From NCBI GenBank assembly GCA_027067955.1, contig JAMOUW010000001.1:1-64000 (forward strand): DNA of 64,000 nucleotides, written 5' to 3'. This stretch comes from Thermaceae bacterium (lineage in GTDB: Bacteria; Deinococcota; Deinococci; Deinococcales; Marinithermaceae). This document shows positions 1 through 64,000 of this stretch, in pieces; within the stretch, counting starts at the first letter, position 1; the number at the start of each line of letters is the position of its first letter. The notes under the pieces are model-generated. The model was not told the DNA's origin. It worked only from the letters and a program-made list of their open reading frames with translations, and ran no database searches. The translations under genes and the position numbers were made by a program.

Positions 1-702
<702 letters not shown>

Positions 703-805
703 TTACTTGCATTCCAATCCCCAGGCAGGCCGTTATAAAGAAAAAGGCGCTCGAGCACGGATACTCACGGTTGCGGGAACCGACGCCGACCCGCCAAATG
801 GCCAG

Positions 806-1444
806 CTATTTCCTGGAGAACTTCTTCCTAAGGACTTCTATGAGCCGCTGTGTCAGGCTTTCGCGCACCGGCGGCAACGCCTCGGTGCGCAAGCGAACGG
901 GAAGCACCATGCCAAGCTGACGCAGTTTGTGCAGGTAAAAACGAATGTCATCCAGAGACACGTTTACTCTGTGAGAGAGCTCGCGCGCAGATATCCCGTT
1001 TATCAGCAAAACCCTGGTGCGGTCCAAAAACTCCGCCAAGCTGCGGTCGTCCACCGGCTCCATGCGTACCAGCCGGAAAATTGTATCGGGGTGGGGAAGC
1101 CGGCTTTTTACTTCCTTTAGCTCATCATTGAAGGACACCGCGGAAACCAGCAGGCTCTCGAGGGGGATGCCGACCACCTTGGTATTCTCCCCCGGCTTGG
1201 CCCCCGGCAGAAATTCAAAAGCCCCGCGTCGGGTTTGCATTATCTTTCCGATTACGCTGCGAACCTGCAGGGCGTCCACCGGCTTGCCGGCGACATGCAA
1301 ACAGCAAAGAACCCCCTTGCGTACATAAAGCGTGGTATTGGGATGACCAGGAACGTTGAATATCTCGAGCGCCCCCTCCTGCAACGAAAGCATAGGCAGC
1401 AGATCACCCAGGGAAATATGCTCAAGGTTTCCGAAGACCGCCAT
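806..1444 (-). CDS. DUF4388 / PatA-N-like protein
   Basis: ORF 212 aa starting MAVFGNLEHISLGDLLPMLSLQEGALEI; AGGAGG Shine-Dalgarno upstream. Confidence 0.65.
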   Translation of the reverse strand: MAVFGNLEHISLGDLLPMLSLQEGALEIFNVPGHPNTTLYVRKGVLCCLHVAGKPVDALQVRSVIGKIMQTRRGAFEFLPGAKPGENTKVVGIPLESLLVSAVSFNDELKEVKSRLPHPDTIFRLVRMEPVDDRSLAEFLDRTRVLLINGISARELSHRVNVSLDDIRFYLHKLRQLGMVLPVRLRTEALPPVRESLTQRLIEVLRKKFSRK

Positions 1445-1578
1445 GTATCCTCCTGTACGCTGCCACGCTAATACATATATTAACTTTTACGACTCGCGGA
1501 CCGTGTTTCGAGCGACGCCATAAATTGGAAAGCAAGCCGCCGCCGGTTATTGCGACGGCGGCCGTGCTGTAAATGTGA

Positions 1579-4005
<2,427 letters not shown>

Positions 4006-4156
4006 GCCTGACCTCCCTTCCTCTGGAATCTCGCGTACGTCAGCAGCACCTTCCCGCAGGTCGGGCTGCGATTTGGTTTCGTTGTCATGTTCAAAGTTAC
4101 CCATAAGTTTAGTCTACCCTTATCAGATTTTACTGCAAATTTACTTATAAGTCTAG

Positions 4157-6784
4157 TTAAACCCGGGTCCCCAACCTGCGCCGGGAAAGAAAATCCTTCA
4201 TCCAGCGGCTAAAGGCCTCGGCCTGCATTGGGCGCGCAACGAAAAATCCCTGCACCCAGTCGCAGCCGGTGCCGCGCAACCAATCGAGCTGGCGCAGGCT
4301 TTCCACGCCCTCGACGGTTATCTTGAGACCCAGATTCCCACCGAGGGCGAATATGGAACGTAAAACCGCTTCCGTTCGCTGATTCTTGCCGATGTCCCCG
4401 GTGAAGGCGCGATCCACCTTCAGCACGTTAACCGCCAGGTGAGCCAGGTAGGCGAGCGACGAGTAGCCGGTGCCGAAGTCGTCGACAGCAATACGAACCC
4501 CCAGTTTCCGCAGGCGCGCCAGCGGCTCCCGCACGCGCTCAATATCGGCAATGACCCTTTCAGTGATCTCCAGCGTCAGTCTGCCAGGTGGAAAACCCTT
4601 AACGCGAAGCAGCCGCTCGATGTTGCGCGTGAACTCCGGGTCGAGAATGCTGGCCGGGGACACATTGACAGACATTCCCGGCGCCTGCTCGCCCCAGCGT
4701 TCGATCCAACGCAGACCCTCGTCCATCGCCATCTCCAGCACCTTGGCGTCCAGCTGAACAACCAACCCGTACTGTTCCGCCAGGGGAACGAACTGGGACG
4801 GTTGGACGAACTCCCGGCTGCGAGCATCCCGCCAGCGTACCAGCGCCTCGGCGGCTGCAACCCTGTCCCCCGCCGGAGAGACCACCGGCTGGAAATGCAG
4901 GAACAGCTCGCCATCACCGGCAAGGGCCCGGCGCAGTGCCTCGACCCGCTCCCGCCGCGCGGCGGCCCTTTCCTGCAGCCCGGGCTCATATTCGTAAATG
5001 GCGCGCTTTTCCTCCTTGGCTACGGCCAGCGCCATATCGGCGCGCCGCAGCAGCGTCTCGGCGTCCGACCCATGGTCCGGGAAACGCACCAGCCCCGCCC
5101 GTGCCGAAAGCCTGACGTGATTGTCGTGCAACGAAACGAAGTCGCCGATCTGATGCAGCACCTGCACGAGCAGGCTTTTATAATCGTCCCCGCTAAGCAC
5201 CACTACGAACTCGTCTCCACCCCAGCGCGCCGCCCATACACCAATGGGCGACAACGAACGCAGGCGAAAGGCCACCTGGCGCAGGAGCCGGTCGCCGGTC
5301 TCATGTCCCCAGGTGTCGTTTATCTCCCCGAAGTCCATCAGATCCAAAAAGGCCACCGCGCCGGTGGACTGGGGCCGGGAGAGAAGGTGCGAAAGATAGC
5401 GATAGAGCGCCCGGCGATTAGGAAGATCACTGAGATCGTCATGGTATGCCTTGTGCGCAAGGTCGTCCATGGCCTTGCGGTAACGCAGCACCTGCCCCAT
5501 GAGCTGCCCCACCTGCTGCACGAAACGTATGGCGTCCTCGTCCAGGCGCCGCTCATCGCGGAAGCCGATGCCCAAAACCCCGTACGGGGCTTTCTCCCCG
5601 GGTATCGGCACGGTAAGGGTGGTTTGAATCCCCCAGTTGATCAGCGGCTCGGGAACCACGAAGCGGCGCTCGCTCGCCAGATCGCGGGATACGACCGGTT
5701 CATTTACTTTTTGGGTATAGCCCGCCTGAGAGCGCTCGCTGTCAAAGGCGACACCCGGGGCGACGCCCTTACCGGCGCGAACGCGCATCAACTGCTTATC
5801 GGCTTCGAACTCCATGATGGATATGAAATCGGGATGGAGCGCGCGTTCCAGGACCTCGATGACCTTGTCGAAAAAACGCTCGGGTTTGGTAATCTCCCAG
5901 GCGTGGGTCCCCAGATCATAGAGGGCCCGCTGACGTTCCGTGTTTACCCGGCTCAGAACCGCATGGCGTGCTTTTTCTTCAACGTCCATTAGGTAACCGA
6001 GGAATACCTCGGGATTGTCCGAAACCTTTTTGCCCTGCAGTGCCAGCCAGTGATGCTCGCCGGAAGCCACCTGAAACCGTACCCGGGTCTGATCGGCCCC
6101 CGCCTGGCGAAGCAGGGAAAAATGGCGCCGGAAAAGGCTCCTGTCCTCGGGATGCACCCTCTCCAGAAACTGTTCAGGCGGCCTGCCCAGCACCTCGGCC
6201 AGGGATATCCCCAACACCGTCGGTGCATTGGGCGATATGTAGGCCAGGGTTTGATCCGGCCCTTCCAGGCGATACAAAACCCAGGGACCGGTACGTAATA
6301 ACTCCTCCAGGAAAACCGAGGACTCCAGGGTGGCCCTTTCCAGTTCCTTTTCGCGGGTGACGTCCGTCATTACTCCCAGGTAGTAGCGCTCTCCTGAATC
6401 CGATTCAAAAAGTGTGACGGTGTCCCTTATCCAACGCCACTCACCGGCTCTGTGCTTCATACGGTAGGAAACCTCGACCGAAACTCCCGGCAACAGCCGG
6501 GCCAGCGACTGCATTACCCGGGGGCGGTCATCGGGGTGGAGTAGCTCGTACCAGGCACTGGGCCGCCGCAACCATTCCTCCGGCGAATAACCCAACATCT
6601 GCTCCAAAGCGCCCGTTGTGAAAAGGTTGGTGCACTTCTCGTCGGCAAGCGCCTGATAAACAACCACCGGGAGCCGCTCCGCCAGGAACCTCCACTCGCG
6701 TTTGGGGAGGTTAAAAGGCGGCGGCAGCCGCCGCTGTAATCGCCACCAGAGGGTGCGAAAGGTTTTTTCGACTCCTCCCATCAA
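4157..6784 (-). CDS. PAS/GAF sensor diguanylate cyclase-phosphodiesterase (GGDEF + EAL)
   Basis: PAS-type repeats, GAF-like region, intact RWGGDEFVVVLSG and AAEALVRWRD motifs, DDFGTGYSSL. Confidence 0.92.
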   Translation of the reverse strand: MMGGVEKTFRTLWWRLQRRLPPPFNLPKREWRFLAERLPVVVYQALADEKCTNLFTTGALEQMLGYSPEEWLRRPSAWYELLHPDDRPRVMQSLARLLPGVSVEVSYRMKHRAGEWRWIRDTVTLFESDSGERYYLGVMTDVTREKELERATLESSVFLEELLRTGPWVLYRLEGPDQTLAYISPNAPTVLGISLAEVLGRPPEQFLERVHPEDRSLFRRHFSLLRQAGADQTRVRFQVASGEHHWLALQGKKVSDNPEVFLGYLMDVEEKARHAVLSRVNTERQRALYDLGTHAWEITKPERFFDKVIEVLERALHPDFISIMEFEADKQLMRVRAGKGVAPGVAFDSERSQAGYTQKVNEPVVSRDLASERRFVVPEPLINWGIQTTLTVPIPGEKAPYGVLGIGFRDERRLDEDAIRFVQQVGQLMGQVLRYRKAMDDLAHKAYHDDLSDLPNRRALYRYLSHLLSRPQSTGAVAFLDLMDFGEINDTWGHETGDRLLRQVAFRLRSLSPIGVWAARWGGDEFVVVLSGDDYKSLLVQVLHQIGDFVSLHDNHVRLSARAGLVRFPDHGSDAETLLRRADMALAVAKEEKRAIYEYEPGLQERAAARRERVEALRRALAGDGELFLHFQPVVSPAGDRVAAAEALVRWRDARSREFVQPSQFVPLAEQYGLVVQLDAKVLEMAMDEGLRWIERWGEQAPGMSVNVSPASILDPEFTRNIERLLRVKGFPPGRLTLEITERVIADIERVREPLARLRKLGVRIAVDDFGTGYSSLAYLAHLAVNVLKVDRAFTGDIGKNQRTEAVLRSIFALGGNLGLKITVEGVESLRQLDWLRGTGCDWVQGFFVARPMQAEAFSRWMKDFLSRRRLGTRV

Positions 6785-6983
6785 TCCTCCCGGTATAAGA
6801 ACGCCTTATTGCATAGGTCAAATTGGTTATACAGTATGATTACTTTCCTGCTGTGTAAGTTCCAAAATAATTCGTAACTTAACTACCCGTCCTTCAGCTC
6901 TCAATCTAACCTTTCTTCGCTTCGTTTTTTGGTCACGACCGCTCTACGCCCGAAACGGGGGGTGTGATATGCTACCAGCCGGC

Positions 6984-7925
6984 ATGGAGCGTCCCCTGAA
7001 AGTCTTTTCCGGTAAGTCGAACATAGCGCTTGCGCGAGAAATCGCCCGCCACCTGGAGCTGCCGCTGGGCCGCAGCAGCACCGAGAAATTCGCCAATGAC
7101 AATCTATTCGTTCGTTTTGAAGAATCGCTGCGCGAAGCCGACGTATTCATAGTCCAGTCCTTGACCCCCCCGGTTCAGGACCATCTCTTCGAACTGCTGA
7201 TGATGATCGACGCCGCCAAGGGGGCGAGCGCGCACCGGGTGACCGCGGTGATCCCCTATTTCTCCTACGCCCGCAGTGACAAAAAGGACGAACCGCGCAT
7301 CTCGGTGGCCGCGCGCCTGGTGGCTGATCTGCTGCAGACCGCCGGCGCCGACCGGGTATTGACAATGACGCTGCACTCTCCGCAGGTGCATGGATTCTTT
7401 AAGGTACCCATGGACCACCTTTCAGCCGAAATGGTCATAGCCAATCACTTCGTCACCCGGATAGAAGATCTAGAACACGCCGTGGTAGTGGCTCCCGACG
7501 CCGGCGACATCAAACGCGCCAGCGCCCTGGCGCGCCGCCTGGGCACGCCTCTCGCTTTTATCGACAAGCAGCGCCTCTCCGATACCGAGGTGGAGGCCCG
7601 CGGCCTGGTGGGCGACGTCGGAGAAAAGATCGCTCTGATAATCGACGACGAAATCTCGACTGCCGGTTCGTTGGTCAAAGCCGCCGAAACCGTGCTCGAC
7701 GCGGGGGCGCGCGAGGTGTACGCCGCGGTGACCCACGGGGTCTACGTAGGTCCGGCACTCGAGCGCATAACCAAGAGCCCCATCCGCACCGTCGCCGCCA
7801 CCGACACCTGCGCCCCGCCCGACCCCCTGCCCGAAAAATTGCGGGTGATGAAGGTGGCCCCGCTCTTCGCCGAGGCAATAGACCGTATCCACCGCGGCGA
7901 GTCCATATCCGAACTCTTCGACTAG
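6984..7925 (+). CDS. prs: Ribose-phosphate pyrophosphokinase
   Basis: [40 protein letters not shown] loop; ORF extends to 6969. Confidence 0.93.
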
Positions 7926-7927
7926 TC

Positions 7928-8662
7928 ATGGCCCGCAAAGAACGTCTGTACATCAATGGGATACCGCTCATCGTCTCCTTTCCCGACCGGGCCAGGGGCT
8001 GGGTGTTGTTTTTGCACGGCGCCGGTGGTTCCAAAGAGCGCACCGCCCGAATAGCTGCCCCGTTTCACGAACGCGGCCTGATTACGGTCCACCCCGACGC
8101 GCCTCTCCACGGCGAACGCGCTGATGGGCGCTGGCGTTTCGACCCCAAGGATCCGCGCAACTACCTGGAGGGTGTGGTACGGGCCATCTCTATCCAGGTA
8201 GACGAGTTGCCGGATCTGACAACCGGGCTGGCACACATTCCGGAGCTGACCGGTCTGCCGCTCCTGGCGGCGGGAGCAAGCATGGGCGGCTACGTCTGGC
8301 ACGAGCTGATTTCCCGCGAGCTGCTGCGCCCCCGGGCGGCGGCGATATTGATATCCAGCGGCTTCCCGTTAGACGCCCCCCACGACTTTTTGGAAGGCCA
8401 GAATGAGCTGCTGGATGCCTACCGTAACCCGCCGGTCACCCGGGCGATGGCCTATCCACCCACGCCGCTGTTGCATCTGCACGGCGATCGCGACCCGGTG
8501 GTGCCGCTGGCACGGATGCAGGAAACAGTAACGGCACTGAGGCGGGCCTACAAGAAACGTGACGGTCGCCTGGCCTATACGGTATTCGAAGGGGTAGGCC
8601 ACGAGCTTCCCGAGATCATGCTGCAGCAGGCAGCCGCCTGGCTGGAATTTTGGAGCAGTTGA
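7928..8662 (+). CDS. Alpha/beta hydrolase (esterase-like)
   Basis: FLHGAGGSKE oxyanion region, GASMGG nucleophile elbow, HGDRDPVVP Asp, GVGHELP His. Confidence 0.85.
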   Translation: MARKERLYINGIPLIVSFPDRARGWVLFLHGAGGSKERTARIAAPFHERGLITVHPDAPLHGERADGRWRFDPKDPRNYLEGVVRAISIQVDELPDLTTGLAHIPELTGLPLLAAGASMGGYVWHELISRELLRPRAAAILISSGFPLDAPHDFLEGQNELLDAYRNPPVTRAMAYPPTPLLHLHGDRDPVVPLARMQETVTALRRAYKKRDGRLAYTVFEGVGHELPEIMLQQAAAWLEFWSS

Positions 8663-9234
8663 TGATCCGTCTGGGAACTTCGGGCTGGCCGGGTGGGAAC
8701 GAATGGGCGAAGCTCTCGCCCCGGCAGCGCCGCCGCCGCTACTTCGCCCTCTTCAATTCCATCGAGCTAACCCAGACCTACCGCCGGGTACCCGACTGGG
8801 ATCTGGTGGGGCGCTGGCGCGCCTACGCGCCCCAAGATTTCACTTACTCCTGGGTCGCTCCCCGCCACCTCACTTACTTACCCGGTGGCGAGGAGCGGCG
8901 CAGCCTGCGCCGCTTTCTGCGCCGTCACAAGCGGCTGGGCCGCACCCGCGGTGGAGTGCGCTTTTTGCTGCCGTCCGGAACCGACGCGACCGCCTTCGGC
9001 GAGTGGCTGGTAATGCTCGCCGAGCTCGATATACCCGGAGACTATGCCTTCGAAGTGGAAGAAGAGCTCAGCGGGCTGCTGGAACCCTACGGCTGGATCA
9101 CCGTGAACCGGCCCGGCGCCTGGCAATACACACTCAATTGCCCGCCCACAGCACAAGTACCCGGTTACGCCTACTACGACTCACTCGAAACCGCTCTCGG
9201 CTACCAGCGCGAAGTAGCGCCCGAGCGCGGCTAG
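8662..9234 (+). CDS. DUF72 family protein (short)
   Basis: IRLGTSGWPG... FNSIELTQTYRRVP as in the DUF72/YecE family; ORF could also start at 8650. Confidence 0.7.
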   Translation: MIRLGTSGWPGGNEWAKLSPRQRRRRYFALFNSIELTQTYRRVPDWDLVGRWRAYAPQDFTYSWVAPRHLTYLPGGEERRSLRRFLRRHKRLGRTRGGVRFLLPSGTDATAFGEWLVMLAELDIPGDYAFEVEEELSGLLEPYGWITVNRPGAWQYTLNCPPTAQVPGYAYYDSLETALGYQREVAPERG

Positions 9235-9696
9235 CGCCGCCTGGGCGCTGGCGTCCTGACGGGTCAGCGCTCCGGCAGTGAATACCCCCATGGCCCCAAT
9301 GGCCCGGCCCTCGGGGCCGTACCGGGCCTCTACGAGGTCTCCCAGCGTCTCCCCCGTCCTGAGCGCCTCAAGCCAGTCAGCAGGAAGCATTATTCCCGGG
9401 CTGCGACCCAGGACCTGGCGCCTGCCGTCGGTGATCGCAGCCACGTTGACGACCCAGCCGCTGGCCAGGTCGACCCCGCCCTCGATACCCACGCCCAGCA
9501 CGGTATGCGCTAGTTCACGGGCCTCCCGGGCGCGCAAAAGCGCCCCCGCGACGGTTTCGGTCTCGCTCAGGGGCTGCTCGGGTGCTCCGCTGGACACGTC
9601 CACGGACCGGGGTTCGGCCTCAATACCCAGGCGCTCGAGCGCCCACCTTAGCGCCAGTATCTTGACCGCATTCTTGCTGCCCAGCGCGATGTCCAC
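9181..9696 (-). CDS. Inosine/xanthosine triphosphatase (DUF84/YjjX family)
   Basis: MDIALGSKNAVKILALRWAL... SSGAPEQPLSETETVAGALLRA. Confidence 0.85.
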   Translation of the reverse strand: MDIALGSKNAVKILALRWALERLGIEAEPRSVDVSSGAPEQPLSETETVAGALLRAREARELAHTVLGVGIEGGVDLASGWVVNVAAITDGRRQVLGRSPGIMLPADWLEALRTGETLGDLVEARYGPEGRAIGAMGVFTAGALTRQDASAQAALAALGRYFALVAESGFE

Positions 9697-9847
9697 CCCA
9701 CCAGTCTAGCCGCAACCTCCCCGGGCCGGCACAACCAGGACCGGCAATCCAGCAAACCGCACGACCGCCGGGACTTGCAGGCGGCAACCACAAGAAATTG
9801 CTTTCTGGGTATATATGCCCCGGGCGGGCAACCCTAACATGTAGCGA

Positions 9848-11575
9848 GTGGAAAAAAGAAGGCTTCTGAAGATTCTTCCCTGGTTGCGGCCTTACAAAAC
9901 CTGGGTTTTGCTGCTCTTCTTTGGCGCGGTAGCCTTCTTTGCGGTGGCGCAGGCGCCGCCGCTTTTCATGAAGCTGCTCATCGACCGGGCCCTGCCGGCG
10001 GGAGACTTTGGCCTGGTGCTGCTGGTAGTGGCTGGCTTTTTTGGAGTATTACTGCTGCGCCACGTATTTTCGATAGCCATGGACTGGGCCTACGTCCGCC
10101 TGGGCTCCCGCATCGGCCTCGATTTGCAAAAGCACCTGCTGGCGCGGGTCCTGAACGCCGATTTGCGCGCCCTGCAGGAACGGCAGACGGGCGACCTGAT
10201 TGCCCGGCTGACCGATGACGTTGAGGCGGTCAAGGCCTTCCTTTCGGAGAACGTGGTTCAGATCCTCTCCGACCTGGTCACCCTGGTCATCGCCCTGGCG
10301 GTCATGGCCTGGTTCAACTGGAAGCTGGCGCTGGCGGTGGCCGCCCTGTTGCCGCTGGTACCGCTGCCCTTCGGCTGGCTGCGACCACGGCTGCGGGCGG
10401 CGATGATCCGCTTTCGCAACCTCAACGGGCACTATCTGGGCTTCGTTCAGGAGGCGCTTTCGGCGGTGCTGCCGGTTCAGATAAGCGACGCTGCGGCGCA
10501 GATGCGGATGCAGCAGGAAGAGGTGGGCGAGGAGCTGATAGACGCCGCGGTGCGCGCCCGCGTCTGGCAGATGGCCGGTGCTTACAGCGCCGAGGTGGTG
10601 GGAAACGTCATCTCGCCGCTGATCGTGCTCGGCTTCGGCGGCTGGCTGGTGCTGGAGCGCCAGCTGAGCATTGGCGAGCTGGTGGCGGGGGAGATGTACG
10701 CCAGCCGCCTGATCTCGCCGGTGGTCATGCTTTCGCGGATTGGCGCGATGGTCCAGGGGGTGCTGGCGGCGCTGGAGCGAATTGAAGAGGTCGAAAGACT
10801 GCCGCAGCGGCCCCCGGGCGAGCTACCGGTGCCCGCCGGACCCGAGCCGCTGGCGGCGCGAAAGGTGGGGTTTGGCTACCGCCCCGGCGAGATGGCGATC
10901 AAAGGCGTTTCGCTCGAGCTGGCCCCGGGCAGCTTTTCCGCCCTGGTGGGGCCGAGCGGTTCCGGCAAGAGCACCCTGGCCGCCTTGCTGGCCGGCCTTT
11001 ACGAGCCGGACGGCGGCTCGGTGGACGTTGGCGGGGTGCCGGTGGCGCGGCTGGCGGACCGGCCCCGGGTGGTCACCCTGGTTACCCAGGAGCCGTTCTT
11101 GTTCGGCGCCAGTTTGCGCGAAAACCTGCTCTTTGGCCTGCGGCGCGCGCCAGACGAAGCCGAAATGCTGGAAGCGCTGGAGCTGGCCGGTTTGCGCGAG
11201 CTCGTTTCCTCACTGCCACAGGGGTTGGAAAGCCGCGTTGGCGAGCGCGGGGTGACCATTTCCGGCGGCGAGCGGCAGCGCTTGATGCTGGCCCGGGCGC
11301 TTTTGCTGCGGCCGCGCTTCTTGCTGCTCGACGAGGTAACCGCCGCCCTCGACCCGACGACCGAGCAGGAGGTGCTGGCCAACCTGCGTCGCTGGCAGGA
11401 AGGCGAGCGGACGGTACTGCTGATTACCCACCGGATCGCCTCGGCCCTGCAGGCGGAGAGGGTGTACGTGCTCGAGGCCGGCCGCCTGGCAGAAGAAGGC
11501 CGGCCGCAGGAACTTTTGCGGCAAGGCGGCTTGCTGGCGCGGATGTACGCTGATCAGAACGCCGCCGGCTCCTGA
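9848..11575 (+). CDS. ABC transporter, fused permease-ATPase (exporter type)
   Basis: N-terminal TM domain; Walker A GPSGSGKST, signature ISGGERQRLMLARA, LLLDEVTAALD; GTG start. Confidence 0.92.
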   Translation: MEKRRLLKILPWLRPYKTWVLLLFFGAVAFFAVAQAPPLFMKLLIDRALPAGDFGLVLLVVAGFFGVLLLRHVFSIAMDWAYVRLGSRIGLDLQKHLLARVLNADLRALQERQTGDLIARLTDDVEAVKAFLSENVVQILSDLVTLVIALAVMAWFNWKLALAVAALLPLVPLPFGWLRPRLRAAMIRFRNLNGHYLGFVQEALSAVLPVQISDAAAQMRMQQEEVGEELIDAAVRARVWQMAGAYSAEVVGNVISPLIVLGFGGWLVLERQLSIGELVAGEMYASRLISPVVMLSRIGAMVQGVLAALERIEEVERLPQRPPGELPVPAGPEPLAARKVGFGYRPGEMAIKGVSLELAPGSFSALVGPSGSGKSTLAALLAGLYEPDGGSVDVGGVPVARLADRPRVVTLVTQEPFLFGASLRENLLFGLRRAPDEAEMLEALELAGLRELVSSLPQGLESRVGERGVTISGGERQRLMLARALLLRPRFLLLDEVTAALDPTTEQEVLANLRRWQEGERTVLLITHRIASALQAERVYVLEAGRLAEEGRPQELLRQGGLLARMYADQNAAGS

Positions 11576-11610
11576 GTGGCCTGTACCCGGTATAGCTTTA
11601 ATGGTGAGGC

Positions 11611-11639
11611 TTGACAGACGGGGGCCGGCTGAATAATAT
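11611..11639 (+). promoter_or_regulatory. Sigma-A-type promoter of the lysine operon
   Basis: TTGACA (11611-11616) - 17 nt - TAATAT (11634-11639), about 8 nt upstream of the leader-peptide ATG. Confidence 0.8.
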
Positions 11640-11647
11640 TGCAAACC

Positions 11648-11695
11648 ATGAAGTACCGGGAGGCCAAAAAACTGTACGCCGGAGGAGCGGGCTAG
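11648..11695 (+). CDS. Putative attenuator leader peptide MKYREAKKLYAGGAG
   Basis: 15-codon ORF with AAG and tandem AAA-AAA Lys codons between the promoter and an intrinsic terminator in front of homocitrate synthase. Confidence 0.75.
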   Translation: MKYREAKKLYAGGAG

Positions 11696-11700
11696 TCTAG

Positions 11701-12909
<1,209 letters not shown>

Positions 12910-12918
12910 TGACGGCTT

Positions 12919-13014
12919 GTAGCCTGTGGCCTGTAGCTTGTAGGAAAAATCGTTTGGGCACCAGTGCTTTGGCCGTTCAAAAAACCACGAGCCACGAGCC
13001 ACGAGCCACGAGCC
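12919..13014. repeat. Degenerate heptanucleotide repeats (GTRGNNN), two opposed arms
   Basis: Left arm GTAGCCT GTGGCCT GTAGCTT GTAGGAA (12919-12946); right arm (CCACGAG)x4 (12985-13012), which is (CTCGTGG)x4 on the minus strand. Confidence 0.85.
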
Positions 13015-13027
13015 GCCGGAGGCGCCC

Positions 13028-14266
13028 GTGACCCTCGCCCAGGCCATCCTTTCGCACAAGCTCGGGCGGCCGGTGCGGCCCGGGGAACTGGTGGTGGTGG
13101 AGGTCGATCACGCGATGACGATCGACTCCATCGTGCCCACCGTCATCGACCGGCTGGAAGAGCTGGGCGCTTCTCCCCGCCACCCCGAGCGGGTCTCGCT
13201 GGTCTACGACCACGTTGCCCCGGCGGCCAACGTCAACGTGGCCGGGGCTCAGAAGCGCGGTCGCGACTGGGCGCGGCGCACCGGCGTCAACTTTTACGAG
13301 GTCGGCCGCGGCGTCTGCCATCAGGTGCTGATCGAAGAGGGCGTGGCCCGGCCGGGGGCGCTGATCGTGGGTTCCGACTCGCACTCGACCAGTTACGGCG
13401 GCGTCGGCGCTTTTGGCACCGGCATGGGAGCGACCGACATCGCCCTGGCCATCGCCAGCGGCAAGACCTGGCTGCGGGTGCCCGAATCGGTAAAGGTCAC
13501 CTTCCGCGGCCGGCCGCGGCCGGGGGTGAGCGCCAAGGACGCGGCGCTGGAGATGGTGGGTCGGCTGGGCTCAGGTGGGGCGACCTACATGGCGGTCGAA
13601 ATACATCTGGAAGATGGGGCCGAGGAGGCCTTCGGCCGCAGCGAGCGGGTGACGCTGGCCAACCTGGCGATGGAGGCCGGGGCCAAGGCCGGGATCGTGG
13701 CGCCTTCGGGCGAGATTCTGGATCTTTACGAGGTACCGGACTGGCTGCGGGCGGGCCATGACGCGGTCTACGCCCGCGAGCTGGAGATCGACCTGACGGC
13801 GCTCGCGCCGCGGCTGGCCGCGCCTTTTTTCGTCGACAACGTCCACGCCCTAGGCGACTACGCCGGGGCGGAGGTCGACTTCGTCTTCGTTGGCACCTGC
13901 ACCAACGGCCGCATCGAAGACCTGCGGGCGGCGGCGGAGGTGCTGCGCGGGTGGCGGGTGGCGGCTGGCACGCGGATGCTGGTGGTGCCGGCATCCAGTC
14001 AGGTATTGCAGCAGGCGATGGCGGAGGGCGTATTGCAAACGCTGATCGAGGCCGGGGCGACGATCGGCACCCCCGGCTGCGGCCCCTGCATGGGCCGTCA
14101 CATGGGGGTGGCCGCCAGCGGCGAGCGGGTGGTCTCGACCGCCAACCGCAACTTCAAGGGTCGGATGGGCTCGCCCGACGCCGAGGTCTTTCTGGCCAGC
14201 CCGCGCACCGCGGCGCTGGCGGCGCTCCTGGGCCGCATTCCCGACGAAGAGGAGGTTACCGGATGA
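13028..14266 (+). CDS. lysT: Homoaconitase large subunit
   Basis: Aconitase family: VDHAMTIDS, GSDSHSTSYGGVGAFGTGMGATD, GTCTNGRIEDLRAAA, GCGPCMGRHMGV. Confidence 0.93.
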   Translation: MTLAQAILSHKLGRPVRPGELVVVEVDHAMTIDSIVPTVIDRLEELGASPRHPERVSLVYDHVAPAANVNVAGAQKRGRDWARRTGVNFYEVGRGVCHQVLIEEGVARPGALIVGSDSHSTSYGGVGAFGTGMGATDIALAIASGKTWLRVPESVKVTFRGRPRPGVSAKDAALEMVGRLGSGGATYMAVEIHLEDGAEEAFGRSERVTLANLAMEAGAKAGIVAPSGEILDLYEVPDWLRAGHDAVYARELEIDLTALAPRLAAPFFVDNVHALGDYAGAEVDFVFVGTCTNGRIEDLRAAAEVLRGWRVAAGTRMLVVPASSQVLQQAMAEGVLQTLIEAGATIGTPGCGPCMGRHMGVAASGERVVSTANRNFKGRMGSPDAEVFLASPRTAALAALLGRIPDEEEVTG

Positions 14267-14787
14267 ATCCCACATCCCACACCCCACCTCCCACCTCCCG
14301 AATCTGGCTTTTTGGCGACAACGTCAACACCGACGACATCCTGCCGGGCAGGTACGCCCCCTTCATGGTCGGTGAAGATGTTTTTCAGAACTACGCCTTC
14401 GCCCACCTGCGCCCCGAGTTCGCCCGCGAGTACCGGCCGGGCGACCTGATAGTGGCCGGGCGCAACCTGGGGCTTGGCTCGAGCCGCGAGTACGCCCCCG
14501 AAGCGCTTGCGAAGCTGGGGGTGCGCGCCATCGTGGCGAAAAGTTACGCGCGCATCTTTTACCGCAACCTGGTCAACCTGGGCATCGCGCCTTTCGTTTC
14601 GGAGGAGGTGGTTAATGCTGCAAGAGATGGAAAAGAGGTAAGTTACGACGTTCGCACCGGCGTTCTTAAGCTCGGCGGCCAACGCTACCGGCTCGAGCCC
14701 CCGCCGGCCTTTTTGCTTGCGGCGCTGGAGGAGGGGAGTTTGCTGGCGTACTTCAAGAAGCACGGTGACTTCCCGGGGGTAGAGTGA
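14263..14787 (+). CDS. lysU: Homoaconitase small subunit
   Basis: IWLFGDNVNTDDILPGRYA... GRNLGLGSSREYAPEAL; ATGA overlap with lysT; N-terminus encoded by heptad repeat. Confidence 0.92.
   Translation: MNPTSHTPPPTSRIWLFGDNVNTDDILPGRYAPFMVGEDVFQNYAFAHLRPEFAREYRPGDLIVAGRNLGLGSSREYAPEALAKLGVRAIVAKSYARIFYRNLVNLGIAPFVSEEVVNAARDGKEVSYDVRTGVLKLGGQRYRLEPPPAFLLAALEEGSLLAYFKKHGDFPGVE
14267..14301. repeat. Heptanucleotide repeat inside the lysU 5' coding end
   Basis: ATCCCAC ATCCCAC ACCCCAC CTCCCAC CTCCCGA; on the minus strand the units are GTGGGAT/GTGGGGT/GTGGGAG. Confidence 0.8.
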
Positions 14788-14790
14788 GGC

Positions 14791-15096
14791 ATGGAAGCCC
14801 TGAACGTGGAATGCCCGGTGTGCACCGAGCCGCTGTTGCTCGAGGAAGACGTACTGGACCGGCTCGACGAGGGGAGCCTGCTCGAGTGCGAGGTATGCGG
14901 TGCCGTGGTCGAAGTGGCCCTGCTGGAGCCGCTGACCTTGCGCGTGGTGCAGGCGGCAGGGGGCTTTTTCGTGGACTGCCCCCGCTGCGAGACTCCGATC
15001 GAGGTGGAAGGCGAAGGACCCATTACCTGCCCCGAGTGCGGCTTTACCTTCAAGCCCGACTGGGGCGACGTGGAAGAACTGGAGGAAGAACTATGA
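14791..15096 (+). CDS. LysW-like double zinc-ribbon protein
   Basis: CPVC...CEVC and CPRC...CPEC cysteine pairs; overlaps the lysW start. Confidence 0.7.
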   Translation: MEALNVECPVCTEPLLLEEDVLDRLDEGSLLECEVCGAVVEVALLEPLTLRVVQAAGGFFVDCPRCETPIEVEGEGPITCPECGFTFKPDWGDVEELEEEL

Positions 15097-15257
15097 CCGT
15101 TACCTGCCCTGAATGCGGCGCCACCCTGACCATCGAAAACCCGGAACTGGGCGAACTGCTTATCTGCGACGACTGCGGCGCGGAGCTCGAGGTTGTCTCG
15201 GTGGAGCCGCTAAAGGTAGAGCTGGCACCGGGAGAAGCGGAGGATTGGGGAGAGTAG
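15093..15257 (+). CDS. lysW: Amino-group carrier protein LysW
   Basis: 54 aa MTVTCPECGATLTIENPELGELLICDDCGAELEVVS... ending in the carrier signature EDWGE. Confidence 0.95.
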   Translation: MTVTCPECGATLTIENPELGELLICDDCGAELEVVSVEPLKVELAPGEAEDWGE

Positions 15258-15321
15258 GCCTGTAGCCTGTAGCTCGTGGCCTGTGGTTTTTCTACAAGCC
15301 ACGGGCCACAGGCCACAAACC
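15254..15321. repeat. Heptanucleotide repeat (GTRGNNN) hairpin between lysW and lysX
   Basis: GTAGCCT GTAGCTC GTGGCCT GTGGTTT then CTACAAG CCACGGG CCACAGG CCACAAA; 11-bp perfect stem GTGGCCTGTGG (15276-15286) / CCACAGGCCAC (15306-15316). Confidence 0.85.
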
Positions 15322-15362
15322 TTTTCGGTTGCGGGGGAATACTCCGCAGGAACGGATACCGT

Positions 15363-16208
15363 ATGCTGGCCATCCTCTACGACCGCATCCGCGGCGACGA
15401 AAAACTACTATTCGAGGCGGCGGACCGGCTGGGCCTGACCTGGAAGAAGGTCTACCTGCCCCGGCTGGTCATGGAACTGGAAAACCGGCCCTCCGAGCTG
15501 GCGGACGTTAGCGCGGCGCTCGAGCGCGCGGTCAGCCAGTCGCGCGGCCTGGCCGCGAGTCGCTATCTGCGGGCAGTGGGGGTGCCCGCCGTAAACCGGC
15601 CCGAGGTCATTGAAACCGCGGGCGACAAGTGGGCCACCTCGGCGGCGCTGGCGCGCGCCGGGGTGCCGCAACCGCATACTGCGCTGGCTCTCGATCCGGA
15701 TACTGCTGTGAAAATAGCTGAAGAATGGGGCTATCCGCTGGTGGTCAAGCCGGTGGTTGGCTCCTGGGGGCGGATGGTGGCCCGGGTCAACGACCGTGAC
15801 GCCCTCGAGGCGCTGCTGGGGCACAAGCAGTTCATGGGCTACCAGCACCAGCTTTACTATTTGCAAGAATTCGTGGAAAAGCCGGGGCGCGACATCCGCG
15901 TCTTCGTGGTGGGCTCCGAACCGGTGGCTGCCATCTACCGCAGTAGCGCCCACTGGATAACCAACACCGCCCGCGGGGCGGTGGCCGAAAACTGCCCGGT
16001 TACGGATGAGCTGGCAGGAATCAGCCTGGCCGCCGCCGACGCAGTGGGGGGCGGGGTGCTGGCGGTGGACGTTTTCGAGTCGGAGCGCGGCCTGCTGGTA
16101 AACGAAATCAATCACACCATGGAATTCAAGAACTCGGTTGGCGTCACCGGCGTGGACATCCCCGGCAAGATCCTGAGCTACGCGGCAAAGCTCCAGGAGC
16201 TTGCGTAA
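15363..16208 (+). CDS. lysX: Alpha-aminoadipate--LysW ligase LysX
   Basis: [23 protein letters not shown]-grasp [39 protein letters not shown] track extends upstream to 15276. Confidence 0.94.
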
Positions 16209-16222
16209 TTGTAAAATACGAT

Positions 16223-17319
16223 ATGGGTTCAGCTTTGCTCCGGGTGCGGTATGCGCTCCTGGGCCTGATGGTCATGGCGTCCGCCAGCGCCCAGGCCGCC
16301 CGCAAACGGTTACGGTTCCGATCAAGCCCATAGCCCCCTTCGTCATGCAACGCCCCAATGGAACTCCCAGCGGGTTCAGCATTGAGCTCTGGGAAGCGCT
16401 CGTGGATCGCACGGGTCTGCAAACCCGCTTCGTAATGCTTCCCGACTTGAAGACCCTGCTGCATTACATAGAATCCGGCGAAGGGGACGCAACCATAGCC
16501 GCGATCAGCATCACCTCCGATCGGGAAGCGCGTATCGATTTTTCGCATCCCTACTTCGATTCCGGACTGCAAATACTGGTAGCCGCCGCCGAGATGGGAG
16601 CCTTGCAAAAGGCTTTCGGAACCCTGCGGCGGCTGACCTCCACCCGGGGTTTCTGGTCAGCCTTTCTGACCCTGGGGCTGCTCCTGGTAGTCTTCGCGCA
16701 CGTGATCTGGTTCATCGAGCGCGACCGCAACCCCTCCTTTGCGCGCCGCTACCCAGCGGGCCTCTGGGACGCCGTCTACTGAGCGCTCGTCACCGTGACC
16801 ACGGTCGGCTACGGTGACAAGACCCCCAAGAGCGCGCCAGGGCAGGCCGTCGCCATCGTGCTGATCTTTTTCGGCTACCTGACTTTCGCCTGGTTTACCG
16901 CCACGGTGGCCTCGGCCCTCACGGTTTCGCAGCTCGAGGGTGCGGTGCGCGGTCCGGAGGACCTTTCGGGCAAGCGGGTGGCCACCGTGACCGGCTCGAC
17001 CACCGAACGCTTTTTGCGACACCTGCCCGGTGTTCGTGTGGCTACCTACCCTCTTATTGAAGGAGCCTACCCGGCACTGCTCGCCGGCGAGGTGGACGCG
17101 GTTCTGTACGACTACCCCAGCCTCGCCTACTACGCCCAGAACGCCGGGCGCGGAAAGGTGCGGCTGGTGGGGCCGATTTTCCAGCACGAGGCCTACGGAA
17201 TCGCCTTCCCTGAGGGGAGCCCCTTGCGCGAGCGCGTCAACCGGGCGCTCCTGGAAATCCGGGAAGAAGGCCTCTACGACCGCATTTACGCCAAGTGGTT
17301 CGGCGCCACCGGGCCCTGA
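16223..17319 (+). pseudogene. GluR0-like ligand-binding potassium channel, disrupted by a frameshift and an in-frame TGA
   Basis: Signal peptide MGSALLRVRYALLGLMVMASASAQAA in one frame; periplasmic-binding halves and pore TVTTVGYGDKTP in another; TGA at 16780-16782 in the pore helix (AVY*ALVTVTTVGYGD). Confidence 0.8.
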
Positions 17320-17362
17320 ACCGGGGCGTATCCGGTCGGCTGCGGGTTATCCTGCGGTGAAG

Positions 17363-17857
17363 ATGCTTTACACCCTGGGCCATTCAAGCCTGCCTCCGGA
17401 ACGCTTTTTCGAGCTGCTCCGCACCCATGGCATCGAGGTGGTGGTTGACGTGCGCGCGCGCCCCTTCTCGCGCCACAACCCCCAGTACAACCACCGGCCC
17501 TTGGCGCAGGCGCTGCAGGAGGCCGGCTTCGGCTACGTCTGGATGGGCGACCGGCTCGGCGGCGTGCCCCACGGCAGCCGCCAGAAGCTAAACGTGGAAG
17601 CGCGCCTGCGCGACCCGGAGTTCCAGAAGGGGCTGGAGGCGCTGGTGGAGCTCGCCAGCCGGCACACCGTGGCCCTGGTCTGCGCCGAGGAGGATCCGCG
17701 CCGCTGCCACCGCCGCTTCCTGGTGGTGCGCGGCCTGATCGAGTTCGGCGCCCTGGAAGCGGAGGAGGTGGGTCACATTCGCGCAGACGGCCGCCTCGTT
17801 ACCGAGGCGGCCTTGCGGGCGGAGGAGGCGCCGCTTTTTAGCGGCGAACTGGATTGA
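17363..17857 (+). CDS. DUF488 family protein
   Basis: MLYTLGHSSLPPERFFELLRTHGIEVVVDVRARPFSRHNPQYN... LVCAEEDPRRCHRRFLV. Confidence 0.88.
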   Translation: MLYTLGHSSLPPERFFELLRTHGIEVVVDVRARPFSRHNPQYNHRPLAQALQEAGFGYVWMGDRLGGVPHGSRQKLNVEARLRDPEFQKGLEALVELASRHTVALVCAEEDPRRCHRRFLVVRGLIEFGALEAEEVGHIRADGRLVTEAALRAEEAPLFSGELD

Positions 17858-17867
17858 ACACGCTGGC

Positions 17868-18365
17868 TCAGCGTGACGCCATCGCCCTGCCGCGAACCAG
17901 CTGCGCGTAGGTATTCGGAAGCAGGGTGGCGAAAATGGTTTCCACCTCCCCTATTCCCACCGGGTTCAGGTGGCCCTTCGCCGGATAGCTAACTACACCG
18001 AAGCTCTCACTTCCGGCGATCGTGTCGAACCACCAACCTATCTCCTGACCGCTTCCAAGTCGGAGAACCAACCTCGCGTTGTATACCTTATCGCCCCATA
18101 CTGTTGCGACTAGATAGAGGTTGTCCATGAGATAGTTGGGGATGTAAACATCGTAGGCCACCTCGGTGGCGAGCGGGTAGTACGAAACCCGGGCCTGGGC
18201 AGCCTCCCAACCTAGCCATACGCCGTCTTCCGTAAGTAACTCGACCACCGGAGCAAGCTGTTGCTGCATCAGCTCCACCACGGCCTCGGGAGCGCTTCTC
18301 TCTTCAACCGTGAAAGCCAGAGCCAGAAATGACGCCAGTGTCAGCACTATCGCCAGTTTTTTCAT
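17868..18365 (-). CDS. Hypothetical exported protein
   Basis: 165 aa ORF with N-terminal signal peptide MKKLAIVLTLASFLALAFT. Confidence 0.6.
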   Translation of the reverse strand: MKKLAIVLTLASFLALAFTVEERSAPEAVVELMQQQLAPVVELLTEDGVWLGWEAAQARVSYYPLATEVAYDVYIPNYLMDNLYLVATVWGDKVYNARLVLRLGSGQEIGWWFDTIAGSESFGVVSYPAKGHLNPVGIGEVETIFATLLPNTYAQLVRGRAMASR

Positions 18366-18437
18366 GTCTCTACTCCTTTCGGCTGCATATTGATTCTAGC
18401 ATTGACCTTTTCTAATTACAACCAAAGCGCGTAACAT

Positions 18438-18472
18438 GTAGTAGGTAGTAGGTAGTAGGTAGTAGGTAGCTT
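18438..18472. repeat. Heptanucleotide tandem repeat (GTAGTAG)x4 + GTAGCTT upstream of lysY
   Basis: Five consecutive 7-nt units read directly. Confidence 0.9.
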
Positions 18473-18634
18473 ACATCGATTTTGCCATGTGTGAACTAAC
18501 AACATGCTTCGCACGCTCCGCTACGGGGGCAGCGCGAACAGGTCAGAGATTCATCACGCTTGGAGAAGTGACTCAAACGGTTCCACGGGCCTGCGGAGAC
18601 GCATCCTTGCGCCGCCAGAACGCCCGCCTGTTAG

Positions 18635-19681
<1,047 letters not shown>

Positions 19682-19777
19682 ATCAGCCCGCCAGCGGCTC
19701 AACCGCGGCTGCTAACAAAGCGGCTCATATTGCGTAAATCGGCACGCCAGCGGGTAGCCATTATTGTCACGCGCTGT

Positions 19778-20701
19778 TCACACCCAGCGCGCCAGCTCCT
19801 CTTCCACACCACCCGCGCGCTCGCACGCGAGCCCGCGGACGCGCGCGTCCGCGGGTGCCGCGCTCAGGTAGGCCTTCAGGTGACCGCGGAAGGCGCGCAG
19901 CGCCCAGACCTCGCCGCGGTCCGCGTACCACGCCAGGTGCAGGCGCAGGTGCTCCCGCGCCGCCGCGCGCCGCGCGGCGGCGTCCACCCGCTCGCGGCAC
20001 ACTTCGGCGAAGAACCACGGCCGCCCCAGCGCGCCCCGCGCCACGGCCACGCCCACCCCCAGCTCGCGGCGGGCGCGGTAGTCCTCCACGCTGCGCACGT
20101 CGCCCGTCCCCACCACGGGAATCCGCACCGCCCGCGCCACCTCGCGCACCGCCTCCCAGTCGGCCCGGCCCCCGTAGCGCTGCCGGGCCGTGCGCCCGTG
20201 CACGCGCAAAAGCGCCGCCCCGGCCTGCTCGAGCGCCCGGGCCACCTCCACCGCGTTTTCCCGCGAAAACCCGAGCCGCAGCTTCACGCTCACCAGCAGA
20301 CCGGTCGCCTCGCGCACCCCGGCCACCATGCGCGCCGCCCGCGCGGGGTCGTCTAAGAGCGCCGCCCCCGCGCCCCGCGCCGTCACCTTGGGCATGGGGC
20401 AGCCCATGTTCAGGTCGATGGCGCGGGGGCGCACCCGCTCCTGCACCAGCGCCGCGGCCCGGGCGACCTCGCCGGGGTCCGCGCCCGCGAGCTGCACCAC
20501 CCGCGAACGCTCCTCGGGGTGGAACCGTAAGAGCCGCCACCCCTCCACCGACCCCTGCAGCAGCGAGCCCGCCATGACCATTTCCCCCACCGTCCACAGC
20601 GCCCCGAAGCGTTCGCTGACGAGCCGGAAGGGCGCGTCGGTGAGGCTGGCCATGGGGGCGAGCACCGCCCCCATGGCTGCGGGGTCGAAGGGGAAATCCA
20701 C
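19778..20701 (-). CDS. tRNA-dihydrouridine synthase
   Basis: LAPMASLTDAPFRLVSERFGA, IDLNMGCPMPKVTARGAGAAL, VHGRTARQRYGG, GTGDV. Confidence 0.92.
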   Translation of the reverse strand: MDFPFDPAAMGAVLAPMASLTDAPFRLVSERFGALWTVGEMVMAGSLLQGSVEGWRLLRFHPEERSRVVQLAGADPGEVARAAALVQERVRPRAIDLNMGCPMPKVTARGAGAALLDDPARAARMVAGVREATGLLVSVKLRLGFSRENAVEVARALEQAGAALLRVHGRTARQRYGGRADWEAVREVARAVRIPVVGTGDVRSVEDYRARRELGVGVAVARGALGRPWFFAEVCRERVDAAARRAAAREHLRLHLAWYADRGEVWALRAFRGHLKAYLSAAPADARVRGLACERAGGVEEELARWV

Positions 20702-20718
20702 CCCGCGATTCTACCGGC

Positions 20719-22848
20719 CTACTCGCGCTTGCGCAGGTAGCGCCACCCCAGCGGCTCGAGCGGCACCTGACCCCGGTAGGTCCGCCGCGCCTGCACGTCC
20801 TGCCAGGCGCCCGGGGGCAGCGGCGCGGTCTGGGGCTCCGTGGAGTTGTTGAAAAGCGCCAGCACCTCACCGGGGCCGGGCTCGCCGCGGTAGAAACCGA
20901 GCAGCGGCCCCTCGCCCAGGTAGGCGCGCCAGACGGCGGTATCGAAGGCGGGCAGGCTTTCCTTCAACCCCGCCAGCCCGCGGTAGAAGGCCTGCATCTC
21001 GGCGTCGCAGCGCTCCCACTGCAGGGGGTAGCGCTGTTTGTCGTAGGGATCCTTCTCGCCCACGAAGGCGCACTCATCGCCCTGGAAGTGCACCGGCACG
21101 CCCGGCAGCGCGTAGAGGATCGCCGTCGCCAGACGCTGCCGCGCCAGCCCCTCGGGCGAGGGCTGCTGGCCGAACTTTCCTCCGCCCAAGTCGGTGAGCA
21201 GGCGGCTGGTGTCGTGCGAGTCGATGAGGTTGAAGCCCATGTCGGTCGCCGCCTCCGGCAGCACCGCATAGACCTGGCTTATCTCCCGCAGCGCGCGCTT
21301 GCCGCTGGCGAACGCCGCCGGCTTGCCCTTGGCGTACTTGAGGATCGCACCGCGGCCGAGAGCGTAGTTCATCAGGCTGTCGAACTCGTCCCCCTGGAGC
21401 CAGCTGGCGTCGGCCTGCCAGATCTCGGCCACCAGGTAGGTCTCGGGGTTGACCTTCTTGAGCTCGCGCCGCATCTCGGCGAAGAAGCCGTGGGCGCCTG
21501 CCAGGTCGCCCGGAACATCCACCCGCACGCCGTCGAAGCCGAAGCGGATCCAGTACCCCGCCGCCTCGAGCAGGTAGCGCCGCACCGCCGGATTGCCGGT
21601 GTTGAGCTTGGGCAGGCTGCCAATATTCCACCAGCACTCGTAGGCCGTTTCGTCGCCCGGCTCGAAGGGCCACTTCTTGATGAAGTACCAGTTCCAGTAG
21701 GGCGAGTTGGGGCCGTTTTTGACCACGTCACGGAATGCCCAGAAGCCGAGGCCGGTGTGATTGGGCACGAAGTCGAAGAGCACCCTAATACCGCGTTCGT
21801 GGGCCTCGTCCAGCAGCCGGCGCAGGGTTTCCTTGTCGCCGAACTTGGGCGAGACCTTGAGGTAGTCGTGGGTGTCGTAACCGTGGGCCGAACCGGAGTC
21901 GAAGACGGGGTTGAGGTAGACGAGCCCAACGCCCTGAACAGCCAGGTAGTCGAGCTTTTGGATGACGCCGGCTAGGTCGCCGCCAAAGTACTGGTGGCAG
22001 CAAAGCTGCGGCGTAACCGGGCCGTTCCAGGGCGAAAGGAAGGGTTTGTTGTTTGGGTCGAGCCGCCGCCACCGGGCGTTGAAGTTGTACTCGTCGCTGG
22101 CCAGCGCCAGCTCGTCGCCCGCCACGTCGCCATTGAGGAACCGTTCCGGGAAGATCTGGTAGCCCACCCGCTGGCCTACCCAGTCGAGGCCGCCAAAGGC
22201 CTTTCCGCCGTACTCGTAGGGGCCAAAATCGGCCTCGCGGCCGTCTGTCTGAACGACGTGGATACGATAGCTGGTCGGCTCGTTCGGCAGGCTGACGCGC
22301 CAGTAGTCGCGTCCCTGCGCCGCGAGCTGAAAGTACATCGGGTAACTCGCCTTGGGGGTAACGAGCGTTGCTTTGGCGACGCTGCCGGAGCTGGCGGCAA
22401 AGCGCACGGCCAGCCGCCTGTCGGCCACCGAGAGGTAGCGCGCCTGGGCGGGGTCGTGCTCGAAGGCGAGCTCCACCGGCCCGCTGGCCTGCTTGACGAC
22501 CGGCGCTTCCACGATGCGCACCGCGTTCTGGCCGCCGAAGCCGTCGCCTGAGCAACCGTCCGCGGCCGGGTCAACCATCGGATGGCCAAAGGTGGGATCG
22601 TCACACATGTCCTTCGGCCACTGGCCGTTGATGAAAAACTTGTAGGTGTACTCGCCCGGCTCCAGGTCGAGGGTGACCGTCCAGGAGCCGTCGGGCTGGG
22701 GCTGCATCGGCGTTTCGCCCCAGCCGTTGAAGCTGCCGCGCAGGCTAACCGAGCGCACCTCGAGCCCTGGTGACGGCATGTATTTGAAGGTCACCTGTAT
22801 GGCCAGGACCAAACCCAGCATAGGCAAAAAGGCCAGTACTTTGCGCAT
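20719..22848 (-). CDS. Secreted alpha-amylase family (GH13) protein with N-terminal starch-binding (CBM48/CBM20-like) region
   Basis: Signal peptide MRKVLAFLPMLGLVLA; SLRGSFNGWGETPM; GH13 motifs DFVPNHTG, GVRVDVPGD, LVAEIW, IDSHDTSR. Confidence 0.9.
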   Translation of the reverse strand: MRKVLAFLPMLGLVLAIQVTFKYMPSPGLEVRSVSLRGSFNGWGETPMQPQPDGSWTVTLDLEPGEYTYKFFINGQWPKDMCDDPTFGHPMVDPAADGCSGDGFGGQNAVRIVEAPVVKQASGPVELAFEHDPAQARYLSVADRRLAVRFAASSGSVAKATLVTPKASYPMYFQLAAQGRDYWRVSLPNEPTSYRIHVVQTDGREADFGPYEYGGKAFGGLDWVGQRVGYQIFPERFLNGDVAGDELALASDEYNFNARWRRLDPNNKPFLSPWNGPVTPQLCCHQYFGGDLAGVIQKLDYLAVQGVGLVYLNPVFDSGSAHGYDTHDYLKVSPKFGDKETLRRLLDEAHERGIRVLFDFVPNHTGLGFWAFRDVVKNGPNSPYWNWYFIKKWPFEPGDETAYECWWNIGSLPKLNTGNPAVRRYLLEAAGYWIRFGFDGVRVDVPGDLAGAHGFFAEMRRELKKVNPETYLVAEIWQADASWLQGDEFDSLMNYALGRGAILKYAKGKPAAFASGKRALREISQVYAVLPEAATDMGFNLIDSHDTSRLLTDLGGGKFGQQPSPEGLARQRLATAILYALPGVPVHFQGDECAFVGEKDPYDKQRYPLQWERCDAEMQAFYRGLAGLKESLPAFDTAVWRAYLGEGPLLGFYRGEPGPGEVLALFNNSTEPQTAPLPPGAWQDVQARRTYRGQVPLEPLGWRYLRKRE

Positions 22849-22925
22849 TTTCGCTCCTTTCACGCCCCCCGCGCGGCGCGCCTCGAAACGTGCAGTCCAC
22901 AGGCGGGCACCGGGATCCTGATCTT

Positions 22926-24437
22926 TCATTCCTTGACCGCGCCGGCGGTGTAACCAGAAACGAAGTACTGTTGAAAACCGTAGAAGATGAGCAGGATGGG
23001 TAGCGAACCGAGCACGCTGGCGGCGGCGAACAGCCCCCACTTGGTTGAGAACTGGCCGGTGGTGAAGCTGTAGAGGCCCAGGCCGACCGTCCACTTGTCG
23101 ACGCCGGTCAGGACCAGGTTGGCCATAATGAACTCGGAGTAGGTGCCGACGAACTGGAGCAAGAATATGAAGACGAACATCGGCGCCGAAAGCGGCAGGA
23201 CGATGCGGGTAAAGGCCTGCCAGCGGGTAGCGCCGTCGATGTAGGCCGCCTCTTCCAGACTCCGCCCCAGGCTCTCGACGTAGCCCTTGTAGACCCAGCT
23301 GCCGAAACTGATTATGCCGCCCGAGTAGGCCAGCAGGAGGCCGGTAAAGGTGCCCAGCAGGTCGAGCCAGCTAAGCAGGTAGTAGATGGCCACCAGCGCC
23401 AAAAAGCCGGGGAACATCTGGATGAAGATGAAGGTTAGCAGCGTTGGGTAGCGGCCGGGAAAGCTAAAGCGGGCGAAGGCGTAACCGGCGGTGGCCGTTA
23501 GGGCGATAGCCAAAAGGCCGCTCGAGCCCGAAACCAGCAGGGTGTTGCGCACCCAGAGCAAAAACTTACTCTCGGTGCCGACGCCGGTGAACTGGTCGGG
23601 GCTGAGGAAGACGACCAGCACGAAGAGGGTGGCGGCAAAGCCAAAGAGGGCGCGACCGTGCCAGACCCGGTAAACCTCGCCGCCACGCCGCCCCAGCCAG
23701 GCCAGCAGCAAAGCCGCCAGCAACAACAAGACCGCCAGCAGCAACACCGCCCACTGCCAGGGGTAGATGACCACCCCGTCGACCAGCTTGGCGTAGTTGG
23801 CCCAGCTGACGTGGTCGAGCGCCGGCAGCACCTTGGCCCGCACTAGCAGCCAGCTACTCTCCACCTTGCGGAAGCTGAAGAGGTTGTTGCGCGGGTCGAA
23901 GGAGGCGCTAACCACCTGCAGCACCGGGTAGTAGACCAGGATTACCAGCGTCCACATCAAGAGGTGGGTCAGCCCCTGGCCGAAGAGCGGCCAGACGGGA
24001 CGGCGGCGGCCCGAAAGACGGTTGCCGATTTTGATGACCAGCCAGCTGTAAACGAACAAAGTTACGACTGCCACGGCGTAACCGGCCAGCACGTAACGCC
24101 AGCCGCCGGGGATGAAAACGGCGCCAAAGGCCGGTTTCGGCTGCACCCGGCTGGCCAGCTCCAGACTCAGCCCCCAGGTGTAAGCGGCCAGCTCGGCCAG
24201 ACCCAGCGTCCAGAGGGCTAGGCGCAGGCCGTCGGTTTCGTCGAGTAGCCGCCGGAGCCCGTAGCCCAGCGCGGCGGCGACCAAAACGAAACCCAGGGCC
24301 ACGAACCAGTCGCCGCGCTCGAGGCCGTAAACCAGAAAACTATTCGGCCGCAGGCCGCGCCCGGCAAAGAAGCCCCGCCGCGCCGCCAAATAGGCCAGCA
24401 GCAAACCGGCGAAGGCCGCCCAGCCGCGCCGGCTCAC
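22926..24437 (-). CDS. malG: Maltose-type ABC transporter permease (MalG family, long N-terminus)
   Basis: EAAYIDGATRWQAFTRIVLPLSAP EAA loop; multiple TM segments; adjacent to MalF- and MalE-like genes. Confidence 0.85.
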   Translation of the reverse strand: MSRRGWAAFAGLLLAYLAARRGFFAGRGLRPNSFLVYGLERGDWFVALGFVLVAAALGYGLRRLLDETDGLRLALWTLGLAELAAYTWGLSLELASRVQPKPAFGAVFIPGGWRYVLAGYAVAVVTLFVYSWLVIKIGNRLSGRRRPVWPLFGQGLTHLLMWTLVILVYYPVLQVVSASFDPRNNLFSFRKVESSWLLVRAKVLPALDHVSWANYAKLVDGVVIYPWQWAVLLLAVLLLLAALLLAWLGRRGGEVYRVWHGRALFGFAATLFVLVVFLSPDQFTGVGTESKFLLWVRNTLLVSGSSGLLAIALTATAGYAFARFSFPGRYPTLLTFIFIQMFPGFLALVAIYYLLSWLDLLGTFTGLLLAYSGGIISFGSWVYKGYVESLGRSLEEAAYIDGATRWQAFTRIVLPLSAPMFVFIFLLQFVGTYSEFIMANLVLTGVDKWTVGLGLYSFTTGQFSTKWGLFAAASVLGSLPILLIFYGFQQYFVSGYTAGAVKE

Positions 24438-25795
24438 CTTCGCCCCTCCTCACGCAGCGCCCCGCTAACGCGGAAGTTGGCCAGGCTGATACCGACGGTC
24501 AAAACGAAGATGACCAGGCTGATGGCCGCCCCCAGGCCGTAGGCCGACTGCCCCTCGGAGCGAAAAGCGGTCTTGTAGGCCCAGGAGATGAGGATGTCGG
24601 TCGCCTGAGCGGTCGAAAGCTGCCCCTCGACCGCCGGCCCGCCGCCGGTCAGCAGGTAGATGACATTGAAGTTGTTGAAGTTGAAGGCGAATGAAGCCAG
24701 CAGAATGGGCACGAAGGCGGTCTTGAGCAGCGGCAGGGTGATGAACTGGAAGGCGTCGAGGCCGCTGGCGCCGTCTACCTTGGCCGCCTCGTAGAGTTCG
24801 TCGGGGATGGTCGATAGCGCCCCCAGAGTGGCGGTCATCATGTAGGGAAAGCCCAGCCAGAGGTTGACCAGCAGCACCGCCACCTTGGCCCACAAGGGGT
24901 CGAGCAGCCAGGGAATCGGGTAGATGCCCAAAAGCCCCAAAAGCCGGTTGATGGCCCCGAACTGTTTGTTGAGGAGCGCCACCCACATCTGGATGCTAAT
25001 CACCCCGGGTAGCGCCCAGGAAATGATTAGCAGGGTCCGGTAGAGGTTGCGCAGTTTTAGTTCTTTGTTGTTGAGCAGCACGCCCAAGAGCAGGCCGACC
25101 AGCGCGGTCGAAAGCACGGTAAAAGCGGCGAAGACGACGTTCCAGACGAAGACCGGCCAGAGCGCCCGCGAGGCGTTCTTGAAGATGAAGACGAAGTTCT
25201 TGAAACCGACAAAGTGAAAAGCGTTGACCCGGTAGGCGTATTCGGGCTCAAAAGAAGGGGCTCGGTCGAGGGTCAGCGTTTTGCCCGCCCCGGCCACTAC
25301 CCGAAAGCGACCGCAGTGACCGCCGCCCACCAGCTCCAGCTCCTGACCGACGCAGCTTTCGCCGCAACCGAGCGATTCAACCGGGTCGGCGGCCAGAGTA
25401 ATGCGGGGGCCGACCACGGCGACGACGGCGGTCTCGGTGGACCTGTCGGGCAGACCGTTGCGCATTCCCGAGTAATCGGTAAAAGCCAGGTAGACGGTCA
25501 GGGCTATCGGATAGACGGTAAAGACCAGCAAAAAGACTATCGCCGGCAGCAGGTAGTACCAGTCGGTCAAAAAGGGGAAGGTGCGGGCCAGAAAGAAGAG
25601 GAAAGGCAACAAGAAGGCCGCCGAGGCGATCAGGATCAGCCAGTTCGGCACCCCCTCGGGCCGGCCGGCGGCTACGGCCGCCGTTTCCAGTACCCAAAAG
25701 AGCGCCGATCCCGCGGCAAAGGCAAACACGAGCGCGCCGCCCAAAAGGGTAATGGCGACCACGTAGCCGCGCAACCCCGGAGGATGACGGTACAA
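24434..25795 (-). CDS. malF: Maltose-type ABC transporter permease (MalF family)
   Basis: ELYEAAKVDGASGLDAFQFITLPLLKT EAA loop; overlaps malG start. Confidence 0.87.
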   Translation of the reverse strand: MYRHPPGLRGYVVAITLLGGALVFAFAAGSALFWVLETAAVAAGRPEGVPNWLILIASAAFLLPFLFFLARTFPFLTDWYYLLPAIVFLLVFTVYPIALTVYLAFTDYSGMRNGLPDRSTETAVVAVVGPRITLAADPVESLGCGESCVGQELELVGGGHCGRFRVVAGAGKTLTLDRAPSFEPEYAYRVNAFHFVGFKNFVFIFKNASRALWPVFVWNVVFAAFTVLSTALVGLLLGVLLNNKELKLRNLYRTLLIISWALPGVISIQMWVALLNKQFGAINRLLGLLGIYPIPWLLDPLWAKVAVLLVNLWLGFPYMMTATLGALSTIPDELYEAAKVDGASGLDAFQFITLPLLKTAFVPILLASFAFNFNNFNVIYLLTGGGPAVEGQLSTAQATDILISWAYKTAFRSEGQSAYGLGAAISLVIFVLTVGISLANFRVSGALREEGRR

Positions 25796-25806
25796 GAGAA
25801 GCTCCC

Positions 25807-25828
25807 GCCGGGAGCAGCCGCTCCCGGC
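25807..25828 (-). promoter_or_regulatory. malE-malF intergenic hairpin
   Basis: GCCGGGAGC-AGCC-GCTCCCGGC, 9-bp perfect stem, 4-nt loop, 8 nt downstream of the malE stop. Confidence 0.6.
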
Positions 25829-25835
25829 CCTTTTC

Positions 25836-27032
25836 TCACTCGCCCTTGATGGCCTTCATGATTTCAGCTGCCATGCCGTCGATAATCTCCCTGACGTTTG
25901 AACCGGCGTCCCGGATAATCAGGGAGAGCGCATTGCCCCAGGGGCTCCAGACCTTGCCCATCTCGGGAATGTTGGGCATCGGATCACCCAGGGCGATGGT
26001 GGTTGAAAACCCCTCGACGACCGGGTCGTCCCCCAGCTTTTCGAGCGCCGCCAGCGAAACCGGGATGCGACCGCCGGCCCTGTTGAAGGCTACCTGGTTC
26101 TCGGGGCGGACCAGCGTCTTGGCAAAGTTGACCGCCGCCACCTTGTTGTTCGAGTAGGCGTTAACGACGACGCCCTGAACGCCCACGAAGGGGCCCCAGG
26201 CCTTGCCGCCCGGAGGCGCCGGCAGCGGAGCGATGCCAAAGTTGAGACCGGCCTTCTTGTAGTCTCCCAGCGCCCAAGGACCGTTGAGAATCATAGCCAG
26301 GACGCCGTCCTTGAAGGCGCCGTCGGCCACGCCGTAGTCGACGCCCTCGGGAATCAGCTCGTACTTGTAGCGCAGGTCTTTGATGAACTGGCCCGCCTTA
26401 TAGCCCGGCTCGCCGCCGAGGCCCAGGTCGTAGGGGTTGAGGCTGCCGTCGGCGTTCTTACCGAAAACATAGCCCCCGTAGGCCTTGAACCAGCCGTAGT
26501 TGAAGTAGGGGTTACCGAGGTCGTAGAGGAAGCCAAAGGTGTCTCCGGTGGTGTACTTCTGGGCCAGGGCCAAGAACTCGTCCCAGGTGGCGGGCGGGGT
26601 CTTGACCATGTCCTTGTTGTAGATCAGTGCCACCGACTCAGCATTCATCGGCAGGCCAAAGAGCCTTCCTCCGAAGCTGAAAGCGTCAACCGCTACCGGC
26701 ATCAAACCGGAAAGGTAGTCGCTGGTGGCGTATTTTCCAACGGGCTCGAGCACACCTGTAGCCGCCATCTCCCCTACCCAGTCATGGGGCACGGTAACCA
26801 CCAGGTCCGCCGCCTCACCCTGGGGCGCCCCCAGGATGAACTTTTGCTTGATGTCGTTGAAGGGAACCTCGACCACCTGGACTTTGACACCGGTCGCCTT
26901 TTCGTAGCGCTGTGCCTGGGTCTTGAGGAATTCGAGCTCGGGGCCGCCGAAATGGGTCCAAACGGTAATTTCTCCCGCCGCCGCAGCCAAGCCAACCACC
27001 AGCACCAGGGCCGCCATCAATAGCTTCTTCAT
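25836..27032 (-). CDS. malE: Maltose/maltodextrin-binding protein (MalE-like)
   Basis: Signal peptide MKKLLMAALVLVVGLAAAAG then EITVWTHFGGPELEFLKTQAQRYEKATGVKVQVVEVPF; ORF extends to 27113. Confidence 0.9.
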   Translation of the reverse strand: MKKLLMAALVLVVGLAAAAGEITVWTHFGGPELEFLKTQAQRYEKATGVKVQVVEVPFNDIKQKFILGAPQGEAADLVVTVPHDWVGEMAATGVLEPVGKYATSDYLSGLMPVAVDAFSFGGRLFGLPMNAESVALIYNKDMVKTPPATWDEFLALAQKYTTGDTFGFLYDLGNPYFNYGWFKAYGGYVFGKNADGSLNPYDLGLGGEPGYKAGQFIKDLRYKYELIPEGVDYGVADGAFKDGVLAMILNGPWALGDYKKAGLNFGIAPLPAPPGGKAWGPFVGVQGVVVNAYSNNKVAAVNFAKTLVRPENQVAFNRAGGRIPVSLAALEKLGDDPVVEGFSTTIALGDPMPNIPEMGKVWSPWGNALSLIIRDAGSNVREIIDGMAAEIMKAIKGE

Positions 27033-27243
27033 ACGACACCTCCCGTCGCACCATACCAACTCGCGGTAGCGCCGACGTACAGCGTTACCGCCATTTACCG
27101 CTCCTGGTTTCATCTTAGCAGGGCTGAACCAGGTCCACGTTCACAAAGCATCTTCGACTCCTCCTTGCAACCATAGCGGCCCGCTGCGTTCCCGCGCGCT
27201 AAAATCTCGTTTTCTGCCCGCCAGCCCGCGGTATGATGCGCTC

Positions 27244-27558
27244 GTGGAAGCCCTGCAGCCCTACATCGGTCAGATAACCTTCGGGGGGCTCGCTGGATTC
27301 GTGGCCGGTTACGCCTTAAAAAAAGTAAGCAAGCTGGCCGCCCTGGTTTTGGGGCTTTTTTTCATTGGTCTGCAGGTAATGGCTTATTACGGCTTTATAG
27401 AAATCGATTGGACGCGTATACAGGCGAGTGTGGACCCGCTCCTGGAGGAGGACCGGCTGCGCACCCTGTGGCAACGACTGCTCGACGTGCTCACCTATAA
27501 CGCGCCCTTTGCCGGAGGCTTCGTTACAGGTCTGGTGCTGGGATTGAAAAGGGGCTAA
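27244..27558 (+). CDS. FUN14 family membrane protein
   Basis: GQITFGGLAGFVAGYALKKVSKLAALVLGLFFIGLQVMAYYGFIEIDW; GTG start. Confidence 0.8.
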   Translation: MEALQPYIGQITFGGLAGFVAGYALKKVSKLAALVLGLFFIGLQVMAYYGFIEIDWTRIQASVDPLLEEDRLRTLWQRLLDVLTYNAPFAGGFVTGLVLGLKRG

Positions 27559-27712
27559 CGGCGGCATACACCCGGCTTTATTCTTCCACCAACCTGCAAC
27601 ATCCCGGAGTCATCCCGGTTGATCCGGGGCGGTAATTGTAACCACATTTACGATTCCCTCACCGACCTCGGTTAGGCTGAGTAAGCTTCGGTACAGCCGA
27701 AGGGAGGAATGC

Positions 27713-28183
27713 ATGAGCGCAAGCAAAGACAAAGTGGTCACTATTGCCTATACCCTTACCGTTGACGGCGAAACCGTCGATCAGGGCGAGCTGGCCTACA
27801 TCCACGGACACCAGCAGATAATCCCCGGCCTCGAAAAGGAAATCGAGGGCCGTGAAGCGGGCGAATCATTCGAGGTAACCATCGCCCCGGAAGACGCCTA
27901 CGGCGAGCGCAACGAGGAAGGTGTGCAGGTGGTGCCCCGCTCAGCTTTCCCGGAAGACGCCGACGTCGCCGTAGGGGAGCAGTTCTATGCCCAGGACGAA
28001 CAGGGCAATCCTCTGCCCCTCACCGTAACAAGGGTGGAAGGAGAAGACGTTACCGTAGACTTCAACCATCCTCTGGCCGGTAAGACCCTGAACTTCGCCG
28101 TTGAAATCAAGGACGTGCGCGACGCCGATCCGGAAGAGCTCGCCCACGGACACGTGCACGGCCCCGGCGGACACCACCACTGA
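27713..28183 (+). CDS. slyD: FKBP-type peptidyl-prolyl isomerase SlyD
   Basis: VTIAYTLTVDGETVDQG..., YIHGHQQIIPGLEKEIEG, DFNHPLAGKTLNF, His-rich C-terminus HGHVHGPGGHHH. Confidence 0.95.
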   Translation: MSASKDKVVTIAYTLTVDGETVDQGELAYIHGHQQIIPGLEKEIEGREAGESFEVTIAPEDAYGERNEEGVQVVPRSAFPEDADVAVGEQFYAQDEQGNPLPLTVTRVEGEDVTVDFNHPLAGKTLNFAVEIKDVRDADPEELAHGHVHGPGGHHH

Positions 28184-28190
28184 ATAACCT

Positions 28191-28236
28191 GCCAAGCGCA
28201 AGACCCTCGGCGTCAACCGGGGGTCTTGCGCTTGGC
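28191..28236. terminator. Large hairpin after slyD (terminator or processing site)
   Basis: 16-bp perfect stem GCCAAGCGCAAGACCC / GGGTCTTGCGCTTGGC with 14-nt loop; no U-tract on either side. Confidence 0.55.
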
Positions 28237-28407
28237 TCCCCGGCCTTCCTGAGCGCACCCAACTACAGGCAACAGGCGGCGGATCAGCACATCCTCACAC
28301 TCCCTCCCTGCCGCGCCGGGGCTTGCTGCACCGGCGCGCGCGAAAAATTTCCCGCTACAGTCCCCGGCCTTACGGTAAACATCCCGGCTGCGCCGTAAAA
28401 TGCGGGC

Positions 28408-29991
<1,584 letters not shown>

Positions 29992-30050
29992 GGTCTTACC
30001 TCCGCTTCTCCGGCAGTATTATAGACCGAAACCAAGGCTTCGTACCGGAC

Positions 30051-31145
30051 CTAACCGAAGCGAACCGGGTCGTTGCCGCGGAAAACATGCACGTGAACAC
30101 CCTCCGCATGCAGCAGGCCGCGCCGCTGCTGCAATCTGACCATACCCTCGGTGCGGCCCCAGACCGGACGCCCCTTTTCCCCGGGGCGCAGGAAGAACCC
30201 CTCGGGAAAAGCGAGCAGGTGCACCCTGGCTGCCCGGGCGCGCGCGGCCAGGGCTCCCTCGATCACCGCCGGCGGAGCTTCCTGGGTGAGCACTATCAGG
30301 TTCACGCCGGGAGGCGGCAACGGCGGGGCGCTTGCCGCCTCCACGGACTCGAGCCGGGCTAGCGCCGCCAGCATGGTGCGTAACGCCTCGAGACCGCGGG
30401 CCGGCTCCTGCTTAAAACCCGGATAAGCCAGACCCACCGAAAGCCCCATGTCCATCCAGCGCACGGCCAGGCTGGCGGCCAGCTCCGCCATGTGGTCTAG
30501 GTACACTTCGCTGCCCCGGGGATCGATGTAAATCCATACTCCGGTGGCCCGCACCCAGGAGAACTCGCGCACCATCAACTCTCCCCTGCGGGCGGTTGCC
30601 TTCCAGTGGATACGACGCAGTGCATCGCCAGGACGGTACTCGCGGGCGCCGCGGTAGCGGCTCGCATCCTCCAGTCCCACCCGGGGCGACTCGGGCCCCT
30701 CGGCCAGCAGGGTGAGAGCCAGCTCCGGGGGGAGCTGCTCCCAGAAGCGCGGGTATACGTAAATCCGGCCGGTTTCCCCATCGAGCCGCACCTCGCGCTC
30801 AAAAACACCCAGTACGTCACGAACGAAAAGACGGGCGCCGGGCAGTGCAAACTCGCCGCGGCGGCGCGGCTCTATGCCTGCAGAAAGACGCACGCTGACG
30901 CGACCCCATCCCAGACCTGCCGCCTGGAGGCCGCTGAACCCCAAGCGCGGAGCCGCCTTCCACTCAAGCCGCCATATTCCCGGTAGCGGAAGATAAAACT
31001 CCGCCTCCAGCTCCAGCGGTCTTTCCCGGCCCGCCGCCCCGTGGGGTCGGGTGGTGCGCACCCGCTGCCCGCCGGTGCCAAAGCCGGGCAGGACCACAAG
31101 AAGCACCAAAACGGCCAGGGCAACTAACAGCAAGGCAGCGCTCAA
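30051..31145 (-). CDS. DUF58 domain protein
   Basis: REYRPGDALRRIHWKATARRGELMVREF DUF58 signature; next to MoxR. Confidence 0.9.
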   Translation of the reverse strand: MSAALLLVALAVLVLLVVLPGFGTGGQRVRTTRPHGAAGRERPLELEAEFYLPLPGIWRLEWKAAPRLGFSGLQAAGLGWGRVSVRLSAGIEPRRRGEFALPGARLFVRDVLGVFEREVRLDGETGRIYVYPRFWEQLPPELALTLLAEGPESPRVGLEDASRYRGAREYRPGDALRRIHWKATARRGELMVREFSWVRATGVWIYIDPRGSEVYLDHMAELAASLAVRWMDMGLSVGLAYPGFKQEPARGLEALRTMLAALARLESVEAASAPPLPPPGVNLIVLTQEAPPAVIEGALAARARAARVHLLAFPEGFFLRPGEKGRPVWGRTEGMVRLQQRRGLLHAEGVHVHVFRGNDPVRFG

Positions 31146-32077
31146 CCCAGCTCCTCCGTGGGCACGGCAACCTCGGCGAGCGCCCGCGCGACCACCGTCG
31201 CAGCGCCCCCGCCTTCTATCCGCACCTCGGGGCGCACGATTATCCGGTGCTCCAGAACCGGGAGAGCAGCCTGCTTTATGTCGTCGGGAAGCACGTATTC
31301 GCGACCAGCCAGCGCCGCCAGCGCCAGCGCGGTCCGCTGCAGGGCCAGCGCCGCACGCGGGCTCGCCCCCAGGGAGACGTCGGGATCCGTGCGGGTCGCG
31401 CGCACCAGCAAAACGACGTAGCGGGCCAGCTCCTCTTCCAGCCGTACCTCTGCCAGCCGGTGCTGCATTTCCCGCACCTCGCTCGCATCGGAAACGGGCT
31501 CGATTGCTTCGATCGGATGTCGCCCGCGCAACCTCTCCAGCATCCGCACCTCTTCATCGGCGTCCGGATAACCGAGCCGCAGACGCAGCAAAAAGCGATC
31601 CAGCTGCGCCTCGGGAAGCGGGAAGGTGCCGTCCATCTCGATCGGATTCTGGGTGGCCACGACAAAAAACGGGGGTCGGAGGGGACGGGTCTCGCCGTCT
31701 ACTGTCACCTGCCCCTCGGCCATTGCCTCGAGCAGCGCCGCCTGGGTCTTGGGGGTGGCGCGGTTAATCTCGTCCGCCAGCAGAACCTGGGTGAACACCG
31801 GCCCGGGCACGAAGCGAAAATCCCCATCCCGCCAGACATTGACCCCGGTCAGGTCGCTGGGGAGCAGGTCCGGGGTGAACTGCACCCGCTTGAAACCGAG
31901 GCCCAGGCTGGTCGCCAGCGCCCGCGCCAGCGTGGTCTTGCCGGTTCCGGGCACGTCCTCGAGCAGTACGTGACCTCCAGCCAGAACCCCGGCCATCATG
32001 AGCCGCAAAGGCTCCTCCTGGCCCACCATCACCCGCTCTACGTTCTGCGCTACTCGCGCGTACCATGCTTCGATCAC
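31142..32077 (-). CDS. MoxR-family AAA ATPase
   Basis: GHVLLEDVPGTGKTTLARALATSL, DEINRATPKTQAALLEAMAEGQVTVDG, ATQNPIEMDGTFPLPEAQLDRFL. Confidence 0.95.
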   Translation of the reverse strand: MIEAWYARVAQNVERVMVGQEEPLRLMMAGVLAGGHVLLEDVPGTGKTTLARALATSLGLGFKRVQFTPDLLPSDLTGVNVWRDGDFRFVPGPVFTQVLLADEINRATPKTQAALLEAMAEGQVTVDGETRPLRPPFFVVATQNPIEMDGTFPLPEAQLDRFLLRLRLGYPDADEEVRMLERLRGRHPIEAIEPVSDASEVREMQHRLAEVRLEEELARYVVLLVRATRTDPDVSLGASPRAALALQRTALALAALAGREYVLPDDIKQAALPVLEHRIIVRPEVRIEGGGAATVVARALAEVAVPTEELG

Positions 32078-33477
32078 GGCTGCTCCTCCTCTTCCCCGCT
32101 CTTTTCAATTTCCGCCTGAATATGCCGCAGACTGGCCTCGGCGCGGGCGGCTTCGGCGTCATCCGCCAAACCCCCGTAGCGAACCGGCTCGTACAAACCG
32201 GTAAGCTCCCGCACCGCAACGGCCAGGCGCGGCCGCCGTAAGGCAATACGCGCAGCGTATTCCTGGGGGGTTTCACTCGTCCGCTTCGGCAGCTCCCCGC
32301 GCATCAGTAGTAGGAACGCCCGGTAGGCCGCGCGCACCCTCCCCGCATGGTGCGCACTGCGCCGATCGGTACGCACTTCCCCGCCTTGTGCAAGGGGAGC
32401 AACCGCGCCGGCATGCGAAAGCCGCCACAGCAAATAACCGAGACCAACGAGAACAACCAGCAAGAACAAGACCCCCAGCACCAGCGAACCCCCCACGGTC
32501 CAGCCGGCCCAGTCCAGCACCCGGGGAACGGTGTCATGAAGCGCGCTCGCTCCCGCGCCTCCCGTGGCCTGCGTGGCAGGAAACGCCGCCGCATCCCCGC
32601 CGCCCGTGCCCTCGCCCCGGAACAACAGCTGGTACCACAAGACCCAGAAAAACGCTCCGGATAACACCAGAATCCCCAGCAACAGTGCCCGGTAAGCGTT
32701 TCCGGCCCGCTGCCCGGGCACCTTGAATATCAACCAGAGCAAGCGGGTAAGGACCATGATGAGTAATAAGGCCACAATCGCCGAAAGTACCGTCGCGTAA
32801 TCCGAGAGAGCGTTCACCCATGGTGGAAGCCGGGCCGGCCGCACCTTTTTGCCGGCGTTCGCTCCGGCGCCCGTGACGTGCCCGCCCTCGCCCGCACCCG
32901 GCGGGTTCGCCACTTGCGAAACCGGGGCCGGGGCGGAGACGACCTCCGCCCCGGCCCTGCCCGGCGGCGCCGGGCGCCAGCCCGATGCAACGAGCGCGCC
33001 GGCGATGAAAAGCAGGATCAGGGACGTCGCCAGCAGTGCCCGCGGGGATATCTGGAAGCGCACGCCGCGCTCGAGTGCCCGCTGGCTGCTCCTGACCAGG
33101 TTCCAGTAAACCCAGGCTACGAGCCCCAGCCCCAGCACTACCGCATCGGGGCGCAGTGCGAAGGCCCACAAGAACAGTGGCAACGGCGCCCAGCGGCTCC
33201 CGTTCGCCGCCAGCGAAGCGGCAAAGCTCCATGACAGCAGGCCCGAAGCAAGTCTGCCGGCCACCGCAAAGCGGGCAACGAGATCGGGGAAGGACGCGGG
33301 CTCGAGGCGAAGGCCCCAGAACAGGTAGAGGGCGAAAAGCGGCGCCCCCCACGCCAGCTCCCCCCGCCACCGGCGCAGAAGCACCCACAACAACAGATAC
33401 GCAAACGCGCCCGGCCAGAGCGCGGGCGGCAGCGCGATCAGAAAGACTACAGCGGCGACGGGAAGCAACGCCTTCAC
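32074..33477 (-). CDS. DUF4129 domain membrane protein
   Basis: Multiple TM segments and C-terminal RAAYRAFLLLMRGELPKRTSETPQEYAARIA. Confidence 0.75.
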   Translation of the reverse strand: MKALLPVAAVVFLIALPPALWPGAFAYLLLWVLLRRWRGELAWGAPLFALYLFWGLRLEPASFPDLVARFAVAGRLASGLLSWSFAASLAANGSRWAPLPLFLWAFALRPDAVVLGLGLVAWVYWNLVRSSQRALERGVRFQISPRALLATSLILLFIAGALVASGWRPAPPGRAGAEVVSAPAPVSQVANPPGAGEGGHVTGAGANAGKKVRPARLPPWVNALSDYATVLSAIVALLLIMVLTRLLWLIFKVPGQRAGNAYRALLLGILVLSGAFFWVLWYQLLFRGEGTGGGDAAAFPATQATGGAGASALHDTVPRVLDWAGWTVGGSLVLGVLFLLVVLVGLGYLLWRLSHAGAVAPLAQGGEVRTDRRSAHHAGRVRAAYRAFLLLMRGELPKRTSETPQEYAARIALRRPRLAVAVRELTGLYEPVRYGGLADDAEAARAEASLRHIQAEIEKSGEEEEQP

Positions 33478-33908
33478 CCGGCCAGTATAAGTACATTTTC
33501 TAGCGGCTCCATTAAAGCCCGGCTAACCGGCGGTGGAAACCGCCTTCATCCAGTGTCGCGGCACTGGAACGGCTACGGAAAATCACCGGCGCCATAATAA
33601 ATAATTGAGCCCGGATCGCCCGCCACCCGCGCTGTCAACCGGCTTCGGAACACCCCACCGGGTACGCGCGTTTTAGGAAAGTACACTCCCCGCATGCAGG
33701 GGGTCGCTCGCGGTCAAAATATCCGGCGGGGACGGTGAATACGCGAATTCGCACCCGCCGCGAACGCGGGCCGGTGCCGGCCCGCTTAAGCCGCATCCCC
33801 TCAGGCGAGATTGGAGACTGCTCCGCAACAAAACGACAAGCCTGGCCCGCGCGCCCCGGAGGAAGCCCGCCCGCAAGCGGTGCAGTTTATAGCGCTACCG
33901 ACGAAAAT

Positions 33909-34295
33909 CTATGACGGCTCCGACAACCCGCCCTCTCGTTTTTTCAGGTGCTCCTTGAGCAGGGTGCGCACGTCGCCCCCGTAGCGCACCTCGTCCGCCC
34001 CCACCGAGTCCGCCAGCGCCTCCGGCACCGGATCCGCTATTTCCAGATCGTCCCGGGCGCGCTCCAGCTCCTCGCTGTAGCTGTAGGCTAGCTCCACCGC
34101 CAACACCCCCGGAACCCCTTCTATGGTGCGGAAAACGGCCATTTCGGTGGCGGTGTCATCAGCCTCCACCACTACGACGATCTTGCTTTCGCCGTCGTGG
34201 GTATAAACCTCAGCCCAAGGAGCCTCCTCCAGCACCACCAGCACTTCAGCGAACTTCTCAGGGTCAGCACGCACCACGAGGCCGGAAATGTTCAT
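33909..34295 (-). CDS. napD: NapD-family chaperone
   Basis: MNISGLVVRADPEKFAEVLVVLEEAPWAEVYTHDGESKIVVVVE; last gene of the nap operon. Confidence 0.8.
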   Translation of the reverse strand: MNISGLVVRADPEKFAEVLVVLEEAPWAEVYTHDGESKIVVVVEADDTATEMAVFRTIEGVPGVLAVELAYSYSEELERARDDLEIADPVPEALADSVGADEVRYGGDVRTLLKEHLKKREGGLSEPS

Positions 34296-35206
34296 TCGCG
34301 CCACCTCCAGCACCAAACCTTACCCTGTTCACTGGCCAGCAACAGGCAGTCCCCGCCCCAGAACATGATCCGGTCCACGCCAGCGAAGCCCTCACGGCGC
34401 AGCACTTCCCGGCGCGCCTCGATGTCCACCATGCGCAGCGTGCCCGCCTCATCGTAGGTGTAGGCCGCCAGTTTTTCGGCGGCATCCAGGGCGACGGCGT
34501 AGACGAAGAACTCCGCCCGCATGGCCAGGTCCACGCCCTTCTCGACGTCTATGGCCGCAGCGCGGCGGTCGCGACCGCCTGACAAAAGCCAGCGCTCTCC
34601 CAGGTCGAGCGCCATGACCTTGTCCCGGTGCTGGGCGCTTTGCAGCACGATCTTGCCGGCGTCCAGATCCACTACGGTGACCAAACCGCCCTCGTCGCCC
34701 ACCGCCAGCCGCCGGCCGCGCATATCGGCCGCGCCAACGGCACTTCCGGTCACCTGCAGGCGCCGCGTAATCTTGCCGGCGGAGTCGACCCATACCACCT
34801 CGCCGTCAAGGAGCACCAGAACGTACTCCGCTTCGCCGTAGAACCAGGCGTTGACGACCGGCAGCTCCAGGCTTTCGGGAACCACCACCTCGGGTCGCCC
34901 GCCGCTACGCAGCAGCTCGACCACGCGGAAACCGCTAGGGCCCTCACGGACCCAGAGCAAAACGTCCTTGCGCACGTCCAGCGCATAAAGCTTGGGCTGG
35001 TCGGAACCGGTCACCCGTTTTACCGGATCGAGCCGCCATATCTCCTGTATCTCGTCTTTTTCCGGGAAATAGCGCAGCACCCGCCCGTCCTCGGTGCCCA
35101 GGTACACCGCGGTATCCCCGGCCACCCAGGCGCTCACGGCGGCGTCCAACTGCACCGCCCAGGCAAGGCCCCAGAGCGCCGCTCCCAGCAATACTAAGCG
35201 GACCAC
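34292..35206 (-). CDS. napL: NapL-like WD40-type beta-propeller protein
   Basis: WD40-like repeats (AQHRDKVMALDLGERWLLSGGRDRRAAAIDVE); position between napF and napD; GTG start. Confidence 0.75.
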   Translation of the reverse strand: MVRLVLLGAALWGLAWAVQLDAAVSAWVAGDTAVYLGTEDGRVLRYFPEKDEIQEIWRLDPVKRVTGSDQPKLYALDVRKDVLLWVREGPSGFRVVELLRSGGRPEVVVPESLELPVVNAWFYGEAEYVLVLLDGEVVWVDSAGKITRRLQVTGSAVGAADMRGRRLAVGDEGGLVTVVDLDAGKIVLQSAQHRDKVMALDLGERWLLSGGRDRRAAAIDVEKGVDLAMRAEFFVYAVALDAAEKLAAYTYDEAGTLRMVDIEARREVLRREGFAGVDRIMFWGGDCLLLASEQGKVWCWRWRE

Positions 35207-35652
35207 GCCACCGCCTCCACCGGGCAGACGGAAATACAGAGCCCGCAACCGGTACACGTTTCTGTAATCTTTGGTCGCATCATCCCTTCAAAGACTACCG
35301 CATCCTCGCTGCACGCCTGCTTGCAGGCTACGCAGACCACCCCCTGGTGCGCCAGACATGAAGCGGTGTCGATCCACACCCGGGCCAGCGGGCTGCGCCC
35401 CTCGGTAAGCACGCCTCTGTCGCAGGCTTCCAGGCACGCAGCGCAAAAGGTGCATCCGGCTCGCTGAAAATCGAGATAGGGGATCCCTTCGGCATCACGC
35501 ACCAGTACGCCGGTCTCGCCAGCGCAGGCGGTTTGGCAGTGGCCGCTGCAGCTTACGCAGGGCGCAAAATCGGTGTCCTTATCGGCATAAGGGGGAAGCA
35601 CGCGCCTCCCCGATCCCGGGGCAAACCTGGTCAGGAAGGCGCGTCTGTTCAA
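35194..35652 (-). CDS. napF: Ferredoxin-type protein NapF
   Basis: 4Fe-4S motifs CVSCSGHCQTAC, CTFCAACLEAC, CVACKQAC, CTGCGLCISVCP; N-terminal NRRAFLTRFAP; TTG start inferred. Confidence 0.85.
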   Translation of the reverse strand: MNRRAFLTRFAPGSGRRVLPPYADKDTDFAPCVSCSGHCQTACAGETGVLVRDAEGIPYLDFQRAGCTFCAACLEACDRGVLTEGRSPLARVWIDTASCLAHQGVVCVACKQACSEDAVVFEGMMRPKITETCTGCGLCISVCPVEAVAWSA

Positions 35653-35653
35653 G

Positions 35654-36364
35654 TTACTGCGTCCCCTCGTTCCACTTCTTGTCCAGATCGGACTTGTTCC
35701 TGAGCTCGGGATCACGGAACTCGGGCTGGAATTCATTGGCCACCGGCGGCTGCACGTCGGCCTGAGGCACGTGGCACTGGGTACAGTTATACCGGGCCGG
35801 ATCCACCGGCACCTTCTTGCCCTCGCTCTTGGTGAAGAGATCCATCTTGATGTGTGTGGGCGACATCGGCGTGGCCCCAACGTTTTCCGCTACTCCCGGC
35901 TGGTGACAGCTCAGGCAAGCGTTGTTCCCCAGGGTAATGGGCACCAATCCGTCTATGGAGTGCGGTATCTGCGGTGGCGCATTCTCGTAAGCGCGCGGCA
36001 ACCGCTCAGCGCTGCCAGGAGCGGGAGCAGCGGCCGAAACCACCGGGAGCTCCTCACTTCCCGAGGCCAGAAGATCGCTGCCGCGGATGCCATCTCCGGC
36101 CGCGGCTGCGGGTTGTTCGGCGGCCTCAGCAGCGGTCGCACTCTCGGCAGGCGCGGCTGGCTCCTCTACCGCCGACGCAGGCGCTTCGGATGCAGGCTGC
36201 TCCTCCACCGCAGGCGCAGGGGCTGCAGCCGCCGGCTCTTCGACTGCCGGGGTTGCTGCAGCCTCGGCCGGGCGATTCTTGCTGGCGGCGTCGTACACCA
36301 GGAAGGCCAGCACCGCCACCACGAAAAGGCCTAAAAGCAACAAAAGGGCTTTCATTTCCTTCAT
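35654..36364 (-). CDS. napB: Periplasmic nitrate reductase cytochrome c subunit NapB (membrane-anchored, long Ala/Pro/Glu linker)
   Basis: PHSIDGLVPITLGNNACLSCHQPGVAENVGATPMSPTH... CTQCHVPQADVQPPVANEF, two CXXCH. Confidence 0.9.
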   Translation of the reverse strand: MKEMKALLLLLGLFVVAVLAFLVYDAASKNRPAEAAATPAVEEPAAAAPAPAVEEQPASEAPASAVEEPAAPAESATAAEAAEQPAAAAGDGIRGSDLLASGSEELPVVSAAAPAPGSAERLPRAYENAPPQIPHSIDGLVPITLGNNACLSCHQPGVAENVGATPMSPTHIKMDLFTKSEGKKVPVDPARYNCTQCHVPQADVQPPVANEFQPEFRDPELRNKSDLDKKWNEGTQ

Positions 36365-37179
36365 TTGGACCATCCTCCACTCAGGCTGACGAACAAGGCG
36401 TCGTCGTCGCATACCTCGACACAGCGGAAGCAGTTGGTGCACTCGGGGATATTTACCGTGCCGTCGTGCTTACCCACCAGGCTAAGCACATGGGGCTCCG
36501 GACAGGCGTTGAAACAGAGCCCGCACAGGGTGCAGTTGTCCTTTACGTGGCGTACCCGCACCCTCCGAAAACGCGATATGAGGCTGTAAAACGCCCCGAG
36601 GGGGCAGATATGTCCGCAGTAACCGTGACGAACCACGAAAAGGTCGAAAAGGAAGATCGCGAGCAGGAGCGCCCAACCCATACCCATGCCGAAAGCCACC
36701 CCGCGCGCCGCGGCGGAAATGGGGCTCACGAACTCGAAGACGGGCAGCGAAAGCGCCAGGCTGAGCACCAGTACCATGGCCAAAACCACGTAACGCAGCT
36801 TCCGGTTCAGGTACATCAGGGGCGGCTCCCGAAAACCCAGTAGTTTGCGCGTCCACTCGGCCAGGTCGGTGATCAGGTTCACCGGGCACACCCACGCACA
36901 GAAGGCACGGCCGATCAGGGCATAAGCTATCAACACGAGCAGCGCCCCCACCAGCACTTCACCGGCGAGCACGCCCCCCGCCAGCAACAGCTGCAAGACC
37001 GCCAGCGGGTCCGCCAGCGGCACTTTGCCCAGGATACGCGAGCTGCTCAGGTCGCCGGCCAGCAAATTCCAACCCCAGGCGTTGGCGCCAAAGAAGAGCA
37101 GCAATATGCCCAGCTGCAGCGCGCGCCGCAGGATGAGGAAGCGGTAGTGTGCGTACACGAAGCGCAGCTTAGATCTCAT
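36361..37179 (-). CDS. napH: Quinol dehydrogenase membrane component NapH
   Basis: GRAFCAWVCPVNLITDLAEW, GYCGHICPLGAFYSLI, CTLCGLCFNACPEP, CTNCFRCVEVC. Confidence 0.93.
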   Translation of the reverse strand: MRSKLRFVYAHYRFLILRRALQLGILLLFFGANAWGWNLLAGDLSSSRILGKVPLADPLAVLQLLLAGGVLAGEVLVGALLVLIAYALIGRAFCAWVCPVNLITDLAEWTRKLLGFREPPLMYLNRKLRYVVLAMVLVLSLALSLPVFEFVSPISAAARGVAFGMGMGWALLLAIFLFDLFVVRHGYCGHICPLGAFYSLISRFRRVRVRHVKDNCTLCGLCFNACPEPHVLSLVGKHDGTVNIPECTNCFRCVEVCDDDALFVSLSGGWSK

Positions 37180-37885
37180 TCTCGGGCACCTCCGGGGTGA
37201 AGTCGGGGGAAGGCAGGTCGTAGTGTTCGCCCGCCTTGCCCAGGGCCACCTCGCGCGGCAACACGATGATCGTAGGCTCTTCGGTCACGCAGGCGTGCTC
37301 GCAAAGCCCGCAGCCGGTGCAGTAGTCGGCATCGACAACCGGAACCAGCATGGCGTGCTTGCCGGTGCGCGGGTTGCGCCGGGTGTCCACGAAGATGGCG
37401 TCGCCGATGTAGGGGCAGGCGCGCACGCAAGCGTCACAGCGCAAACCCCGCGAGGCTATGCAGTTGTTGTAGTCGACCACCGCCACGCCCATGCGCGACT
37501 TGCTGACATCGAGCTCGCCTTCTTCGTCGGTCAGGCTCAGCAGATCGAGCGCGCCCGTGGGGCAGGCCGCCGCGCAGGGGATGTCCTCACAGAGGTAGCA
37601 GGGCACCTTGCGCGGCTCGAAGAAGGGGGTGCCTACGGGCACGTTGTCCCCGTAGGCCCCCAGCTTGAGCGTGTCGTAAGGGCAGTCGTTCACGCAAAGA
37701 CCGCAGCGGATGCAGGTGGCCAGGAACTCGTCCTCGGGGAGGGCGCCGGGCGGCCGGAGCACCAGCTCCGCCTGGGCGTTTTCGTGCACGAAACCTGCCC
37801 AGAACGCACCCCCCACGGCCGTAAGGGTAACCCCTTGCAGCGTGCGGAAGATCATGCGCCGGCGGGTTTCGTCGACCTCAGCCAC
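37169..37885 (-). CDS. napG: Ferredoxin-type protein NapG
   Basis: Twin-Arg-type N-terminus RRRMIFRTLQGV; CIRCGLCVNDCPYDTLKL, CYLCEDIPCAAACPTGAL, CDACVRACPYIGDAI, CTGCGLCEHAC. Confidence 0.93.
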   Translation of the reverse strand: MAEVDETRRRMIFRTLQGVTLTAVGGAFWAGFVHENAQAELVLRPPGALPEDEFLATCIRCGLCVNDCPYDTLKLGAYGDNVPVGTPFFEPRKVPCYLCEDIPCAAACPTGALDLLSLTDEEGELDVSKSRMGVAVVDYNNCIASRGLRCDACVRACPYIGDAIFVDTRRNPRTGKHAMLVPVVDADYCTGCGLCEHACVTEEPTIIVLPREVALGKAGEHYDLPSPDFTPEVPENEI

Positions 37886-37895
37886 ATTCTCCTCC

Positions 37896-40709
37896 TCAGG
37901 CGGGGTAGACCTTCACCGCCGCCTTCTTGTAATCGGTCTGCTTGGAAATCGGGCAGCGCTGATCGTTGGTGACCTTGTTGATGAGCACGCGCTCGTCGAA
38001 CCAGGGCACGAAAATCAGCCCTTTGGGGGGGCGGTTGCGGCCGCGGGTGGAGGCGCGCGCCTTCACCTTGCCGCGGCGGCTCTCGACCCAGACGAACTGC
38101 CCGTCCTTGACCCCGACCTTCTTGGCGTCGGCGGGGTTCATATACACCAGCGCCTCGGGCACTGCCCGATAAAGTTCGGGCACGCGCATGGTCATGGTGC
38201 CGGAATGCCAGTGCTCGAGCACGCGACCCGTTACCAGCCAGAAGGGGTACTTATCGTCTGGCATCTCGGGTGGATCCATGTAGGGCCGGAAGAAGATCTT
38301 GGCGCGGTTGGTCAGGTCGACCGAGGTGCCCGCCTCGGGGCCGGTAAGCGTGCCCTTGGGAATCTTTTTCTTGGCCTTGCCGTAGAAGGCGAACTCGCCG
38401 CCGGGATTGGCCTTGCGGGCGAAGGGGTCGTACTTGGCGTTGAAGCGCCAGGGGGTCTCCTTGCCGTCCACCACCGGCCAGCGCAGGCCGCGCACGCGGT
38501 GGTAGGTGTCGAAGTCGGCGAGGTCGTGCCCGGTGCCCAGACCGAACTGGCGGTACTCTTCCCACAGCGCCTTGTGCACGAAGTAGCCGTAACCCTTGAA
38601 GGGCTTACCCTCGGCGTCCTGGATGGGGCGGCCGTCGCCCGCGGCCTCGGTGTTCTGGAAACCCTCGCCGATGGGGTCGGGCCAGGCGAACTTGCGCATC
38701 TCGGGATGGTTGAAGAGGACGTCAAAAAGCGTCTGCTCGGGGTCGTAGCCCATGGCCTTAGCTTCCTCGAGCACGTCGGGCAGCACGGTGCCGTCGGGCA
38801 GTTTGTGCTCCTTCCAGACCTCGTTCAACTTGAAGAACTTGGCGAACTCCATGTACTGCCAGATGTCGGGCATGGCCATGCCCGGCGGTGTCACCTGCTG
38901 GCGCCAGTGCTGGGTGCGGCGCTCGGAGTTGCCGTAGGCCCCCCACTTCTCGTAGATCATCGCCGTGGGCAGGATCAGGTCGGCCACCTTGGTGGAGATA
39001 CCCGGGTAGACCTCGGAAACGACGATGAAGTTATCCATCTCGCGGGCGGCCTTGATCCAGTGACCCGCGTTGGCGGTGTTCTGCCAGGGGTTGTTGACGT
39101 GCACCCAGGCCCACTTGATCTTGCCGTCCTCGAGGTCGCGCATGATCTGCACGAAGTTGGCGCCCACCTTGGGGTTGATCGTGCCCTTCGGCACCCGCCA
39201 GAGCTTCTCGGAGATCTCGCGGTGCTTGGGGTTGGCCACGACCATGTCCGCCGGCAGGCGATGGGCGAAGGTGCCCACCTCGCGCGCGGTGCCGCAGGCC
39301 GAGGGCTGGCCGGTGAGGCTGAAGGCGCCCGAACCCGGCTTGGCATGCTTGCCGAGCAGCAGGTGGATGGCGTATACCTGCTCGTTGACCCAGGTGCCGC
39401 GGGTGTGCTGGTTGAAACCCATCGTCCAGAAGCTGACCACCTTGCGCCCCTGCTCGATGAAGATCTGGGCAAGCTCCTGGAGTTTCTTCTTGAAGCTCTC
39501 GAGCGGCTCGTCGGGGTCGCCCTTGGCCAGCTCGGCGACGAAGTCGAGGGTGTAGGGCTCGAGCGCCTTCTTCAGGTCCTCGAAACCGATCTGCCAGTGC
39601 GCCCCCGCCGCCTTGCGGTGCTTCATCTCTAGTTTGTCACCCGGCTTGAGCCCCAGGAACGACAGCGCTTTGGCCTCGGCCTCGGAAACCGTCTTGGCCA
39701 GTTCCTTCTGCATCGTCTCGCGCTCGGCGTCCGAGTACTTGGGATGATTGGGATCCGAGCGCATGCCGTAACCGATGTCGACGTAACCGGTGGCATAAGC
39801 GGTGTACTTGTCAACGAAATCGCGATCTATCGCTTCTGGGTGATTGTAAAGAATTTCCCTAAGAATATAGTTTTGAATAGCCAGGTCGGTGTGCGGCCGG
39901 AAAACAATGGCGGTATCCGCCATATCGGCGTTCATGTGCTGATAGGTCGAAAGCACGACCACCTTCACCCTGTCGGGCTCCGAGAGTTTGCGGTCGACGA
40001 CGCGCGCCCAGAGCACCGGGTGGTTTTCGGCCATGTTCGAGCCCCAGAGCACGAAGCTGTCGGTGAGCTCGATGTCGTCGTAGCAGCCGGCGGGCTCGTC
40101 GATACCGAAGGTCTGGATGAAGCCGGCAACAGCACTGGCCATGCAGTGGCGAGCGTTGGGGTCGATGTTGTTGGAGCGGAATCCCGCCTTGATGAGCTTG
40201 CTGGCCGCGAATCCTTCCTGAATGGTATACTGACCGGATCCGTAGAAGGCTATCCCGGTCGGCCCCAGCTCGCCGTAGGCCTTCTTGAACTGGGAGGCCA
40301 TAACTTCGAACGCCTTCTTCCAGGAAACCGGCTTGAACTCACCCTTTTTGTCGAACTCGCCCTTCTTGTTGACGCGCAACAGCGGACGGGTGAGACGGTC
40401 CTTCCCGTACATGATCTTCGCCAGGAAGTAACCCTTTATGCAGTTGAGGCCGCGGTTCACCGGGGCCAGCGGATCCCCCTTTACGGCCACGATGCGGTCG
40501 TTCTTGGTGGCCACCATGACGCCGCAACCGGTCCCGCAAAAGCGGCATACCGCCTTGTCCCAGCGCCAATCCTTCTCGGCCTCCTTGGCGGCGCCCTGCG
40601 CGACCGACAGGCCCGCTGCCGCTGCTGCCGCGCTGGCCGCCGCGGCCTTGAGCAGGCTGCGCCGATCAGTAGAAAGGGCTTCACGTTTCTTCGGCTTCGA
40701 CGGTTCCAT
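37896..40709 (-). CDS. napA: Periplasmic nitrate reductase catalytic subunit NapA (long form, 937 aa)
   Basis: TAT region [101 protein letters not shown]. Confidence 0.96.
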
Positions 40710-40823
40710 ACCCCAACCTCCTTTTATGTCAAGCGTTCACTCTGACCATGCCACGGGGTCAGGAGCTTAGACAGGGACATTTAACCTAGGGGTTCCGCGG
40801 AGACGGGTATTCACCCCCGCTAT

Positions 40824-42479
40824 TCAGCCCAGCTCCACCACTGCCATCGAATCAAATGCAAAGGGCGTATGGCTGATCACCAACACCGTTTTCGAAGCTA
40901 GCGCGCCCGCGATGCTTAACGTCAGCGCGCGGGCGGTCAGCGGGTCGAGGCCCTCGGTTGGCTCGTCGAGGATCCAGATCGGGGTGTCTTTGAGTAGAGC
41001 TCGCGCCAGCGCCAGCCGCCGCGCCTGGCCGCCGGAGAGGCCGCTGCCGTCTTCGCCCAGCGGCGTGTCCAGGCTGGCCGGCAGCGAGCGCACCCAGCCG
41101 GCCAGCTGGGCCTGCTCGAGCGCCTGCCACAACTCTTCTTCACCGGCTTCGGGTTTGGCCAGCAGCAAGTTTTCGCGCAGCGTCCCGGCGAAGAGGTGGG
41201 GCCGCTGGTCCACCACCGCGAAATGACGGCGGACCTCGCTGCCCGCTAGCTCGCCGTAGTCCACCCCGGCCATCGAGATGCGCCCGGCGGTGGGCTCTAG
41301 GAACTTGAGCAGCAGCCAGGTCAGCGTCGTCTTGCCCGCTCCCGAACCGCCGCGCACCAGCAGCCGCTCGCCCGCCTCGAGCCGCAGGTCGAGGCTTTCT
41401 ATGACCCAGCGCTCGCCTGCCGGATAGCGGAAGGAAACCCCCTCGAGCACCAGTGGCAGCGCCGCCGGGGGTCGTTTGGGCTGGGCCGGTTCGTGCACCG
41501 GCGGTTCGGCGTCGGCCAGCTCGAAGATGCGCCCCGCCGCCGCCTGCACCGCTCCCAGCGTCTGCCAGGCCAGCGGCAGGGCGAAGGCCGCTTCGAAGGC
41601 CGCCAGCGTGGTCAGCACCACCACTCCCAGGTAGACACCGTCCATCCCGCCCCGGCGCACCCAGCCGACCCCCAGCCAGAGGGCGGCCCAGAGGCCGGCG
41701 TGGGCCAGCAGCAGGGTGCCCGCCTCGCCCAATCCCTCGACTCGGGCCAGTTTTTCCTCGGCTTGCCGGGTCGCGCCGGCGGCCTCTTTTATCGCCGCCG
41801 CCCGCTGGCCGGCGCCGCCGTAGACCAGCAGCTCGCCCAGCCCGCGGGCCAGGTCGACCGCGTGCCGCTTGAGGGCGGCGCGGGCGCTCACCAGCGCCTC
41901 GCCCGGCCGCCGCCCCAGCGCCCGCGCCAGCAGCGGCCAGACCATTCCCGCCAGCACGAAGAAGGAGGCAAAGCTGAGGGCGAAGGCGGGGTTGTAGCTC
42001 CAGAGGTAGGCCCCCACCAGCGCCAGCGTTCCCAGGGCGACGAAGCTGGGAGCCAGCACCCGCACGAAGTAGTTTTCCAGCGTCTGCACGTCCTGGGTCA
42101 CCCGGGCCATGACGTCGCCCGAATGCCGCCGCCCCAGCCCGGCCGGGGCCAGCGGAATCAGCCGCTCGAAGAGCCAGACCCTGAGCCGGCCCAGAATCCG
42201 GAAGGTCGCCTCGTGACCCAGCAGGCGCTCGCCGTAGCGAAAGAGGCCGCGGGAGAGGCCGAAAAAGCGGACCCCGGTAATCGGCAGCATCAGCAGGTAG
42301 GTTTCCGGGCGCAGGGCCGCCTTGGCTATCAGGTAGGCCGAGGTCGCCATCAGGCCGACGCCGGCCAGCACGGTGAATAGGCCGCTGACGCCGGCGGCCA
42401 GCATCCAGCCCAGATAGGGCCGCACCAGCGCCAGCAGGCGCAGTTGCAGCTTCACGCCGCCTCCCGGTAGGTGAGCCAC
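40824..42479 (-). CDS. cydC: ABC transporter CydC (cytochrome bd assembly)
   Basis: Fused permease/ATPase: Walker A GGSGAGKTTL, LSGGQARRLALARALL; in cydABDC order. Confidence 0.9.
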   Translation of the reverse strand: MAHLPGGGVKLQLRLLALVRPYLGWMLAAGVSGLFTVLAGVGLMATSAYLIAKAALRPETYLLMLPITGVRFFGLSRGLFRYGERLLGHEATFRILGRLRVWLFERLIPLAPAGLGRRHSGDVMARVTQDVQTLENYFVRVLAPSFVALGTLALVGAYLWSYNPAFALSFASFFVLAGMVWPLLARALGRRPGEALVSARAALKRHAVDLARGLGELLVYGGAGQRAAAIKEAAGATRQAEEKLARVEGLGEAGTLLLAHAGLWAALWLGVGWVRRGGMDGVYLGVVVLTTLAAFEAAFALPLAWQTLGAVQAAAGRIFELADAEPPVHEPAQPKRPPAALPLVLEGVSFRYPAGERWVIESLDLRLEAGERLLVRGGSGAGKTTLTWLLLKFLEPTAGRISMAGVDYGELAGSEVRRHFAVVDQRPHLFAGTLRENLLLAKPEAGEEELWQALEQAQLAGWVRSLPASLDTPLGEDGSGLSGGQARRLALARALLKDTPIWILDEPTEGLDPLTARALTLSIAGALASKTVLVISHTPFAFDSMAVVELG

Positions 42480-44173
42480 AGCTCGCGGTAGAGGCCGCAG
42501 CCGGCCAGCAGTTCTTCGTGCTCGCCGTCGCAGACTACCCGGCCACCGCCTAAGACCACCACCCGGTCGGCCAGCGGGGCAGCGTCGAGCCGGTGGGCGA
42601 CGACTACCAGCGTCCGCCCCGCGGCCAGTCGCGCCAGCGCCTGGTGCACCCGCCGCTCGCTCTCGCCGTCGAGGTGGGCGGTGGGCTCGTCGAGAAACAC
42701 GAAGGGGGCGTCTTTCAAGAAGGCCCGCGCCAGCGCCAACCTTTGCAGCTGGCCGCCGGAGAGGCCGCCGCCGTCCTCGCCCAGCCGGGCCTCCCAGCCG
42801 TGCGGCAACGCCTCGATGAAGTCGAGCGCGCCGGCGTCGCGCGCGGCTCGTTCCAGCTCTTCCTGACTGGCGCCCGGCCGCGCCAGCAGCAGGTTTTCGC
42901 GCACGCTGCCTTCCTGCAAGAAGGGCCTTTGCGGCACCCAGGCGACCTGCCGCCGCCAGTCTTGCGGCGCTATCTCGTCCAGCCGCGCTTCACCAGCCCG
43001 CAGCCGGCCCGCCTGCGGGGTCAGAAAACCGAGCAGGAGCTGGACCAGCGTGCTCTTGCCGGCTCCGCTGGGGCCGACCAGGGCCAGGAACTGGCCGGCG
43101 GGAACGGTCAGGTCGAGCCCGTCGAAGACCGGGCTGTCGCCGTAGCCAAAGCGCACCCCTTCCAGCGCCAGCTCCACCGGCGCCGCCGGGGCCGGTTTGG
43201 GCTGCGCCGGATGAGCCGGGGCCGGCGTTTCCAGCAGGCCGTAGACCGCCTCGGCCGCCGCCGCCGCGTCTTCGGCGGCGTGGAACTGGCTGCCCAGGTT
43301 GCGCAGCGGCTGGTAGAACTCCGGCGCCAGCAGCAAGACCGTGAAGGCCGGCAAAAACTCCATCCGCCCCAGCAGCAGGCGCATTCCCACCTCAACGGCG
43401 ACGATGGCCGTTGCCAGGGTGGCCATCAGCTCCAGCACCAGCGCCGAGAGAAAGGCCACCCGCAGCGCCCGCAGGGTGGCGTCGCGGTGAACGCGGACCA
43501 GCTTCTCGATGCGCAACAGCGCCCGCGCCTCGGCCCCGAAGAGCTTGAGGGTGGCCAGACCGCGCAGGGCGTCGAGGTAGTAGCGGCCCAAAAGCGTCAG
43601 CGCCCGCCACTGCTTGCGGGTCAGGCCTTCGGCCCAGCGGCCGATCAGGATCATGAACATCGGGATCAGCGGCGCGGTTACCAGCAGCACCAGGGCACTC
43701 AGCCAGTCGAGCGGAAAGACGATTAGCAGGATTAGCAGCGGCAAAAAGGCCGCCTGGGCCAGCGCCGACAGGTACCCCTTGAAGAAGGGCTCGAGCCCGT
43801 CCACTCCTTCACTCAAAACCGTCGCCAGCCGCGCCGGCCCCACCTCGCCCATCCGCGCAGGCCCCAGCGCCAGGGCGTGGTCGGTCAGGCGCTGGCGCAG
43901 GTCTTCCTTGACCGCCGCCGCCAGCGCCCCGGCCCGTTCGCTCGACCAACCGCTAAAGACGGCCCGCAGCAGTATCACCAGCGCCAGAGCGGCGAAGACG
44001 CCGCCGAGGCCCGCCAGGCCTGCCCCTTTCAGAAAAGCGGCGTTCACCAGCCGCGCCACCAGCACCGCTTCGGCCACAATGGCGGCCCCCGCCGCCAGCC
44101 GCAGCCCCAGGCTTTGGCCGAGCAGGGCGGGGGTCCGCCGGGCCGCGCCTAATAGACGCCGGTCCAGCTTCAC
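42452..44173 (-). CDS. cydD: ABC transporter CydD (cytochrome bd assembly)
   Basis: Fused permease/ATPase: GPSGAGKSTLVQLLLGF, LSGGQLQRLALARAFL. Confidence 0.9.
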   Translation of the reverse strand: MKLDRRLLGAARRTPALLGQSLGLRLAAGAAIVAEAVLVARLVNAAFLKGAGLAGLGGVFAALALVILLRAVFSGWSSERAGALAAAVKEDLRQRLTDHALALGPARMGEVGPARLATVLSEGVDGLEPFFKGYLSALAQAAFLPLLILLIVFPLDWLSALVLLVTAPLIPMFMILIGRWAEGLTRKQWRALTLLGRYYLDALRGLATLKLFGAEARALLRIEKLVRVHRDATLRALRVAFLSALVLELMATLATAIVAVEVGMRLLLGRMEFLPAFTVLLLAPEFYQPLRNLGSQFHAAEDAAAAAEAVYGLLETPAPAHPAQPKPAPAAPVELALEGVRFGYGDSPVFDGLDLTVPAGQFLALVGPSGAGKSTLVQLLLGFLTPQAGRLRAGEARLDEIAPQDWRRQVAWVPQRPFLQEGSVRENLLLARPGASQEELERAARDAGALDFIEALPHGWEARLGEDGGGLSGGQLQRLALARAFLKDAPFVFLDEPTAHLDGESERRVHQALARLAAGRTLVVVAHRLDAAPLADRVVVLGGGRVVCDGEHEELLAGCGLYRELWLTYREAA

Positions 44174-44183
44174 TCAGTTGCTC

Positions 44184-45179
44184 CTAGTAGCCGCCCTCGC
44201 CTACGCGCACGCGGCCGCGGAAGACCCAGTAGGTCCAGCCCTGGTAGAGGAGGACGAGCGGGGTGAAGATTAGCGCCACCACCGTCATCACGCCCAGGGT
44301 GTAGTCGCTGGCCGAGGCGTTGTAGATGGTCAGGCTCCAGTCGGGGTTGAGGGTCGAGGGCATGACGTTGGGGAAGAGGGCGATGAAGACGATCACCGTC
44401 GCCAGGATGATGGCCAGGCCGCCGGCCCAGAAGCGGCTGGAGCCGTCCAGCGAGCGAACCGCCACCAGCGCCAGCGCCGCCGCCAGCGGCACCAGGACGG
44501 CCAGAAAGCCCTTGCTGGTGTAGCCGGTGTAGCCGAAGAGGCCGACGACGAAGAGGACGACGGCGGCTACCGCCACCCACCACCAGAGGTTGGAGATGGC
44601 GCGGGCCCGTTCGGCCAGATCGCCTTCCAGCTTGAGGCTGAGGAAGTTGGCCCCGTGCATGATGAAGACGGCCACCGCGGCGACGCCACCAAGCAGGCCG
44701 TAGGGGTTGAGCAGCGTCCAGAAGGTGCCGGTGTACTGCATATGGGCGTCAATCGGTACGCCGCGGACCAGGTTGGCGATGGCCACCCCCCAGAGCAGCG
44801 CCGGGGTGAAGGAGCCGAAGAAGATGGCCCAGTCCCAGCGCTCACGCCAGGCCGGGTCTTCGTTCTTGCTGCGGTATTCGAAGGCGACGCCGCGAATGAT
44901 CAGCGCCAGCAGCATCAGGAAGAGGGCCAGGTAGAAGCCGCTAAAGAGGGTCGCGTACCAGTGGGGGAAGGCGGCGAACATCGCCCCGCCGGCGGTAATC
45001 ATCCAAACCTCGTTGCCGTCCCAGACAGGGCCGATGGTATTGATGATCGCCCGCCGCTCGCCGTCGGTCTTGCCCAGGAAGGGCATGATCATGCCGACGC
45101 CGTAGTCGAACCCCTCGAGAAAGAAGAAGCCCGAGAAGAGTACCGCTATCAGAATGAACCAAACCACGTGCAGATCCAT
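44184..45179 (-). CDS. cydB: Cytochrome bd ubiquinol oxidase subunit II
   Basis: ILIAVLFSGFFFLEGFDYGVGMIMPFLGKTDGERRAIINTIGPVWDGNEVWMITAGGAMFAAFP. Confidence 0.97.
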   Translation of the reverse strand: MDLHVVWFILIAVLFSGFFFLEGFDYGVGMIMPFLGKTDGERRAIINTIGPVWDGNEVWMITAGGAMFAAFPHWYATLFSGFYLALFLMLLALIIRGVAFEYRSKNEDPAWRERWDWAIFFGSFTPALLWGVAIANLVRGVPIDAHMQYTGTFWTLLNPYGLLGGVAAVAVFIMHGANFLSLKLEGDLAERARAISNLWWWVAVAAVVLFVVGLFGYTGYTSKGFLAVLVPLAAALALVAVRSLDGSSRFWAGGLAIILATVIVFIALFPNVMPSTLNPDWSLTIYNASASDYTLGVMTVVALIFTPLVLLYQGWTYWVFRGRVRVGEGGY

Positions 45180-45188
45180 GACCGCCTC

Positions 45189-46556
45189 CTAGTAGACGAG
45201 CGCCCCTTCTTCTCCGGCGTCTTCGTTCATCGGGCGCCGGGCGAACTTGATCATCAGGCCGAGGTCGATGATGCCGAGCACCAGGTAGAGCAGGTTGAAG
45301 CCAACCAGGCTGATCATTACTGTGCCCGCCGGCACTACCGAGGCGGGAGTGACCGCGTCGGCCGTCTTCAACAGCCCCTGGACAATCCAGGGCTGGCGGC
45401 CGATCTCAGCCACCCACCAGCCAGTGGAAACCGCGATGAAGGGGCTGGCGATCATCCAGATCGAAGAGGCCAGAAAGGCCTTGGAGGTTTCGAAGCGCCC
45501 CCAGAGCACGAGACCCCAGAGTGCCAGCAGTAGCATTAAGCCGCCAATCAGGACCATGACCCTGAAACTCCAGTAGGTCCACTTAACCGGCGGAATGTAG
45601 TTCCCCGGGCCGTATTTGGCCTCATACTCCTTCTGGATCGTCTTCATGCCGGTAATGCTGCCGGAGAATCTGTTGTAGGAGAGCAGCGAGCCCAGGTAGG
45701 GAATCTCGATGTTGATCGGGTTTTCCTGCCGGTTCTCGTCGATGACGGCGAAGAGGCTCCAGGGCGCCGGGGAGCCGGTGTCTTCCCAGACGGCCTCCAT
45801 GGCGGCGAACTTCATCGGCTGCTCGTGGATGATGTACTGGGTCTGGAAGTGGCCGACGGTCGAAACCATAATCGAGCCGACCAGAGCGGCGAGAACGCCG
45901 ATCTTCATCGACGAGGTGAACTCGGGCAGCTCGCGGCCGCGCAACAGGTGCCAGGCGCTGACGCCCATGATGACGAAGGCGCCGGTGGTCAGGCCGGCGA
46001 AGAAGACGTGCCAGAACTGGAACCAGACGTTGGGGTTGCTAACCAGGGCGAAGAAGCTCTCCAGCTCGGCGCGGCCGTTGCGCAGGACGTAGCCGGTGGG
46101 GTGCTGCATGAAGGAGTTGGCCGCCAAGATCCAGAAGGCCGAGAGGTTGGAGCCGAGGGCGACCAGCCAGATCAAAGCGGCGTGCAACTTCTTGGGCAGC
46201 TTGTCCCAGCCGAAGACCCAGACGCCAATAAAGGTCGACTCCATAAAGAAGGCCAGCAGCGCCTCGATGGCCAGGGGGACGCCGAAGATGTCGCCCATGA
46301 AGCGCGAGTACTCCGACCAGTTCATGCCAAACTGGAACTCCTGCACAAGCCCGGTGGCGACGCCGATGGCAAAGTTGATTATGAAGAGGTGCCCCCAGAA
46401 CTTGGTCATTCGCTTGTATTTCTCGTCACCGCGGGTGACATAGAGGGTTTCCATAACTGCTACAAGGATCGCCAACCCGAGCGTTAACGGCACGAAGAAA
46501 AAGTGAAAGGTCGTTATCGTAGCGAACTGCAGTCGCGCCAGGACTACTTCGGTCAT
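45189..46556 (-). CDS. cydA: Cytochrome bd ubiquinol oxidase subunit I
   Basis: LARLQFATITTFHFFFVPLTLGL, GMNWSEYSRFMGDIFGVPLAIEALLAFFMESTFIGVWVFGWDKL. Confidence 0.97.
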   Translation of the reverse strand: MTEVVLARLQFATITTFHFFFVPLTLGLAILVAVMETLYVTRGDEKYKRMTKFWGHLFIINFAIGVATGLVQEFQFGMNWSEYSRFMGDIFGVPLAIEALLAFFMESTFIGVWVFGWDKLPKKLHAALIWLVALGSNLSAFWILAANSFMQHPTGYVLRNGRAELESFFALVSNPNVWFQFWHVFFAGLTTGAFVIMGVSAWHLLRGRELPEFTSSMKIGVLAALVGSIMVSTVGHFQTQYIIHEQPMKFAAMEAVWEDTGSPAPWSLFAVIDENRQENPINIEIPYLGSLLSYNRFSGSITGMKTIQKEYEAKYGPGNYIPPVKWTYWSFRVMVLIGGLMLLLALWGLVLWGRFETSKAFLASSIWMIASPFIAVSTGWWVAEIGRQPWIVQGLLKTADAVTPASVVPAGTVMISLVGFNLLYLVLGIIDLGLMIKFARRPMNEDAGEEGALVY

Positions 46557-46730
46557 GCAGCTACCTCCCGTGTGAATTTATGCACTATCCCCGGTAAAGA
46601 TATTACGAGCTTGCATACAGTTTGTTTGCCCTAAGATATCCTAGTACGTTTATCAGTTTTCTATGTTTTATAGCCCGGGTTTGGAGAAAACGGGGTGTAC
46701 TATGGTGAAAAGCCAACCGCCTGAGGAGGC

Positions 46731-47660
46731 ATGATGCGGTTTTTTGTGATCGGGGACGTTTCAGTAGACCTAATGTACTTTGTGGATTCGCTGCCCGGCC
46801 CCGGCGAGGAAATGCCCGCCCAGCGGGCGCTGATTAAGCCCGGAGGAGCTGCGGCTACGGTAGCGGCCAATCTGGCCAATCTGGGGCACAAAGTGGCCCT
46901 GGCCGCCCGTGTGGGTACCGGCCCCTTCCGGGAAACCGCGCTTGCAAACCTCAGGGAAGCAGGAGTGAACCTGAATCACTTGCAGGAAGATGCCGTCCAC
47001 CCCACCTCCAGCATCCTGGTCTTCGTCATCGCCGGAGGCGAGCGCACCATGGTTTCCAGTGTCGGCGCCAGCCGCTATCTCGACGCCGCCGCATTCAAGG
47101 TGCGCGCGCTCGATCAAGTGGACGCGGTGATCGTATCGGCGTATGCGCTGGCGGGAGGACCCAGCCGCGAATATGCGCTCAAGGCCCTGGCTGCGGCAAA
47201 CAAGCGCGGCATACCGGTATTCGCCGATCTGGGAACTGGCGCCATCCGCGCCGCCGGAGAACATCTGCTTGAGGATCTCAGGGGCGTCAGCTATCTGCTG
47301 ATGAACCAGCACGAACTTGCAGAGCTGACCGGGGAAGGTTCCATTAGCAGCGGGGTGGCGCGGCTACGGGAGTACGGAATCGAGCGCGCCGTGATCAAAC
47401 TAGGAGCCCTGGGATCGATGGTCGTCACCCCGGAAACCGAAGCACTCGTCGAACCCCATGTCGTCAACGACGTAGTAGACTCCACCGGCGCGGGCGACGC
47501 CTACACCGCAGCCTTCACGGCTGCCGTTACCGAGGGGCGCAATCTTATCGAGGCCGCCAAGCGCGCCAACGTGGCGGGTGCGCTGGCGACCACACACGTA
47601 GGAGCCCAAGGCTACCTTTTGCGGCCGGAGGATCTGGAGCTGGACGTTCCTTCGAAATAG
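46731..47660 (+). CDS. PfkB-family carbohydrate kinase
   Basis: FFVIGDVSVDLMYFVDSLPGPGEEM, GGAAATVAANLANLG, DSTGAGDAYTAAF. Confidence 0.92.
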   Translation: MMRFFVIGDVSVDLMYFVDSLPGPGEEMPAQRALIKPGGAAATVAANLANLGHKVALAARVGTGPFRETALANLREAGVNLNHLQEDAVHPTSSILVFVIAGGERTMVSSVGASRYLDAAAFKVRALDQVDAVIVSAYALAGGPSREYALKALAAANKRGIPVFADLGTGAIRAAGEHLLEDLRGVSYLLMNQHELAELTGEGSISSGVARLREYGIERAVIKLGALGSMVVTPETEALVEPHVVNDVVDSTGAGDAYTAAFTAAVTEGRNLIEAAKRANVAGALATTHVGAQGYLLRPEDLELDVPSK

Positions 47661-48241
47661 TGTTTGAGAGAGCGCAAGAACGCCAGCCCTGCAGCGCTGC
47701 TCTTTTCGGGGTGGAACTGGGGTGCGACCACGTTCCCGTGAACGTAAAGAGCAGTGAAGAGCTCGCCCTCATAATGAGAAACCCCGGCGCTGTGCGGGGT
47801 CACGGGGGCGTAGTAGGAATGCACGAAATAGAAGTGGCGCCCCGTGAACTCGGCGAAATTCCCCTTTTCCACCTCTAGCTCGTTCCAACCCATGTGCGGC
47901 ACCTTGCGGGCCTGAAATCGGCGCACCGCACCCGGCACCAGACCAAGGCCAGGTACCCCGGGGGCCTCCTCGGACCCTGCAAAAAGGAGCTGCAAGCCAA
48001 CGCAGATACCCAGGAAGGGACGGTCTGCGGCGATGTGCTCGCGTACCGCATCCTCGAACCCCGAAGCGCGGAAGTTGGTCGCCACCTGGGCAAAGTGTCC
48101 CTGGCCAGGTAATACCAGCAAATCGGCGCTGGCGACCCCGGCGGGGTTCTCGGCCACCCGAACTTGAAACCCGGTCGTTTCCAGCGCCTTCGCGACGCTG
48201 CGTATATTACCGGAGCCATAGTCAATTACCAGCGTTTTCAT
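47612..48241 (-). CDS. hisH: Imidazole glycerol phosphate synthase subunit HisH
   Basis: VIDYGSGNIRSVAKALE, PGQGHFAQ, PFLGICVGLQLLF, MGWNELE, QFHPEKSSAAGLAFL. Confidence 0.96.
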   Translation of the reverse strand: MKTLVIDYGSGNIRSVAKALETTGFQVRVAENPAGVASADLLVLPGQGHFAQVATNFRASGFEDAVREHIAADRPFLGICVGLQLLFAGSEEAPGVPGLGLVPGAVRRFQARKVPHMGWNELEVEKGNFAEFTGRHFYFVHSYYAPVTPHSAGVSHYEGELFTALYVHGNVVAPQFHPEKSSAAGLAFLRSLKHYFEGTSSSRSSGRKR

Positions 48242-48286
48242 AACAGGAAACCAGGGCCGGTTCGCACGATCTGCGGATAGTCCCGG

Positions 48287-48871
48287 CTAAATTACGCCCT
48301 TGCTGCTGGGCAGATCGTCACGGGTCAAGCGAGTGGCGGCGAAAAGTGCGCGGGCAAGCGCCTTGAACGACGCTTCGATGACGTGATGGGCTTCACGGCC
48401 CGCAAGCACCCGCAGATGGAGGGTCATCCGGGAGTGGTTTACCAGGCCGCGCAGGAATTCGCGCAGGTGGTAGGCATTCACGCCGCCGGCGCTACCCTCG
48501 ATTTCCAGCGCCTCTGGCTCAAAAGCCAGGTATGGCCGCCCGGAAAGGTCGACTACCGCGTGGACCAAGGTCTCGTCCATGGGCACGAAAGCGCTGGCGT
48601 AACGCTCCAATCCCGCCCGCTCCCCCAGCGCACGCTGCAGGGCTATGCCCAGGCTTATACCCACGTCCTCCACCAGATGATGAACGTCTACATCCAGGTC
48701 GCCCCGGGCTACCACCTCCAGCCAAAAACGCCCGTGCTGCTGCAACTGCTCCAGCATGTGATCCAGAAAAGGTAACCCGCTGTCGAGCCCTCCTCCTGCG
48801 GGACCGTCGAGCCCGAGGGTCAATCGAACCTCGGTTTCCCGGGTAATTCGCTCAATCTTCGCTTGCCGCAC
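48287..48871 (-). CDS. hisB: Imidazoleglycerol-phosphate dehydratase
   Basis: GLPFLDHMLEQLQQHGRF, DVHHLVEDVGISLGIALQRAL, HHVIEASFKALARAL. Confidence 0.97.
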   Translation of the reverse strand: MRQAKIERITRETEVRLTLGLDGPAGGGLDSGLPFLDHMLEQLQQHGRFWLEVVARGDLDVDVHHLVEDVGISLGIALQRALGERAGLERYASAFVPMDETLVHAVVDLSGRPYLAFEPEALEIEGSAGGVNAYHLREFLRGLVNHSRMTLHLRVLAGREAHHVIEASFKALARALFAATRLTRDDLPSSKGVI

Positions 48872-49940
48872 CTTCGTTCTCCTTTTCCTCCTTGGCGAGT
48901 TCGAAGGCCGCCTGCAGGAAGGCGTCGTTTTCGACCGGAGTTCCGATGGTCACCCGAATAGCGCCCTCGAGCCCGGGGATATGGTCCTGTCTGCGTACCA
49001 GGACGCCTCTCTTCAGGAGGCCTTCAAAGGCCGCCGCCGCATCGGGCGTGCGCACTAGCAGAAAATTGGTATGGCTCGGGTAAGGTATCCAGGTAGGGTG
49101 GGCTTTGAGCTCCAGGTAGACGCGCTCCCGCTCGCGCCGCACCTTTTCTGCAGCTTCGGTAACGTAACCCGGGTGCTCCAAGGCAAGCTCCACCGCCAGC
49201 GCCGTGGGCGAGGGCAAGCCGAAGGGGGGGAGCAGATGCCGCGCTACGCGCGCCACCTCATCGCTGGCCAGAAGGTACCCGGCGCGCACCCCTGCGAGCC
49301 CCCAGGCCTTGGAAAAGGTGCGCAGAACCCCCAGATGCGACCGGCCCAAAGCCTGTCGCTTGAGATCGGCAGGTGCGAACTGGTAGTAAGCCTCGTCCAG
49401 GATCATTAACCAGTCGTGTTGGGCAGCCGCCTCGCAGAGTACCTGCACCCGCTCCTGAACAAAGAAGTTGCCCGTGGGCGCGTGGGGATTTGGGAGGAAG
49501 AAAACGCCCGGACTCTCGGCGGAGGACATGGCCTCGACCAGCCCGTCTATCGGCAGGGAGAAGCTCTCCTCCAGCGGTATCGCCTGGTAGGGCGTTCCAT
49601 GCAGCTCGGCGGCGCGTTTGTAGTGCACGAAGGAAGGCTGCAGATCCAGGACCCGGTGAGAGGCAGCAATGAGAGCTGTGATTATGGTGTTCGAACCCGG
49701 CCCGACCACCACACCACCTTCGGGCCAGCCCTCAAAGTCGGCGATGCGCTCGGCCAGGTGTTCGGCGTGCATCTCGGGGTAGCGATTCAGGGGCAGCGTT
49801 TCCAGCCGCGCCATCAGCTCGGCCTTCAGCTCCGGGGGCAGGCCGTAGGGGCTTTCGTTCTGATCCAGCTTGATCAGGGCCTGCCGGGTGGTGTAGGGGT
49901 AGTCAGGCAGGGCAAGCAGATGGGGCTTGAAAACCTTCAC
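48852..49940 (-). CDS. hisC: Histidinol-phosphate aminotransferase
   Basis: KLDQNESPYGLPPELKAEL, NPHAPTGNFF, LDEAYYQFAP, TFSKAWGLAGVRAGYLLA. Confidence 0.96.
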   Translation of the reverse strand: MKVFKPHLLALPDYPYTTRQALIKLDQNESPYGLPPELKAELMARLETLPLNRYPEMHAEHLAERIADFEGWPEGGVVVGPGSNTIITALIAASHRVLDLQPSFVHYKRAAELHGTPYQAIPLEESFSLPIDGLVEAMSSAESPGVFFLPNPHAPTGNFFVQERVQVLCEAAAQHDWLMILDEAYYQFAPADLKRQALGRSHLGVLRTFSKAWGLAGVRAGYLLASDEVARVARHLLPPFGLPSPTALAVELALEHPGYVTEAAEKVRRERERVYLELKAHPTWIPYPSHTNFLLVRTPDAAAAFEGLLKRGVLVRRQDHIPGLEGAIRVTIGTPVENDAFLQAAFELAKEEKENEGAASED

Positions 49941-50149
49941 GAACCCGATTGTACCCTAGGGGGCGAAACCGGTCGAATCACCAGCGCCGCGCGGCAACCA
50001 CGGCAGGAAATAAAACCTCTCCCACACGAACCAACCGCCTCAAACGCCGCCCGGAAGCGGAGCCGTGGAACTCGGAAAGCGCAGTAACCGCGGCGACTAC
50101 GGGAAACGCCAGCGAACCCCCGACCGCACGGATCAGTAAACTAGATGGC

Positions 50150-51238
50150 ATGCGTATCGGCCTGCTCGCTTACGGCGGCCTCGGCGGCAGCGGTACCGTA
50201 GCAGCGGAACTGGCCCAGATACTCGCGTCCAGGGGCCACGATGTGGCGCTGCTATCCAACCGCCGCCCGTTTCGCCTGCGTCCCGGCTCGAGCGTAAACT
50301 ACGTCCCCGTGCGCGTACCGGAGCACCCCGTGCTTCCCGGCGCCCTCTACGGCCTCGCGGCGGCCGGAGCGCTGCGCGCAGCTGCGCTCCGGTTCGAGTT
50401 CGAGGTGGTGCACACCCACTACGCCATCCCCCATGCCGCCAGCGCCCGGTTGGCGGAGCTGACAATACCGCTGGTACACACGCTCCACGGCACCGACGTA
50501 AACCTGCTGGGTCTCGACCCGGTATTCCGCGAGGTGACAGCGCTAGCCCTTGCGGGAACCCGGGTGACGGCCGTGTCTCGATCCCTGGCGGCGCAGGCGC
50601 GGGTCGCTTTTGGGGTAGACGCTGCGGTCGTGCCCAACTTCGTGGATGCCGAACGCTTCGCACCCCGCCCGGAGTTGAAAACGCGCTACGTGGAAACCGG
50701 CGAGGCGATGATAGTGCACGCATCTAATTTTCGCGCGATCAAGCGCACGCCCGATCTGATACGCGCCTTCGCCCACCTGTTGCGGATGGGCGTCAGAGCC
50801 CGGCTGGTTTTCCTGGGGGACGGTCCGGAACGTCCCCTGGCAGCCCGCATCGCCCGCATTCTGGGAGTGCGGGAGCGGGTGCGCTTCCTGCCTCCCACCA
50901 CCCGCCCCGAGGAGGTAGTGGGAGCCGCCGATCTCTTCTGGCTGCACTCGCAAGAGGAGTCATTCGGGCTGGCAGCGCTGGAAGCGCTGGCCTCCGGGGT
51001 GCCGGTGGTGGCTACCCGGATCGGCGGATTGAGCGAGGTGGTACGTCACGGCGAAACCGGCTGGCTGGTGGAACTGGGGGACGTACACGCCCAGGCCGCC
51101 GCCAGCGCCCGCCTGCTGGCCGATCCCGGAACGCTGGCGGAAATGCGACGGGCGGCGCGCGCCGATGCCCGCAGCCGTTTCCACCCGGAGCGCATCGTCG
51201 ACTCGTACTTGAATATCTACCAGGAAGTCAGAGTGTAG
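50150..51238 (+). CDS. bshA: N-acetyl-alpha-D-glucosaminyl L-malate synthase BshA (bacillithiol biosynthesis)
   Basis: GT4 fold: GLLAYGGLGGSGTVAAELAQ, VHTHYAIPHAASARLA, LHGTDVNLLG, VHASNFRAIKRTPDLIRAF, SQEESFGLAALEALASGVPVVAT; ORF extends upstream to 49949. Confidence 0.85.
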   Translation: MRIGLLAYGGLGGSGTVAAELAQILASRGHDVALLSNRRPFRLRPGSSVNYVPVRVPEHPVLPGALYGLAAAGALRAAALRFEFEVVHTHYAIPHAASARLAELTIPLVHTLHGTDVNLLGLDPVFREVTALALAGTRVTAVSRSLAAQARVAFGVDAAVVPNFVDAERFAPRPELKTRYVETGEAMIVHASNFRAIKRTPDLIRAFAHLLRMGVRARLVFLGDGPERPLAARIARILGVRERVRFLPPTTRPEEVVGAADLFWLHSQEESFGLAALEALASGVPVVATRIGGLSEVVRHGETGWLVELGDVHAQAAASARLLADPGTLAEMRRAARADARSRFHPERIVDSYLNIYQEVRV

Positions 51239-52175
51239 GCTCGGGTACGACCGTGATCGGTTTCTTTTCCGCACGTGCCCGCAGCGATTCCCGGGAGCCA
51301 TAATCGGTAGCCACGGGCAGTGCCCCGGGCTCGATGGACACCTCGAGGATGTCGGAGGCGGGCAGCGCCTCGCCGTCGGTTTGTAGTTGAACGGGGCGGT
51401 CGAAGACGATCCGCACGTTCATCCCGCCCCGGTGACCCACGCGCGCATGGCCCAGATGCCGACCGAGCAACAAACGGGGCAAAATCCCCAATACTCCGGC
51501 GCGGCCGAAAGCCCCGGCCCAAATGAACTCCATCCGGCCGTCATCGGGTCGCGCCATCGGCGCGATAGGAAATCCGCCGCCGTAGGTGGTGCTGTTCATG
51601 ACCGCGCCAAGGAGCATGGGGCCGGAATATACCTCCTTCCCGTCCACCAGCGCAATTGCCCGGGGCAGCTCCAGGTCTCCGAGCACCGAAGCCAGCGCCC
51701 ACAGATAGCGCGGCAGGCCGCGCAGATAACCGGGCGCGGCCTCGGCGCGTTCGGCTACCGCCGCGTCAAAACCAGCGGTGGCGCTCGAGGCGAAGGGTTC
51801 GTTGCCCACGCACCCCCTGTCAAAGCGCGCGATCCCGCCCCACAGGGCCGTGGCCAGGGCGCGCTCGAGGCCCATCCGGTGCAGCCCCGCCATACGCGCG
51901 ATGTCGTTTCCGGAACCGGACGGCACCAAACCCAATACCTGCCCCGGACCCAGGGCGCGCACAACCTCATGGGCGGTTCCGTCACCGCCCACCGCCACCA
52001 CCCGTGCATCCGGCGGCGACATACGTGTCAGTTCGCTGGCGTGCCCGGGACTCTCGGTCGTCCAAACCGGCACCTCGGGCGCCCAGCGGTGCACCCACGC
52101 TTTTATGCGCGCAATCCGGGATCCAGCGAGGCCCCGTCCCGCCACCGGATTGACCACAATGACCGCGGGATCCAT
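51228..52175 (-). CDS. Diacylglycerol kinase family lipid kinase
   Basis: VIVVNPVAGRGLAGSRIARI, VVAVGGDGTAHEVVRAL, LGLVPSGSGNDIARM. Confidence 0.9.
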   Translation of the reverse strand: MDPAVIVVNPVAGRGLAGSRIARIKAWVHRWAPEVPVWTTESPGHASELTRMSPPDARVVAVGGDGTAHEVVRALGPGQVLGLVPSGSGNDIARMAGLHRMGLERALATALWGGIARFDRGCVGNEPFASSATAGFDAAVAERAEAAPGYLRGLPRYLWALASVLGDLELPRAIALVDGKEVYSGPMLLGAVMNSTTYGGGFPIAPMARPDDGRMEFIWAGAFGRAGVLGILPRLLLGRHLGHARVGHRGGMNVRIVFDRPVQLQTDGEALPASDILEVSIEPGALPVATDYGSRESLRARAEKKPITVVPEPTL

Positions 52176-52202
52176 TGGCCCATTGTATACGCCGGTGAGA
52201 TA

Positions 52203-52841
52203 ATGTCCTCCATGGGTATGCTGGCCCGTTTCCTGGAAGGAGCACCGCCACCGACCCGGTTCTGGCTTACCCGCGCGGGTCCGGTAGAAAATCCCGGTGG
52301 AGTCCTGTACAGCCACCCGGGTTTGCCTCTTTCTAACGCGGGTACCATCGCTATCAGAGACCTTGCCAGGCGGCTTGACGGAAAGGCTGTGGCCCACGTT
52401 TACGCCGCGGACAGCCAGGCCGAAAGCGAGGCCGCCCGGATACTCGCAGAACTGCTGGACGCCCGCCATACGCTGGCACCCGAGCTGCGCGAACGCTCCT
52501 GGGGCAGCTGGGAGGGAATGTCCTTCACGGAGGTACGCGACCGCTATCCCGCCGCCGTGGAAAGCTGGAAAAGCGATGAGGCCGGTTTCTCCCCGCCAGG
52601 CGGTGAAAGCCTGCTAGATGTCCGCAGCAGGTCCCTACCATTCCTGGAGCAAATACGTAAACGACACACGGCCGCGACGGTGGTGATCGTGGGCAACTGC
52701 GCGGTCAACAGGGTGGCGCTGGCGATGGCGCTGCCGTTTCTGACCCCCGCCGAAGGGCTGCGCCTGGAGCAGGACTACGCTTCCTGGACGGAGCTGCGCT
52801 TCTACGGAGCCGACGGCGTTCTTGTACGCCTCAATACCTGA
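52203..52841 (+). CDS. Histidine phosphatase-fold protein, probably catalytically inactive
   Basis: Fold motifs WLTRAGPVE, RERSWGSWEGMSFTEV, PPGGESLLDVRSRSLPFL, VVIVGNCAVNRV; the RHG His and the second catalytic His are absent; start could be 52212. Confidence 0.8.
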   Translation: MSSMGMLARFLEGAPPPTRFWLTRAGPVENPGGVLYSHPGLPLSNAGTIAIRDLARRLDGKAVAHVYAADSQAESEAARILAELLDARHTLAPELRERSWGSWEGMSFTEVRDRYPAAVESWKSDEAGFSPPGGESLLDVRSRSLPFLEQIRKRHTAATVVIVGNCAVNRVALAMALPFLTPAEGLRLEQDYASWTELRFYGADGVLVRLNT

Positions 52842-52866
52842 GAGCAGTGCTACAATCAAGACAAGC

Positions 52867-53712
52867 ATGGTACGGCCGGTACGCCCCGACGACCTGAGCG
52901 GTCTGCTAGCGCTGCTGCGCTGGATGGACGCCAACCCCTCCCGCCGCGTCCTCGCCCCGGAAGCGCGCAGCGAAGACGAGCTCTGGTGGGCCGCCGATGA
53001 AGGCTGGGTGCTGGATCACAACGGCAAAATCGCCGGCTACGCGGCCCTTTACCCCTTCCGCCAGGGCGGAGCCCTGGAGGGGCCGCTGGCCCGCGACGCC
53101 GACCCGGCGCCGCTGCTGGAGCAGGCCGATCACGAAGCCGCCCTGCGAAACTGGCACACTTTGTACGCCTTCCCCCACGAGACCAACACCGAGCTGCAAA
53201 ACATCCTCAAGGGCGCCGGCTACGCGCCCTTGCACACCTCCTATTTTTTCACCACGCCCCCGCGTGACCTCACCTACCCCCCGCCCGCAGGCGTGCGTAT
53301 AGAACACGTGGAGAACCTGGACCCCGCCGTCTACTGCGACCTATACCGCAGAAGTGAAGACGCCTGGAGCATGCGTCTCGACTGGCCGGCGCTCAAGCTG
53401 ATCGAGCATTTCAACCGCCCCGACGTTGACCTCTGGTACGCCCTGGAAAACGACCGCCCGGTGGGACTGGTGGAACTCGAAACTGCCCCCGAGGGGGCCG
53501 AGATCGCCTACCTGGGCGTCATTCCCGAAGCCCGGGGCCGCGGGGTGGGGCGGGCGCTCCTGGCGGTAGCCGCGGCCCACGCCTTCGCACGCGGGGCCCA
53601 CCAGCTAAAGGTACGCGCCCACGACCACGAGAAAGCCGCCATGGCGCTCTACGAGCGTTTGGGGTTCACGCTCGCCGACGCTGTAGTGACCTTCGCCAAA
53701 GAGCTAGGCTGA
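52867..53712 (+). CDS. GNAT-family N-acetyltransferase (tandem)
   Basis: IAYLGVIPEARGRGVGRALLAVAAAHA... ALYERLGFTLAD. Confidence 0.9.
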   Translation: MVRPVRPDDLSGLLALLRWMDANPSRRVLAPEARSEDELWWAADEGWVLDHNGKIAGYAALYPFRQGGALEGPLARDADPAPLLEQADHEAALRNWHTLYAFPHETNTELQNILKGAGYAPLHTSYFFTTPPRDLTYPPPAGVRIEHVENLDPAVYCDLYRRSEDAWSMRLDWPALKLIEHFNRPDVDLWYALENDRPVGLVELETAPEGAEIAYLGVIPEARGRGVGRALLAVAAAHAFARGAHQLKVRAHDHEKAAMALYERLGFTLADAVVTFAKELG

Positions 53713-54310
53713 TTATCAGCAGCGCAGAAAAAAGAATTGCTGCCCGTTCCGGATACCAGCGCCGGTAGACTATACGAACCGGGAAGGGACGCCCCAGCTT
53801 GGCGCGCCAGACATAGGTTCGGCCTTCCACCTCGGTGGCGTTGCTGGCGCGCGCCGGCCACGGAGCCTCGACCTTGAAGGTGAAGGGCAAACCCAGCGCC
53901 CGCACGAAAGGGGGCAGCTCGGTTACCCGGGCGACGTCGAGCTCGCCCGCCAGCTGGTAATCCTCGAATACCACCCAGCTAGTCCGCGAAAAGACCAGAC
54001 CGCTGGAATCGGTGTAGGCAAAGCGTCCCGGAAGCCAGCCGCTGAGCCGATCCCACCCGGCGAGCTTTAGCGGCTGGACGGCACTGAGACGCGTGGCGGA
54101 GAGCCGCACGTCCCGGAAACCGCTTCGGCGCAGCTGGCTGGCGATACTGCCCCCCTGCCCCGAAAGCGCGTCGCCTTCGAGCCGCACCGTCAGGTCCATG
54201 GAGCCGTCTTCGTGCCAGGTCAGCTTGGCCTCGGTCTCGAGGCAGCCGGAGAGAACGAGCGTAATCGCAATAAGTGCCGACAGAAGAGCCGCTTTCCGCA
54301 ACAGGTACAT
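53666..54310 (-). CDS. Putative lipoprotein (LppM/DUF3153-like)
   Basis: Lipobox LVLSGCLE after signal sequence; LTWHEDGSMDLTVRLEG; C-terminal TM segment. Confidence 0.65.
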   Translation of the reverse strand: MYLLRKAALLSALIAITLVLSGCLETEAKLTWHEDGSMDLTVRLEGDALSGQGGSIASQLRRSGFRDVRLSATRLSAVQPLKLAGWDRLSGWLPGRFAYTDSSGLVFSRTSWVVFEDYQLAGELDVARVTELPPFVRALGLPFTFKVEAPWPARASNATEVEGRTYVWRAKLGRPFPVRIVYRRWYPERAAILFSALLIISLALWRRSLQRRRA

Positions 54311-54415
54311 TTCGTTGCCCTTTATAGCCCGTTTGGATGAGGAAACGGTGCCGGGCCGCCGCTTCGCCGGAATCGAGGTCCGCCGTCCGGTAGCATTAAG
54401 ATATAATATGTCCAA

Positions 54416-55225
54416 ATGAATTCGCTCCTCGTTCGGGGACTGCTCGCAACCTTGTTGCTCTTCGCGAGCGCAGCCCTGCCCTACTTGACGAGCGCTACCG
54501 GGGCGGTAGCCAACCATCCCGACCGCAGCCCCCTTTTCGCAGCGCTGCTGGTGACGCTGGCGGGAGGAGCCTGGCTGCTGCTTGCCAGGGCGACTTCAAG
54601 GGCTCTGGGAGCAACCGGAGCGTTTCTGCTGGCCCCGGGGGCGGTTGTCGCCCTGGCCGCCGCCACCGCCATCGGTGCGGCCGATTGTTATTACGACGCC
54701 TGTCCCTACGCTGCCTTCTTCGGGCTCTTTTGGGTGCTAGTCCTGGGGTATCCCCTGGCCGTCTTCCTCCTGGCGCTCGGGTTCAGGAACGACGCCGCGC
54801 TGCCGCTGGGTTACCTGGCGCTGACGCTGCCCTACGCCGTCGTCATGTTCTTCGCGGGCGCGCTTATGCCCTCGGTTCAGCGGCTCTTGGCGGCCGTCGC
54901 CCCATATGCGTTGTTGTATACGCTCCATCGTCTTGCGCTCACGCAACCGGGCGGCCCCGGCCACGGCACCGCCCCGCTTGCCGCCAGGCCAACCTACGCC
55001 ATCCTTTCGCTTTACCTGCTCAGAGCAGGTGGGGCCATCGCAGCCATCTTTTTCCTGTTCATCTTCGTCTACGCGGTGTCGCATTTCGACGTGATGGACC
55101 TCCTCATGAGGATGGGGTACGTCCCCACGATGGTCTTCATCGCGACCCTTCTTCTGTGGCCTACGCTCTTCGCCGCAGGTGCGGGGCTCAGCCTTTTGGT
55201 GGAGGGGGATCGCCCGGCGGGCTGA
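54416..55225 (+). CDS. Hypothetical multi-pass membrane protein
   Basis: 269 aa ORF with several hydrophobic segments; TATAAT 8 nt upstream of ATG. Confidence 0.65.
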   Translation: MNSLLVRGLLATLLLFASAALPYLTSATGAVANHPDRSPLFAALLVTLAGGAWLLLARATSRALGATGAFLLAPGAVVALAAATAIGAADCYYDACPYAAFFGLFWVLVLGYPLAVFLLALGFRNDAALPLGYLALTLPYAVVMFFAGALMPSVQRLLAAVAPYALLYTLHRLALTQPGGPGHGTAPLAARPTYAILSLYLLRAGGAIAAIFFLFIFVYAVSHFDVMDLLMRMGYVPTMVFIATLLLWPTLFAAGAGLSLLVEGDRPAG

Positions 55226-55262
55226 CGCCACCGAAGGCGCGCCCACCTGCTAGGCTGAACCT

Positions 55263-56150
55263 ATGCGCAACCTCGACGCCCACGAGGACTACAAGGTCGA
55301 CAAACACCAGCTGCACCGCGACCTGGCCAACCTGACCGCAAGTTTTCCCGCGCCCCGTGAGGCCTACCCCGCCCCCTACGGAGTGGTCGGTTATGGCGAG
55401 GCCTGGTGGCCCGCAGAGCTGGCCCACCTCTGGATCCCCCGGCTGATGACCGAGGGCGGCACCCAGTTCGTGCTGCAGGGCGGACTCGACCTGGGGGCGG
55501 CCGCCGGCGCTGCGGCCGCAGCCGAGGCCAGCGGCGCCCGGGTGGTGCGCGTGGGCTTTAGCGCCGAGGTGGACGTGCCGGTGGAGCCGCATCCGCTCAG
55601 CCCCTACCGCTACCTGCGCTTCCTGCAGGAGGCCACCGGCGAGGCCGAGACTGGCGCGCGGGTGGACCGCGCCCTCGAAACGCTGGCCGCGGGCCTGACG
55701 CCCGAGGTGCCCACCGAGGACAACCCGGCCAAGTTCTTCGCCTGGAACCTGGTCGAGCGCATCCCAGTTTGGGTGGTCTCCGAGCGCTACGTCTGGCTGG
55801 CGGCCGCGCTGCAGCAGACGTTTGCGCGCATCGCTGGCAGCCTCTCCATCGCCCCGCCCCCCGGCAGCCTCGAGTTCTTCATCACCGCGCTGGAGGCGCG
55901 CCACGAGCAGGGCGACCCGCTGGCGGCGGTGGTGGTGGGCGAAGACGAACGCACCCGGCTGGCTGTGGAAATTCTCGAAACCCGTGTTGACACAATCCTG
56001 GAGCTTCCCAACCCCCCGGCCGCAGGACTCGTGCCTGAGATCATGGCCGCCTGGTACTTCGTAGCCTGGGCAGCCTACTACCTGGCCATCCTTTACGGAC
56101 GTGACCCGGCCGACAGCGAGGTGCTGGCGCGCCTGCGCGCAGAAGCGTGA
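55263..56150 (+). CDS. Phosphoglucose/phosphomannose isomerase-like (SIS-type) protein
   Basis: 295 aa; general resemblance to bifunctional PGI/PMI (AAKFFAWNLVERIPVWV, C-terminal region); not firmly assigned. Confidence 0.4.
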   Translation: MRNLDAHEDYKVDKHQLHRDLANLTASFPAPREAYPAPYGVVGYGEAWWPAELAHLWIPRLMTEGGTQFVLQGGLDLGAAAGAAAAAEASGARVVRVGFSAEVDVPVEPHPLSPYRYLRFLQEATGEAETGARVDRALETLAAGLTPEVPTEDNPAKFFAWNLVERIPVWVVSERYVWLAAALQQTFARIAGSLSIAPPPGSLEFFITALEARHEQGDPLAAVVVGEDERTRLAVEILETRVDTILELPNPPAAGLVPEIMAAWYFVAWAAYYLAILYGRDPADSEVLARLRAEA

Positions 56151-56878
56151 GCCGGCCTGCGTTTCCCACCCCGCCCGATCTGGCGAGCGCCGCGCGGCTG
56201 CAGCGGGAGCTGGTGAAAGGCGTAAAGCTAAGCGGCGACTGGCGGCACGTACGTCGCCTGGCGGCGCTGGATGCCTCTATCAAACGCGGGGGAGAACTGG
56301 TTGCGGCAGCGGTGCTCTGGGATCTAGACAGCGGGATGGCGCTGGAAGCGGGCATCGCCCGCATTCCCGCAGAAGGGGTATTCCCGTACGTTCCCGGCTA
56401 CCTCTCGTTCCGCGAAGCACCGGTATATCTGGCCGCTCTGGAGCAACTAAGTTCCCCGCCCGATGCGCTGCTGGTCGACGGTCACGGCATTGCCCACCCG
56501 CGCGGGCTGGGAATCGCAACCCATCTGGGGCTGCACACCGGCCTCGCGAGTATCGGCGTAGCCAAGAGCCGCCTCTTCGGCGAGGCACACTCCCCCCTGA
56601 GCCTAGAGGCGGGCGCCGCGGTGCCGCTTTGCGCCGCCGACGCCCCACTGGGCGAGCCCTGCACCAAGGGGATGCAGATCGGCTGGGCGGTGCGCACCCG
56701 TAGTCGCGTAAAACCGGTCTACGTTTCCCCCGGCCACCGCACCGGCATCGTGCAGGCCCTCGAAACGGTGCTCATGCTGCCCCGCAACACCAAACTGCCG
56801 GAACCGCTGCGCCAGGCGCACCTGTGGGCGGGCCGCGCCCGCCGCGAAGGCTTGGAAGGGCGCCTGGTTTTCGGGTAA
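56147..56878 (+). CDS. nfi: Endonuclease V
   Basis: AALDASIKRGGELVAAAVL, PYVPGYLSFREAPVYLAALEQL, DALLVDGHGIAHPRGLGIATHLGL, GVAKSRLFG. Confidence 0.93.
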   Translation: MSRPAFPTPPDLASAARLQRELVKGVKLSGDWRHVRRLAALDASIKRGGELVAAAVLWDLDSGMALEAGIARIPAEGVFPYVPGYLSFREAPVYLAALEQLSSPPDALLVDGHGIAHPRGLGIATHLGLHTGLASIGVAKSRLFGEAHSPLSLEAGAAVPLCAADAPLGEPCTKGMQIGWAVRTRSRVKPVYVSPGHRTGIVQALETVLMLPRNTKLPEPLRQAHLWAGRARREGLEGRLVFG

Positions 56879-56886
56879 AACGAGTT

Positions 56887-57588
56887 GTGGCTTCTTCTCC
56901 CCGCCCCAACGTGGTATACCGCACGGTAAAACGGATCGTACGCGGCCTGTTTCGCATCTTCTACCGTATCGAGGTGGAAGGCGTCGAGCACGTGCCGATG
57001 GTTGGTCCTGTCGTCATAGCCGCCAATCATCATTCCTTCCTGGACCCGCTCATAGTCGGGGTGGTGCTGCCCCGTCCCATCGCCTTCATCGCCCGCGGCG
57101 ACCTCTTCCGTATCCCCGGCCTGGGATGGCTGCTGCGGAAACTCTACGCCATCCCCATCGAGCGCGGTTCCGGAGATCTCGCCGCAGTCAAGGCGGCCAT
57201 TCGCGAACTGCGCGCCGGCATGGCTTTCGGCATCTTTCCCGAGGGCAGGCGCAGTCGCAGCGGAGTGCTCGAGCCCTTCAAAACGGGAACCGCAGCCATT
57301 GCCCTGCGTACCGGCGCGCTGGTGCTACCGGTAGCCATAATAGGCACCCGGGAGGTGTGGCCTCCGGGAAGAAAACCCCGACTGCGAGGGAAAATTCGCG
57401 TGGTAATCGGCGACCCTCTGGACCTGGGAAGCGCTGCAGGACGGCTTGATAAACCACACCTTGAAAAGGCGTCGCGGAAAATCGAAGCCGCGGTAGCCCG
57501 GTTACTTCCAGAAGATTACTTATCGGAAAAATACCTTAACGAAACACCCCAACGGCAAGAAACGCAAGAAAACGCGGACCAGGCTTGA
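56887..57588 (+). CDS. plsC: 1-acyl-sn-glycerol-3-phosphate acyltransferase
   Basis: NHHSFLDPLIVG (HX4D), GIFPEGRRSRSG. Confidence 0.92.
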   Translation: MASSPRPNVVYRTVKRIVRGLFRIFYRIEVEGVEHVPMVGPVVIAANHHSFLDPLIVGVVLPRPIAFIARGDLFRIPGLGWLLRKLYAIPIERGSGDLAAVKAAIRELRAGMAFGIFPEGRRSRSGVLEPFKTGTAAIALRTGALVLPVAIIGTREVWPPGRKPRLRGKIRVVIGDPLDLGSAAGRLDKPHLEKASRKIEAAVARLLPEDYLSEKYLNETPQRQETQENADQA

Positions 57589-57614
57589 ATTTTTGAGGTC
57601 AGGCATGGTATAGT
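57585..57614 (+). promoter_or_regulatory. Promoter of HU gene
   Basis: TTGAAT (57585-57590) - 18 nt - TATAGT (57609-57614); AAGGAGGT Shine-Dalgarno before ATG 57649. Confidence 0.65.
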
Positions 57615-57648
57615 CCATAAGGAAAGCAACATTCAAGGAGGTGCACGT

Positions 57649-57945
57649 ATGGCAAACAAGAAGAAGACGGTTACGAAATCGGATCTGGTCAACCACGTCG
57701 CCGAGATCACCGGGTTGAAGAAAAAAGACGCGAAGGCCTGCATCGATACCTTCCTCGATGAAATTGCCACTTTTCTCGATCGCGACTACAAGGTGCAGCT
57801 GACCGGCTTCGGCACCTTCGAGGTGCGCAAGCGCAAAGCCCGCACCGGCGTTAAGCCTGGCACCACCGAAAAGATCAAGATCCCCGCCTCCAAGTACCCG
57901 GCCTTCAAACCCGGCAAGGCGCTGAAGGAGAAAGTGCGCGTATAA
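57649..57945 (+). CDS. hup: HU-family DNA-binding protein
   Basis: TKSDLVNHVAEITGLKKKDAKACIDTFLDEI... VQLTGFGTFEVRKRKARTGVKPGT. Confidence 0.97.
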   Translation: MANKKKTVTKSDLVNHVAEITGLKKKDAKACIDTFLDEIATFLDRDYKVQLTGFGTFEVRKRKARTGVKPGTTEKIKIPASKYPAFKPGKALKEKVRV

Positions 57946-57959
57946 AACCGGTACGCGAA

Positions 57960-57990
57960 AAAAGCAGGCCCGCGGGCCTGCTTTTATTTT
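57960..57990 (+). terminator. Intrinsic terminator after HU gene
   Basis: Palindrome AAAAGCAGGCCCGCGGGCCTGCTTTT followed by ATTTT. Confidence 0.9.
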
Positions 57991-58008
57991 GGCCCCTGCC
58001 TACCCTAA

Positions 58009-60537
58009 CTATGCGGGCGGACGCGGAAGCCGCTCGAGCACAGAACGCAGCTCGGCAAAGCTGCCCCAGTTGGCCCGTCCGTCGATGATGACGACCGGAG
58101 CTACCCGCACGCCATAGTCTTGCACGGCCTCCTTGGAAACCTCGGGACGGCTCAGGTCCCGCTCCTCGTAGACCACGTCGCGCGCCTCGAGCCAGGCCTT
58201 GACCGCCGCGCAGTCGGGGCAGCCCGGGCTGGTGTAGAGCAGCACCCGGGCTCCGGTGGCCGCGGCGCGCGGCACGGGGGCGGCGGCGGTCGCCTCGCCT
58301 GCAAACTGCGGCGGCTGGAAGTAACGCAGACGCAGCGAGTTCGTGAGCACCAGGAGGCTCGAGAGGCTCATCGCGCCCGCGGCCAGCGGCGGCTGCAGCA
58401 GCAGGCCGGTGAGCGGGTAGAAAATCCCCGCGGCGACCGGAATAAGAGCGATATTGTAGCCAAAGGCCCAGAAGAAGTTCCAGTAGATCGTGGACAGCGT
58501 CTTCCTGGCCAGCGCCCGGGCGCGCACCACGGCACGCAGATCGCCCTGCATCAGCACCACGTCGCCGGCCTCGACCGCGATGTCGGTGCCGGTACCGATG
58601 GCCACGCCCACGTCGGCCCCTGCGAGCGCCGGGGCGTCGTTGATCCCGTCGCCCACGAAGGCGACGCGCTGCCCCTTCGCCTGCAGGTCGCGCACCACCC
58701 GGGCCTTGTCCGCGGGCAGCACCTCGCTGATCACCTCGTCGATGCCGACCTCCCGGGCCACCGCCCGGGCGGTGCGCCCGGCGTCCCCGGTCAGCATGAC
58801 CACGTGCAGCCCCTCGCGGCGCAGGGCCGCGACGGCCTCCCGGCTGCCCTCCTTGACCGGGTCGCTGACCGCGATCAGACCGGCGATCTCGCCGCCTGCT
58901 GCCACGTAGATCACGGTGCGGCCGGCGTCCTCGAGCCGGGCCTGCTCCGCCGCGAAGCGGGCGGTGTCCAGGCCCAGACGCTCCATGTACCGGGCCGCGC
59001 CCACGGCGACCTCGCGCCCGGCGACGCGGGCGCGGGCTCCGAAGCCGGGGACGGCCTCGAAGTCGCTGGCCTCGGGCAGCGTCAGCCCTTCGGCGCGCTC
59101 GCGGACGGCCTGGGCAATGGGGTGTTCGCTCAGGCTCTCCACCGCGGCCGCCAGGGTGAGCAGGTCAGCCTCGCGCCAGCCCGGGGCCGTCCGCAGGTCG
59201 GTCAGCTCGGGTTTGCCCTTGGTGATCGTCCCCGTCTTGTCGAGCACCACCGTGCCGATGCGCGCGAGTCCCTCGATGGCCACGCCCTTGCGGAAGAGCA
59301 CGCCCTCACGCGCGCCACGGCCGCTGGCGACCATGATGGCCGCGGGCGTCGCCAGCCCCATGGCGCAGGGGCAGGCGATGAGCAGCACGCTCACCGAGGC
59401 GATGAAGGCGTAGTTGAGCCGGGGTTCGGGCCCCACCAGCATCCAGACCGCGAAGGTGACGATCGAGACGATCAGGACGACGGGCACGAAGACCGCGGCG
59501 ATGCAGTCGGCCAGCTCCTGCACCGGCGGCTTGGACTGCTGGGCCTCCTCGACCATACGGATGATCTGCGAGAGCACGGTGTCCGCGCCGACCCGCGTCG
59601 CCCGGAAGAGCAGGCTGCCGTTCTGGTTGACCGTACCGCCCACCACCGCGTCGCCGGTGCGCTTCTTCACCGGCACCGGCTCGCCGGTGAGCATCGACTC
59701 GTCCACGTACCCTTCCCCTTCTACGACCTCGCCGTCGGTGGGGATGCGCTCGCCCGGGCGCACCCGGATCAGGTCGCCGGGCACCACGGCACTGGTGGGC
59801 AGCTCGATCTCCTTTCCGTCGCGCACCACCCGGGCCTGCTTCGCCCCCAGCTCCATCAGTTTGCGGATGGCCTCCGAGGTGCGCCCCTTGGCCACGGCCT
59901 CCAGGTACTTGCCCAAAAGGATCAGGGTGACGATCACGCCCGCGGCTTCGAAGTAAGTGTGCGCCGTGCCCGCGGGGAACAAACCCGGGGCAATCAGCGC
60001 TAGCAGCGAGTAAAGGTAGGCCGCCGAAGTGCCGAACATCACCAGGGTGTTCATGCCCGGGCTCTTGTGGTGCAGTTCGGCGACGCCGCCGCGGAAGAAG
60101 CGCCGGCCGGCGTAGAAGACGACCGGGGTCGCCAGCGCGAACTCCAGCCAGCGCCAGAACGACCCCGGCGCGAACGCCTCCATCCAGACGCCCAGCGCGG
60201 GTAGAAACAGTGGCCCCATGCTTATGATGACCAGCGGAACGGTCAGCAGCACCGCGAGCCGCAGGTCACGCACGAAACCGGTCAGGGTCGCGTCCGTGGC
60301 CCGGGCCGCCCCGTCCTCCTGCGCGCTCACCGGGGTGTACCCCGCTTCGCGGATCTCGGCCTCGAGGCGCGCGCGGGTGACGGTGCCCTGCAGGTAGCGC
60401 ACGGTGGCCTTCTCGCTAGCCAGGTTGACCGTGGCCTCGAGCACGCCCTCGAGTCTCGCAAGGGCGCGCTCCACTCGCGCCACACAGCTCGCGCAGGTCA
60501 TGCCCTCGATGCCGATGGTTATTGTCTGTTCGTTCAT
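58009..60537 (-). CDS. copA: Copper-translocating P-type ATPase with C-terminal glutaredoxin-like domain
   Basis: N-terminal [54 protein letters not shown]-terminal [35 protein letters not shown]...VAPVVIIDG. Confidence 0.95.
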
Positions 60538-60558
60538 ACCCTCCCCCATACCGGAGTA

Positions 60559-60585
60559 TATACCCTCCCCCCCTGGGGTGGGTTA
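60559..60585 (-). promoter_or_regulatory. Putative copper-responsive operator (CsoR-box-like) upstream of copA
   Basis: TATACCCTCCCCCCCTGGGGTGGGTTA, imperfect C-run/G-run inverted repeat at the copA promoter. Confidence 0.4.
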
Positions 60586-60644
60586 GGGAAACGGAAGCTG
60601 TTTATTGCCCCGGCTTGGAAAACGTTACAGGAAAGACTGCTGGT

Positions 60645-60971
60645 TCACTCGAGGGGCACCAGCTCGATGCGCCAGGCTGCGCGCGTACCCGAAACCAGTA
60701 CGGCAAGAAAGCGCACGCGTACGTCCTCGCGGCCCAGCAGGTAGAGGGCGCTCTTCCTCATGCGCTCGAGCTTCCAGGGGCGGATGCTCTCGAGCGGCGT
60801 GCCATAGTGGTTCGAGGCCCGCTGCTTGACCTCGGCAAAAACCGGGAGGCCGTCCTTTTCTAGCCAAAGGTCGATCTCGCCGTAGGGGGTGCGCCGGTTA
60901 CGCGCTACCAGGGTGAACCCGCGCACAAGCAGGTATTCGAGCGCGGCATCCTCGGCCCAACGGCCTTTCAC
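60645..60971 (-). CDS. UPF0102 (YraN-like) protein
   Basis: GRWAEDAALEYLLVRGFTLVARNRRTPYGEIDLWLEKDGLPVFAEVKQR. Confidence 0.92.
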   Translation of the reverse strand: MKGRWAEDAALEYLLVRGFTLVARNRRTPYGEIDLWLEKDGLPVFAEVKQRASNHYGTPLESIRPWKLERMRKSALYLLGREDVRVRFLAVLVSGTRAAWRIELVPLE

Positions 60972-60975
60972 GGGA

Positions 60976-61323
60976 TCACAGGGGCAGGCGTTCGGCGTCG
61001 GCCCAGAAGCCCTCGAGGTCGTAGTAGTCGCGCGCATCACGGCTCATTATGTGCACTAGCACCGGTCCGTAGCTGAGCAGCCACCAGCGGCTCGAGGGCC
61101 CCTCTACCGCATCGGGACGGATACCTTCGTCGCGCAACCTCTCCTGGACGTGATCCTGCAACGCCTGCAGGTGCGGCTGGCTGGTACCTGTAGCGATCAC
61201 GAAGTAGTCGAGCGAGTCCGAAACCTCGCGCAGATCCAGCGCAACCACGTTCTCAGCCTTCTTGTCTTCCAGGGCTTGGGTGATCTTCTCGATGAGATCT
61301 GCGGCTCTGATCGTCTTCACCAT
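60976..61323 (-). CDS. rsfS: Ribosome silencing factor RsfS
   Basis: DKKAENVVALDLREVSDSLDYFVIATGTSQPHLQAL... WWLLSYGPVLVHIMSRDARDYYDLEGFWADA. Confidence 0.95.
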   Translation of the reverse strand: MVKTIRAADLIEKITQALEDKKAENVVALDLREVSDSLDYFVIATGTSQPHLQALQDHVQERLRDEGIRPDAVEGPSSRWWLLSYGPVLVHIMSRDARDYYDLEGFWADAERLPL

Positions 61324-61329
61324 CCACTC

Positions 61330-62460
61330 CTAGGGTACCAGATCGCGCCCCAGTACTATGACAACGTCGGCATCGTAGTAGAGCCGGAAACGTGATACCA
61401 GCGGCAGGTGCACCGCTTCCGCATAATATCCCCCGGCCTCGAGCGCGGTGTCAACGAGAACCTTGCTCGCCTCCTGCAAGCGGATTCGGCGCACTTCGGG
61501 GGCGGGTAAGGCCAGGCGCTCGAGCCCTTTGGCATAGGCCTCCCCCAGACCTGCGCCGCTGCCATCCAGAATCAGCACCTTTGCCTCGGGGGGCGGCACC
61601 GCCGGCTGCTCGTCGATGCCCATGAAGGCAGCCAGGAACGAACGGCGCATGGCGTCGTCGAAAACGAGGTATATTCCTTCTTCGCGGGTGGGCAGGGTGG
61701 CCGTCTTGAGGTCCAGCCCGCGCAGGTCCGGAAGCAGAGCGAGCACCCGGCTCACGTCCACGTCGGTTTCCATGTCGGACCAGAAGTCCCGCAACAGCGC
61801 GGGCACCCGGGACCAGTTGGCGGGGCTGAGCGCTCGCTTCATGACCTGCAGCACCACCTCCTTGATGCGGTCCAGGCGGCTCAGATCGTCACCCACCCAG
61901 CCGCGGAAGCGCATGTAGCCCACGGCCTGTTCGCCGTTCAAGTGCTGCCGGCCCGCGGGAATGTGGATGTGCAGGTCGGCGGCGTTGTCGTCGTAGTTCA
62001 TTTCATCGGGCAGGTAGACGGTCACACCACCCACCGCGTTCACCGCCCGGGCCGCCAGGTCGAGTGTCAGCACCGCATAGTGGTCCACCGGCAGACCCAG
62101 CACCTGCTCCACCGCCCGGGCCAGCCCCTCCGGGCCCTCAAATCCGTATACGGCGTTGATCTTTCCCCTGTAATCGCCTGTTTCCACATAGGTGTCACGG
62201 GGAATGGCCACCACCCAGGCGCGCTTGCCGAGAAGCCGTACGTAAAAAATAGTATCGGTGCGGCTGCCGGGTCCGCAGGGCGTTGCCGGCGCGCAGTATT
62301 CGATGTCGCGCGCCGCCAGAACCAGGCTCAGCTCGGGGGTACCACCCACCCCCTGGCGCATAATGCCACGCTGGGCGTGCGGCCAGAGAGCAACGAGCAC
62401 CGCTATCGCGATAAAGGTAAAACCGAGCAGGAAAAGACGTCTACGCGCGCGATTCGGCAT
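61330..62460 (-). CDS. LytR-CpsA-Psr (LCP) family protein
   Basis: RTDTIFYVRLLGKRAWVVAIPRDTYVE, KINAVYGFEGPEGLARAVEQVLGLPVDHY, GYMRFRGWVGDDLSRLDR. Confidence 0.9.
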   Translation of the reverse strand: MPNRARRRLFLLGFTFIAIAVLVALWPHAQRGIMRQGVGGTPELSLVLAARDIEYCAPATPCGPGSRTDTIFYVRLLGKRAWVVAIPRDTYVETGDYRGKINAVYGFEGPEGLARAVEQVLGLPVDHYAVLTLDLAARAVNAVGGVTVYLPDEMNYDDNAADLHIHIPAGRQHLNGEQAVGYMRFRGWVGDDLSRLDRIKEVVLQVMKRALSPANWSRVPALLRDFWSDMETDVDVSRVLALLPDLRGLDLKTATLPTREEGIYLVFDDAMRRSFLAAFMGIDEQPAVPPPEAKVLILDGSGAGLGEAYAKGLERLALPAPEVRRIRLQEASKVLVDTALEAGGYYAEAVHLPLVSRFRLYYDADVVIVLGRDLVP

Positions 62461-62983
62461 ACGCCTTCAGTGTACGGGGATGAATGGGAATACCCTTAGC
62501 CCGCAGGTAGGCCACCTTGCGCGCCACCGCTTCGGCGTAGGCTCTGTCCAGCTCACCCGCCAGAGCCAGCTCGCGCAGATCTTCGTTTACGCCACGACCC
62601 GGCTCACTGGTGTCTGCCACGTAAACCGCCATGCCAACGGGATTGTCGGGGCTTACGCCCCAAACGTGCCCCTCTATCGCTTCCAGTACTTCGGGATCGC
62701 TGACCCCCCATTCCACCGCTATCTTACGTCCGGCGCAGCCATGCAGGACCCGCGGGTGCATTGCCTCCACCTCATCCCTGGGAGTGCAGAGGGCCAGCAG
62801 CTCCTCGGCGGAAAGCTCGCGGGCCACGTCGTGCAAGATACCCGCCAACCAGGCTCGCTCGCCATCGGCCCCGGCGGCTTCGGCAATCTTTCGCGCCAGC
62901 TCCGCCACGCGCACGATGTGGTCCCAGCGCTTCGGGGACACCCTTTCGCGCACGCGCTCAGCTATCTGCCTGGTAAAATCCAT
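62441..62983 (-). CDS. yqeK: HD-domain hydrolase, YqeK family
   Basis: [66 protein letters not shown]. Confidence 0.92.
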
Positions 62984-63539
62984 GCTTGGCAATGTAGACC
63001 TCCACCTCGTAGGGAACCAGGTAGCGCACCGACTGACCCTCCCGCACACGGCGGCGGATCTCGGTGCTGGAAATGTCATACCCGGGAATTTCCAGCGGAT
63101 ACACCCGCTCCCGAAAAAAGGGGTCTATGCGGCCCAGGTCGTAGCCGGGGCGGCTGACCGCCACCATCTGCGCCAGCCCTACGAGCGCCTCGGGCTCGCG
63201 CCAGGTAGCAAGGTCGCGATAAGCGTCTGCGCCGGTTATGAAGAAGAGTTCGCTTCCAGGCCAGCGCCGCGCGGCGCGGCGCAAAGTTTCCACGGTGAAG
63301 CTGGGACCGGGATAGTCCAGCTCGAGGCGGCTGGTCCTGAACCGCTGATCACGAATCGTCGCCAGCACCACCATCTCGTGGCGCGCCTCGGCGGGCGCCA
63401 GGGGACGTTTGTGGGGAGGGCGGGCGGCGGTGACGAAGTGGACCTCGTCCAGTTCGAGCCGGTCGGCCGACTCGCTGGCGGCGAGCAGGTGCCCCATGTG
63501 CACCGGATCGAAGCTGCCGCCGAAGAGTCCTATGCGCAT
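62958..63539 (-). CDS. nadD: Nicotinate-nucleotide adenylyltransferase
   Basis: [54 protein letters not shown]. Confidence 0.96.
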
Positions 63540-64000
63540 CTAGCCCTCCGGGATGTACTCGAACTCGATCTCTCCTATGCGTACCGTGTCGCCGGCGCGC
63601 ACCCCCCGTGCCCGCAGCGCCGCGTCCACCCCGCGCCTCTTGAACTCCCCCTGCAGCCATTCCGCCGCCTCGAAGAGCTCGCCGCGGATCCGGCCCACCA
63701 GCTGCTCAAGCTCGAAATCAGCCACCTCGAAAACCCCTTCCTCCACCTCGCGCACCGCGAGACCGGGCACCACCTCGCGCCGCCGTCCTTCCGGCGGTGT
63801 TTGCAGTTGCGGCGCCCGGGGCAGTAGCTGGAAAAGCGTCGTAACCAGATCGTCCAAGCCCGCACCCGTAACCGCAGAAACGGGTATCACCGCCAAACCT
63901 GCAGCCGCGAGCTCGCGCACCCTTTCCGCAACCGCGACATCGTCCAGCAGATCGGTCTTATTGAGCGCCACCAGGCCGGGCCGCCGCAGCAGGTCGGGGT
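63540..64000 (-). CDS. obg: Obg GTPase, C-terminal part (partial, runs off window end)
   Basis: ALNKTDLLDD (NKxD), IPVSAVTGAGLDDLV, C-terminal OCT-like domain. Confidence 0.9.
   Translation of the reverse strand, partial: PDLLRRPGLVALNKTDLLDDVAVAERVRELAAAGLAVIPVSAVTGAGLDDLVTTLFQLLPRAPQLQTPPEGRRREVVPGLAVREVEEGVFEVADFELEQLVGRIRGELFEAAEWLQGEFKRRGVDAALRARGVRAGDTVRIGEIEFEYIPEG

Follow-up and report, generated by a model that had tools for sequence, protein, structure and literature searches.

The phosphohistidine mechanism of histidine phosphatases requires the histidine of the RHG motif. Phosphoserine phosphatase 1 of Hydrogenobacter thermophilus (4ij5, 4ij6) and PhoE/YhfR (1h2e, 1ebb) share their whole fold with the protein analyzed here (TM 0.83-0.86), and have in common with it the first arginine, the asparagine, the glutamate, and a PPGGES-type loop. 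They differ from it at the sequence level, with an identity of about 26%, and in the fact that both catalytic histidines and the second arginine are missing from our protein. Pseudoenzymes of the histidine phosphatase fold that we found described are eukaryotic. The flea salivary proteins XcAP-1, XcAP-2, and XcAP-3, which are of the histidine acid phosphatase type, have lost both catalytic histidines, as is the case here; they lack activity and are ligand-binding, with amines and a fatty acid as ligands, and the fatty acid sits close to where the catalytic residues once were (PMC10728186). These flea proteins are secreted animal members of another branch of the superfamily with a recent loss, whereas the protein described here is a bacterial branch 1 member in which the loss appears to be ancient. 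In fungal PFK2-b, an RHG-to-RAG change in the FBPase-2 domain reportedly eliminates phosphatase activity (PMC9721465). That branch 1 domain shows the same change as our protein but forms part of a two-domain kinase/phosphatase, while the bacterial protein has a single domain and no kinase domain. No description of a bacterial pseudo-histidine-phosphatase, or of the family reported below, was found in the open-access literature searched.

The gene examined lies in a 64,000-nucleotide stretch of a Thermaceae bacterium (contig JAMOUW010000001.1, positions 1 to 64,000), hereafter the window; the features of the locus are collected in Table 1. By kinship, the window comes from an Oceanithermus genome: in G001, a genome of the same genus, one contig matches the plasmid of Oceanithermus profundus DSM 14977 with 100% identity across the 12 kb searched. 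Genus g6 corresponds to Thermus plasmids and g23 to Allomeiothermus. An initial annotation of the window placed an intact open reading frame at 52203-52841, divergent from a DAG kinase-like gene. The frame translates as described, and its end and its orientation relative to the kinase gene are correct, but translation probably starts at ATG 52212 rather than at ATG 52203, as conservation among the orthologs begins at MGMLARF, which corresponds to the downstream codon, and the upstream codon overlaps a promoter-like GATAAT. Residue numbers counted from ATG 52212, which are used below unless stated otherwise, are 3 lower than those of the protein as first annotated. The GATAAT and the TTGGCC preceding it, both read from the sequence like the other promoter elements of the cluster and not from a scored prediction, make a leaderless transcript probable, and similar A+T-rich hexamers occur near the start of the orthologous genes. 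The kinase gene has a TACAAT of its own at 52187-52182, with 37 bases separating the two divergent start codons, and a further TACAAT at 52851-52856 precedes the downstream GNAT gene, which may have its own promoter. The distance from each of the three elements to the start codon of its gene (kinase, pseudophosphatase, or GNAT) is 6-10 bases, which suggests leaderless transcripts.

Table 1. Features of the pseudophosphatase locus in window coordinates.
Feature	Coordinates	Strand	Details and basis
YegS/DAGK-like lipid kinase gene, divergent	51228..52175	-	Likely start ATG 52175, read from sequence; DAGK_cat and YegS_C domains
TTGGCC, -35-like, ahead of pseudophosphatase gene	52175-52180	+	Read from sequence
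GATAAT, -10-like	52199..52204	+	7 nt ahead of ATG 52212; read from sequence
N-terminal extension (MSS) of the initial annotation, probably untranslated	52203..52211	+	Overlaps GATAAT; not conserved among orthologs
Pseudophosphatase CDS, probable start ATG 52212	52212..52841	+	209 aa; stop TGA 52839-52841; Pfam His_Phos_1, ortholog conservation, AlphaFold2 pLDDT 92.1
LTRAG at RHG motif position	52266..52280	+	Codons CTT ACC CGC GCG GGT; Ala instead of the catalytic His (codon 52275-52277); counterpart of 1ebb chain R8-H9-G10
Ala at second phosphate-binding Arg position	52419..52421	+	Aligned to 1ebb chain R58; Ala in 35/35
Glu kept at general acid position	52491..52493	+	Aligned to 1ebb chain E82; invariant
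GNC (Asn, then Cys) at second catalytic His position	52692..52700	+	Counterpart of 1ebb chain T149-H150-G151; N and C invariant (35/35), G in 34/35
GNAT-family acetyltransferase gene, downstream	52867..53712	+	Likely start ATG 52867, orthologs align from about there; Acetyltransf_1 E 4.8e-23

The proposal that this gene encodes a protein with a histidine phosphatase fold is borne out by profile and structure comparisons. Pfam His_Phos_1 (PF00300), the profile of branch 1 of the superfamily, matches residues 21-211 of the reading frame as first annotated with an E-value of 1.4e-38 and a score of 132.9 bits, against a curated cut-off of 21.7. An AlphaFold2 model (pLDDT 92, pTM 0.89) predicts a phosphoglycerate-mutase-like fold, and a structure search with this model returned the H. 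thermophilus phosphoserine phosphatase as the top solved match, its H9A mutant first (4ij6, TM 0.86), with PhoE also among the best. By descent and predicted fold, the protein is a single-domain, stand-alone member of branch 1. Among NCBIfam profiles, the best similarity was to the alpha-ribazole phosphatase CobC (TIGR03162), yet the score of 96.3 bits is far under the curated cut-off of 162.9 and the catalytic histidine is missing; an identity as the cobalamin phosphatase was rejected.

Alignment to the PhoE structure 1ebb upholds the three substitutions proposed initially, namely RAG in place of RHG, replacement of the second catalytic histidine, and loss of an arginine. In the initial numbering, Ala25 corresponds to His9, Asn165 to His150, and Ala73 to Arg58, while Arg24, Asn30, and Glu97 are retained as the counterparts of Arg8, Asn15, and Glu82. 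Counted from ATG 52212, these positions and the adjoining cysteine become Arg21, Ala22, Asn27, Ala70, Glu94, Asn162, and Cys163. The phospho-accepting histidine, the second pocket histidine, and the second phosphate-binding arginine of an active enzyme are therefore all missing, the general acid (Glu or Asp) is present as the invariant Glu94, and a phosphohistidine cannot form here because the RHG histidine is absent. A displaced catalytic motif was rejected, as no RHG occurs at any other place in the sequence. Within its genome, only this gene carries the change, since the four other His_Phos_1 proteins encoded there have R-H at the motif.

A profile built from 19 orthologs and applied to 111 Deinococcota genomes at a threshold of 1e-25 or better found the family in 40 of them, comprising the Oceanithermus family (f1), Thermus (g6), and one sister genus (g25). 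Every Thermus genome listed has a member, and two low-completeness genomes of the Oceanithermus family gave no match to the profile. Identity of the orthologs to the window protein is 53-71%, against at most 39% for the family members that come next. Thirty-six copies are full-length, and all 36 contain RAG (as LTRAG) and the Asn-Cys pair; of the remaining four, three are incomplete or located at the end of a contig, the fourth carries a frameshift, and a fragment in G087 was left outside the motif count. No ortholog with a normal RHG, which would have spoken against a retained pseudoenzyme, occurs among the full-length copies. The frameshifted copy is found in a single-contig Thermus genome (G080, L087 about 4037-4700), and the gene may be dispensable if this frameshift is real rather than a sequencing error. 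The main text of a Thermus Tn-seq paper does not mention such a gene, and the method used does not separate essential genes. Beyond Deinococcota, a search of genome contigs for relatives returned only a 30% match in Pseudomonas. Matches in plasmid records had at most about 36% identity. The intact pseudophosphatases all group in a single clade (100/99), set apart from the canonical members by a long branch, as would be expected if the catalytic residues had been lost once, long ago; with branches of this length, the exact sister group is uncertain.

Within 35 aligned sequences, Arg21, Ala22, Gly23, Asn27, His35, Asp67, Ala70, Glu94, Asn162, and Cys163 are invariant. Mean entropy was 0.10 for the former active-site columns versus 0.84 overall, with a permutation p of 5e-5 that is descriptive only, the columns having been chosen after viewing the alignment. 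Such conservation of the former active site is the opposite of what relaxed decay would leave in these sequences. Within genera, the median NG86 dN/dS of the pseudophosphatase was 0.22; the kinase had 0.205 and the GNAT gene 0.217. Over a wider set of pairs, the median for the pseudophosphatase was 0.29. The protein thus combines a conserved fold and lost catalytic residues with purifying selection across orthologs, as expected of a pseudoenzyme, and its gene looks like a working gene and not a relic. The initial suggestion of a retained pseudoenzyme is well supported by the RAG and Asn-Cys replacements in 36/36 copies, a dN/dS like that of the neighbors, and a conserved place between two genes.

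The order of kinase (reverse), pseudophosphatase (forward), and GNAT (forward) is kept in nearly all Oceanithermus and Thermus genomes with a long enough contig. In the exceptions, about 8 kb separate the kinase and pseudophosphatase genes (G090), these two genes are on separate contigs (G088), or about 1.2 kb lie between the pseudophosphatase and GNAT genes (G020). In one Thermus genome (G053, L054 7126-7967), two overlapping matches divide the GNAT gene between them, which points to a frameshift. Relatives of the kinase are present in 104 of the 111 genomes, and the GNAT protein, for which 7wx5 is the solved structure closest in sequence, in 68, distributed over Thermaceae, the Oceanithermus family, and some other Deinococcota. 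The wider flanks differ: bshA, his genes, endonuclease V, and a phosphoglucose-isomerase-like gene adjoin the cluster only in Oceanithermus and partly in its family. A bshA gene for a bacillithiol glycosyltransferase (TIGR03999 above cut-off) is located at 50147-51238 (+) in the window. It lies beside the cluster in some Oceanithermus genomes only and is absent near the pseudophosphatase gene in Thermus, and a bacillithiol link was rejected on this basis. In Allomeiothermus (g23), as in g12 and g24, two genera that we take to be Meiothermus and relatives, the kinase and GNAT genes are divergent neighbors with 130-220 bases between their aligned parts and no pseudophosphatase gene between them. 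In the kinase tree, these three genera group together (97/90) next to Thermus and g25 (85/90), and the Oceanithermus family falls outside. As Allomeiothermus and its relatives keep the pair without the pseudophosphatase, the simplest history is that the common ancestor of the two families already had the gene and that a single loss followed later.

The reading we prefer, with a probability of roughly 60%, is that the gene encodes an ancient stand-alone pseudophosphatase, the phosphohistidine mechanism having been lost before Oceanithermus and Thermus diverged and the protein retained for binding. A pocket containing Arg21, Ala22, Asn27, Glu94, Asn162, Cys163, and probably His35 and Asp67 would bind a small ligand without hydrolyzing it. 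A candidate ligand is a phosphorylated or acyl metabolite connected with the neighboring kinase or acetyltransferase, and the protein would then act as a sensor, carrier, or allosteric subunit. The flea XcAP family is the best precedent for ligand binding. H-to-A mutants engineered in this fold have been crystallized with phosphoserine (5zr2) and with fructose-6-phosphate (2bif); the natural protein has the very replacement that is made deliberately in the laboratory when an inactive form of the fold with bound ligand is wanted. Consistent with the binding model, Oceanithermus and Thermus share the kinase-pseudophosphatase-GNAT block although their flanks differ. Counting against it, the kinase-GNAT pair persists without the pseudophosphatase in Allomeiothermus and related genera, and thus does not require it; the frameshifted G080 copy and the possible separate promoter of the GNAT gene also weigh on that side, and adjacency of genes does not prove a shared pathway. 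Given the adjoining lipid-kinase-like gene, a lipid or acyl ligand could be worth testing.

The alternative that survives best, though we consider it unlikely, is that a different reaction is now catalyzed at the rebuilt former active site, with Cys163 acting together with Asn162, Glu94, and His35 in what would be another kind of enzyme. The invariance of these four residues and of Asp67 in the 35 sequences would suit this proposal, and new catalysis, too, would be expected to leave polar residues strictly conserved at the former active site. However, we know of no enzyme of the His_Phos_1 fold with a Cys/Asn/Glu/His site of this kind. Somewhat less probable is a protein with no small-molecule ligand at all that serves as a structural partner, or scaffold, of the GNAT protein or the lipid kinase. 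Gene order conserved with both of these genes and the many invariant Trp, Gly, and Pro residues outside the former active site are consistent with a scaffold, but it is at the former active site that conservation is strongest, and both putative partners persist in Allomeiothermus and related genera where the pseudophosphatase is missing. Ligand binding is favored over a purely structural role because the rebuilt pocket is kept and invariant.

Thermales have unusual phosphoglycolipids. A more specific and more doubtful proposal than either of these is that the pocket now binds a lipid or acyl metabolite, or forms a new catalytic site from Asn162, Cys163, His35, and Glu94, for a Thermales-specific step linked to the adjacent lipid kinase and acetyltransferase, for example in making such lipids.

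The normal phosphatase reaction has almost certainly been lost, judging from established knowledge of the superfamily and the effect reported for fungal PFK2-b (PMC9721465). Continued phosphatase activity through another nucleophile or an alternative histidine would be very improbable: Arg21, Asn27, and Glu94 of the phosphate pocket are kept and His35 is invariant, but both histidines and the second arginine are gone, and in PFK2-b the same change is reported to abolish the activity. A decaying pseudogene or sequencing artefact, for which the one frameshifted copy in G080 might be cited, is rejected in view of the 36 intact copies with identical replacements, a dN/dS equal to that of the neighbors, and the normal paralogs in the same genome.

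If the preferred reading is true, the pseudophosphatase represents an ancient bacterial family, spread across two families of Thermales, in which normal selection has maintained the protein after its catalytic histidines were lost. For this gene, labels assigned automatically, for instance "histidine phosphatase family protein" or "phosphoglycerate mutase", would be misleading. Its presence in Thermus, whose proteins crystallize well and in which knock-outs are routine, makes the ligand and role of the family directly testable.
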